A stretch of 64,000 nt of DNA. It comes from Dillenia suffruticosa (Eukaryota > Streptophyta > Magnoliopsida > Dilleniales > Dilleniaceae). The position numbers and the translations under genes were made by a program. This document shows positions 1 to 64,000 of this stretch, in pieces. A model generated the notes under the pieces. That model ran no database searches. It saw nothing but the letters and a program-made list of their open reading frames with translations, and had not been told where the DNA came from. Positions within the stretch are counted from its first letter, which is position 1. Each line of letters opens with the position of its first letter. Location: NCBI GenBank assembly GCA_033439265.1, contig JAVTVX010000004.1, positions 23,259,201 through 23,323,200 on the forward strand, read 5' to 3'.

Positions 1-459
1 GCTTGGGATGCTCATCATTGATATGTTAATTACAGTTTGGTCAAACCTCTAAAATTAATATGAATGCCCTGCAAGAAGCTAGAACTTTAACAAGGAGGAG
101 AAAGGTATTTTGAGAATTATGGAGGGGATTGGTGAACTTAAGATTACACTAGCTACATGGACTATAAACTTCAGAGCTGATCTAAAATTTCTGAAAGGCC
201 ATGAGTTTATCCTTCTGCTATTGGTCATACTTAGTATGTTTTAACAGTGTTGCTGGATTAACAACATCAGGGTTAAGAGACATGGACTGTGGTGATATTT
301 CCTTAAGACATGTAGAAAAATGAGTATTTCAATGTGCTGGATGATGGGTCTTTTAAGTTGAGATGCTGCATTTTTGCACACTGTGAATGATTGGGAGTTG
401 CCTATAGTGGTTTTTTTTTTTTTTTTTTTTTTTTTTATATATATTTTTTTTGCTTTTTT

Positions 460-2400
460 ACAACATCAGGAATTGGATATCTCGGCGACTGATTCTATTT
501 GGTAGAAGTGGCTGAAGGAATGACAGTTTAATGTTAAGAGTACAACAGATATCGGAAATATCGAGATACCTGTAAAAGAAATTAATAGAGATTTTAAACG
601 TAAAATTCACCCTCATGAAGTGAAAGAGGCTCTAAAGAGGATGAAAAATAATAAAGTCGTAGGACCTGATGACATTCTTATAGAAGTGTGGAAATGTTTG
701 GGTGAATTTGGTGTAAAAGTGTTAACGGATATTTTCAATAAAATTTGACAAACTAAGAGAATGCCCCAAATATAGAGAAAGAGTGTAATTGTACTGCTAT
801 ATAAGAATAAAGGAAATATACAGGAATGCTCCAACTATAGAGAAATTAAATTATGAGTCATACCATGAAATTATGAGAGAGAGTAATAGAGCATAGATTG
901 AGATTTGAGATAAATGTATCTCAAAATCAATTCGGATTTATGGCAGGAAGATCTATCACGGAGACAATTCACTTGTTAAGACATTTGATGGAGACATATA
1001 GAGCACAAAAGAGAGACCTACACATGGTATTCATTGATTTAGAAAAAGCATATAATAGAGTTTCTAGAGAATTATTGTGGTGAGCGTTGATGAAAAAATG
1101 GATATCTTTGAAATACATTAATCTCATTAAAGATATGTATGAGGGAGCTACAACTAGGTTAGAACTTGCGGGGGTTTGAGCGATAGTTTTCCCATTAACA
1201 TTGGACTCCATCAATGTTCGGCATTAAGTCCCCTCCTTTTTACAATAGTGATAGACGAAATTACAAAAAATATTTAAGATGAAATATCATGGTGTATGCT
1301 TTTTGCAGATGATATAGTGTTAGTTGATGAAACTAGAGAGAGTGCTAGTGCTAAACTAGAGTTATGGAGACTCACACTAGAATCCAGAGGGTTTTGATTG
1401 AGTAGATCGAAAACCAAATATATGAGATGTAGGTTTAGCGATAGTTATAGGAATGATGAGGAAACGATTAGATTATATAGGCAAGATGTTTAAAAAAATG
1501 AACGATTTAGATATGTAGACTCTATCATTCAAAATGTTGGCAATATAGATAGAGACGTGAACCATAAGATTCAAGCGGGTTGGATGAAATGGAGAAAGGC
1601 ATTTGGAGTTATTTGCGATCGGAGGATGCCATTACACTTGAATGGAAAGTTTTATAAGACTACGGTTAGACCTACACTATTGTATGGTACTGGGTGTTGA
1701 GCTATTAAACAACAAGAAAAACAAAAGATGGTTGTAGTAGAAATGATGATGCTTAAGTGGATGTGTGGAAAAACTAGAAGAGATAGAATTAGAAATGAAG
1801 AGATTCGTAACAAGTTGGGAGTTAGTTCAATTGTGGATAAGATGCGAGAGTGCCGTTTGAGATGGTTCGGACATGTGCAAAAAAGACCTAAAGATGTATC
1901 GGTTAAGAGAACCGAGAATTTAAATATAAGAGATCTAGTAAAAGACCTAAAGATGCACCGGTTAGGAGAATTGAGAATTTAAATATAGGAGATCTAGTAA
2001 AAGACCTAAAGATGCACCGGTTAGGAGAACCGAGAATTTAAATATAGGAGATCTAATAAAACGTAGAGGTAGACTATTGAAAATTTGGATGCAAATTATC
2101 CGTAAAGACATGGAAGTTAAGGGTATAGAAGAGAAAATGGTCTTAAAGAAGAATGGACGGCGTAGTAGAATCCGCACAAATTAAACCAATATATTTTAGA
2201 TATTTATCTATTGACTTATATATTTATTTTTATTTTTATTTTATTTTCGTTATTTTATTTATTTATTTATTTATTTATATATATATATATTTTATTCTTA
2301 TTTTTCTCTTTTTCTATCTTTTATAAATTTGTCTCTCAAATGGTTGATCTCAAATTTTGGGAATAAGGCTCAGTTTGTTGTTGTTGTTGTTGTTGTTGTG
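460..2400 (+). mobile_element. Decayed RTE-type LINE (reverse transcriptase remnant)
   Basis: Translated pieces spread over three frames match a non-LTR reverse transcriptase. In order they are: a KNNKVVGPDDI-like block (about 640-680); FGFMAGRSITETIHLLRHLM (about 932-990) with the following VFIDLEKAYNRV block; a FADDIVL active-site box (about 1304-1325); and a C-terminal block with RLRWFGHVQ (about 1856-1882). In-frame stops and frameshifts are frequent, so the copy is dead. It ends in a (TTG)n tail at about 2377-2399, which is typical of plant RTE elements. A piece of about 60 bp is repeated in tandem about three times at 1885-2060. The 5' boundary is approximate. Confidence 0.85.
1885..2060 (+). 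repeat. About 60-bp tandem repeat inside the LINE 3' region
   Basis: Near-identical units carry the words AAAGACCTAAAGATG, CGGTTAGGAGAA and GAATTTAAATATAGGAGATC three times in succession. The repeat lies between the reverse-transcriptase C-terminal block and the LINE tail. It probably arose by local slippage or unequal exchange after insertion. Confidence 0.75.
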
Positions 2401-2720
2401 AAATCCTTGGAGAGGGATTTGGAAGGTATTGGCTCCCCATCTGGGTTTCTTTCTTCGGGTGGGAGGCAATGTGAGAGAGTATTCTTAACTTGGATAATTT
2501 GCAAAAAAGAGGTCGGGTTCTTGTGAATAAATGTTTTATATGCAAATCTGAGGTTGAGTCCGTTTGTCATCTTTTATTATAGTGCCCATGTGTGAGGGAG
2601 TTTTAGAATATGGTTATGGGTTTTCTTGGCTGTTCTTGGGTAGTGGCAGGAAGTATTGAAGATGAAATCTGGATTTCATCATATTTGTCTATGCATAAGG
2701 TGAAGAGACGCCTTTTGACT
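2400..2720 (+). mobile_element. L1-type LINE fragment (zf-RVT region)
   Basis: Immediately after the RTE tail, one frame reads a zinc-binding reverse-transcriptase C-terminal motif: a Cys-x2-Cys pair in NKCFICKSEVES, then CHLLL, an in-frame stop and CPCVREF. This pattern (C-x2-C, ESVxHLLLxC) is typical of the zf-RVT domain that ends plant L1-like ORF2 proteins. Only this fragment survives. It is unrelated to the RTE element beside it, so one inserted next to or into the other. Confidence 0.65.
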
Positions 2721-3262
2721 ATGGTTCCTTTGTCCTTCTTCTTCTTCTTTTTCCTTTCTTTTTTTTTGGGGGGGGGGGGCTAATGTGACAAGAACAAAAT
2801 TCTAAGGCTTTTGAGGGTAGAGAGAGCTCTTCAGATGAGTTAAAAGCTAAGCGGATATCTTCCTTTCCTTTTTGGGCTTCTAGAGATTCTATGGATCTGC
2901 ATGTAGCTCTTTTTGACCTGCATTGTGTTTCTAGCCTTGTCGCTTCCTTTTGGGCAACTTCCGTTGGTGCCCCCAATGTAGCCGTTTATTCATTGAAAAA
3001 TAAAGAAAAAGAGTTGCATCTTATTGGGAAGCTTCAATTTACTTCTCTTTTCTATTGTAAAACTTTTGAGGTACATTCTGTTGCACGGAAACTTTGATTC
3101 TGTCCCAAGAACATTCTTGCTTAGATGGTTCTGCTGATCTTAGCCTGATACAGGCTGAGATCATGATCCAAAAAATTGTAACATTAATGTGATGCTGAAA
3201 ACCTGGTTGAGGGTCTAATTTACCTTTCTATTTCGATGAATACTAACATCTAAATCCTGCAG

Positions 3263-6200
3263 ATGCTTATGTTGAACAAGTGAACTGGGATGCGTCTAAA
3301 GTGAGGGAAAAGCTACAACGTGATATTGATGCACATGTAGCTTCAGTTCGTGCTGCCAAATTGTGTGAACTTACCACTCATTATGAGGTTTGTTCATTCA
3401 ATCAGAATGCTCTACTTAGAAGTCATTATGAAAAGTAATGGAATGTGACATTTAGTGTCCTAAAACTTGAAGAAGCTATGAAGAATATATTGACTTGCAT
3501 GGAAGTTATATTCGTTCCAACGTTTTCTGATTCTGATGCGCAGTAGATATATTGTACTTCTTACATACACCCAGAATGAGGGGTGTCAAGTTTGCACATT
3601 ATCAAAAGATGGGACAAAGCGAAATTAGTTTTGGAAGTGTGTTTCTGATTATAGCATTCGACTCCTGAGCTTAATATGCTCGGTTTTCCTGAAAAATGTA
3701 AATACTGATCTTTGCTTACACTAATGGGTTGTAGTGATAGATAAGTAGCCAGAACATTAGTGTTTTATTTTTATTGCTGACTGTATAACATGTCTAGTTT
3801 CATAATTCTGTGCAGAATAACTGTGGTTCCTTATTACTTGATGAAGTTGATATATTACCATTCAGTCATGGGCTCAAAGTGATTGATTCTGATAAGAGTG
3901 TTGATTGCAATTCAAAATCACGGCATGTTATTTATTACATAACTTTTCTCCCTTGAATGCTTCTTCTTTTGAGGAAATATTGTGCATTGACGTTTCATTT
4001 TCTTGTCATGTTTGTGTCTCATACAAATCTAAACAATGCTTCAAAAGTAAAGTCCAGGAGGGGAGAGTTGTAGTTTGGTAGAGGAAGAAGTAAAGCTTTT
4101 ATTGCAATGTTAATTAATGTGTACATTTGATGCATTATGCCCGACATTGATGCATTTTCAGGAGAAACTCAAAAAAGCATTACTGGGACCTGTGGAAGGA
4201 CTTTTAGATGAAGCTAGTAATGATACCTGGCCAGCCATTAGAAAACTTCTTCATCGTGAAACTGAATCAGCATTGTCCAAGTTCTCTATGGCACTTGATG
4301 GTTTTGTGATAGATGAAGAAACTAGGAATAAAATGCTGAACAGTCTAGAGGATTATGCAAGGGGATTAGTTGAAGGGAAAGCAAGGGAGGAAGCTGGAAG
4401 GGTCCTGATTCGTATGAAGGACAGGTCAGGACACACCCTTTTCTTACACTTCTACTGGTTTGAATTCTGCATTCAGGGAATTGACTTTGGAACCATGTGC
4501 AGGTTTACAGCACTGTTTAGCCACGATAGCGACTCTATGCCTCGTGTTTGGACTGGCAAGGAAGACATCAGAGCAATAACCAAAACAGCTCGCTCTGCAG
4601 TATGCACATTCCGGTTGTACTCTTTCTTTTAATCTGACATTTGGTCTCTCTAATCTTGCTAATTTTGTGCTGCAGTCCTTGAAGTTGCTGTCTGTTATGG
4701 CTGCAATCCGCCTAGATGATGAATCTGATAATATTGAGACTACTCTTGCCCTTTCTTTGGTGGATAATACTAGCGGTGCTATTAAAAATAGAAGCTTAAC
4801 AACATCAGATCCATTGGCCTCGAGCACTTGGGAGGAGGTACTATTGCTACTCCTCTCTCCCGCACATGTACATTGTGATGAGTTGTTTGCTGATGTATGC
4901 TCTTATTAGTAGATCTAGTGTGTGATTGTTCTTGTCAAGTGTTTTTTTGCATGGGAAAAATTAAGTTGCTGTTATCACTTGTAAGCAAAAGAAGAAAACG
5001 TTTAAGGCATCATTTGGAAAAAGAAAAGGATTGGATCTAACTCTAGTTGCCATTATCTTGTTTGGATTAATTAGATGCAAATAGGCTTTGTGATTAATGT
5101 CATATGGGGTTTGAGCTTGTAATTTTGGGAGTTGTGGCATATAACAGCAGTGGAGGAAATGCTTACTTCTATAAGGGTTTCATATTGTTCAAAGTCCTCA
5201 CTTTGGAGGGTTGAAGTTATGATTTGTTGTTTGAGTACAGCCTCAAGTTTTACCCTGACAAGGCTTCACTGAAGAGAATTGCTGTGTGATTTTTGAGTTG
5301 ATAACGTGACCTCTACCCTCATATTAAATGAATAACAAAATAGATTTGCAGATAATTGTTTATGGATGTTCCATTTTTGTTGTTAAGCACCCTCTTCTCT
5401 TTACCTTGCTTCAGGGAATTTCCCAAACCTTCTTTTGCACCCATATGAGACACTACACTTTTAAAGTGACGGCTCTTTGTTTTATTAAGAACGTTTCAAC
5501 AAATATTGACCCCTTTTCTTATCTTTATTAAGATTTCAGTGCTTTCTTCTCTCGTACTTTTCTTAAAACTGTTTTGCATTCTTAAATCTGAATAAACAGT
5601 AGTGATGATGATGTAGCAAAAAATCAATTGTAATATATCCTTCCATTCAAATTATAGGGTTGGCTGATGACTGTCTGTGTTGCCAAGTGACATTACCCTT
5701 TAGGTCCATGATTTATACTTGTGTTTTGGTGTTGAGCACATTGTTTATGATCGTGTTCTTTTATTTCTGTTGCAGCCAAAGTTCTGAACTGTTTTCATTT
5801 ACTGTTGTTGATGCAGGTTCCACCCACAAAAACACTACTTTCACCTGTACAATGCAAGTCTTTGTGGAGACAATTCAAGATGGAGACAGAATACACTGTG
5901 ACTCAGGCCATTTCCGCACAGGTATGGTATAACATTTATGCTGTGAATGTTCCCCCTTTTGTTATTTGTCTATTCTCTTAGCTTCTAAGCAAAAGAGGCT
6001 GATAATAGGCCTATTGTAATCAATAGATGCATCTCTTTTTGTTTGCTGTGTCTGTGCATATTGTGCCAAATTTAAGACCAATAGGGTTCAAAAGTGAAAG
6101 CTTGAAAAAGAAAGTTTGAAAGTAAAATGTAAATATGATGATCTTAGAATAACAGTTCTTGCAATCTATACTAAAAAGGTGGAAAATGTCCAAAGTTGAC

Positions 6201-7850
6201 TGCACTTGTCATTGAAGACAAGAACCTTAGTTTGACTCTGCAAAGATTTATTATTCACTGGACTTTTGGTCAGCCTCTTAGATGTTTAAAAATCCTTGTG
6301 ATCTATATTGAAAATCAACATGATCTTTTGCATGAAATTAATGTTATCTCATGATATCTCATGTTCACAGGGACTAAATTATCTGTTCTTACTTCATAAT
6401 AAAAGTGCATCTTATTAAGAGTTTCATGCTCATCCTTTCAGGAAGCCAATAAGCGTAATAACAACTGGTTGCCACCACCATGGGCAATTATTGCCTTGGT
6501 TGTTCTTGGTTTTAATGAATTCATGACACTATTGAGGTACGTTGTCTCCAATGTTAGATTTTGTGTCTGCTAGCAACCGTCTTTTGCTTATTACATCATT
6601 TTGCTATGGCAGGAATCCTCTGTATCTAGGTATAATTTTTGTTGCATTTCTACTCATCAAGGCCCTGTGGGTCCAGCTTGACATTTCGGGTGAATTCCGT
6701 AATGGCGCTGTAAGTATCACCCTGTTGGTACCACTTTGCTGTAATATCTTGTGCTTATGAAAGGAAAAAGAAACGTGTCTTTAAATAAAACTGCTTTCTC
6801 TGTTTCCGACCAAAAAAGTAGAAGCACTATAAGGCACTAAGGGATACTACTGGAAGAATCAAGAAAGGAAAAAACAAAAAAATCAGTTTCAAGCCTCTTG
6901 TCTCAGTGCATAGTCTTAGCCTCCTAAAATTGCTATTATAACAGCCATGATCTCTACTTGTTCTAAAGAAACTCATTGTGGAGATTGATGGTGATCCTTA
7001 TGGTCATGAGATCAGTAAAGGTGTCAATTCTCTGATCTTGGATATTTCGTATTTTAATGACATTGAAATGGAGCATTTGATGATTGCAAGTGCTGAAAAG
7101 GTGTCAGAGATCTCGTCTAGCAAGCAACTGATTATTTTGGGCTTGTGTTTTGGGCACCATATTGAATTCTATGGTGTTTTATGGATCCTTAGAATCTAGT
7201 CTAAGGTGCACATTTTCATGTGTGAGACTTCAATCATTGGTTGCCTTTATTGTGGTTGAAGTTGGTTCTATTTTTGGGATAATATATTCTTCATATAATT
7301 GGTTATTTTCCTATCTAAGGTAGCACAAAGAACATGTGAATCTATGTGATTTTACCTGGGAGCACTAGTTTTCTTCAAGTATGAACATGTGCATCTCATT
7401 TTAAGGATGATACCGACTTACTGCTTGATGAACTTTTGCTTGTGCTTCATGCTGCTTATTGAGAAGAGAAGTAGGAACGTGTTATATCCTGTTTTCGATA
7501 ATCAGGGAAACGATAAATTCCTTCTGGTGCTCTGAAAACTGTAGCTAGAATGATTTATTGATTAGTTGAATATAAGTAGGATCTGATTAATGCCTTTTGT
7601 CTATTTGCAGCTTCCTGGTCTTCTCTCTTTGTCAACCAAGTTCGTTCCCACAGTAATGAACATTCTTAGAAAACTGGCCGAGGAGGGAAATAAGCCTGCT
7701 GGTCCTGAGCCTCAGAGAAACGTGGAACTAACTGCGAAGAGCTTCCGGAGCAGTACCAGTGATCTATCATCAAGTGGGTCATCTGAAGTTACTGCATCTG
7801 TAAATGGAACAGAATACTCAAGTTCCTCGAATCATGACAAAATGCAATAA
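3263..7850 (+). CDS. RHD3: RHD3/SEY1-type ER membrane GTPase, C-terminal half (partial)
   Basis: Plant RHD3 is a dynamin-like (atlastin-class) GTPase that fuses ER tubules. Eight exons were placed: 3263-3387, 4162-4424, 4503-4599, 4676-4837, 5817-5921, 6442-6536, 6613-6709 and 7611-7850. All use GT-AG sites and keep phase, giving about 393 codons to a TAA. Arabidopsis RHD3 is about 800 aa, so this is the helical-bundle and C-terminal half. The G domain lies upstream of the window. Recognisable blocks are [18 protein letters not shown], then [17 protein letters not shown]. Two membrane spans follow ([18 protein letters not shown] and [19 protein letters not shown]), split by an intron between them as expected for the ER hairpin. 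Last comes a Ser-rich cytosolic tail. It could be an RHD3-like paralogue rather than RHD3 itself. The family call is secure. Confidence 0.92.
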
Positions 7851-9209
7851 AGCAATCATAAATTGAATGGGGAAGTTTCATCCACTCGAACAAAACCAGC
7901 TTTCTGCTTACTTGAGGATCATGTGATGGGGGCTAAATGATCCATGGGCATGAGAATGTAACCCTCTACCACTACTGCGTTATGAGTGTCATAGCTATGG
8001 AGGCATTCATTTTTGTCTAGGTGCCACATACTGGGGCTATGGTCTATATGATGAAAAGCCCCATCTAAATAGATTTAACATTTATCCATTCTTTGTTTTT
8101 AGCCATTAATGTCGTTTCTTGTTTGTGGATGAGATAAATTGCAAGGCCCTCTGGTTATTGAAACCTGGGTACTTGTTCATTTCGCATTTTTGCCTTGTGT
8201 CAGTTTTTTGTGGGAGTTGCGGTATTACATTTTATTGTATATTTTTGAAAAGGATTTATATAATTTAATTATCTTTTTATTCATAGACCATTTTGGAACT
8301 TTGCCAAAACGAATTACATTATTTATCAGCATCCATTCATTTTGTTATTGAGGTTTTTTTTTTTTTTTTTTTTTTTGTTTCTTTTTCCTTTTTTGGTGGC
8401 TACTCTATCTTATGATTCAAGCTCCAAGTGTAATTGATTGTTCTGTACATTATGGCCCTTCATTTAGGTATTTGAGGGTGGATACTGATATTCGGAAATC
8501 ACTCGATTAAAATCAAGACGGGATTTAAAAAAAAAAAAAAAAACTCGAAGAATTTGAATTTCAAGTTTTTTAACAATTTAGAATTTATAATTTTTTTGTA
8601 AATTAAATATTCCCCTTTATTAAAAAATGTTAATCTCATTTTCCTCGAACCAAAGATCAAGTCAAGAAATGAAATCTTAGTGTAACCCATTAATAAAAGT
8701 CTAATTTAGGATGCCTCATTATTTCAAAAGTAAATCAAAAGCATAAACACAACTTTTGAGCTTATTTTATTAAATATTTCAACTCTAATATGGATTTATC
8801 AAAATATTTTCTTACCTTCAAATTAATTTATACCAAAAATTGTAGATTTTAAGTAATTTTTCTCTAATTAATAGTTAAATTTTTAAAAGAAAATAGTAAA
8901 TATTAACATAATTCTGAATAATTTAATAATTTATACAGACGTTTGAATCTGATCGTAAAAAATATTTTCTTAATACAAGTTGATATTTCTTAAATTTCTC
9001 TGAAAGTAATAACTTTAATAAATCAAATTTCAAAAAATTAATATGCTAATAATATTAGAAAAACATGCATTAATAGATATAAATTCGTATAATTAGGTTG
9101 AAATTTTTTTAAAGAAAATGTTGAAATTAAAGTTGGGAAATAGGGAAATCTTTTTATTTTTTATTATTTATTTATTTATTTATTTATTATTATTATTTTT
9201 AAGAAACAA
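7851..9209. other. RHD3 3'UTR and AT-rich spacer
   Basis: The first 300-400 bases after the RHD3 stop have mixed composition and are probably 3'UTR. From about 8250 the sequence is AT-rich, with a poly-T run (about 8355-8375), a poly-A run (about 8527-8543) and TTTA/ATT simple repeats near 9160-9200. No gene was seen. Confidence 0.5.
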
Positions 9210-10354
9210 ATGGAGAAACGAAGTATGGTCGTCGGTCGATCGAATTTTCGAACTTTGATCCGATTCGCGTCTTCTTCTTCTTCCTCTTCACTCTCCTCTG
9301 CAAAGAGAAAACTAGATAGAGAGAGAGAAGGGGGGAAGAAGACGACAGGCAAACGACAGCGACCTCATTGTTTCCACAGTTTCCAAGGTAACAACCAATT
9401 CTCTCTCTCTCTCTCTCTCTCTCTCTTGCTGGGAATCGTGGAGATTATCGAGCCCTCTCGATCCATTTGATTTCACATCTCCATTTTGGATCCGTTAATA
9501 GTTAGTTTGATCTGAAATCTCACGAATTGTTCGTGTTAATATGTTTCATTCTTTTTCATTATTTTTGGGTACTGAGTTACGATGTGGTTGAGCAAGAATT
9601 TGTATTCTTACAGAATTGGATCTCGTATTTTATTGCCTTTCAAGGGTGATTTGCTCGTTTTATTCATTGAATTGCTAAAATTTACGAAGAAAGTCAACAA
9701 AAAGGTGCTTCTTTTTTTTTTTTTTGGGAAGATTTAATGACGGGGTTTCAAGTATTATAATTGGGAGGAAAAACATAATTGTACTATAGATTCGATTAAA
9801 TTAAGGTTTTTCTATAAAATTTTTTTTATCGATCAGTTGTTTATATTCTCAGTCCATAAATCATATGCAAATTTATTTGAACATGATTGTTTCCAGTTAC
9901 TTCCAGGTAAAAAATTAGTATTGTGGCAAAAAAAAAAAAAAAAAAAAAAAAACATATGAGCAATTATGGTTATCTTGGAAATCTCAGGTAATGCAGTCGG
10001 TGTTATGTTAGATTTCCTAGGTTTTATGACCATTACTTCAGGAAAAAGCCACTTCAAGATGCGTATGCACCATTTTACCTTATTTCAAGTTTTTTTTAAT
10101 CCTAAAAATCCTTATCACTGCCCTCTGCTTGTGCACCTGTGAATTCATTGGACACACAAAATGGCCAAAAAACCACATTCACCAAGTATATGCATAAAAT
10201 TGGCATGCCCCTAGAGAGGCTTGAATTGAACCCTGACAGCATGCGGGAACTTAGTTTCTTTTATTGAGGCTAATACTTGGTGTCTTTACCGATGAATTCT
10301 TTCTCATTCACTCTTATAAGATTATAAGTTGCATTTCCTTTGTCACTTTTGCAG
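9210..10354 (+). other. Putative 5'UTR exon and leader intron of the GNL1-like gene
   Basis: A CT/GA-rich leader ends with TTTCCAAG/gtaaca (donor at 9388). A good acceptor, tttgcag, ends at 10354, 170 bases before the ATG. An intron in the 5'UTR fits what is known for GNOM-class genes. The CT microsatellite at about 9403-9425 lies just inside this intron, and poly-T and poly-A runs occur at about 9714-9725 and 9929-9951. The transcription start was not identified. The intron is an inference from splice signals only. Confidence 0.5.
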
Positions 10355-10524
10355 CTGTAGTTGGGTCCATATCAAATGAAATTCCCAGATTCTGACTAGT
10401 ATTTTCTGCTACCTCTGCTGGTTGTGAGGGATATACTTAGCTGGGATCTAGTGTCTTCTGTGTATTGCATTTGGGTAGATAAGGGACTTGGTTTAGGATT
10501 TTAACCCAGACAACCGGGAGTAAT

Positions 10525-13500
10525 ATGGAGCATACAATGCTGCGCGATGGAATTAAGTCTAATGGAGGGAAAGCTGAAGGTGTTGTTACTGGCAGAGGGT
10601 CTTTAGCTTGTATTATAAACTCAGAAATAGGGGCTGTGTTGGCTGTCATGAGGAGAAATGTTAGATGGGGAGTTCAATATATGTCGGATGAGGATCAGCT
10701 AGAGCATTCCTTGATTCAATCTCTGAAGGCATTAAGAAAGCAGATCTTTTCATGGCAGTGTCACTGGGAAAACATTGACCCTGTGGTGTATCTCCAGCCA
10801 TTTTTGGATGTTATCCGTTCAGATGAGACAGGTGCACCAATCACGGGTGTTGCTTTGTCCTCAGTTTATAAGATCGTAGGTCTTGATGTGTTTGATCTAA
10901 ATACGGCCAATGTTCAAGAGGCTATGCACTTGGTAGTTGATGCAGTGACTAGCTGCCGGTTTGAGGTGACTGATCCTGCATCAGAAGAGGTTGTTCTGAT
11001 GAAGATACTTCAGGTACTTCTAGCTTGCATGAAAAGTAAAGCATCGGTTATGATGAACAATCAGCATGTTTGCAACATAGTGAACACTTGTTTCCGTGTA
11101 GTTCATCAAGCGGGAACAAAGGGTGAGTTGTTACAGAGGATTGCTCGCCACACCATGCATGAAGTAGTTCGGTGTATATTTTCATATCTTTCGAATATTG
11201 ACAGCACAGATCTGACATCAGTTGACAGAGGCAGCTCTACCCAAGTGGAGTCCATGGTATGTATTCTTTCTATACTGGCCTTCAATACCTTCCCCTTCTA
11301 TTAATATTTCTTTGGGTGAAATCATGTTAAACAAACTGTCACGTAGCATATGGGGGAAGAGATCCAGCTACTTATCTTTGTGTTTTATAGCTTGTAAGAA
11401 AATAAAGATCGTTTTATATTAGATATCTCTAACAAGGATTAAATAGTGAAATGTGGCCCGCCAAAGAATGCAAATGGACTTCGATTTGCAAGTGTCCTCT
11501 TTAAAAACTTTAAATCAGCATTAAAGGTTGCAGTATAAACTTCTAATATCATGACAAAAAGGTGATCATGCTGCTATGATGGTTTGTTTGGTGCTCGTGA
11601 GGTTGACTGTTGTAATCTATTTTTGTTAAACCTCAGACATAGCCTGAATTTTCTGTCCTAGCACCAGAAATGAGTAGTGGCTAGACGTCTGTATAGTCAC
11701 ATTGTGCTCTAGGCAAACAGCTCGAACCTCCGATATAGATACTTGTTAGGTTGGCTGTGAAGGGGGAGGGGTTGCGTAGAACAGGGGTGATCTCTCTTTA
11801 AAGATTTTGAGTTCTTGTACTAGTTAGGATTAATTTTTCTATCAGCTTATGTGAATCACTGTTGTGCAGGTTGATGCTCATGATAATTCTTGCGGTATCG
11901 GGGCCAAACCATTAGAGAATACAAATGGTGGATCTGAACCTGATCTGCAGCCATCACCTTTGCCTTCTGTTTCAGGTGCTTCCACAGATCTTGCAGCTTA
12001 TGTGATGGACAAAACTACAATTGGAACTGGTGAGGTGAAGGAGACTGTGGCAAATGATATGCATCAACCAGCTGAGGGTTATGGGATCCCCTGCATGGTG
12101 GAGATTTTGCACTTCTTCTGCTCATTGTTAAATATTTCCGAGCACTTGGGAATGGGCCCCAAATCAAACACTATAGCATTTGATGAAGATGTGCCTCTTT
12201 TTGTCTTAGGTCTGATCAACTCGGCCATTGAGTTGGGTGGTCTGTCCTTTAGCAAACACCCTAGTTTATTAAGGTTAATACAGGATGAGCTATTTGGTAA
12301 CTTGATGCATTTTGGTTTTTCAATGAGTCCCCTGATTCTTTCGATGATATCTAGCATTGTCCTCAATCTCTATTACCATATGCGTGCTGATCTGAAACTT
12401 CAGCTAGAGGCTTTCTTTTCCTGTGTGATATTGAGACTTGCACAAAGCAGATATGGGGCTTCATACCAGCAGCAGGAGGTAGCCATGGAGGCTCTAGTTG
12501 ACTTCTGCAGGCAGAAAAATTTTATGGTGGAGATGTATGCTAATTTTGATTGTGATATTAGTTGCAGTAATGTGTTTGAAGACCTTGCTAATTTGCTGTC
12601 CAAAAGTGCATTTCCGGTCAATTGCCCTTTGTCTTCAATGCACGTTCTTGCTTTAGATGGTCTTATTGCTGTAATTCAAGGAATGGCCGAGAGGATAGGC
12701 AATGATTCAATTGGTTTTCGACAAGCTCCGGTGGATGACCAGGAGTATACCTTGTTTTGGTCAGTGGAGTGCGACAACTATAATGATCCTAGTCATTGGG
12801 TTCCTTTTGTCCTCCAAAGAAAGCACATTAAGAAAAAATTGATGATTGGAGTTGATCACTTTAATAGGGAGACCAAGAAAGGGCTACAATTTCTCCAGGG
12901 CACACATCTCCTTCCAGATCCACTTGATGCGCAAAGTGTAGCTTGCTTTTTTAGATATACTGCTGGCTTGGATAAGAATCTCATTGGTGACTTCCTTGGA
13001 AATCATGATGAGTTCTGTGTCCAAGTTCTTCATGAATTTGCCAGGACTTTTGATTTCCAAGACATGAATCTGGATACTGCCTTACGTCTATTTTTGGAAA
13101 CATTCAGGCTGCCAGGAGAATCACAGAAGATACAAAGGGTGCTTGAGGCATTTTCTGAGAGATACTACGAGCAGTCACCCCAAATTTTAGCAAACAAGGA
13201 TGCTGCTCTCTTGCTATCTTATTCAATAATTATGCTGAACACTGATTTACACAATGCTCAGGTTAAGAGAAAGATGTCAGAAGAGGATTTTATCCGGAAT
13301 AATCGGCGAATTAATGGAGGCAATGATCTCCCCCGTGAATTCCTGTCAGAGCTATATCATTCAATCTGCAAAAATGAGATCCGGACGACTCCAGAGCAAA
13401 GTGTCGGATTGCCAGAAATGACTGCAAGCTGTTGGATCAACTTAATATACAAATCAAGAAAGACTGCTCCATACATTATCCCTGATTCTAGAGCCTTCCT

Positions 13501-15523
13501 CGATCAGGATATGTTCAGCATAATTTCAGGTCCAACAATTGCTGCCATCTCCGTGGTACTTGATCATGCAGAACATGAAGATGTTTTCCGAGCATGTTTT
13601 GATGGTTTTTTGACTGTTGCAAAGATATCTTCGTGCTACCATCTTGTAGATGTGTTGGATGAGGTTGTAATTGCTCTGTGTAAGTTCTCAAGTCTCATAA
13701 ATTCATCACATTTTGAGGACTCCATCTTAGCCTTCAGTGAAGACACAAAAGCCAGGATGGCAACTATAACAGTGTTCACTATTGCAAATATGTATGGAGA
13801 TTTTATCTGCAGAGGTTGGAAAACTATTGTGGAATGCATCTTAAGCTTACACAGACTTGGTCTTCTGCCTTCTCGTGTGGCTGGTCCTGGGGCTGATGAC
13901 TTGGAGCTCTCTGCTGATTCACAGAAAGGAAAGACTGCCGCAAATTCTGTGTCTCAGACTACATCAGCGGGCACTCCTAAAAGAGCCTCCAGCTTGATGG
14001 GTAGGTTTAGTCAGCTCTTATATCTTGATACGGAGGAGCCGAAACTGCAACCTACTGAAGATGAAATTGCTGCTCGTCAAAGCTGTCTCCAGACAATTCA
14101 GGAGTGTCAGATCGATAATATTTTTACAGAAAGTAAGTTTCTGCAAGCTGATTCTCTGAAAAACCTGGTAGGGGCACTTACTGCAGTTGCAGGAAAACCC
14201 CAAAAAGGTTATTACTCTCTTGAGGATGAAGATACAGCGGTACTCTGCCTTGAGTTGCTTATTACAATCACTTTGACCAACCGGGATAGAATAGCTCTTA
14301 TCTGGAAGGATGTCTATGAGCATATATCCAGCGTCGTGCAGTCCTCTGTGATGCCTGGTGCCCTAGTGGAGAAGGCTGTTTTTGGACTCCTAAGGATTTG
14401 CCACCGATTGCTTCCATATAAAGAGAACCTGGCTGAAGAACTTTTGAGGTCACTGCAATTAATTCTTAAGCTTGATGCTCGAGTTGCTGATGCTTACTGT
14501 GAGCAAATCACAGTCGAAGTCAATCGCCTTGTGAAAGCTAATGCTACTCACATCAGGTCCCAGGCAGGTTGGCGAACAATTGCCTCCCTACTTTCCATCA
14601 CAGCTCGACACCCAGAGGCTGCTGAAGCAGGATTTGACACGCTATGCTTCATCATGTCTGATGGAGCACACTTGTTGCCAGCCAACTACGTGCTTTGTAT
14701 TGATGCTTCAAGGCAGTTTGCAGAGTCTCGTTTGGGACTGTCAGAAAGGTCCCTGTGTTCAGTGGATCTTATGGCTGGTTCTGTTGCTTCCTTAGCACAG
14801 TGGTCAATTGAAGCTCAGAAAGCTTTGACAGAGGAAGATGCTGCAAAAATGTTGCAGGATATAGGGGAGCTGTGGCTGAGACTGGTGCAGGGACTGAAGA
14901 AAGTTTGTTTAGACCAGCGAGAAGAAGTTAGGAACCATTGTCTCTTATCATTGCAGAGGTGCCTGATAGGAGTGGATGTTTCCCAACTTCCATGTAGTGC
15001 ATGGTTGCAATGTTTTGATCTGGTCATCTTCCCATTGCTTGATGATTTACTGGAAATTGCACAGGATCGCTCTCAAAAAGAATATCGTGGCATGGAAGGC
15101 ACTCTTTGCCTTGCTATGAAGCTAATGTCAAAAGCATTTCTGTATTCCCTACCACATCTCATGCAGTCAACTAGTATCTGTAATTTATGGGTTGGTGTTC
15201 TTACCCGGATGGAAAATTATATGAAGGTGAAAATCAGAGGGAAAAGGAGCGAGAAGCTTCATGAAGTAGTCCCAGAGCTCCTCAAGAACTCCTTGCTTGT
15301 CATGAGGACAGAAGGTTTGCTAGTGCAGGCTGGCGATCAAAGTGGAGACAACTTGTGGGAGACAACATGGTTGTATGTGAATAAAATTGCTCCTTCTTTG
15401 CAGGCTGAAGTGTTTCCAGATCGAGAGCCACAACAGTCTCAGCAAAAACAGGGAGAAACAGAAGCTTGTCCGGTTTCTAATGAAAAGGATACAGTTACTT
15501 CACCTGGAATTGTGGCTTCATAA
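10525..15523 (+). CDS. GNL1: GNOM-class large ARF-GEF, closest to GNOM-LIKE 1
   Basis: This guanine-nucleotide exchange factor for ARF GTPases acts at Golgi membranes in COPI and secretory traffic. Exon 1 is 10525-11256 and exon 2 is 11870-15523 (GT-AG, phase 0), giving 1461 codons. Arabidopsis GNOM and GNL1 are about 1450 aa with a similar two-exon CDS. Seen in order: a DCB region starting with INSEIGAVLAVMRRNVRWGV; a HUS box NFDCD at residue 469; a Sec7 domain at about 565-750 with the catalytic glutamate finger FRLPGE (Glu661) and SIIMLNTD; then HDS repeats such as QAGWRT and SLLSITARHPEA. Several positions resemble GNL1 more than GNOM (KQIFSWQ, PITGVALSSVYKI, GIPCMVEI, KHIKKKLM). The residue linked to brefeldin A sensitivity is Met699, not Leu as remembered for Arabidopsis GNL1. 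The reading frame is intact. The GNOM versus GNL1 assignment is less certain than the family. Confidence 0.93.
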
Positions 15524-16864
15524 CAATCTTAACTGGCGCCTCCAGATTTTGCAACCTTAGCTGTGCCTGCCAATGCAAGCTATCAATGTGCTTCATCACC
15601 AGTATAGATTGTTGCAGTGGTAAACTTGCAGTTGTAACAAATTTTCTTGGGAGAAACTGATTGAAGATAAATCAAACTTCGATGCGCATTTGCGCTGCTG
15701 GATTCTTTATTAGCGGAAAAAGGAGCCGAGAGCACGGTTGGTAATTTACAACTCGAACAGATTTACCAGGTTATTGTTATAATATCATAGCCTTCATTTC
15801 GCTGGTGTTTCTTCATCAAACTTTTGCTTCGCTGGAAACTCACACACTATATTCTCTAGATTGATTAGGCAAAAGTTTTTGTTCATCTAAGGTTCTTCTT
15901 GTTAGGGGAGAACTCATCAGGAATACAACATTTTTGACACCTCTTTGATCTTGAAGAGTTCTCCTTTCAGAGGAACTAGGGATGAATTGCTTAATTTTGC
16001 ACTGGCTTGCTCGTCGTGTACAGAACTCAGTATCTGTATTGAGGTAATCCTACATAAACGAAAATTTAGTTCAACATTTTGAACTTCTAAATTACCTGGG
16101 AAATGCAAATTGGAAATACATGTTTGGCCCCTCATATTTTATTCTCTATACGGATGAACTACATTTTGAAGGATGCGGTTGATTGATCTCCATTTACATT
16201 GCATGTATGCTTGCTAACTGCATTAGTTCCGATTGAATCCCCATTTGCTAGATTGGAAGAACGAAGAGAAAAAGGAAGAAAACAAAAAACATAAGCACTG
16301 AGGATACTTGTGTTGATGCATAGGGTAGGATTAGTATTAGCTAAAAGAACTTCTGATGAGATTATAGAGTGCAGTTGCAGAGCAGTTAGGGAGGATAACT
16401 AGATTAGGTCAAAAATCATGTTGCAGTATGTGTTTTGTGGGGTTTAGATGGAAATGAATGCATCGTAATGACACCATGTTTTCCTGTATTGTCATTGCAA
16501 AGGTTAAGGCTGAGTTGAATTTTGAGCATTTTTTTTCAAGTTCAACCTTGGTGAGATAAGTGTATGGCATCATTGCAGGTCTGAGACAAAAAATAGAATA
16601 GATGTCTATAGTTGATCATGTTTGTGACAGCTCAATTCCAGTGTAACCCTGCACGTTTGTGTAACTCCTCCCCCCATTCCCCAACCCATTCCCAATCTAC
16701 CCATGAAGCTTAGGAAACTTAAATTGGGAAAGGATGGTGAAATTGAAACTAAGTTTTCAAATTGATAATAATGGCAATGAAGTGGCCTATGCTGTATATC
16801 TTTTTTGTTGAGCTAATCTATTCTGTGACCGACATGACTTTGTCTAATGTAGTGTGGTGGGTTG
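15524..16864. other. GNL1 3'UTR and intergenic spacer
   Basis: The bases after the TAA at 15521-15523 look like 3'UTR for several hundred bases. The remainder to the LTR element has ordinary composition and only short ORFs, and no gene family was recognised. The left target duplication of the LTR element (GGTTG) lies at 16860-16864. Confidence 0.45.
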
Positions 16865-17166
16865 TGTTAGGATTAGAAAATTGAAGTGTGCAGAAAATGC
16901 TTGGTAGCTCAGGGGCTCTCTTTCATTACTAGCTCGAAAAGAGCATTACAATAGAATAAAAAAGAAGTAAAACGCAGTCTCTCTCTAAGAACAGACTGTC
17001 CACGCTTAGTTGAAGCTATTCATCTTTCTTCATACCCCTTCCCGTCTCTCACTCTATCTATTTATAGCCTAATTCTTATTCCAACTGCTCAAGATTCTCT
17101 AATCACAATTTGTTACCATCAACACCCTCTAACAAATTTATGTTCCTTACAGTTGCTTCCCTAACA
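16865..17166 (-). repeat. 3' LTR of the gag-only element
   Basis: A 302-bp long terminal repeat with TG...CA ends and a short terminal inverted repeat TGTTAG/CTAACA. It aligns end to end with 18599-19136 once the nested SINE there is excluded. It is on the 3' side because gag is read on the minus strand. Confidence 0.88.
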
Positions 17167-18524
17167 TTGCCCCATGCTGAAATTTCAGCCTTGTCCTCAA
17201 AATTGTAGCCTGAACATTGGCCCTTACAAACTAGAAGGTCTAGTCGAGTTGCATCTTTTTTTTTTTTTTTGTTCCTCCCTCCCAGCGGACCAGTACCTGT
17301 TCTCTCTCTAATGAATGTTTGGATGATGTTGGTAATCTTCCGCAGTCGCGTCGTCTCTAGCGGTTTATCGGTCGAAGGAGTTTCGTCATTACCCAAAATG
17401 ATTGTACGAAGACTCTTGTTGGGATAGTTGTGAAGAGGGTGGTAGGGTTGTTTGCACTCGAAATATAAACCTTTGGAGCGTAAGTCCATGATTTAATGGT
17501 GAGACAGTTGGCGGAAGGTTCGGTTGGGTGTTGCGTGTGGTTGCATAGATCGTTGTGCTTGAAGGTTGGTTGGGGTTGAAGGTGGGTTAAAAGAAAATTG
17601 GGTTTGGGTATATGGTTTCGGGTTAAAGTGGGTGTTGGAGCCCCCAATGGCCGGGTTGGACCCGCCCCATTTCAGTGACCCGAGTGGTGTATGGGTTTCG
17701 TCCTGTTTACCCGGTAGTGTCCTTGCCTTAAAAAACCCATTTTCTCTCTCGATTTTCCGAGCTAGCTTCATGGTCTAGAAGAGAGATAGAACCTCGTGTG
17801 AACGGATTCTTACTCGGATTTCATCGTTGAGGCCGTTCAGGAAAAGCCCTAGATGAATCGAAGAGCTCAACCCTTTGACAAGTGCAGCTCTGGTCACAAA
17901 CTCGTCGATGTAAGCATCCACAGTTCCCGTTTGCTTTGTAGATACCAGAGCTTCAAGGGATTGGCCGATGAATTGCCCCCCAAAGTGATCAAAAAGCTCG
18001 TAAGTTAAGTCCGACCAAGGGATCGATTGATTTTGAGCGAATAACCATTGAACCCAATGAAGTGCTGGTCCATCCATGGAGACCATCGCCATCGCTACTT
18101 TCATTTCATCACTGACACGATTGATAGTGAAAAATTGTTCGGCGCGAGCAACCAATGCTGCAGGGTCGTGACCATCGAAGCAGGGAAGATCAAGTCGTCG
18201 TAAGGCAAGTTGAAAGTCGTTATGCGTAGGAACTTTGAACGAATGTGGAGGTTGAGGCTGAGCTCCCAGAATGGGAATGGAGCCAATTTTGAGAGAAGGG
18301 CTGCCTTGAACCTCATTGAGAACTGATGTCGAAAACCCCGCTACATCGCGTCCCTCATTTTTTTGACAGAGTAGAGCCGCAACTAGTTCCTCTAAGGATT
18401 GCAGACGGTCCAATATTGAGCGATGGTAGGTCATCTCCTCTATCAAAGTCGTGATGCTCTTCCCTATGTCGGCGATGCTCTTCTCTAAGGTATCCAATTT
18501 TGTTTCTATTCGCGTTTGAGTCAT
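17103..18524 (-). pseudogene. Broken retrotransposon gag gene
   Basis: On the minus strand an intact stretch of 249 codons (18524-17775) starts with a coiled-coil-like segment and continues into a Ty3/gypsy-type gag core, with LDLPCFDGHDPAALVARAEQ, WVQWLF and a DLTYELFDHFGGQF block. Downstream the reading frame is lost. Pieces continue in other frames at 17771-17493 (Pro/Asn-rich linker) and 17489-17103. The last piece contains a degraded zinc knuckle: LYFECKQPYHPLHNYPNKS still aligns to a CCHC pattern but lacks the third Cys. It is a capsid-type protein in origin and is no longer functional. Confidence 0.82.
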
Positions 18525-18598
18525 GAATAGTTTTTAAGATACAGAGAGAAAAGAATTGAGAAAAAGATACAGAGATATGAGCAGGGGAAGAGAATGGT

Positions 18599-19136
18599 TG
18601 TTAGGAGTAGAAAATTGAAGTGTGCAGAAAATGTTTGGTAGTTCAGGGGCTTCCTTTCTTTTTTTTTTTGGTACCATATTTTGGACACTGCCCGATATCT
18701 GGGGTTTCGTTTCGATTAATTCATGAACGACCACTGTAATAGCTCCTTTCAGAAGGCGGGTCTCCTAACGGGAAACGTTCCATACAAATGAGGGCACAAT
18801 ACTCTCAACGGGAGTCGAATTTCGGTCATGATTAAGGAAACTCAACTCTACATTCAGTTGAGTCAATCCACGTTGGTTCATGGGCTTCCTTTCATTACTA
18901 GTTTGAAAAGAGCATTATAATAGAATAAAAAAGAAGTAAAACCCAGTCTCTCTCTAAGAGCAGACTGTCCACGCTTAGTTAAAGCTATTCATCTTTCTTT
19001 ATACCCCTTCCCGTCTCTCAAACTGTCTATTTATAACCTAATTCCCATCCTAACTACTCAAAATTCTCTAACCACAATTTATTATCCTCTAATACCTTCT
19101 AACAGATTTATACTCTTTGCGGTTACTTCCCTAATA
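18599..19136 (-). repeat. 5' LTR of the gag-only element, split by a SINE
   Basis: This copy matches 16865-17166 apart from an insertion at 18659-18893. Removing the SINE and one copy of its 12-bp target duplication leaves 303 bp. Its terminal CTAATA differs from the CTAACA of the other LTR. Confidence 0.87.
18659..18881 (-). mobile_element. SINE nested in LTR, with 12-bp target duplication
   Basis: The 223-bp insert is flanked by perfect copies of GGGCTTCCTTTC (18647-18658 and 18882-18893). On the minus strand it begins with a tRNA-like head containing a box-B-like word ATTCGACTCCCG and ends in poly-A (poly-T on the plus strand at 18659-18668). The tail region carries ATTAATCGAAACGAAA and a GATATCGGGCAG-like word, shared with the other SINEs in the window. 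Confidence 0.85.
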
Positions 19137-19174
19137 GGTTGTGGCAATGAATGTGTGTGGCATTTGTTGTTTGG

Positions 19175-19383
19175 CTTTTTTTTTTTATTATTTTTTTTTG
19201 TACTATGGTTTGCCTACCATCAAATATTCATAATTTCATTCCGATTAATCTGGATTGATCACTGTGCGCCCATCGAGGTGAGGGGGGTCTCCCAACAAAT
19301 TCCTCTCCGTTCCCTTCGGGAGTCAAACTCCTGCATAGTTAAGGGGCAACAAATCCCTTACCACCTGCGTCAATTTTTGTTGG
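19175..19383 (-). mobile_element. SINE with 11-bp target duplication
   Basis: The 209-bp insert is flanked by TTGTTGTTTGG (19164-19174 and 19384-19394). On the minus strand it has a box-A-like TGACGCAGGTGG, a box-B-like GGAGTTTGACTCCCG, a body word ATCCAGATTAATCGGAATGA and a poly-A-like tail. It lies only 38 bases outside the LTR element, so this spot has taken three insertions. Confidence 0.82.
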
Positions 19384-19394
19384 TTGTTGTTTGG

Positions 19395-19960
19395 GTTACG
19401 AGGTCAAGGCAAATTGAATGGAGCCTTGCCTCCTCCATCTTCTATATGCCTCATCGATGCCACCCTACGCTTTCTATAATCTATTGAATTCAACTCACCT
19501 CCACATCTCGGGCCTTTTGATATAAAAAACATATAGAATTTCAAGTATCGAAAGATGAGCTACTAACATGTTCGTATTTGACAAGTAGTTGCCACTTTAG
19601 GTAGTAAAAGCTTTCGAGATGGCCAAAAAAAAGCCCCTATTGAAAAGTTGACAATTGTCTATGGTTAATCACTTTTAAACAAATGATAAAATGTTAACAT
19701 TTGAATAGGCGAAAAATAACTTAACTATATACCTGAGCAAACATTGTATATATAAATTTATGTATATATAATGTATATTTTTTGGTTGAATCATTTTTAC
19801 TAAAAAAAAGAGTATACATTTATTAGATTATATCTCTTATGTTAAAAGTAAATTCAATAAAATTCATTATGCTAAACATTAAGAATAAGCCAAACTTTAG
19901 AGTAGGGAGAGCTCAGAATTCATGAATCTTCTCACGTGAATACAAAAAAGTTTCGGATAA
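19395..19960. other. AT-rich intergenic sequence
   Basis: No gene, structured RNA or clear repeat was recognised. Composition becomes AT-rich after about 19640. Confidence 0.4.
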
Positions 19961-19965
19961 ATGGA

Positions 19966-20836
19966 AGTAAAGTAGCCATGTTATAACACTTGAGTCGAAC
20001 TCGGGAATCACAATACCCGAGCTCGGCTCGAGTCTACGGTACGAGCTCGTTGAGCCTGTTATTCTAGAGCTCGAACTCGACTTGAAGTGCCATCGAGGAG
20101 CTCGAGCTCGAGTGTCGTGGGCTTTGCAGGGCAAGATTGGGCCCGAGCCCGAGACAATACCCAAACCCCAACTTGAAATTGAAACTGAAACCGAGATGAG
20201 CTTGAAATTTGATTCGGGGAGAGCAAAAGGAAGAACTCGAAAACCCTAGAGAGAGAGAGAGAGAGAGAGAGAGTTTACCTTTAATTTGATGAGACGAAAG
20301 ACGAGAGCTAGGTTGAGAGGCGAGAGATTCGTGAAGGTCAAGAGGTGATGGAGACGAAAGCAAGATTTTTGTCGCACACAACTAGTCCCTAGAGATAGAG
20401 AGAGTACCTTTGATTCGAGGAGACGAAAGGCGAGAGCTAAGTCGAGAGGTGAGAGTTTCGTTGAGGTTGAGAGGCGATGGAGACGAAAGCAAGATCTTCA
20501 TTGTACACAGATATTGAAGTTCGATTTGAGATCGAGAGGCAAGAGCTAGGTCACTGTGGTGAGAAGAGAAGGAGACCTTTGATCGCGATGGTGAGAGCAG
20601 AAAGAGCCCTTCGATCGCAATTAGGGTTGCGGTTGGGAAATGAGAATGGGTCAAGGAGAGGTTAGGGTAAATGAGAGATAAAATTGCATCCGGGTAACTC
20701 GACAAGTCTTCGAGCTTGACTGAATATAGGTTTGAGCTCGAGCTTAAGACAGGATTTGCTGAGCTTGAGCTCGAGTTTTGATCATATAGTGTCACGGGTA
20801 CCCAGGACACTACCCGAGTACGACTCTAAAGTAAAG
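19966..20836. mobile_element. CTCGAG-rich island, possible DNA transposon
   Basis: The island is rich in GAGCTCGAGCTCG-type words, unlike the AT-rich flanks. Near its ends lie inverted copies of GAGTCGNACTCGGG (about 19991-20004 on plus, about 20811-20824 on minus), and the flanks share AAGTAAAG, a possible 8-bp target duplication. Inside, a block of about 140 bp with GAGACGAAAGGCGAGAGC is duplicated at about 20290-20380 and 20420-20510. A (GA)n tract lies at about 20249-20273. No transposase was seen. A similar island lies at about 62695-63125. Class and exact ends are uncertain. Confidence 0.35.
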
Positions 20837-20876
20837 CCATTGCATTGAAGAATGGCCCTTAATTAAGTCATTCTAT

Positions 20877-20880
<4 letters not shown>

Positions 20881-20969
<89 letters not shown>
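20881..20969. repeat. Long (AG)n microsatellite
   Basis: An uninterrupted AG dinucleotide run of 89 bases, the longest simple repeat in the window. Confidence 0.98.
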
Positions 20970-20974
<5 letters not shown>

Positions 20975-22240
20975 GCCCCCACCATAGTCCACTCACGTGA
21001 TTGACACCCCATGGTATAAAACTCTGTCCCACTCCCGCTCCCGCTGAAGATGCAAGTTGTTTTTCACTATGAACAAACTATTAGACATAAGGGGGTTGTC
21101 GGTGTGGTGACAATGATAGTTTAATATTTGTGCAATTGAATGCCACGTGGTCACAACAAAATCAGAAATTGCATCTCATGGTCATTCCATGCAACTTATT
21201 ATATGGTGCAGTGCAACACCATCTTTCCTCTCTCTCTCTCTCTCTCTCTCTCTGCCTCTCTCTATGATTTTTTGAAAGCAATTAGTTTACTTAATATAGA
21301 CTTTGCAGTGAAAATAAAAACTTTATGATTAATTCTCTCTCTCTCTCTCTCTCTCTCTCTTGATGAGATGAGATGAGTGTATGGATAAGGGAAAAGACAC
21401 CCAATCACCTTTTGAAAAAAAATTATTTTTTATTTTTTGAAATGGCTGCCTTTTTCATTTTAATTGCTAATGACATTATTGCAGTAGCCTAGAATGAACT
21501 ATTGTCAGATGTGTTTGCCATCTCATTTTTATATGTATCAAAAATTGTTCCCGCAATTAAACTTTTCCAGATTTACTTGTTCTCAGTGATTGATAAGGAG
21601 CATTTACACGACAAATAAATTCAACCATCTACCCGAATCATGTAGAGAGAGAGAGAGAGAGAGAGTGGGGGGGGGTGTGTGTGTGTGTGTACATTACTGG
21701 ATAAAACTGATAAGAAACTCGCCCTCTTCTTAGTTTTACCTGGTAAGTAAGAACAACAATAAAAAAGTAATTATAGACACATGGGGAGTGGGTTTTGTGA
21801 GCTGCGAGGAGACTGATAAAAGACAGAAGCTTCCTACTCCAGCTGCAGTATTCATTTCTCCATTTAATGACCACTTCCACTTATGGTTTCATTGTTCTTT
21901 ATTACAGTTTTGATGGGCATTTTCTTTATGACCTTTTCTGTCTCTCTCCCATTGTTTTCGATCTCTCTTTTTTTTGGGGGGGGGGTATGTTGAAAAGAAA
22001 AAAAAATGGTTTTTTAATTAACAAAAAAATAGTCAACATTGAGGATTGAGAGGTTTTATTAGGTAATTTTTTTAATGATCAACTAATGTTATTTGCAAAT
22101 TTGTGTCTTGTAATTTAATAATTTTTTAATGATTAATGTTCAACTAATAATACTTTCTGGGGATGATTGACAAGGCATTTTTAATGTTGTTACAAGACAT
22201 GGGTGATGTGAAATAACTTTTTCAATAATAAAAAGGTACG
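20970..22240. other. Upstream region of the HOTHEAD-like gene, microsatellite-rich
   Basis: No gene was seen. The region carries CT runs at about 21225-21253 and 21333-21360, a GA run at about 21643-21665 followed by a G run and a GT run to about 21691, and a T/G homopolymer patch at about 21967-21986. Promoter elements of the following gene may lie in the last few hundred bases. Confidence 0.45.
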
Positions 22241-22247
22241 ATATATA
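22241..22247 (+). promoter_or_regulatory. Candidate TATA box of the HOTHEAD-like gene
   Basis: An ATATATA word lies 156-162 bases before the chosen ATG at 22403. That spacing would give a 5'UTR of roughly 130 bases containing the CT microsatellite at about 22346-22368. Supported by position only. Confidence 0.35.
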
Positions 22248-22402
22248 GGGAGGATAGAGACGCACCCACAAAGGAAAGGTCCAACCAGAGGCAGACACAT
22301 CAAAGAAAGAAGTGTGTTAGGAAGGAGCAGCGGTGCAGTGGTCTAACTCTCTCTCTCTCTCTCTCTCGCTGTGGTTTTCTGCCTGCCTCTCTCTGCCTCC
22401 CA

Positions 22403-25400
22403 ATGGCTTTGTTTTGGGTGGTGAAGCTGTTGTTTCTCTCTCTTCTCAGCCTCAATTTTGTCTCTTGTTTTTCTTTTCAAGGTTTGCTCACTCCGTCCCT
22501 CTCTCTCTCTCCCTCCCCACCTTTCTCTCCCCACCTTTAACTTCTCTCTCCTCGTCCTCATTCTCATCCCTCCTCTCCCCACTCTCTATACATGTTTAAT
22601 GTGTTGTTTTACGTTCAAGAGCCATAGTGTAGTCGTCTTTTTTTTTCCCCCTTTGGTTTTGGTTGGAATGGTAATGACAATGAGCCACTTCTATATTTGT
22701 AGCTTTGTCATATTCTTTCATTACTAAAAGATTTTATTTTGTGTTGGGTACGTTATAGTTGTCACAATCCCTAATGTAACCCATAAAAAAGATTTTATTT
22801 TGTTACTTCTAAAAAAGATTATTTTCATTGAAACCTCTCTCTCTCTCTCTCTCTCACTTTAAGTTAGATTGCCTTCTGTCTTTCAATTATGGCCTTTATA
22901 AGCTCATTAGGTTCAACAAATAGTGCAAATATTTATAATAAGATTCATTTTGTTAATGTTTTTTTTTTTTTCTATTTCACTTACTCTTTGATGACTTACC
23001 CAAAAACATACATCCCTTGGACAATTTTTAAAAATTGTAGCAGACCAACAATTTTGAGACATGACAAATTTTCAATGCAGGTGAAAATTTTTCAAAATTT
23101 GGATATCCATATATCAGAAAGGCAAGCACATTCTCGTCCTCCTCATCATCATCGGCTTCATCCAACGGTGGAGAAAACACCTTTGATTACATAATTGTAG
23201 GAGGTGGCACAGCCGGGTGTCCCTTAGCTGCAACACTGTCCCAAAATTTTAGTGTTCTATTACTAGAAAGAGGGGGTGTACCCTTTTCAAACTACAATGT
23301 CTCCTACTTAAAAAACTTCCACATTTCCCTAGCTGATACTTCACCAAAATCTGCTTCTCAACCTTTTGTTTCCACTGATGGAGTCATCAATTCTAGGGCT
23401 AGAGTCTTGGGTGGAGGCACTTGTATCAATGCTGGCTTCTACACTAGAGCGAGCACAAGGTAAGTACTTGCTCATTTTCTCCCTCTTCCCCCAACTTTGC
23501 CTTTGAAAGGTATTATTACATTTAACTCATTATAAGCAATATATTTTTAGATAACAATACTGTGATACATTGGATTCGGTTATTTTCATCATTAGTCTAT
23601 ATGACATTTCTCTTTTTGAAAGTTATGTTTGTCGACTTATTCAAATTTGATATTCTTTTTATATTTTTATTTTTGTTGTAAGGAATTTAGAAATACGATA
23701 GCATGCATTTGGTAGCACATTATAACCATGTGTGGCCTCAACATGATTGAAGTATGGAGGTTTATATGAGGTCCATAGCCGATGTGATCATGCATGTTCA
23801 ATATATATTATTGCACCTTGATATAAATCTATGCAAATTCTTTAGAATGTTGTATGTTGGAAGAGTTAGAATCTTATATGCATTTTTTTTTCTCTCTCAA
23901 TCATGGAATAAAATGAAATGAAATAGTTGGTTCTAGCCATTAGTACACAAATCTATTCTATACTTTCATTTGAGTATTTTATCCTTCTTGTCATAGTTTT
24001 ACAAAATCCAATCCAATACCCACCACAGCATCTTGACTTTTCCAAGATTACTATTACACCCTTCAAGAAAATATTTTTTTTCAACAATTACAAAGTAAAC
24101 TAAGTAATTTTTTGATGTGGATCTTGCAAATAATTCTCTGTCTAAGATGCACCCATCACCATGCTCGTTACTCTACTGGCATAGCTGCTTCTTTTATAGC
24201 AAACATGTTTTGGGGGGATTTTTGACCCTTTTTGGTCTATATGCTAGAATGTGCTCAAAGAGAGGACATTATCTTGACCTATTTATTGGTAATGATGTTG
24301 ATGTTAGTCAATTAGTTATCAAAGCGTGTTAAAAAAAATTTTGGTACACACACACAACAATAAATGGACAACCTTTTCCTTAAGACCCACAAAATCAACG
24401 ATTTCAAAACCTATGAAATGAAATTTTGATAAGGTTTCTGGTGGGGTTTTGTGTATTAAGAAAAATCCTATGTATAGGGTCTAGACAGTGCTGAATGTGA
24501 CGGTATGGTATTCATGATATGTGCAGAGTACAAATGGGTCAACAAAAACATTTATGAACCCTCATCCTCCTCTCCTCTTCGATGTGTTTGCAGTAAATGC
24601 TATGGTGGGTGTGGTCCTTTTCTCACCTTCTAATATGTTTCTGTTTGCTTTAATTTCCTAGTGTTTTTTGGGTAGATAGAGTATGTAGATGTGAAGTGAA
24701 GGCAAAGCAAACATTTAGGTGAGAGGATGACTTGAAAAATGCTTAGATAAACAAATAAAGATTTTTTTTTTTTTTGAATAAACAAATTTTGGTTTTTTCC
24801 TTAGTTTTAGGTGGTCTGTTTCGATTGGCCAAGTCTTTTGGCTAAGTTCATGGATGGTCCATTGTGATTGTTTAAGTTTTCTAGTCGATCTTAATATTAA
24901 CTCAACCGACTTTTTTCTTTTCTTTTCTAATTGTTGCCCTTGTATGCTTTTATGGCACCACCATAAATGGAACAGCAGAGATCAATTTTATATATACTGT
25001 GGGCCAATATAGTTAGAGAGAGAGAGATGGTTTTCTTTAGATTGGCACATGGATGGAGCTCGACGCTGCAAAAGAACAGAACCAAAACATTAAGACGTCA
25101 AATTAACTTTGTTAAAAAATTGTTATTGTTTACACAAGTGGGATTCAGATTTTAGGACTGGACAGTCACACGGTACAAGGAGGAACTCATACCCATAACT
25201 TGTTTATGTCCAAAGAAAATTTCTAATTCTATTTCTTCTTTTTTTACCTAGTTATCCATCCTCTTCAAAGCCTTTAACTTGTGTGTTAAATGGTTCTATC
25301 ACCGGCAGACACTCATTGAAGCTTCAAGGGATCTCCAAAAAAAAAAAGAAAAATCCTAAAGCTTTTTATTTGCACTTTGTTTTCCTGGCATTTGTTATTT

Positions 25401-27590
25401 TGTTTTACCGGCGATTGAAGGATGGCAGAAATACTTCTCCCAGCAAAAAGAAAATATGCAAAACTTTTGAAGAAATATTTGATTTTGGCCCCCACGGCAT
25501 CCTGATGGAAAGAAAATACCATTGATCAGGATTTTAGAGATTATTTATTTATTGTTATGGATGTTTTATTCACATAATAATACATAATTTTAATAGTACT
25601 TGTATCAATTAAAATGATAAAGATGGTCGGCTTTATTTATTTATTTATTTTATTATTATTATTTTTAATGATTGAATCTGATCCCCTGGGATTGAGTATG
25701 GGGGTCTGCCATTCGCTCCTATTTATTGATTCAACCAAGTCATACAAAGGTTGCTGGATAGAGATGGTTACAAACTACCTTTTTCTACATGGAAATGCAA
25801 TTGATGCTAGTCATTCTTTGTTTGTATGTCAAGACATGGAAAATGTATTTTATCAGCTACTAAAAGTAGTTAAATTTGTTCTAATGTTGTAGGTTTTACT
25901 GTTTTTCAGGTATGTTAAGAGTGCAGGTTGGGATCCTAAGTTGGTGAATGAGTCATATCCATGGATTGAGAGGCAAATTGTGCACTGGCCTAAGCTTGCA
26001 CCATGGCAAAAAGCCCTGAAAGATGGTCTTTTAGAAGTCGGGGTATCTCCTTTTAATGGATTTACCTATGATCACATCTATGGTACCAAGGTCGGTGGCA
26101 CCATTTTTGATAAGTTCGGTCACAGACACACTGCAGCAGAACTTCTTGCTCAAGGGAACCCTGCTAAGCTTAATGTTTTGGTTCATGCCACAGTTCAGAA
26201 AATTTTATTTGACACAAGTGGTAAATTCCTAAAACATGATCACAACTTTTAGGACCTAAGTATGGGTTGGGCCGGAGGCCCACTAGACATGTAGACTTAG
26301 CCAATAAGCACAGACCCGGTCTGGGCCTAACCTCAAGGCGAGACCCAGTAAAAAGTTTTTTAAGTGCTGCAAGAAATGATGTGCTGTAAATTTTGTTTCA
26401 GGGAAGAAACCAAAGGCAGTAGGAGTGATTTTTAAGGATGAAAATGGATCCCAACATCAAGCATTTCTCTCAAAGAGACTGTCTAGTGAAATCATAGTGT
26501 CAAGTGGAGCAATTGGGAGTCCCCAGTTACTACTACTAAGTGGTATAGGTTCTCAGGCTGACCTTAAGAGAATGAACGTAAGTGTAGTCCTTGACAATAA
26601 GTTTGTTGGGAAGGGCATGTCAGATAATCCCATGAACTCGGTCTTCATTCCTGCTAAGAATCCAGTTGAGCAGTCACTGATACAAACAGTAGGGATTACC
26701 AAGTTGGGCGTGTACATTGAGGCAAGCAGCGGATTTGGACAGTCCTCAGATAGCATTCATTGCCACCATGGAATCATGTCAGCGGAGGTCAGTCCTTTCA
26801 TCTCCTTTTAGTTTTTTTAGAAAATTCTTATGTTAAATTATTTTACTATATGATATTCTCTCTCTCTCTCTCTCTGTGTGAATAGATTGGGCAGCTCTCA
26901 ACAATCCCTCCAAAACAAAGAACTCCAAAAGCCATTGAGGAATTCATCCAAAATAAGCGATACCTGCCGCATGAGGCATTCAAAGGAGGATTCATATTAG
27001 AGAAGATTGCAAGCCCTTTATCAAAAGGGCATCTCAATTTGATTAGCACCAACATTGAGGACACCCCATCAGTCACTTTCAACTACTTCAGCCACCCATC
27101 TGATCTTCGCCGATGTGTGGATGGTATTCGAATGGTGGAGAAGATTGTGAGGTCTGAACACTTCTCAAACTATGCTCAATGTGATGAGGTCTCCTTGGAG
27201 AAGCTGCTCAACATGAGTGTCAAAGCTAATGTCAATCTCATACCAAAACATACTAATGTCACTGCATCTCTAGAGCAGTTTTGTAGAGACACCGTGATCA
27301 CTATTTGGCACTACCATGGTGGGTGCAATGTGGGTAGGGTTGTAGACTCCGATTATAAGGTTCTTGGGGTTAATGGACTCAGAGTCATTGATGGTTCCAC
27401 TTTTAACAACTCACCAGGAACAAATCCTCAAGCCACCGTCATGATGATGGGCAGGTAAAGAAACATAATTCCCTTAATTTTTCAATTTTATTTAGTTGAG
27501 GTTTTCATTAATAAATGGCTCTTCGTAAATTGCAGGTACATGGGAGTGAAGATATTGAGAGACAGACAAGGAAGGGCAGCTGGGGTGTAA
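22403..27590 (+). CDS. HOTHEAD-family GMC oxidoreductase
   Basis: This is a secreted FAD-dependent glucose-methanol-choline oxidoreductase. The family founder HTH is tied to long-chain fatty acid oxidation and prevention of organ fusion. Exons are 22403-22481, 23081-23459, 25910-26220, 26402-26787, 26886-27454 and 27536-27590. All are GT-AG and in phase, giving 592 codons (HTH is about 594). The start was chosen because exon 1 encodes a 26-residue hydrophobic signal peptide that joins exon 2 in phase. Motifs: the FAD-binding FDYIIVGGGTAGCPLAATL (GGGTAG at 67-72); ARVLGGGTCINAGFYTRAS; the active-site HYHGG (His527, His529); and NSPGTNPQATVMMMGRYMG. Asn565 stands where mandelonitrile lyases have His, so lyase activity is unlikely. 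The Cys in GGGTCIN is unusual. The substrate is unknown. It could be a paralogue rather than the HTH orthologue. Confidence 0.93.
23460..25909 (+). other. Intron 2 of the HOTHEAD-like gene
   Basis: A 2450-bp intron with gtaagt donor and tttttcag acceptor. It is AT-rich with short homopolymers. No inserted element with clear ends was recognised. Its five ORFs of 60-90 codons show no family resemblance. Confidence 0.75.
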
Positions 27591-27870
27591 AGGAGAGAGA
27601 GAGGGGGGGGGGTTTAGACTTCGAAAAATTGTAATGATGGTGCTTTCAATGGTGGAAAATACTTCGAACTTTCATTCTTGGCAAGCAGATGCGTAGGAAA
27701 AATGCTTGCTCAATTTGTATGGAAAAACTGCAAATTTTAATGTAATATGAATATATATTATATACTATTCTCTCATGTATTGCAACTTATATAGTTTGAA
27801 TCTTCTTTTCTCAAAACTCTTGTATACATGTATAAAGAATTATGCGTAGATAAATTGAAACAGTCAAACC

Positions 27871-30650
27871 TGTCACGCCCCGAATCGGGATCGTGAACAG
27901 CCGCCCGTTGTTCCCTGGATGCCGGCTGTATTTTTACAGAAAATCGGATAGAACCTCCCCAAAAATCGGAGGTTTCCATGTACAATTTCACCTGTATATG
28001 ACATTCATCCTGTAAAAATAAATAATTGGCCATCCCGACCTCTCCAAAATCAACAGATATCACAGCCAATATCCAGAACAACGCAAGGCTATAAAGTTCC
28101 TAGCAGTCTTAGCAACAGACCTCTACTGTCATGCCCAACTAAAGCATGAGCAGCCGCCACACCGAGCGGACTTAAATTCTACGCATATATAAAATAAATT
28201 CCCAAGTTATTTTTAAATATTTACAAATGCCTCAATGCAATGAAATAAATCAATACGAAAGTTTTACGAATAAAAGTTCATAATTTATACAGTCATCTCA
28301 AAAATTTAGATAAATGGAATGGTCAAACTAAAATCTCCAATACATAACAATATCACCAATCATCGTAGCGGAAGAGATGGAAAATATCCATACCCAAACC
28401 CAGTGGTATCTTCTCGATCCAACACTAATCCTGTGGGAAAGAAAGTGGGGTGAGTATCTATGGGAGGATACTCAGTAAGTGAGAGGATTGACACCATACT
28501 ATCAATATCGAGGGTGAACTTGGAGTGTCAAAACATAAGATAAGAAAATATCCATAGTGTGCAAACCGATCATATTATTTCAAAATCATATATAATACGC
28601 ACATATCAGAAATCAAGATATGCATCCCAAAATTTTACATCAATGTCATGAAGAGCCGTCCAATGAAATATTCCCGGCAATGGTCTACCTCGACCAAGAA
28701 CGGCGCATTGGGGGTTTTTTCAAATGCAAGTATTAAAGAATGACTCTCTGCCCCAATGTTGGCCACAGACTACCCCAACTAGCCTGTAAATAATAATAAT
28801 GTACATATAACTAGACAGCCGTGTATGGTGCCCCCGCCTGGTGCTAGACGGAGCCGTACTCAACGTCCTCTCCGATGAGGGTCAACCTGGGGCACCCATA
28901 CACACGACGATCTGGCGGATACCTCCAGCCGAAACGTATCCGGACACAAGGGGTGCCTCTACCAGATGTCCTTCGTAGCTACGGATCACAATATCAAATC
29001 GGCCGGGCACGTAGCCCCATGCATCCCATCACCAGTCGGCCGGGCATATAGCCCCATGCATAATATCATAACGTCGGCCGGGCATACAGCCCAAAACATA
29101 ATATCATAAAGTCGGCCGGGCATACAGCCCAAAACATAATATCATAAAATCGGCCGGGCATACAGCCCAAATGTGTAAGTAAATCCATTTAAAACCATGT
29201 GCCAATGCAGTGAAAGCATTAAAACATATCAATATGTCGAAAATGTAGCACAATATACGTTTATCAAAACTCATGGATGCATATCAATAAGGTCAGCAGT
29301 TAAGACACTCCAAAGGTCACAAAACATTTCATCAAATATTGGAAAGTCATAACAATCATACATTTTGCAGAAACATGTCATTTAAAAGATATTTTTGAAA
29401 TATGGTTTTCAATCAATAGCGAATGTCAAAGTCCCACTCACCGTTCTGGGGAGGGTGGTCACTCCCTATTTTCAAAACTAATCAAATCTGATCTGCTTCC
29501 TCGAGTCTCTAAAAAGATCAACCTAATCAGATCATCAAAATTGAATATCATTTTCTCAAGCATTTTTGGGGTTTATCCGAAAGACATGAAATGTATAATA
29601 TCCTCCACTTTACGGCTCATTTCAATCCAACCCTACAACCCAGATACTTTCATGCATATTTCCAAAGTTTAACTCTAAAGAAACTATTCGAATTCACTCG
29701 ACATGATTTTGTGATTCTATAATACGCTTCTTTCGTATCAGATCATTCAATTTCTATAACATTCTATACTTAACTTTCAAAGTCACATATAATCATTTCA
29801 GAAATTGTATTCTATTCGCATTCCACTTACACTCTAAACATATACAAAACCTTTCATCTTAGATTCAATCCTAGATTCATCCAATTTATCAATTAAAGCC
29901 GAAATCTCCTCACCTAGGGTTTTCTCGAAGCGCCGAGTCTCGTCCGAAAGTCGCTTCGGTCACTCCAAAGTCTGTAGGGTTTCCTATCAAAATAAGGTTT
30001 ATTTGTTAGATCTAAACACATAGATCCGAAGCAAAACCCTAAGTCATTTACCTGCGTGGAGATTCGTGGGCTGTCACGGGCTCGTGGGCCATGGGCCGGA
30101 CTGGGCTCGTGGGCTATAGCTAGCGGGCTCGCTGGTCTGCGGGCCAGCGGGGGGCCGATGGGCCGGTGGGCCTGCAGCTGATGGGCCTGCGGGCTGATAG
30201 TGGCTCGCGGGTTGGTGCTCGCCCGTGTGCTGGCACGCGCCCGTGCGCTGCGCTGGCTCGCGCGCGCTCGCGCGTTGCTGCGTGCCCCTGCGCGCTCTGC
30301 TCGCGCGCTCTGCTCGCGTGCCTGCTCGCTCGCGCGCTCCTGCGCTCCTGCGCTCCTGCGCTCGCGCTATGCGCTGGGGGATCGCGCTGCAGAAGGCACT
30401 GCAGTCGCGCGCTATGGCGGAAGAAGATGCTCGCGGAGGCTCGTGGCGGTGTGCGGCGAGGCGTAGAGAGAGCGATCGTCGGAGATCGCGAGAGGGAGAG
30501 AAGACAGAGTGAGGTAGAGAGAGAAACCGAGAGGGAAGAAGAAAAAGAAGGAGAAGAAGAAGAATGGCGGCGGCGGCGGCGGTGGCTGTGGCGGAGGAAG
30601 CCGAACGGCCGCGGGAGAAGACGAACGGCCGCAGGAGAGGGAACGTCGAG

Positions 30651-30684
<34 letters not shown>

Positions 30685-30765
30685 AAGGGGAATGAATTAG
30701 GGCTTTAGCCCTAATTCAATTGGGGAGGGCCAAAACGCTGCGTTTTGGCTCTCCCTTTTTTTTTC

Positions 30766-30796
<31 letters not shown>

Positions 30797-30806
30797 TGGT
30801 GTTACA
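27871..30806. mobile_element. Solo LTR of a large retrotransposon, with 5-bp target duplication
   Basis: A 2936-bp unit starts TGTCACGCCCCG and ends GGTGTTACA. It is flanked by perfect AAACC copies (27866-27870 and 30807-30811). TG...CA ends, a 5-bp duplication and absence of any gag or pol sequence fit a solo LTR left by recombination between two LTRs. It contains a 38-bp tandem repeat (about 28999-29172), a GC- and CpG-rich block (about 30060-30660), a GA run (about 30654-30684) and a poly-T tract (about 30757-30793). The lineage and strand of the parent element are unknown. Confidence 0.82.
28999..29172. repeat. 38-bp tandem repeat in the solo LTR
   Basis: Five copies beginning TCGGCCGGGCA start at 28999, 29036, 29074, 29112 and 29150, a spacing of 37 or 38 bases. 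Inner units continue with TACAGCCCAAAACATAATAT. They may be LTR enhancer-type repeats, as subterminal repeats often are, but that role is inferred. Confidence 0.88.
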
Positions 30807-30811
30807 AAACC

Positions 30812-31542
30812 AGCCAAGGCCAAGCCATCCTTTGTGCAACAATTAATTGGGTATTAAATGTTCTGTCAATACAGCAACTAACTCTAGACATCTTTAAAAT
30901 CCAAGGAATTTGGTTCCTTGAAAGGTCCAGACAGAAGGTTCACAGTCGGTGAACCTAGTCCAAAAGAGGAAAATGAAGCTGACGTAGTATCGCATTAATG
31001 CTTCCAACTTTTCCACCCATCCTAAGAAACTCTTCACCTCTTTGAAGGTGTACTAAGATGTAAGAACTATGTTACATGGACTCCGGCGCGGCTATGGGTT
31101 CAACATCAGTATGCGCCTTCAAACAAAATTTTCACTAAATCCGGTTTGCCTCTTCTGAGAACAAACTTTTCACTGAAATCAGTTTGTGCCGTTGAACAAA
31201 ATTTTCACCATAATGAAATGTATAACACTGTACCCATGTTGTGTCCGGTTGGCAAGGGTATGACCAGGCAAACTGAAAGTGTCAAGGTAACATAAACTAA
31301 GATTACTTGCAAAGTGAAAAGATATTAAGTCCAGCTTAGTTGCAGTCCCACAGCCTTTGTGTCAAGTTGTTCTCCATTATGTACAAAGCATCATCTAGAG
31401 CCATAATCTTGCAAAATAAGGGTGTTGAAACATTTGGTATTCTGCAGATTGCCGCATTGATTCAAGCATTCGTACAAAAAAACATAAATAATGAAGAAAA
31501 GAAGCTTTTAAATCAACGTGCCAAATAGCTTTCAAAAATGGA
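30812..31542. other. Spacer and probable 3'UTR of the receptor-like kinase gene
   Basis: Ordinary composition with no gene recognised. The part closest to 31542 is probably 3'UTR of the minus-strand kinase gene. Confidence 0.45.
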
Positions 31543-37158
<5,616 letters not shown>

Positions 37159-40100
37159 ATCTCTCCTAGAGATCAAATCTGCAGATCTCTTAACCCACTC
37201 CAAACAAGAAGATGACGAAGAAGAAGAAAGCGTGCACAAAGAAGTAACAGGGTATAGAAGCAGAACATGAATGAGAGAGTAAGCTTTAAGAGAAGGAAAA
37301 AAAAAAAGTGAGGTGAACCCACAAGCACAAACATAAAATGGAATGCAAAGGAAGGTTTTTAGTGAAAAGACAAGAAGTGGGTTAGGTGTTAGAACTGCAA
37401 TTTTGTCTGAACTTAGCTTATAGGTTGTTAATAGTCATATGAGGGTACTAAATTTCATCAGCCATAAAGTAGGGAGAAGATCACTTAGAGCAAAGTAGCT
37501 CACACACTTGAGAGAGAGAGAGAGAGCATAATGGTTGGATGGGATATTAAGGTTGAATGTTGTATATGTTAGGTATAAATGCTTTTTAAAACTGTGGATT
37601 TGCAGGGAACTGGTTTTCAGTTAATTTCAATGTTCAATTATGGAAAAGTGTGTTCCGACTCACTCATTCTGGTGGGCAAGTGAAAGCAACGCTCCAAATT
37701 TCACAAGATTTTGAAAGGTCACACACACATACACCTTACAAAGAAATTCTACTCTCTTGCATGTGCAATTCAAGTCTAGCATAAGTAGGGTACGCGGTTA
37801 CCCTATCCTTATTGTAAAATCATATGGTGAATCTTTTGTTGATTAATCGATATTCAGGTTTATGATCTGACTAATCATATTATGATTATAAAGTATTATA
37901 ATACAATTTCAGTATATTTTAAAAAAATATTGATAATTTTTTAGTGATAGAAATAGTTTTGAAGGTATAGTATATTGTTAATTACTGTATTTTAAGGGTA
38001 CTTTAATAAATAATAAAAATATTATTAATGTAAAAAATAACATATTTTAATTTAGTAGTGATGCAGACATATATTTATTTCAAAATTAGTGATCTCATGT
38101 CTACCTTATAAAAGTTCATTTTATTTGCATTATAATAAGCACGTGATTAAATTTATCAACTTGTCAATAATTTTTCACATGCTAAATGTGAAAATTACAC
38201 ATTAAAAATGCATTCTTATCATTTTATAAATATGAAAATTATTTTTATTAATTACAATAAATTATTTTTTATAAATAATCGATATATGATAATTATATTA
38301 AATTTAATTAAATTCGATTCGAAACAAATTAGACGTTTAACAGTGTAAAACTCTTCTGATATCTGTTTTTTTTCATACACAAGATTCAAATTCAAAACTT
38401 TATTTAAGAGATACCAGTAATTGTTATTACTGGATTAACTAGATATCAGTATTATGATAAATTACTGATACTATTATTATACATTATCACTTTTTTAACA
38501 CAGTATAATAATAGTAAAAGTAGCTTTTCAATATAAAATAATAAATTAATTAATTATCATTTTTAATAACGATAAAAGATATCAGTATTTGAACGGTCGA
38601 CTTTAGATTTCTTCTGTTTACAAATCTTTAACTTTACTAAGTGCAATCCAATATTCATGGTCGTGAATTTATATTTTTTTAATTTTATCACTGAATTATT
38701 ATTATTTTTTATTTTCTTTCTAATATAATAATAAACTTGAACTCAAAAAAATAGTAAATTGTGTCCTATTAAATAATTTTCCAACATTTGATAATTTTGT
38801 GTTGAGGCAATCAATTCCGATATCAATGTCACAAACCTACACCCACCCAAATCAGTACATGCACGGTACAAGATGTGAAGTTATAGCAAAGTTGTACAAA
38901 ACATTGAAGCCCTACAATGAATGCATACATGTCTTAGCAATTTAAAGGGCAATGGTTAGGGTCACCCATTAAAAAGAAGCACATGACAGCTTAAAGCCAA
39001 TAATAATCGAAACAAGAGATTATTATAACTAATAAATGGTCGATCTAATAAATAAAAGTATTTGATTTTTTAACTAAGTTTCAGATTTAAAATTTGAAAA
39101 GAGTTCGATAATATTCAAAACAGTAAATTGGTTAAACTATGATTTCGGATACTGAGAAATTATAAAAAAAAAAATTTATTATATCGTGTATCTTCAAACT
39201 ATAAAAGATTTTCTCAATTTTTGACCGAAAAATCTAAACAAATTAAACCCCAAGCGCACGCTCTCTCTCTCTCTCTCTCATATGGCCAAAAGAAGACCCA
39301 AAGTGAGTCAATTTCTAGCCTAATTTTCTCCACTATCTATGAAAAGGGTCAATGTTCAACTTTCACAAGTGTAATGTTTGTGACAACATTTGGTAAAGCC
39401 TCCACTTTGAGTCTATGGGGTTAGGCTCCAATTTTCAAATGAAACATAACCCATTATCCTTGAATTATATCCTAATCTAACTTTAGCCTTTGGTGCAAAA
39501 ATTGACAATCCCACAAATAGGGTTGATTTTGGAGCACAATGGTGGACATCACCTCCCAAGCGATAATGACAAATGATTATTTATGTTATGGTGACAATCA
39601 TACTACACTTGTCTTGGATATAAACCACACAAACAAAACATGTCCCAAATCAACTTTTGAAGTGAGTTTATAATGGTGAAAATTGACTAATTCAAAAATT
39701 TATATTTAAAAATAAAATATCATATATAAGAGTATAGATTATAATTTTTTAAAAGAATAATATTTTAAAATTTTTATAAAGAAAACAATTATATAAGTGA
39801 AAATATAATATGAAATAGAGTATAATGATGAGAAATGATATATATATAGCCGATCTCATTTAATGAGATAAAGATTTAATCGTTGTTATTATAGTATTTT
39901 AAAATTTTTATTTATCATTTTTGAGACTCTCAGTGAGATTTATTGAAAACATTGATAATGAAAGGAATCCGATAATAACGAAGGAAGGGAAGCGAGACAA
40001 AGAAGTCGAGCCTTAAAAAGCTTTCTGAAAGTGACGATCAAGATGGTCTCAGTGCATTTCTTACAGAATAATAAAGTAGGACTAAGGAATATAATATAAG

Positions 40101-40981
40101 ATCCGATATGGAATTCGGATTCATTCAATTCATAGGTGACTTTGACGAGTAGATAGGGTATACTTTTTTGATATATATTTTCTTTTTTCTAAAGCAATAT
40201 TCTTAAGGGGAGATTGAAATAAGCAAAGTGCTTTTTTCTTTAATTAAACCGTTAGGGGGATAATTGCCCCCCTTTACCCCTCTCTCACCTCTATTGAAAT
40301 AATAATTATTTATAAAAATTATATATTTTTATCGTGGTGGAGAGATACCATAAATAGTAAAAAATTAAAGATAAAATAAGGAAAAACAAGAGAGTGAAGG
40401 TTTTTTTCTTTTTTTCCTTTTCGGATACACAGGAGAGATTCGAATTTACAATTAAGAGACTCGTATCAGTTGAGTTAATCGGAAAAAGAGCGAAGTTGAT
40501 ATTTTTAACAAGGGACATCTTGTCACCTACCAACAAGGTTAAGTTAAAAGAGGAAAAAGTGCAGCAAGGGCTTGAATAAAAAAAAAAAAAAAAAACTTAA
40601 AATGGAATCTTGCATAGTAGGAGAAAGATATAGAAGTAACCTAATTTTAAAAACAACTAATAAATTACTCTCTCTAGTGGTAATAAAAAATTAACACATG
40701 GGAAGACTTGTACCGGTGAGGGTCAAATTCTTTTGATAAAAAGTATTTCTACACAAAAATTGGATAATCCTATTTATATATTAAAAATATAAATATATTT
40801 TATTTTGGTGTAAATCTTTAAATTATTTTTGGACAAAAAATTATTCAGTCAGTTATATAAAATGATGAAATCTTTTTAATCGAGAATAATTTAAAAATAA
40901 CACTCACGTAACGATAATACGATGATGATTTAACTAATTAAATCCAAATCATAATTAATAAATCAAAAACTCATACTAAAT
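37159..40981. other. Kinase promoter side and AT-rich intergenic sequence
   Basis: The kinase promoter should lie just above 37158. A GA run at about 37501-37527 is the only marked feature there. Beyond about 37900 the DNA is very AT-rich. SINE-like remnants without clear target duplications appear at about 38285-38450 (minus, box-B-like GATTCAAATT) and about 40395-40490 (minus, GAGATTCGAATTTAC). A CT run lies at about 39260-39279. No gene was recognised. Confidence 0.4.
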
Positions 40982-41280
40982 ATGGTTAAGAATGTTTTAC
41001 CAACCCTAACGGTAAAGGCTTTGAAGTCTCCTAGTCCGGTCTTCCGTTCCAACTCACACTTATTGAATAAGTTTCAGATGTTAATTCGGAAACTCTCAAT
41101 TGAAGAAATTTTACATATCCATGGGGAAGGGAATTCGTGCATAGATGCGATTGCGAAATTGGGTCATAAAGTGCCCCCGGGTTCATAAGTAACGCTCGCT
41201 CTCTAGTGAGGTGTTTTGTCTTTTAAAGAGAGATTTGAGGGGTATGGCCTCTCGAGTTTTCTTCTTGTAACCAAAAATTA
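40982..41280 (+). mobile_element. L1-type LINE 3' fragment (RNase H-like tail)
   Basis: One frame reads EEILHIHGEGNSCIDAIAKLGH, which fits the end of the RNase H-like domain found at the C-terminus of plant L1 ORF2 proteins (usually a [VY]REGNxCADALAxLG pattern). It is followed by PPGS, a stop, a degraded GMASRVFFL-like piece in another frame, and an A-rich tail from about 41272. Only the 3' end is present. Confidence 0.65.
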
Positions 41281-41560
41281 AAAAATAAAAGTAAATGGCA
41301 AGAAGACTAAAGACACAATAAACAACTCATTGAACAAGAAGTAAACAACTCACTAAACATCCTTAAATATACAATTCTTCTTCTAGCTCATTAAAAATCC
41401 TTCGATAAACAACTCATCGAGCAAGAAACCCTACAATAAAAAGTACGTTTAAGAAAAATGGTACAATTGAAAATACATTTTTGCTTTTTTAAGAGCATAT
41501 TATCATAAAAGAATAATTCATAATATCTCACAATAAGCGCAGTTTCATATTTAATTTTCA

Positions 41561-41743
41561 ACATATGTTGACGTATGTGAAAATGACATTTTCGTCCCTT
41601 AATCAGGTCAGGAGTTTGACTCTTACTTGGTACAGAAAAAACATTATTGAGAGAGAACCCTCTCAATTGAGATCTGACAGACTTTTCGATCCAGATTAGT
41701 TGGGATGAAACTCCAAATACCGAACGGTCAGATTATCAAAAAA
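41561..41743 (+). mobile_element. SINE with 14-bp target duplication
   Basis: A 183-bp insert flanked by ATATTTAATTTTCA (41547-41560 and 41744-41757). It has the box-B-like word GTCAGGAGTTTGACTC, the family body word ATCCAGATTAGTTGGGATGA, an AATACCGAACGG word and a short A tail. It is on the plus strand and relates to the SINEs at 18659 and 19175. Confidence 0.82.
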
Positions 41744-42115
41744 ATATTTAATTTTCATTATTGAGTTTAAAATCTTGAACAGACTCTCGGTGATAAATGG
41801 AATCCTTTATTTTTTTTTTACTAAAAGTTATAGGGAGAAAGAGATTTTTAAAATTTGGAAAGCAAGATAACTTTTAATTTAAAATTCATTTTCTTAACAA
41901 ATAAAAAGAGAAAAATAGGGAAAAAAAAAGAATTTTATGATAGAAGAAACACCCAGTTTTTCTCCATATGAAATAGACCAGCCCAGAGCATGATGGTCCA
42001 ATTCAATAATGGATTATCCCTAGAGGAATATCAATTTTCAAGTTAAACAGCCCAAATAAATAGACATTATAATAAGCTAATTTAATAGCTAAATTTTAAA
42101 ATTAGATTTAGTTTT

Positions 42116-42302
42116 TTTTTTTTTTTTTACTATCAATATCCGATAATCATGTTAAATTTGATTAATTTCGATTTGAGTCGGATTGATTTCTTAAGGAGTA
42201 AAATTCTTCTTACGTTTATTTTGTTGATATATAAGATTTGAATCAAAGAATTTATTTAAAAAGTATCAATACCTGATTACCGGATCAACCCGGCGTTGAA
42301 TG
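42116..42302 (-). mobile_element. SINE with 11-bp target duplication
   Basis: A 187-bp insert flanked by GATTTAGTTTT (42105-42115 and 42303-42313). The plus strand shows poly-T, then CAATATCCGATAATCATG and ATTAATTTCGATT (the reverse of the family body), then the box-B-like GATTTGAATC. It is more diverged than the 18659 copy, but the target duplication is perfect. Confidence 0.78.
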
Positions 42303-42553
42303 GATTTAGTTTTCTTGTATGATAAGGAGACCGAAACATAATTCCATCCGGTTTGGTCGGTCTGTCTAGCAGACAAATTGAAAGAAAATATTAATTTTCA
42401 TTAGAAAAATATATTTATAAAATTAAAATTGTAGACGACAAAAATATTTAGAATTTGGTTTGAGTTGATTTCTTAACCTCTAGCAGCTCCTATGTCCTGT
42501 TCAGAGCCCAACCATTCCCAATGACTTATCAGCAATCGCCATTATACTTCGAA

Positions 42554-42586
42554 CTAGGAGGTGTACACCGCGCGCTGCGCGGTGTA
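42554..42586 (-). repeat. Helitron 3' terminus (hairpin + CTAG/T)
   Basis: On the minus strand a hairpin with 10-bp arms (TACACCGCGC / GCGCGGTGTA, 3-base loop; 42564-42586) is followed by a few bases and CTAG (42557-42554). The next host base is T. A GC-rich hairpin shortly before CTRR, inserted before T, defines Helitron 3' ends. Confidence 0.75.
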
Positions 42587-43109
42587 GTGTTTTGATTTTG
42601 ACTACAAATTGAGGGGAATTGCCCGGTGTGATTTAGTAAAATTCACATTAATTTCAATTTTGATTTTGGCTGCAAATTGATGGACTAAATTTTATAAAAC
42701 TTCTGAATGACAACCCACCAATATCATATGATAAGAATTTTTTAAATTTTACTAATTATAAAACCTTTTAAAATATAAATTTTAGTATTAATATTTTAAT
42801 ATATTAAATATTAATACTTCAGGTTTTAAAATAAAATATTATATATTGTAAATATTTAATTCTTATAATATTAATATTTTTTAGTATTAATACTAATTTG
42901 TAATATTAAAAATTAGTATTTAATAATTTATATATTAAATATTAAATATTTTTTGTATATATTCAAATTGTTGATTACTTGTAATATTAAATCAAAATTA
43001 AAAATTTTATAAAATATTAAATTGAATATTAAATTACCATGGTAGTTCTGATTAAATAATAATCTGATTAAAAAATTTTATGATTGTATTTAAAATATCT
43101 AAAATATTT

Positions 43110-43630
43110 GTAATGCGTTCATCTAAAATTTTATGCGTTCATTGAGCTACACAATCATGCCCTAAAACCAACAGCGTAGACGATCACATCCAACCAAAGG
43201 TATAAGAAAAAATTTGGCAAAAAATCAAGTACAGAAACAGTAAGAGTTACGGACATTAATTATCATTTTCAAGAAAAACTCATCAAATTATGAAAGAATT
43301 TACAAAAAACAACAACTCAACATAGGAGTGTGGACTCAATTTGTATTCTTTCTCTGAAAAAGGGATGCAGGCATACATAACAAAAGCAAAAGCCAGAGTC
43401 AATGTGACAACTGAATTTCTCAGGTAAAGTACAAAGAAAATATCTATCTATTGTGAGATCAATATAACATCACAGAGAGAAACTTACTTCTAAGAGTTGC
43501 ATGTTTATTGGAGTGGATATTGTATACATCTTCCAAAACATTATTTCAAATATCCATAATATATTCTCTTGGGACACCTCCACAATTTAGAAAAGCAATC
43601 AGGTGCGATGAGATAATTTGTTAAATATTA
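43110..43630. other. Non-repetitive segment inside the Helitron-like region
   Basis: About 500 bases with markedly higher GC and complexity than the surrounding AT repeats, and no copy elsewhere in the window. It interrupts the module that otherwise continues as in the second copy near 46270. No protein family was recognised on either strand. Its character fits captured host sequence, but that is inference. Confidence 0.4.
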
Positions 43631-43965
43631 TGGAAGTTATAATTTCTCCTAAATTAATTTAAATATTAAAATATTTTTTAGAATTAAAAATAATTTCAAA
43701 CGTGAAATATTTAAATATTAATATTTAGATATTTAAGATCTTAATATAAATTTAAATTGTCGTATAAAATATAAAAATATTAAACAATAAATCAAAACAA
43801 ATTGATAAGTATTTTTATGTAATTTAAAACTATATAAAAATAAAAATATTTAGATATTTAGTTTTAATACTTGGATATTTATTTAATATTAAATATATTA
43901 TATTAAAATGAGAAAAATATTTGTATAATTTTATATTTATATATATTTAAATATAAGTTCTGCTA

Positions 43966-44163
43966 CGTAGGAAAACTTCAAAGTTCTACTATGTAGCAAA
44001 ACTACATAGTTCTGTTAAATAACAGAACTATAAAGATTTGCTATAGTTCTGCTACATAGCAGAACTATGAAGTTCCGTTATAGTTCTGTTACTTAACAGA
44101 ACTATATAGTTCTGCGAAGTAGTAGAACTACAATGTTCTGCTAAGTAGCAGATTTCTAAGTTT
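43966..44163. repeat. Small AGAAC/GTTCT palindrome cluster
   Basis: About 200 bases with alternating GTTCTGCTACATAGCAGAAC-type palindromes. Units are loosely similar to each other and to the large arrays at 48.5 and 50.95 kb, and look like an older, unamplified form. Confidence 0.85.
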
Positions 44164-45075
44164 CGTGCGTTCGTCAATAAATTTTTTTTTTAGAAGTAAA
44201 ATTTTGTAAAACTTTTGGATGACAATCCATTAGGCTTATATAGTAAGAAATTTTTAAATTTTTTGTAATTTTAATTTTGCTTTTATTTGTTATTTTTCAG
44301 CTAAAGTTTGGGTATCAATGAAAATAAATTTTTAATCTTATGAAATTTAAGTTGGCTTTTTAAATTTTCTTAAATGTCATTTAAAAAAAATCTGAAAGTT
44401 TGTCAAATAAAAAAGATTTCTTTTGTTTTAAATAAAATATGTCTATCCATACAAAAAAATATGAAACAATAATTAAATTTTTAATAGTTTGTGTATAAAT
44501 AACAGACTAATTAGAAATGAAATTTTTAATTTTAGCTGCACCTCTTACATCTTCTAAAATATTATTTTAAGACCACCAACTAAAATCAAAAAATTTTGTT
44601 TACTTTAATAAAATATAATATAATATGTATAACGTTAGCAGAACCACAACAGAACTATATTGTCCTGCTCAGCAAAAGTATGTTGTTCTGGTACATAGCA
44701 GAACTTCATAACTTTCTGCATTATTTGATGAATTTTTTTTAGGGGCTAAATTTTGTGAAGCTTTAGGATGACAACCCACTCGGCTCATATAATAAGAAAA
44801 TTTTTAATTTTTTGTGATTTTAAGTTTGCCATTATTTTTTATTTTTCAATTTAAGTTTGTATATGAATAGAGATAAATTTTTAATTTTATGAAATTTTAA
44901 TTTGCTTTTTAAATTTTCTCAAATGTCATTTTTAAAAAATCTAAAAGTTTGTCAAAAAAAATCTTTCTTTTGTTTTAAATATCATTTATTTCAAATATTT
45001 TTGATATTTTTAATATAATCATAAATTTTTTTTATCTAAAAATAAAAATAAAGATTTGAAAAAAATGATATAAAT

Positions 45076-45232
45076 TCTGCGCAGCACAGAACCACATCGT
45101 TCTGTATTGGGCAGAACCATGGTTCTGCACTGTCACAGAACCACATGGTTTTGTCCAGTGCAGAACGATGTGGTTGTGCACTGCGCAAAACCATCGCAGA
45201 ACCACCTCGTTCTGCATTTTGTGGTTCTGCGC
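45076..45232. repeat. AGAACCACATGGTTCT cluster with GC-rich linkers
   Basis: Irregular copies of AGAACCA...TGGTTCT linked by TGCACTG/CAGTGCA-type words instead of GCTACATAGC. It is a second variant of the same palindromic theme, and similar to short clusters at about 52613-52710, 53363-53560 and 54925-55032. Confidence 0.8.
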
Positions 45233-45726
45233 TATATTAAGTCCAATTTCGGTAATTTTGTATAATTACATATGCACTTATAGCTCTGCATTTATATTAA
45301 CAACACATCACCTAACACTTGAAAAAAATATTTTTTTGATATAAAGATACTTTCCAATATTTTTTTATTTAATATTTTATAATTATAATTTTTATAGCAT
45401 TATAATATCATAGTATTTTGACTGTTCATGTGTTTCAAAACATGAGATAATAAACGTAGATATTAAACCCTAAATTAAATATTATTTATGTCCAAAAAAG
45501 CAGAATAGCTCTGCAATTTGCAGAACTACCTTTACTCTTCCAAATAAAACATATATTTAAATATAACATTATACAAATATTTTTTCCATTTTACTATAAT
45601 ATATTTAATACATAACAAATTTAATATTAAATAAATATCTAAATAATTAAATTAAAAGTTTTATTCTTACATAATTTTAAATTAGATAAAAATATTTATA
45701 AACTCACTTAAATTAAATTATTGAAT

Positions 45727-46268
45727 GACCGCGCGGTATAGTGTTTTGATTCTGACTACAAATTGAGGGGAGTTATCCAGTGTGGTTTAGTAAAATTCGC
45801 ATTAATTTCAATTTTGATTTTGGCTGCAAACTGAGATGCTAAATTTTATAAAACTTCTGAATGGCAACCCACCAATATTATATGATAAGAATTTTTTAAA
45901 TTTTAGTAATTATAAAACCTTTTAAAATATAAATTTTAGTATTAATATTTTAATATATTAAATATTAATACTTCAGGTTTTAAAATAAAATATTACATAT
46001 TGTAAATATTTAATTCTTATAATATTAATATTTTTTAGTATTAATACTAATTTGTAATATTAAAAATTAGTATTTAATAATTTATATATTAAATATAAAT
46101 ATTTTTTGTATATATTCAAATTGTTGATTATTTGTAATATTAAATAAAAAATAAAAATTATATAAAATATTAAATTGAATACTAAATTACCATGGTAGTT
46201 CTGATTAAATAATAATCTGATTAAAAAATTTTATGATTGTATTTAAAATATTTAAAATATTTGTAATG
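45727..46268 (-). repeat. Second copy of the Helitron 3' subterminal region
   Basis: The stretch aligns with 42575-43113, starting at the inner half of the hairpin (GCGCGG) and continuing through the same AT-rich words. The outer hairpin arm and CTAG are missing. It is either a truncated second Helitron or an internal duplication. Confidence 0.85.
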
Positions 46269-46449
46269 CGTTCATCGACGAAATTTTTTTTTATGAGGGA
46301 CTAAATTTTATAAAGTTTCTGAATGACAACCCACGAAGATCAAATAATATGAATTATTTACATTTTGCTAATTGTAAAACCTTTTAATATATAAATTTTA
46401 GCATTAATATTTTAAAATTAAATATATTTATTTAAAATATTTAAATAAA

Positions 46450-47080
46450 AATATTTAAATATTTAATTTAAATACATAGATATTTATTTAAAATTAAATA
46501 AATTATATATTAAAAAATCATATCCGAAAAAAAAATTATCTGTATAATGTTATATTTAAATGACATAATTATTTTTTAGTGTTTGTATATTCCTTGTTTT
46601 TTTTATTTTTTGGGTCTTTTTTTTCTATATAGAGGGAGGCGTGACAAAAGATAGCCTGTAGTGTACGTGGTGTGCGTGCTTTATATTAAAAATTATATAT
46701 TTAATCTGTTAATTTTTATTCTTATACAGTTTCAAATGATAAAAATATTTATAAGTCTATTTAAATAAAAATATTAATAATATTATTTTGGTTCATCATT
46801 TAATATTTTCACATTTCATGTTATAATTTCATATTTTATTTAAATAAATATCAAATATCCAAATAAATTATTTTTAATATTATAAAAAATTGAATATTGG
46901 AATAATAAGGTGGTACGTAGAATCACAAGGTTCTGATACGCAGAACGATATGGTTATGCTATTATTCCCTGCCAAAAAGCAAAACCTTTTTAATCTTCCA
47001 AAATATTATTATTATTTTAAAAATACCCGAAAACATATTTTTTATTTTGTTTATGGTTGTGATGGTGTAAATTTTTGAGA
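46450..47080. repeat. Direct repeat, copy 1 (AT-rich, GGGAGGCGTGAC marker)
   Basis: It shares its order of words with 47812-48510: an AT-rich stretch, then CTATATAGAGGGAGGCGTGA, ACAAAAGATAG, then a long AT block ending in AAGGTGGTACG and an AGAAC cluster. The copies lie about 1.36 kb apart. Confidence 0.82.
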
Positions 47081-47811
47081 AATCACATCTAAATGATTTA
47101 AAAAAGTTTAAATTCGATTTGTTTCTATAAAATAAATATAGTTTTTCTTTTTTATAAATATTAAATCTTTTCAAAAAAAGTGAAAGATTATTAAAAACCA
47201 TAATATGGTAGATATTTTTATAATTATAATTTTTATAGATTGCATTTTTAGGTTAGCTAATATTTAAATATTTATCTAATATTAAACATTCTAAATTTAA
47301 ATGAAAAAGACATGGACATAACATGTATAACATTAATATTGGTGTGAAATAAAAAAGACATAAATATTAATTTGAAATCATAATATTTAGTAATTTAAGT
47401 CTAAAAAATACATAAATATTAATATTTAATTTAAGGTTTGTAAAGTATAAAAATACAAAAAATAATTTAGTTATTTAAAGATTTCATATAATAAATCAAA
47501 TATTCTTTTGGTAGGCATTACATATGAATTCGTGTCGATCAATTTATATATAAGTTATCTAATTTTATAAATTTTACCTATAGTTAACTATGGAGTTTTT
47601 AAATTATAGTTTTGATCTTTTAAAGAATTATTGTCTATATAAAATTTTTACTCTAGTAGTTTGAATTTTTGTCTAACTAAAAGTTTTTAAAATTGGAATT
47701 TCAAATAAAATGTTAATCGTAATATAAAATATAAAAATATTAATAAAAAACACAAAACTAAAACTTATAAATATAAATATGCAATTTAAAATTTTATAAG
47801 AATAAAAAATT

Positions 47812-48510
47812 TAAATATTTAATTTAAATATGCATATATTTATTTAAAATTAAATAAATTAGATATTAAATAAATTATATCTGAAAAAAAATTATCTATA
47901 TAATGTTATGCAATATTATGTCTAAACGACATAATTGTTTTTGGGTGCTTATATATTCATTTTTTTTTATTTTTTGGGTCTTTCTTTCTATATAGAGGGA
48001 GGCGTGACAAAAGATAGCTTATAGTGTGCATGGTGTGCATGCTCTATATTAAAAATATATATTTAATTTTTTAATTTTTATTCTTATAAATTTTAAATGA
48101 TAAAAATATTTATACGTTTATTTAAATAAAAATATTAATAATGTTGGTTTTGTTTATCATTTAATATTTTCATATTTCATATTATAATTTTATATTTTAT
48201 TTAAATAAATATCAAATATCTAAATAAATTATTTTTAATATTAAAAAAATTGAATATTTGAATAACAAGGTGGTACGCAGAACGAGATTGTTCAGCTATG
48301 CAGTGCCACATGATTCTGCTATCCAGAGTCTCATGGTTATGCTATGCAGAACGACATGGTTCTGCTATACAGAATTTCATGATTCTGCTATTTTTTAATC
48401 TCTCAAAATATTATTATTATTTTTAAAACACCCGAAAATATTTTTCTTTATTTTGTTTAGGGTTGTGATAGTATAAATTTTTTAGAAACCACATTTAAAT
48501 GATTTCAAAA
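47812..48510. repeat. Direct repeat, copy 2, leading into the main palindrome array
   Basis: The counterpart of 46450-47080. Its terminal AGAAC cluster (about 48275-48400) is longer, with variants such as GTTCTGCTATACAGAA. The large array follows directly after about 115 bases. Confidence 0.82.
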
Positions 48511-48514
48511 ATAT

Positions 48515-49888
48515 AACCATGTAATTCCGCTACATAGCAGAATCATGTAGTTCCGCTACATAGCAGAACCATGTGGTTCCGCTACTTAGAACCATGTGGT
48601 TCCGCTACTTAGCAGAACCATGTGGTTCCGCTACTTAGAACCATGTGGTTCCGATACTTAGCAGAACCATGTGGTTCCGCTACTTAGAACCATGTGGTTC
48701 CGTTAGCAGAACCATGTGGTTCCGTTAGCAGAACCATGTGGTTCCGCTACTTAGCAGAACCATGTGGCAGAACCATGTGGTTCCGCTACCTAGCAGAACC
48801 ATGTGGCAGAACCATGTGGTTCCGCTACCTAGCAGAACCATGTGGTTCCGCTACCTAGCAGAACCATGTGGTTCCGCTACCTAGCAGAACCATGTGGTTC
48901 CGCTACCTAGCAGAACCATGTGGTTCCGCTACCAGAACCAAGCAGAACCATGTGGTTCCGCTAGCAGAACCATGTGGAACCATGTGGTTCCGCTACCTAG
49001 CAGAACCATGTGGTTCCGCTACCTAGCAGAACCATGTGGTTCCGCTAGCAGAACCATGTGGAACCATGTGGTTCCGCTAGCAGAACCATGTGGTTCCGCT
49101 ACCTAGCAGAACCATGTGGTTCCGCTACCTAGCAGAACCATGTGGTTCCGCTAGCAGAACCATGTGGAACCATGTGGTTCCGCTAGCAGAACCATGTGGT
49201 TCCGCTACCTAGCAGAACCATGTGGTTCCGCTACCTAGCAGAACCATGTGGTTCCGCTACCTAGCAGAACCATGTGGAACCATGTGGTTCCGCTACCTAG
49301 CAGAACCATGTGGTTCCGCTACCTAGCAGAACCATGTGGTTCCGCTAGCAGAACCATGTGGAACCATGTGGTTCCGCTAGCAGAACCATGTGGTTCCGCT
49401 ACCTAGCAGAACCATGTGGCTCCGCTACCTAGCAGAACCATGTGGTTCCGCTAGCAGAACCATGTGGAACCATGTGGTTCCGCTACCTAGCAGAACCATG
49501 TGGTTCCGCTAGCAGAACCATGTGGAACCATGTGGTTCCGCTACGTAGCAGAACCATGTGGTTCCGCTACCTAGCAGAACCATGTGGAACCATGTGGTTC
49601 CGCTAGCAGAACCATGTGGAACCATGTGGTTCCGCTAGCAGAACCATGTGGTTCCGCTACCTAGCAGAACCATGTGGTTCCGCTAGCAGAACCATGTGGA
49701 ACCATGTGGTTCCGCTAGCAGAACCATGTGGTTCCGCTAGCAGAACCATGGTTCCGCTACATAGCAGAACCATGTGGTTCCGCTACATAGCAAAACCATG
49801 TAGTTCCGCTAAACCATGTCGTTCCGCTACATAGCAGAACCATATAGTTCCGCTACATAGCAGAACTTCGTTGTTCTACTTAGCAAAA
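48515..49888. repeat. 26-bp double-palindrome minisatellite array (main)
   Basis: About 1.37 kb built from two alternating palindromes: GCTAC(A/C/T)TAGC (10 bp) and AGAACCATGTGGTTCC (16 bp). Many central units are contracted to GCTAGC between the 16-bp parts, or have AACCATGTGG doubled. Composite units of these types recur as a higher-order repeat. The central linker is CTACCTAG, while the outer units use CTACATAG and ATGTAG. GC content is about half, against roughly one fifth in the flanks. No ORF of interest was seen, because the linker supplies TAG stops. Confidence 0.97.
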
Positions 49889-49889
49889 G

Positions 49890-50900
49890 TATGTTGTTCT
49901 GTTACATAGCAAAATTTCATAGCTCTCTGCATTATTTGATAATTTTTTTTCAGGGGCTAAATTTTGTCAATATTTAGGATGACAACCCAGTCGGCTCATA
50001 TAATAAGAATTTTTTTAATTTTTTGTGATTTTAATTTTGCCTTTATTTTTTATTTTTCAATTTAAGTTTGTATATGAATAGAAATAAGTTTTTAATCTTA
50101 TGACATTTTAATTGATTTTTTAAATTTTCTCAAATGTCATTTTTAAAAAATCTGAAAGTTTGTCAAAAAAAAATCTTTCTTTTGTTTTAAATATCATTTA
50201 TTTCGAATATTTTTTATATTTTTAATATAATTATAAAATTTTTTATTTTAAAAATGAAAAGAACGATTTTCAAATATTTTTTAACTTAATATTTTTATAA
50301 TTATAATTTTTATAAATTGTAATTCTACCATACACATTTTTTAAATATTTAAAGATTCATTTAACATTAAATATATTAAATTAAAATGAAAAACATATCA
50401 TTATAATATTAATATCTTTGTAAAATTAAAAAAATATAAACATTAATTTGCAATTATAATATTTAATAATTTAAGTTGAAAAAATGTTTGAATTTTTTTG
50501 TTGAAAAAATACAATGTTTTTTTTATGCAAAAAGTGATTGCATCTGGGTTCGAACATGAGACGCACTTTAATGACATTCTTGTAATAATACAATCATGCG
50601 GAACTATTTTTGAATATACATATCTATAGAACTATTTTTCTTTTTAGCAAAACTACTTCCTTTCCTATCAGAACCATTTTTTTTAATGGCATTACAGAAC
50701 TTTTTTTTTTGTAACAGAACTACTTTTTTTGTTTGAACATACCTAACCACAAAAAGACAGAACTGCTTTTTTTTAACATACCTAACTACAGAACTACAGG
50801 ATTACTTTTTTTTTAGCATAGCAATTTTTTTTTAAAATATTTATATTTAGAAATTTAAAATTTGAATATAAATTTAAATTGCAGTATAAAATGTAAAATT
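49890..50900. repeat. About 1-kb direct repeat, copy 1
   Basis: Aligns with about 51430-52380: the end of a palindrome array, the GGGGCTAAATTTTGT module, an AT-rich block, then GATTGCATCTGGGTTCGAAC (near 50538) and the start of AGAACT/poly-T units. Confidence 0.88.
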
Positions 50901-50952
50901 ATTAAACAATAAATCAAAACAAACTGATAAAATGTGAAATATTCATTTAGGG

Positions 50953-51450
50953 GAACTACATCGCAGAACCATGTAGTTCTGCTACATAGCAGAACCATGT
51001 AGTTCCGCTACCACATAGCAGAACCATGTAGTTCCGCTACTTAGCAGAACCATGTACTTCCGCTACCACATAGCAGAACCATGTAGTTCCGCTACTTAGC
51101 AGAACCATGTAATTCCGCTACCATATAGCAGAACCATGTAGTTCCGCTACATAGCTAAACCATGTAGTTCCGCTAAACCATGTAGTTCCGCTAAACCATG
51201 TAGTTCCGTTAAACCATGTAGTTCCGCTACATAGCAGAACCATGTAGTTCCGCTACATAGCAGAACCATGTAGTTCCGCTACTACATAGCAGAATCATGT
51301 AGTTCCGCTAACAGAACCATGTAATTCCGCTATATAGCAGAACCATGTAGTTCCGTTAAACCATGTAGTTCCGCTAAACCATGTAGTTCCGCTACATAGC
51401 AGAATTACGTTGTTCTGCTTAGCAAAAGTATGTTGTTCTGCTACATAGCA
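50953..51450. repeat. 26-bp double-palindrome minisatellite array (second)
   Basis: About 500 bp with the same two palindromes, but in the CTACATAGC / AGAACCATGTAGTTCC form and with irregular deletions such as GCTAAACCATGTAG. The 16-bp part here has a shorter perfect stem than the TGTGG form of the main array. Confidence 0.95.
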
Positions 51451-52380
51451 AAATTTCATAGCTCTCTGCATTATTTGATAAATTTTTTTTTTAGGGGCTA
51501 AATTTTGTGAAGATTTAGGATGACAATGCAGTCGGCTCATATAATAAGAATTTTTTTAATTTTTTGTGATTTTAATTTTGCCTTCATTTTTTATTTTTCA
51601 ATTTAAGTTTGTATATGAATAGAAATAAGTTTTTAATCTTATGAAATTTTAATTGATTTTTTAAATTTTCTCAAATGTCATTTTAAAAAAATCTGAAAGT
51701 TTGTCAAAAAAAAATCTTTCTTTTGTTTTAAATATCATTTATTTCGAATATTTTTTATATTTTTAATATAATCATAAAATTTTTTATTTTAAAAACGAAA
51801 AGAAAGATTTTCAAATATTTTTTAACTTAATATTTTTATAATTATAATTTTTATAAATTGTAATTCTACCATACACATTTTTTAAATATTTAAATATTCA
51901 TTTAACATTAAATATATTAAATTAAAATGAAAAACATATCATTATAATATTAATATCTTTGTAAAATTAAAAAAATATAAACATTAATTTGCAATTTTAA
52001 TATTTAATAATTTAAGTTAAAAAAATGTAAAAAAATTTTTGTTGACAAAATACAATGTTTTTTTAATGCAAAAAGTGATTGCATCTGGATTCGAACATGA
52101 GACGCACTTTGATGACATTCTTGTAATAATACAATCATGCGGAACTACTTTTGAATATACATATCTATAGAACTACTTTTCTTTTTAGCAAAATTACTTC
52201 TTTCCTATCACAACCATTTTTTTTAATGGCATTACAGAACTTTTTTTTGTAACAGAACTACTTTTTTTGTTTGAACATACCTAACCACAAAAAGACAGAA
52301 CTGCTTTTTTTTTAACATACCTAACTACAGAACTACAGGATTACTTTTTTTTTAGCGTAGCAATTTTTTTTTTGTTTATA
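51430..52380. repeat. About 1-kb direct repeat, copy 2
   Basis: The second copy of 49890-50900, shifted by about 1.54 kb and very similar by eye. Together with the arrays before each copy it makes a tandem duplication of [array + module + spacer]. Confidence 0.88.
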
Positions 52381-54925
52381 CCCAACCACATAACTATTTT
52401 TTTTTTAGCAAAACTACTTTTTTTTAGCAGAACAATGTAGTTCTACACGATGCAGAACTATTTTTGTAGCATAACTATTTTAATGGCATTACAAAACTAT
52501 TTTTTTAAGAAGAACTACTTTATTTTTTTTTAATATACCTAACTACAGAACTTTTTTTTTGAACATACCTAACTACGGAACCATTTTTTTTTAGCAGAAA
52601 AATTTTTGTTCTGCGCGGCGTAGAACCATGTCATTCTGCATTCGGCAGAACCATATTGTTCTGTGCGGTGCAGTACCATGTTGTTTTGTGCAACGTAGAA
52701 TCATATGGTTCTTTTAGCAGAACTACTATTGAATAATTTGTTTTTAGAAAAACTATTGTCTTTTTTTTAATGGCATTACAGAACTATATTTTTTTGAAGT
52801 AGAACTACCTTTTTTTTTCCTGAATATACCAAACCGCAGAACCACTTTTTTTTTAGTAGAATACTTTTTTTTTACCGCATTACAGAACTACTTTTTTTTT
52901 TAACATATCTAACTACAAAGCATAGAACTACTCTTTTTTTTAACATAGCTAACTACAGAACTACAGAATTACTTTTTTTTTAACAGAACTAAATTTTTTT
53001 AAAACATAGTTGACAACGTATCTAACTACAGAACCACATAAGTACTTATTTTTTTTTAACATAGCAAACTACATAGCTATTCTTTTTTAACAGAACCATT
53101 TTTTTTAATGTTGGTACAAAACTACTTTTTTTGAACAAACCTAATCACAGAACTTATTTTTTCTTCCAAAACTACTTTTGAACTATTTTTTTAGCAGATT
53201 TTTTTTTTCAATGGCAATATATAATTACTTTTTTTTAGCAGACTACTTTTTTTTTTAATGGCATAACAGAATTATTTTTTTTAGCAGAATGACTTTATTT
53301 TTTTTAACACACTTAACTATGGAACTATTTTGTTTTTTAGCAAAACTACTTTTTTTTAGAAGAACAATGTAGTTCTGCACAGTGCAGAATCACATGGTTC
53401 TTTTAGCAGAACTATTCTGAACCACCTTTTTTTTAGTAAAACTATTTTTTTAGCAGAACAATGCAGAACCATGTTGTTCTACACCAGGCAGAACCACATG
53501 GTTCTGCGTGGTGCAGAACCATGCCGTTTTGTGCCGTGCAGAAGCACATGGTTCTTTTAGTAAAAGTACTTTTGAATAAATTTTTTTAGCAGAACTATTT
53601 TCTTTTTTTTTAATGGCATTACATAACTACTTTTTTTTGTTGCAGAACTACATTTTTTTTAACGTACTTAATTACAGAACTACTTTTTTTTTTTAGATAA
53701 TTTTTTTAACGGTATCACAAAACCCCTTTTTTTTTCGTATTAGTTCTACTTTTTTTTTGAATATATCTAATCACAAAACCACAGAACTACATTTTTTTTT
53801 AAATACCTAACAACAGAACTATAGAACTACTTTTTTTTAATAGAACTATTTTTTTAAAAACATAGCCGACAGCATATCTAACAACAGAACTACAAAATTT
53901 TTTTTTTAACATACCAAACTACATAACTATTCTTTTTTAACAGAACAATTTTTTTTTAAAGGCGGTACAAAACTCCTTTTTTTGAACATACCTATCTACA
54001 GAACCTATTTTTTCTTGCAGAACTACTTTTGAACTATTTTTTTTAGTAGAACTATTTTTTTAATGGGATTACAGAACTATTTTTTTTGTAGCAGAAGTCT
54101 TTTTTTTTCGAATATAGTTAACTACAGAACTATTTTTTTTAGTAGACTACTTTTTTTTTAATGGCATAACATAAACATTTTTTTAGCAGAACTACTTTAA
54201 TTTTTTTTTTAACATACCTAACCACAAAACTTTTTTTTTTACATACCTAATGGAAGAACTATTTTTTTTTTAGCAAAACTACCTTTTTTTAGCATAACAA
54301 TGTAGTTCTGCACGGTGCAGAACCATATCGTTTTGTCTTTTAGTAAAACTATCTTGAACTTTTTTTTTAGCAGAACAATTTTTTTTTAGTAGCATTACAA
54401 ACTACTTTTTTTTGTTGTAGAATTACCCTTGTTTTTAAACATACCAAACTACAGAACTATTCTTTTTTTTAACGGCATTACAGAACTACTTTTTTTTCAT
54501 ATCAAACCTACTTTTTTTTTCAACATATCTAACTACAAAACTACAAAACTACTCTTTTTTTTTAACATACAGAACCACAGAACCACAGAACTACATTTTT
54601 TAAGAGAACTATTTTTTTTAAAACATAGCCAATAATATATCTAACTACAGAACTACAGAAATATTTTTTCTAACGTACCAAACTATATAACTATTATTTT
54701 TTAACAGAACCACTTCTTTTTAATGGTATTACAAAACTACTTTTCTTGAACATACCTAGCTACAAAATTTATTTTTTCTTGCAGAACTACTTTTGAACAA
54801 TTTTTTTTGTAGAACAATTTTTTTAATGGCATTACAGAACTACATTTTTTTGTAGCAAAACTACTTTTTGTTTTTAACATTCCTAACCAAAAATCTTTTT
54901 TTTTTTAGCAAAACTACTTTTTTTA
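52140..54925. repeat. Diffuse array of AGAACTAC words spaced by poly-T
   Basis: For about 2.8 kb the plus strand alternates (A/C)AGAACTA(C) or AGCAGAACTA with T runs of 6-10 bases and AACATACCTAACTACAGAAC-type words. Spacing is roughly 20-45 bases and irregular. It begins inside repeat copy 2, and a shorter form lies at about 50590-50830. The AGAAC half-site is that of the palindromic arrays, but the facing GTTCT is mostly missing. Confidence 0.85.
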
Positions 54926-55032
54926 GCAGAACCATGTCATTCTGTGTGGCGCAGAACCATGTCATTCTGTGCGGAGCAGAACCATGTCATTCTGCACAGA
55001 GCAGAACCATGTCGTTCTATACTGGGCAGAAC
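54925..55032. repeat. AGCAGAACCATGTCATTCTG tandem cluster
   Basis: Four units of about 25-30 bases (AGAACCATGTCATTCTG and variants) separated by GTGTGGCGC-, GTGCGG- and CACAGAG-type linkers. It is a third linker variant of the same family. Confidence 0.85.
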
Positions 55033-55517
55033 CAAATCCATCAAAAAAAAATTCCAGACTTTAAACGCTATTATTAAAAAAAAATGTACTTCTGCAACTC
55101 CTTATAGTTGTTCTGCAAAATCAATAGCTTTGAAGTATCAATTGTAAATCCACTTATATATTATAACACACAAAGATCCATGACATATGTAGAAACCAAA
55201 CGATAACGGTGGCCTGTATAGAAAACAATATAAAGAAAAACTATACAAAGAGCAACCAAACAAGTTTTTAACAAAGCAACCAAACAAACTATGGAGTTCT
55301 GTAGACCCAAGGCTCACGATTGCAGAACAACCGAGTGAAGCTATTGCAGAACTGAAAGTGCTATTACAGAACTATCGTAAACCCAGAACTACAGAGTAAA
55401 GTTATTATAGAAATGAGTTTTTACAGAACTATTACAGAATCACTAAAGTGCTATTACAGAAAGAACCATCGGCAGAACTACAGAACTGGGCTATTGCAGA
55501 ACCAACAAAGTGTAATT

Positions 55518-56110
55518 GCAGAAGAAAAGACAAAAACAAACCATCACAACAAAGAAGAATAACTTCCATAATCAGTACTTGAAGCTAAACGGCTCCATTC
55601 CCCCCACCCAGAAAGGTAAACCTTCAAAAGGAAACACAAAAACAAACCATTATAACAGAGAAGAGAAGAATAACTTTCATAACGCATCCCAAAACTGGGA
55701 AAATAAACACAAACCTTGAACACAGAGGGGAAATATATTCGGCACACTCGGAAACACAGCAAGAGAAAACCCAGTGACCATCGTCATCAACACCAAAAAG
55801 AGGATATAAAAAAGAAACGGAAAAAATCCCAAACCGAACGTCTCCATTCCTCCTACCTAGAGAGACAAACCTTTAAAAGGAAAGATAAAGACAAACCATC
55901 ACAATAGAGAAGAGAATAATAACTTTCAAAATGCATCCAAAAATAAGAAAAATAAACACAAACCTTGAACACAGAGGGTAAATATATTCGGCACAGTCAG
56001 AAACACAACAAGAGAAAACCTCAGTGGTTATCTTCATCAGCGCCAAACAGCGGATATAAAAAAGAAGCCGAACCTGAAACCGAACGTCTCCATCTGCCCC
56101 ATTGAGAGAG
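55518..56110. repeat. About 250-bp tandem repeat, 2.4 copies
   Basis: Units start near 55518 (shortened by an internal deletion), 55611 and 55860. They share AAACAAACC(A)T(C/T)A, ATAACTTTCA, AAACACAAACCTTGAACACA, TATATTCGGCACA and end in CGTCTCCAT near 55840 and 56090. Complexity and GC are higher than in the AT repeats. No protein was recognised. Confidence 0.8.
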
Positions 56111-56599
56111 AGAGCGAGAAACAGATAAAGAGAGCACCGTCATACTTTTATGCAGAGAAGAAGAAGAGAAGAGATAACAAAGGAAGATACAAAAAGCATA
56201 GAGGGATGGCCTCATATACTTTTTTTCCCCTCAAAAGTACAGAAGTCTAATCGCAATGAGTACCAAAAGAATGACCTTACATACTTTTTTTTCCTAACCA
56301 CTCTGTGCACGTCTTCCGTGAAATCAATAACAAAATCTACTTCATTAATGTTTCTGACAAGAGAGAAAGAAAGAGAGAAACCACAAGGAAAAGACCAAAA
56401 GAAGACAGGAAAAAAAACCAAAAAAGAAAAAAAGAAAAACGGGCCACATCAGCTCCACATCAGCTCTACCTCACCAACGACCAATCACCCTACGCCAATT
56501 GGAGGACGACGAAATCCAGGTGGCAAGGGGTCTTTCACGCTTATATCTATATTGTTAAAGAAAATGTTTTCTGACTTTTTTCCGTAATGCATCTCATCT

Positions 56600-57840
56600 G
56601 GGCAACCAAAAACATGAAGAGAGAGACAGAGGAGAGAGATAATTCGTCTAATAAGATGTGATGATAAATTACTTAATCAAATTTTTTAGTTTAATTTATG
56701 ATTTGGGTATAAAAAAATTATGTTGGGAGGGTAGTCCTTTTAAATAAATCATTATAAGTTTTGAATCGAATTAATTAGAATATAATTTTGAATATCTGGT
56801 ATATTATCCAAGGAGAGAGAGAGTCAGAGTCAGGAATTGTTGATGTATATATGACAGTGTGATTAGGTAGCAAACTGTTGCGTCCATCCTTTCTCGACAT
56901 GCAGATTCATCAGGCTTTTTAATCACCAAATTCTTGATGAGGTTGCAGTGATCAGAGCCGTTGGCTCTGAAAAAAATTTGAAGAATGTGTATTTGTGACT
57001 CTCTACTTAAAAATCACTTTCAAGTTTCTTACGTGGACTGGTCCGGTTGGTGAAGTGGCCACGTCCGTTTTGGTTGAGTTAAATGGTCCGTCTACTTGCC
57101 CATTTGGTACGTGTATTTCACGCTTTCTTTGCATTTGCGAGTATATTCTCCAAAAAAATATTTCAAAATTTAATCTCTTTAATTTTGAAAAAATACACAA
57201 TTATTTGATTTATCTATAAATTATATTTAAAAATTAATTTCAAATAACTAGTGTCCTACTAGTTCATTCTCTAATAACATAAAATCTTTTATCTCACTAA
57301 ATAAGATCTGAACGAGATGCAATACGAGAATTTTTTATATATATTTTTTTGTCCAAATACACTTAACTATGGAATTCTGACGGGATTCGATGCATTAATA
57401 CTGATACGATCACGCCCAATTAATTAACAATAGATTAAAATAAAATTTACACCTACTCATTTTCTTCCTTTAATTATTATTAGTATTTTTCATAATATTT
57501 TTTGATCAATTAAAATTTATGTAATCATTAGCATACTAAATTAATATTGGTCATTTAAAGAAGTGAAACACTGTTTAAATAAATTTAATTTTATTAATTT
57601 ATCTTATAGTTTATGAAAAATATTATATTTTAAAATAAAGTATATATATTTTTTATAATTTGCCCTTTTTGAAAATACTAAAAAATTCCGGTTGATTAAT
57701 TCTCGTAATAATCTCCAGCTGTTTTCACGTCCCAACACAAACAAACCGTGTAGTCCACGCGCTATTCCAAACACTAAAATCGTGTCCAGCTGTTTAATCT
57801 CAAGTTATAAAGTTGCCCTCTATCTCCACCTCTGCCACAC
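56600..57840. other. Spacer between the repeat region and the NHL13-like gene
   Basis: AT-rich with a GA-rich stretch at 56618-56640 and another at 56812-56830. No gene was recognised. The last few hundred bases presumably hold the promoter of the NHL13-like gene. Confidence 0.4.
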
Positions 57841-57847
57841 CTCTCTC

Positions 57848-57878
<31 letters not shown>

Positions 57879-57879
57879 A
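57841..57879 (+). repeat. (CT)n microsatellite in the NHL13-like leader
   Basis: A nearly pure CT run ending 74 bases before the ATG, with more CT-rich sequence to about 57927. Pyrimidine-rich leaders of this kind also precede the GNL1-like and HOTHEAD-like genes here. Confidence 0.9.
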
Positions 57880-57952
57880 GCCGACACTATTATAACCATA
57901 ACACCGTTCTCTCTCTATCTCTCGCTCAATCATTGAAGTAATCTAATCCCAA

Positions 57953-58729
57953 ATGGCTGAGCGAGTCTATCCTTCAGCCAAGTCCAACGGCACCGCCGCC
58001 GCTACCACCGCGACCGCCACCGCCAACGGTACCGCAACTTTTCCAGCGGCGAAGTCTCAGTTCTACCGTCCGGCATACCGTCCTCAGCCGCCTCCTAGCC
58101 GCCGTTACCGTCGGAACTGCTTCTGCCGGTGCTGTCTCTGCACTTCTCTTATCGTCCTATTCCTCCTCCTCATAATTGGCATCGCGGGAGTTATATTCTA
58201 CGTAATCTATCGTCCTCACCGACCTGATTTCTCTGTCTCGAATCTTCAGATTTCTCAGTTCAATCTCTCTTCGTCTTCTTCGCAATTGAACACGAGTTTT
58301 AATCTCACCATCTCTGCTTACAATCCCAACAAGAAGATCGTCTTCTTCTACAACCCGATCTCCGTTTCCGTCTTCGCTGACGGAATCTCCGTTGGCAACG
58401 GTAATTTTCCCGCGTTCACTCATTCTCCGAAGAACACGACGGTTTTGAGGAGTGTGATTTCGAGTAAAGGACAGAGCTTAGATTCGAGCTCTGCTTCGAC
58501 TCTGAAATCAGATCTGAAAACGAAAAACGGTTTACCTTTGAAGATTCAGTTGGAGACCAAAGCGAAAGCAAAGATCGGAGCCGTGAAAACGACGAAGGTC
58601 GGAATTAGGGTTACGTGCGACGGAATTCACGCCAGTGCCCCAACCGGAAAGTCACCGGCGACGGCGTCGAAGGATAATATGAAGTGCAGTGTCGATCTCC
58701 GAGTCAAGGTCTGGAAATGGACCTTTTGA
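57953..58729 (+). CDS. NHL13: NDR1/HIN1-like protein, NHL13 type
   Basis: A 258-residue, intronless, plasma-membrane-anchored protein of the NHL (LEA-2 domain) family, which includes defence-related NDR1. The N-terminus is Ala/Thr-rich, then Tyr/Pro-rich (QFYRPAYRPQPPP), then basic and Cys-rich (RRYRRNCFCRCCLC). A single membrane span lies at about 61-86, followed by RPHRPDFSV. The extracellular LEA-2 domain shows FNLTISAYNPNKKI (the NPN motif at 124-126) and ends VKVWKWTF. The start MAERVYPSAK and the KVWKW(S/T)F end resemble Arabidopsis At2g27080/At5g21130 as remembered. No break was seen. The exact NHL number is less sure than the family. Confidence 0.92.
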   Translation: MAERVYPSAKSNGTAAATTATATANGTATFPAAKSQFYRPAYRPQPPPSRRYRRNCFCRCCLCTSLIVLFLLLIIGIAGVIFYVIYRPHRPDFSVSNLQISQFNLSSSSSQLNTSFNLTISAYNPNKKIVFFYNPISVSVFADGISVGNGNFPAFTHSPKNTTVLRSVISSKGQSLDSSSASTLKSDLKTKNGLPLKIQLETKAKAKIGAVKTTKVGIRVTCDGIHASAPTGKSPATASKDNMKCSVDLRVKVWKWTF

Positions 58730-61700
58730 ATTTCCCGGGGGTAAAAATGATATATTAATGGTGTGGTTTTTCTATTATTGTTTTGATCTTTGATTTTTAG
58801 TTTAATTTTTTTTAATTCACTCTCTGTTTTTTTTTTTTTTTGAATTTATTGTGTTGTTTGTAATTTGTAAATTTAGATGTTCAATGGAAATTGAATGGAG
58901 GGAAAAAAAAATCATAAAATTAGAAAAAAAACGATGAGTGTGATAGGAAGAAAATTTATCCTTTTTCACGTATATGTATTTATTTTTACATATTCTTTTG
59001 TATGTGAAAGTAATTTTCAATTTTCTTTAATTTTCGGGTAAAATTTGTCAATTTCATAATGAAATTTGCAATGGCTTTTATTTTTGGTTGGAAGGATAGG
59101 ACTTCTTTTTTGCTTCTTTTTTTTCCGGATATTTAGCTGTTCACAGCTTATAAGTCACCAGATACTATTTAGGAGATCTATTAAGATTTTGATAATGATA
59201 ATAAAATATGATATAAATTATTTAAATATAAATAAAAATATAATATAAAATAAAATATAATAACACGGAAATATCTAAATAATTAATCTGAATTAATGAA
59301 ATAAAGATTTGATTATTAATTTTGATATACGGCAAATAAGCCATCATTCTCAAATGTCCATATTGATAATTGAGTATGGACTAATAATTTTTTTTTAATA
59401 GCCAATTCAATATTTCAAAAAAGGTTTTATTTATTTATTTATTTGGCTTTCTTGGTATAAGGGTGCAAATGGGCGTTTAATAAAATCTGTATGGGGTGTT
59501 AATTAACCTGGTAGGTAAGAGTATTAATTCTGTTAATTAAATTTTGAATTTAAAATTTAGGATTCGAACCTATTAGGGATGATCATAAACCCCTCCAAGC
59601 CAAACCAGCGATTTATTTTATTATTTAATTTGTGATAATTCAAAATTTTATAATTCGTGTGAATTTGACCCACGATGCTATATTTATATAATTATATGTA
59701 TTATTTATTATATTTTTTAGTTTATAAATTGCAATTATATATAATATTATTTGATTTATTATAAATTCTATGTTTTGTAATTTCATATAAATACTTGCAA
59801 GCTTTTATTACTATATGAATTTAAATTCTATATTTTATGAATTTAATTTCAAACTTCATATTTTCATTATTTAATTTTTATTTTCATCACACAAATTAAT
59901 ATCAATAAAATTATTAACGATAAATATTTATTATTGATTATGACTTAATGATTAACCCATCAATACTCATACACTTAAACAATTTAAATCGTGTGAATTA
60001 AAATGATAAAATAATATATATATAGCTTGTGTTAATAAAAACATCCGAATGGTAAAAAATTCTTATTCAAATATTTTCTCTATGATCCAGTGATTTAAAT
60101 TTTTATGGACGCGTGTATTTTCACTGTTTTCACAATCACTCTATGACCCAAAAAAGAAAATTACATAGAGCCTAGAAATTTGACCATGTATTCAAATAGA
60201 ATAAGATTAATTTTCTTATATAAATCTGTCGGTATTCATCCTCAAAAACAATTATAGGACCATTCGAATCCTCTTGATCAAATTAACGTAAACATGATAT
60301 TTGTTGGTTAAAGTGTGGATACATACGTCTGTTCCAAGGAAAGAAGAAAAAGCAAAATCTTATGAAAGACCTTAAAATTGAGGTCAATGTCCCAGCCATG
60401 GCACAGGGTAATTCAATGTCTCCCAAATTGGAGGGCATGTTTATGTGTGTGTGTGTGTGTGTGTGTGTGAGTCTCATTTTTTGTGTCGGTGGAGCTTTTC
60501 CTTTCATAATATGCAGTTTCTGGAAGGCCGCAGAAAATAGTAGTGTCTGAGTAGCAGTCATACAAGGGGAAAGAAATAAACGAAGGACATGTTCTCTCTC
60601 CCCTTTTTCTGAGGTTCCTTGACCCCGAAGACATGTGGACAACGACTGCATTCCATGTGGTCTCTCTCTCTCTCTTGTTGAAAATTCCATGTGGTCTCTC
60701 TCTCTACCATCCTCTCTTTCTCTCTCCACCATCCTCTCTTTCCCTTTCTACCTTTCCTTTTTTTCTTGACCATTATTTGATTAATTGTTTTAAACGCTGT
60801 GAGATTTTTAAAGTCTAAATCTCTTAACACTTATTTTTTTATTTTTAAGATTAAAATTTAAAAATTTTATTAAAAAATCTAACATCCCAACACTAAATTC
60901 AAAAAATCCATAGACTCTCTCTCCACCCTTCTATATCTCTAAAAACAAAGGGCCGGCCACAGAGCCCACTAAACAAATGTCGAGGTTCCGTACTACTGTG
61001 CCGATCCTTTGTGACTATTATGTTCAAAATTTTGATTATAAATTAAAATCAAAATTTATAAACTTAAATTCAAAGAAAATAAAAGTAATTTTAATGTACT
61101 TTTAAAATTAAAAATTTTACTTATATTTAAAATTAGAACCCAAATTATAATTTTAAAATCGGAATTAGGATCAAATTATAAAAAATATAAAAATTATAAA
61201 GAATATGAAAAGGGCACATTGTATGGGCTTTTGAGGCCTTTGCTGAAGCAGTGGAAGTTTGTTCTGAAGTTGAGGTCTGAATGATAAACACTTACCGGAG
61301 AAATTGTCGATTAATGCCGCTAAAACTTTATTTTTTGTGATATTGATATTCAGATTTATTTTTCGATTAATACAATTTAAATATTTACAAACCTTATTTA
61401 TAGTACAACTCTCTTAATTTAGGTTTTTCTATTTCTAAATTTTAAATCCGAGATTTGATTAAGCGATTTAGTATTTTATTTTACTGAATATCTACGGAAC
61501 CTATTTTTTCTATGATAAGACGCGTTTCATTAGATAAGAGTCGTTATATTTTTTTACATATAATGAATTATTTACTTATTTAATTATAATTATAATTTTT
61601 TATATTATTTGTTGTATAATTAATAATTACATATTTAATCATTTTAGATTTTTATTATAAAAAATAAGTATTCTATTATTTTAAAAAAATAATTAATATT

Positions 61701-62521
61701 TATATTAAAATTCTTATTTTTTTATATTTATGCATTTTGTTACGTTTCTATTTTTGTATTCTTATAAAATATCAATTTTTCATATATTTTTATATCCGTT
61801 TTGATGTAATCTAACTAACTACTAAGCTAATATTTATGAACTTCCATTGGGATTTTTATTTATTTATTTATTTTTTTGACAAAAAGCATTTTCCTTATCT
61901 TTTTAGACAATGTTAGTGTTAGATTCGGTTAAATAATGATTTTTCGCATATGGGTTAAATACAAATTTATAAGTTTTAGGTAAAAATTTGTCTCACCCTA
62001 TATTTTTTGATAGGATATTTCAAAATTATGTAAATAGAGTATAAGGCTTTTAGTTTTGTGCATTTATGTAAAAAAAAAAAAAGAATTAAGAATTTTAATA
62101 ATACCAATTGAATTATAATTCATCGACAGACTTTCGATGAATTTGTTCCTTGATTAATTAGTTAGAAAATTGGAACTTCAAATATTATTATTCCTCAAAT
62201 TCTTATCATTTTATCCAAATTTTGCATTTAAGTCTCTTTTTTATCCTTTGACATCTCTAAGAATAGAACCAGAGCAAGACTCGTTTACAAGAGAGGTGCT
62301 TTCAAATCTAAAATTATAATTAAATTTAAATTTATTTTTTAAAAATAAATTATATATTGAATATTTTATATATATAAGTATTACAATTATAACATTCTAG
62401 TTGAATTATAATGTCTTTTAATCATCTTAAAATTTTTAAAAAATATATGTTCATATTGTAATTTCCAGATATAAACTCCAAAACAATAAAAAATTAAAAT
62501 AAAACCATACAAATACACAAA
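58730..62521. other. AT-rich intergenic region with simple repeats
   Basis: No gene was recognised. It contains a poly-T run (about 58828-58842), a (GT)n run (60444-60469), and a CCATGTGGTCTCTCTCTC segment repeated at about 60651 and 60686 with CT-rich sequence after it. SINE-like remnants without convincing target duplications lie at about 59500-59575 (plus, GGATTCGAACC) and about 61330-61475 (minus). The NHL13-like 3'UTR occupies the first few hundred bases. Confidence 0.4.
60444..60469. repeat. (TG)n microsatellite
   Basis: Pure TG dinucleotide run of about 26 bases. Confidence 0.95.
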
Positions 62522-62652
62522 ATTCATCTCGAGTTCGACTCCCGAAAATAACAAAAAAATATTTGGAATATTCAATTCCTAAAATAGATCCACAGTTCTC
62601 AAATCGAATTAATCGAGTAAAATCCGAATACCGATTATGAAAAAAAAAAAAA
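62522..62652 (+). mobile_element. 5'-truncated SINE with 13-bp target duplication
   Basis: A 131-bp insert flanked by ACAAATACACAAA (62509-62521 and 62653-62665). It begins just before the box-B-like CGAGTTCGACTCCCG, carries CGAATTAATCGAGTAAAATC and CGAATACCGATTATG, and ends in a run of A. It belongs to the same family as the other SINEs but lacks box A. Confidence 0.8.
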
Positions 62653-62694
62653 ACAAATACACAAAGTGGGTGGGCCTGCTTAGAAGAGTTACAA

Positions 62695-63125
62695 GACTTC
62701 GGTAGTGTCATGGGCCCGTGACACTTCTTGGTCAAAGCTTGACTCGAATTTGATCAATCTGAACTTGATCTTGGATGGTTCGGCGTAGAGTTCGAACTCG
62801 AATTCAAACTTGAGTCTATATTGCGTCAAATTTAAAAGTACGTAGTTACTCGATAAAATTATATATATATTTTAAAAGTGATTTTTATATGTGAAATTAT
62901 ATTTATAAACATATTTTTTAAAATATATTATAAAATTCATGCTCCAATCTTATACCGTCAAACACCATTAATCCTAACGGCACTCGAGTTTGAGTTACTG
63001 GATAACAGAGCTGAGCTCAAGGTCGAGAAACGTGAGACCAATAAGCTCGAGCTCGAACTCATCTGACCGTCACTCGGCTAGTTCGGATATAAACACTGTT
63101 CAGACTCGACAAAGTGTCGTAACAC
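62695..63125. mobile_element. Second CTCGAG-rich island, possible relative of the 20-kb element
   Basis: It begins near TGTCATGGGCCCGTGACAC and ends near GTGTCGTAACACTCC. Both resemble the TGTCACGGGTACCC end of the island at 20 kb. GAACTCGAATTC and AAGCTCGAGCTCGAACTC words lie inside. No coding sequence. It sits directly before the PPR start. Class unknown. Confidence 0.3.
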
Positions 63126-63160
63126 TCCTCGGCCCGCAAAGTACCAGAATATTTCCCATA

Positions 63161-64000
63161 ATGCTCCTTTTTTATTCATATTTCACGCCACTCCTGAGAC
63201 TTAACTTTAACCATCTAAGATTCATGCTTAATTGTTGTCTCAAACATCTTTCTTATCCAAATCTCTCCCCACAAAATCTTTTAAAATCCACACCCATTAG
63301 ATCACCTCACTCATTCCATACCCACAAGGAAATTCTCGATTTTTTCGATCATTCTCTTCAACAATGTTAACCAAATTAAACAAATTCACTTCCAAATTAT
63401 TAGTACAGGAAATTTTAGATCTGGGTTTTTGAATGTTAGGTTTGTTTCAATGTTTGGCAATTTAGGGTTTCTTTCAGATGCACAAAAGGTGTTCAAGCGT
63501 GTCCCAATTGAATGCAATTCAAACTTGCTGTTGTGGGACTCCATGTTGAGGGCTAATATCTCAAATGGGTATTATTCAGAAACTGTAGATTTTTTTTTTT
63601 TTTTTTTTTTTTAAGATGAGAAATTTAGGGATTGAAGCGGATGGGTTTACTTTTCCATTGGTTTATAAGGGCTTTTGCTTTGATGGGTGATGTTAATTGT
63701 GTAGAAACGTACATTGTCTTGTTGTGCTGATGGGTTTTGAATGTCAACTTCATGGAGCGAATGAATTGATGGGTATGTATGGAAAGATAGGAAAAATGGA
63801 CGATGCTCGTAGACTCTTTGATAGAATGCCTGTAAGAAGTGTTATTTCATGGAATAAGATGGTTTCGGGTTTTGCGAATAACTATGATTGTGATAGTGCC
63901 GTGGACATTTTTCGGAGGATGGAGTTAGAAGGGTTGGAGCCAAATTCAGTCACTTGGACGTCTTTGATATCAAGTCTGGCTCGATGTGGGCATTGGGAGG
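63161..64000 (+). pseudogene. PPR protein gene (At1g17630-like), frameshifted, runs off the window
   Basis: PCMP-E type pentatricopeptide repeat proteins are organellar RNA-binding proteins. From the ATG at 63161 (or 63224) one frame gives a leader and HKEILDFFDHSLQQC. The frame then shifts near 63366, and IKQIH...RSGFLNVRFVSMFGNLG...DAQKVF follows. A run of 23 T (63590-63612) interrupts SETVDF and leads to a stop. KMRNLGIEADGFTFPLV resumes after it. Extra and missing single bases near 63661 and 63695 are needed to read RAFALMGDVN and then CRNVHCLVVLMGFE. After that GMYGKIGKMDDARRLFDRMP and RMELEGLEPNSVTWTSLIS are intact to the window end. Four lesions in 500 bases suggest a pseudogene. Assembly errors at homopolymers could explain the poly-T part. 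Confidence 0.78.

Follow-up and report, generated by a model that had tools for sequence, protein, structure and literature searches.

A two-palindrome minisatellite inside a single-motif, probably Helitron-associated block in Dillenia suffruticosa

Results

The locus and its neighbouring genes

The window analysed in this study is a 64,000-bp stretch of the Dillenia suffruticosa genome (assembly GCA_033439265.1, contig JAVTVX010000004.1, positions 23,259,201 to 23,323,200 of the forward strand), and all coordinates below are positions within it. It contains a non-coding block of 11.6 kb (43955-55520) which holds 121 of the 122 copies of the motif RCAGAACYAY in the window, 110 of them on the plus strand and 11 on the minus strand. 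To the left of the block are a Sec7-domain gene, which we take to be GNOM-like, and fragments of kinase, Sey1 and GMC oxidoreductase genes, and to the right is an LEA_2 (NDR1/HIN1-like) gene at 57953, for which the top match among the best 120 of 275 matches was from Dillenia turbinata (92% and 88%). Directly right of the motif block there is also a 250-bp tandem duplication (55588-56093, 83%), the minus strand of which looks, as judged by eye, like a promoter and first exon pointing left into the block. Far to the left, a retrotransposon gag-like ORF on the minus strand (17778-18533; Pfam Retrotrans_gag, 1.2e-08) is flanked by direct repeats of 87% identity (16909-17164 and 18878-19134), and the interval 16865-19134 is possibly a short LTR element carrying gag only.

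Structure and symmetry of array 1

The main minisatellite of the block, array 1 (48515-49911, plus strand), was parsed into 65 units by splitting it at chosen unit-start words, which gave 28 units of 26 bp, 17 of 22 bp, 11 of 10 bp, 4 of 23 bp, 2 of 13 bp, and one each of 25, 24 and 18 bp. Tandem Repeats Finder (TRF) called the array at 48515-49866, with periods of 26 and 58. Array 1 is thus a minisatellite in the usual sense, made of tandem units of about 10-60 bp with variant copies. Its interior (48566-49792) is characterized by units carrying TGTGG, with units that appear to be ancestral at the edges on either side.

When array 1 was aligned with its own reverse complement, 1004 of 1280 aligned bases matched with 234 gap columns, that is, 66% of all columns, in comparison to a mean of 32% and a maximum of 53% in 20 shuffles. 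The 26-bp unit has two dyad centres with common arms, in which each GCAGAAC serves one palindrome as its right arm and the following one as its left arm. It can pair with GTTCYGC on its left, over the CTA-TAG centre, or on its right, over the CATGTG centre. Because this arm is common to both palindromes, adjacent hairpins are mutually exclusive. The initial annotation had described an array which reads almost the same on both strands and in which every unit can form two small hairpins; the results showed a symmetry which is partial though above every shuffle, and two centres in the unit, but hairpins which compete for their arms. The alternation of the palindromes is moreover broken by the 10- and 13-bp units.

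The array was also compared with known sequences. Rfam gave no match at the gathering score over 42.0-58.0 kb, the unit pattern had no match in viral contigs, and a literature search for motif strings did not show AGAACCATGTGGTTC or AGAACCACATGGTTCTGC among the matches listed, the titles of which look unrelated.

Distribution of variants along the array

The variants of the unit are not distributed at random along array 1. CATA units (7 of 65) are found at the edges, with a mean edge distance of 2.43 units in comparison to 15.73, and none of 20,000 permutations was as low. CCTA units (19 of 65) are central (p 0.0003), 10-bp units (10 of 65) are slightly central (p 0.043), and units with the GCTAGC contraction (14 of 65) are weakly central (p 0.06), while the CTTA units are lopsided, six of the seven being units 3-10 on the left side. 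The motif CATGTGG occurs 56 times in array 1 and is absent from array 2, the sister array described below, whereas CATGTAG occurs 2 times in array 1 and 15 times in array 2. Nine units of array 1 are without TGTGG: the left edge has two of them and the right edge five, and the remaining two are deletion units in the interior (48935 and 49743).

The right edge of array 1 (49793-49911) can be aligned with that of array 2 (51358-51450), and its last units also with 44650-44720, so that by alignment they are recognisable in three related copies, at 44.65, 49.86 and 51.40 kb. Since these right-edge units are common to three copies and array 2 keeps TGTAG, the edge units are probably old and the interior derived.

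Inside array 1, the order from left to right is a CTTA zone (48566-48756) in which 23- and 26-bp units alternate in the parse as a 49-bp repeat, two 13+26 pairs, a run of 26-bp units, and then mixtures of 26-, 22- and 10-bp units (48945-49742) in which a 22+10 (32-bp) composite recurs. The multi-unit repeats are thus of 49, 39 and 32 bp, and exact repeats reach 159 bp, the longest spanning several units at 48961 and again at 49261, an offset of 300 bp. The 10-bp unit has a 22-bp unit before it 8 times out of 10 (p 0.0015). Unit similarity is nearly flat with distance (0.79 at lag 1, 0.84 at lag 5, 0.81 at lag 50); neighbouring units are no more alike than distant ones, which we counted, as we did the want of a significant higher-order repeat, against the reading proposed below.

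TRF, and inspection by eye, pointed to a regular higher-order repeat with a period near 106 bp, but a lag test did not bear this out (p 0.11). The longest string of units to recur, 7 in length, stood out from unit shuffles (p 0.026) but not from a first-order Markov null (p 0.34). Only composite multi-unit repeats are accordingly claimed for array 1, a strict higher-order repeat being not significant.

These results agree with the earlier proposals that variants are ordered along the array and that older units persist at its edges around a derived interior, the polarity being given by the three related right edges and by TGTAG in array 2. The proposed centre of TGTGG and contracted units stands for TGTGG, present in 56 of 65 units, and less so for the GCTAGC contraction. 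The picture of one variant spreading evenly outward from the middle does not agree with the data, as the interior holds several different multi-unit expansions. Overall, TRF and the unit-by-unit analysis confirmed the array and its edge pattern, but showed that the pattern is lopsided and that the array does not stand alone.

Array 2, flanks and macro-copies

Array 1 belongs both to a tandem macro-repeat and to the 11.6-kb block of a single motif. Its TGTAG sister, array 2 (50963-51450, plus strand; TRF and unit parse), is followed on the right by a flank, R2 (51451-52372), that is a near-copy of the right flank of array 1, R1 (49912-50833), with 96.6% identity (938 of 971 positions over 49863-50840 and 51400-52375). 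The array with its right flank is thus present twice in tandem. An older flank copy with an array remnant, R0 (44650-45057, plus strand), is 90% identical to both, with 368 and 370 of 408 positions for R1 and R2, respectively. If TGTAG was the state at the time of duplication, we infer that array 1 was repopulated with TGTGG units while the flanks diverged by about 3%.

In addition, a short module is found in seven copies of the same orientation (42677, 44180, 44733, 45832, 46294, 49943 and 51480), a count that leaves out weaker AT-rich matches elsewhere, and the arrays and the 42.5-kb end therefore have material in common. The segment adjoining this end (42577-43132, minus strand) is duplicated with 95% identity at 45731-46287, also on the minus strand and inside the motif block, where it is without the CTAG end. 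Each copy of the segment also has, on the minus strand, one GTAGTTCTG (43042 and 46195), which closely resembles the block motif.

The RCAGAACYAY motif

The 122 copies of RCAGAACYAY in the whole window (110 on the plus strand, 12 on the minus strand) compare with an expectation of 0.74, and CAGAAC occurs 78 times outside arrays 1 and 2, in comparison to 1.2 expected. There are 189 AGAAC sites in total, and around the 123 of them which lie outside the arrays most of the information at positions beyond the five selected letters AGAAC falls at -2, -1 and +5 to +7, and T is preferred to a smaller degree at +12 and +13.

By reading, the surroundings of the motif are of at least four kinds, namely the 26-bp arrays, 25-bp mini-arrays, a T-rich macro-tandem, and a series spaced by 20 bp. 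The T-rich macro-tandem (52401-54925) carries 33 motifs on the plus and 3 on the minus strand, mostly in a non-palindromic context; a 25-bp mini-array (54926-55040) carries 4 copies on the plus strand; and at 55320-55520, plus strand, the core appears in a further context as CTATTR-CAGAAC with a spacing of about 20 bp.

The diverged copies of the T-rich tandem were aligned. Motif bases were identical at 270 of 318 positions in the longest alignment, in comparison to a base-matched expectation of 232.6, and at 1604 of 1962 positions over 14 overlapping alignments, in comparison to 1287 expected. As a whole word, CAGAAC survived in 46 of 91 cases in the two longest alignments without masking, a rank of 7 among 65 words, behind T-rich words and TATCTA. 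Since aligners anchor on common words, the word was masked before alignment of two copy pairs, and CAGAAC then kept 362 of 504, a ratio of 1.11 that was the highest of 20 words, the other 19 ranging from 0.67 to 1.07 (nearest AACATA with 1.07 and TACCTA with 1.02). The conservation excess of CAGAAC thus appears modest, as a ratio to which no significance test is attached.

The interval 34.0-57.6 kb has 28 ORFs of 75 aa or more; all were scanned with Pfam and none reached the cut-off, and thus no transposon protein domain was found among them. The scores below the cut-off (SWIRM, MatK_N, FANCE, Neil1-DNA_bind, SLC52, Latexin and DO-GTPase1) were taken as chance.

A Helitron-type end and other termini

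Both strands of the 64 kb were scanned for a GC-rich hairpin before CTRR-T, and one strong site was found, with its CTAG at 42554 on the minus strand (42554-42586). It consists of a 10-bp GC-rich stem with a 3-nt loop, then 6 nt, CTAG and a T, with the hairpin 10 bp from the terminus, and has in this way the CTRR end, the GC-rich hairpin 10-15 bp upstream and the host T of a Helitron 3' end. In maize, Helitrons are described as ending in CTAG beside a flanking T, with a palindrome of 16-20 bp placed 10-15 bp ahead of that end (PMC2267711). With a stem of at least 9, one site was observed in comparison to none in 100 dinucleotide shuffles, and with a stem of 7 the shuffle mean was 0.03. The second match of the first scan, at 53484, was rejected as one of the AGAAC palindromes.

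For the opposite end, which in a Helitron is TC after a host A, four plant Helitron 5' patterns were searched on the minus strand of 42.6-64 kb and gave 8 matches at 7 places, all inexact and none convincing; the one at 56174, just right of the block, is only CT-rich. RepHel was absent from the same 28 ORFs scanned with Pfam (34.0-57.6 kb, 75 aa or more). It is expected in autonomous Helitrons only, a non-autonomous element being without it.

Other kinds of termini were also considered. CACTA-type terminal inverted repeat (TIR) pairs with a 3-bp target site duplication (TSD) numbered 6 in the window, and 50 shuffles had 7.1 on average. One such pair (36945-61918, 10/13) encloses the block, but the LEA_2 gene as well. 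TIRs round the block (41.0-44.3 kb paired with 54.8-57.9 kb) were rejected, the best pair (14/16) being no better than in shuffled sequence. Weak AT-rich TIR pairs between the same intervals numbered 20, more than the 4-9 of five shuffles.

Hairpin strength and folding

With DNA parameters, the CATGTG-centre hairpin was predicted at -4.7 kcal/mol in the array 1 unit and -2.9 kcal/mol in the array 2 unit, and in modelled units the same hairpin had -7.2 kcal/mol with GTTCT and -8.5 kcal/mol in the GAACTA/TAGTTC form, for which the 44-kb remnants were the template. The other hairpin is weakened in the 22-bp unit, from -2.3 to -0.3 kcal/mol. Strands of six copies had predicted energies per nucleotide of -0.36 kcal/mol for the 22-bp unit, the best among the five units tried, -0.31 for the modelled ancestral unit, -0.29 for the 26-bp unit of array 1 and -0.17 for that of array 2. 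As single-stranded DNA, 300 nt of array 1 had -92.1 kcal/mol (z -13.96 in comparison to shuffles) and 300 nt of array 2 had -42.8 kcal/mol (z -6.09), the predicted best fold for array 1 being two long foldbacks and not a row of small hairpins.

The stem-breaking form GTTCC is found at 48 of 50 sites in array 1 and at 14 of 17 in array 2, and GTTCT is confined to edge units, at 49873 and 49896 in array 1 and at 50976, 51412 and 51435 in array 2. If the edges are ancestral, a stem-breaking change from T to C has thus spread through both arrays, and since GTTCC breaks the stem, the winning unit would form a weaker hairpin than the modelled older units. The initial annotation had held that TGTGG lengthens the stem and that the more hairpin-prone variant amplified. 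The first point is right in comparison to array 2, but leaves out the break made by GTTCC and the stronger modelled units with GTTCT; the second is favoured by the single-unit and six-copy energies relative to array 2 and opposed by the spread of the stem-breaking change. On these models, hairpin strength is a weakly supported explanation of the renewal of the interior, and the foldability of long strands, as the six-copy energies suggest, may have played a part.

Discussion

Proposed origin of the array

We propose that array 1 is an internal repeat of a transposon-derived, probably Helitron-associated block, that its units turn over by exchange or slippage, and that the block carries or once carried protein-binding sites, and we assign this reading a probability of about 0.5. 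The host block would be large, non-coding and much rearranged transposon DNA, its 3' end being the minus-strand site at 42554 and its body extending rightward. The array and its right flank would have been duplicated in tandem, after which unequal exchange or replication slippage in multi-unit steps may have renewed the interior of array 1 and spared the ancestral units of its edges; the composite patchwork of the interior is as expected of either process. RCAGAACYAY, with about 120 copies in differing contexts, would be what the array and the rest of the block have in common, its copies being putative targets of a DNA-binding protein with sequence specificity, which a transposon most plausibly encoded, and tandem expansion would have multiplied these putative sites in the manner of VANC target arrays. 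Evidence counted against this reading includes the want of a secure Helitron 5' end and of a transposon protein domain, the modest conservation excess, and the rank of CAGAAC as only 7th of 65 in the unmasked comparison. As no 5' end is secure, a single Helitron enclosing the entire block is our inference.

Comparison with known systems

The closest functional analogue appears to be the VANC arrays of VANDAL transposons, with CACTA subterminal repeats second. VANC21 binds YAGTATTAY, which is dense and of a single orientation in non-coding VANDAL21 DNA and often lies in fast-changing tandem repeats, and the targets of VANC6 carry other motifs, found also in an unrelated element (PMC5735166). 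A passage in another report describes VANC-target regions as rapidly diverging tandem repeats and non-coding VANDAL regions as targeted by RdDM (PMC10398659). The block resembles the VANC arrays of VANDAL21 and VANDAL6 in its short motif (10 bp here, 8-9 bp for VANC), which is dense and mostly of one orientation in non-coding tandem repeats. It differs in that its motif is neither YAGTATTAY nor AGTTGTCC/AGTTGTAC, and in that the end adjoining the block is of Helitron type, unlike VANDAL MULEs. The 28 ORFs scanned at 34.0-57.6 kb, each of 75 aa or more, gave no VANA, VANB or VANC domain. A non-autonomous VANDAL copy would be without these genes. Since the motif differs and no VAN gene was found in the block, the likeness to VANC arrays appears to be one of organisation, not of membership. 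Self-marking by dense arrays of target motifs has already been shown for Arabidopsis VANDALs, whose target DNA is bound and demethylated by a VANC protein.

With plant Helitrons the locus shares a GC-rich hairpin 3' end with CTAG then T, and a single 3' end beside tandem macro-copies; it is unlike them in having no secure 5' TC end and no RepHel, and in that the block belongs to one element only presumptively. Xiong et al. (2016) reportedly found plant arrays of truncated Helitrons, and in many of these several 5' ends accompany one 3' end. Internal tandem repeats are described as common in Helitron-type elements in a section of one source (PMC12628747). As for minisatellites as such, array 1 has the derived interior, older edge units and composite multi-unit repeats of those that evolve by unequal exchange and have degenerate edges, and is unlike the usual ones in that its unit is nearly dyad-symmetric about two centres.

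Alternative explanations

A plainer reading, which we regard as nearly as likely as the binding-site reading, is that the block is decayed tandem transposon DNA under no constraint, the word being an unbound relic of one AGAAC array and the turnover ordinary concerted evolution. The macro-copies at several scales, the one intact Helitron-type 3' end and the lack of protein domains in the ORFs scanned all suit such a repeat graveyard, as do the arrays of truncated plant Helitrons with a single 3' end which a passage in PMC12628747, summarising Xiong et al. 2016, describes, and repeated duplication from one ancestral AGAAC-containing array could, without selection, yield much of the motif count. 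It accounts less well for a word that stays constant while its flanks vary between contexts, for a conservation ratio which is the highest of the words compared, if by a small margin, and for a strand bias as strong as 110 to 11. At the other extreme, by analogy with VANC, a Helitron-type element might have used a long directional platform of RCAGAACYAY for its own sequence-specific protein, for anti-silencing or mobilisation in a different transposon class, with the palindromic minisatellites multiplying the sites; we consider this unlikely.

Two further explanations are less probable still. In hairpin-primed slippage, the variant with the longer stem would have been amplified by forming hairpins and have pushed older units to the edges, and this improbable account draws on the TGTGG units that fill the interior and lengthen the stem relative to array 2, on the six-copy energies of the 22-bp unit and of the 26-bp unit of array 1, and on a long-strand fold much further below shuffles (z -14.0) than that of array 2 (z -6.1). 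It has to contend with the stem-breaking GTTCC in both arrays and GTTCT kept in edge units only, with the stronger single GTTCT-type units in the models, with palindromes that make only short clusters elsewhere in the block, with a 22-bp unit almost devoid of its other hairpin, and with the 10- and 13-bp interruptions. The other, which we hold to be very improbable, is that of a CACTA (En/Spm-type) subterminal repeat region, in which the paired motifs would be putative sites of a TNPA-like protein. According to a passage in PMC2613891, one end of the soybean CACTA element Tgmt* carries 24 copies of a motif within 732 bp, able to form 12 palindromes, and the paired inverted motifs and potential rows of stem-loops of the present arrays resemble these. 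However, the CACTA-type termini are not above the shuffle mean, the enclosing pair takes in the LEA_2 gene, the best general TIR pair only equals the shuffled best, the block is more than 10 times as long as the published subterminal region, and its motifs are mostly one-directional.

A comparable array beside a Helitron end in a plant unrelated to Arabidopsis, as this block may be, would suggest a wider origin of self-tagging. If the block is neutral, it would still serve as a test case for whether hairpin strength predicts the winning repeat variant, given that a stem-breaking change spread here. In either case the sister arrays, with flanks 96.6% identical, make the pace and step size of minisatellite turnover measurable. 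TRF also reported two other tandem repeats in the window, a separate 38-bp minisatellite of about 4 copies at 28999-29171 and a repeat with a 59-bp period at 1881-2061 (3.1 copies, 92% matches).
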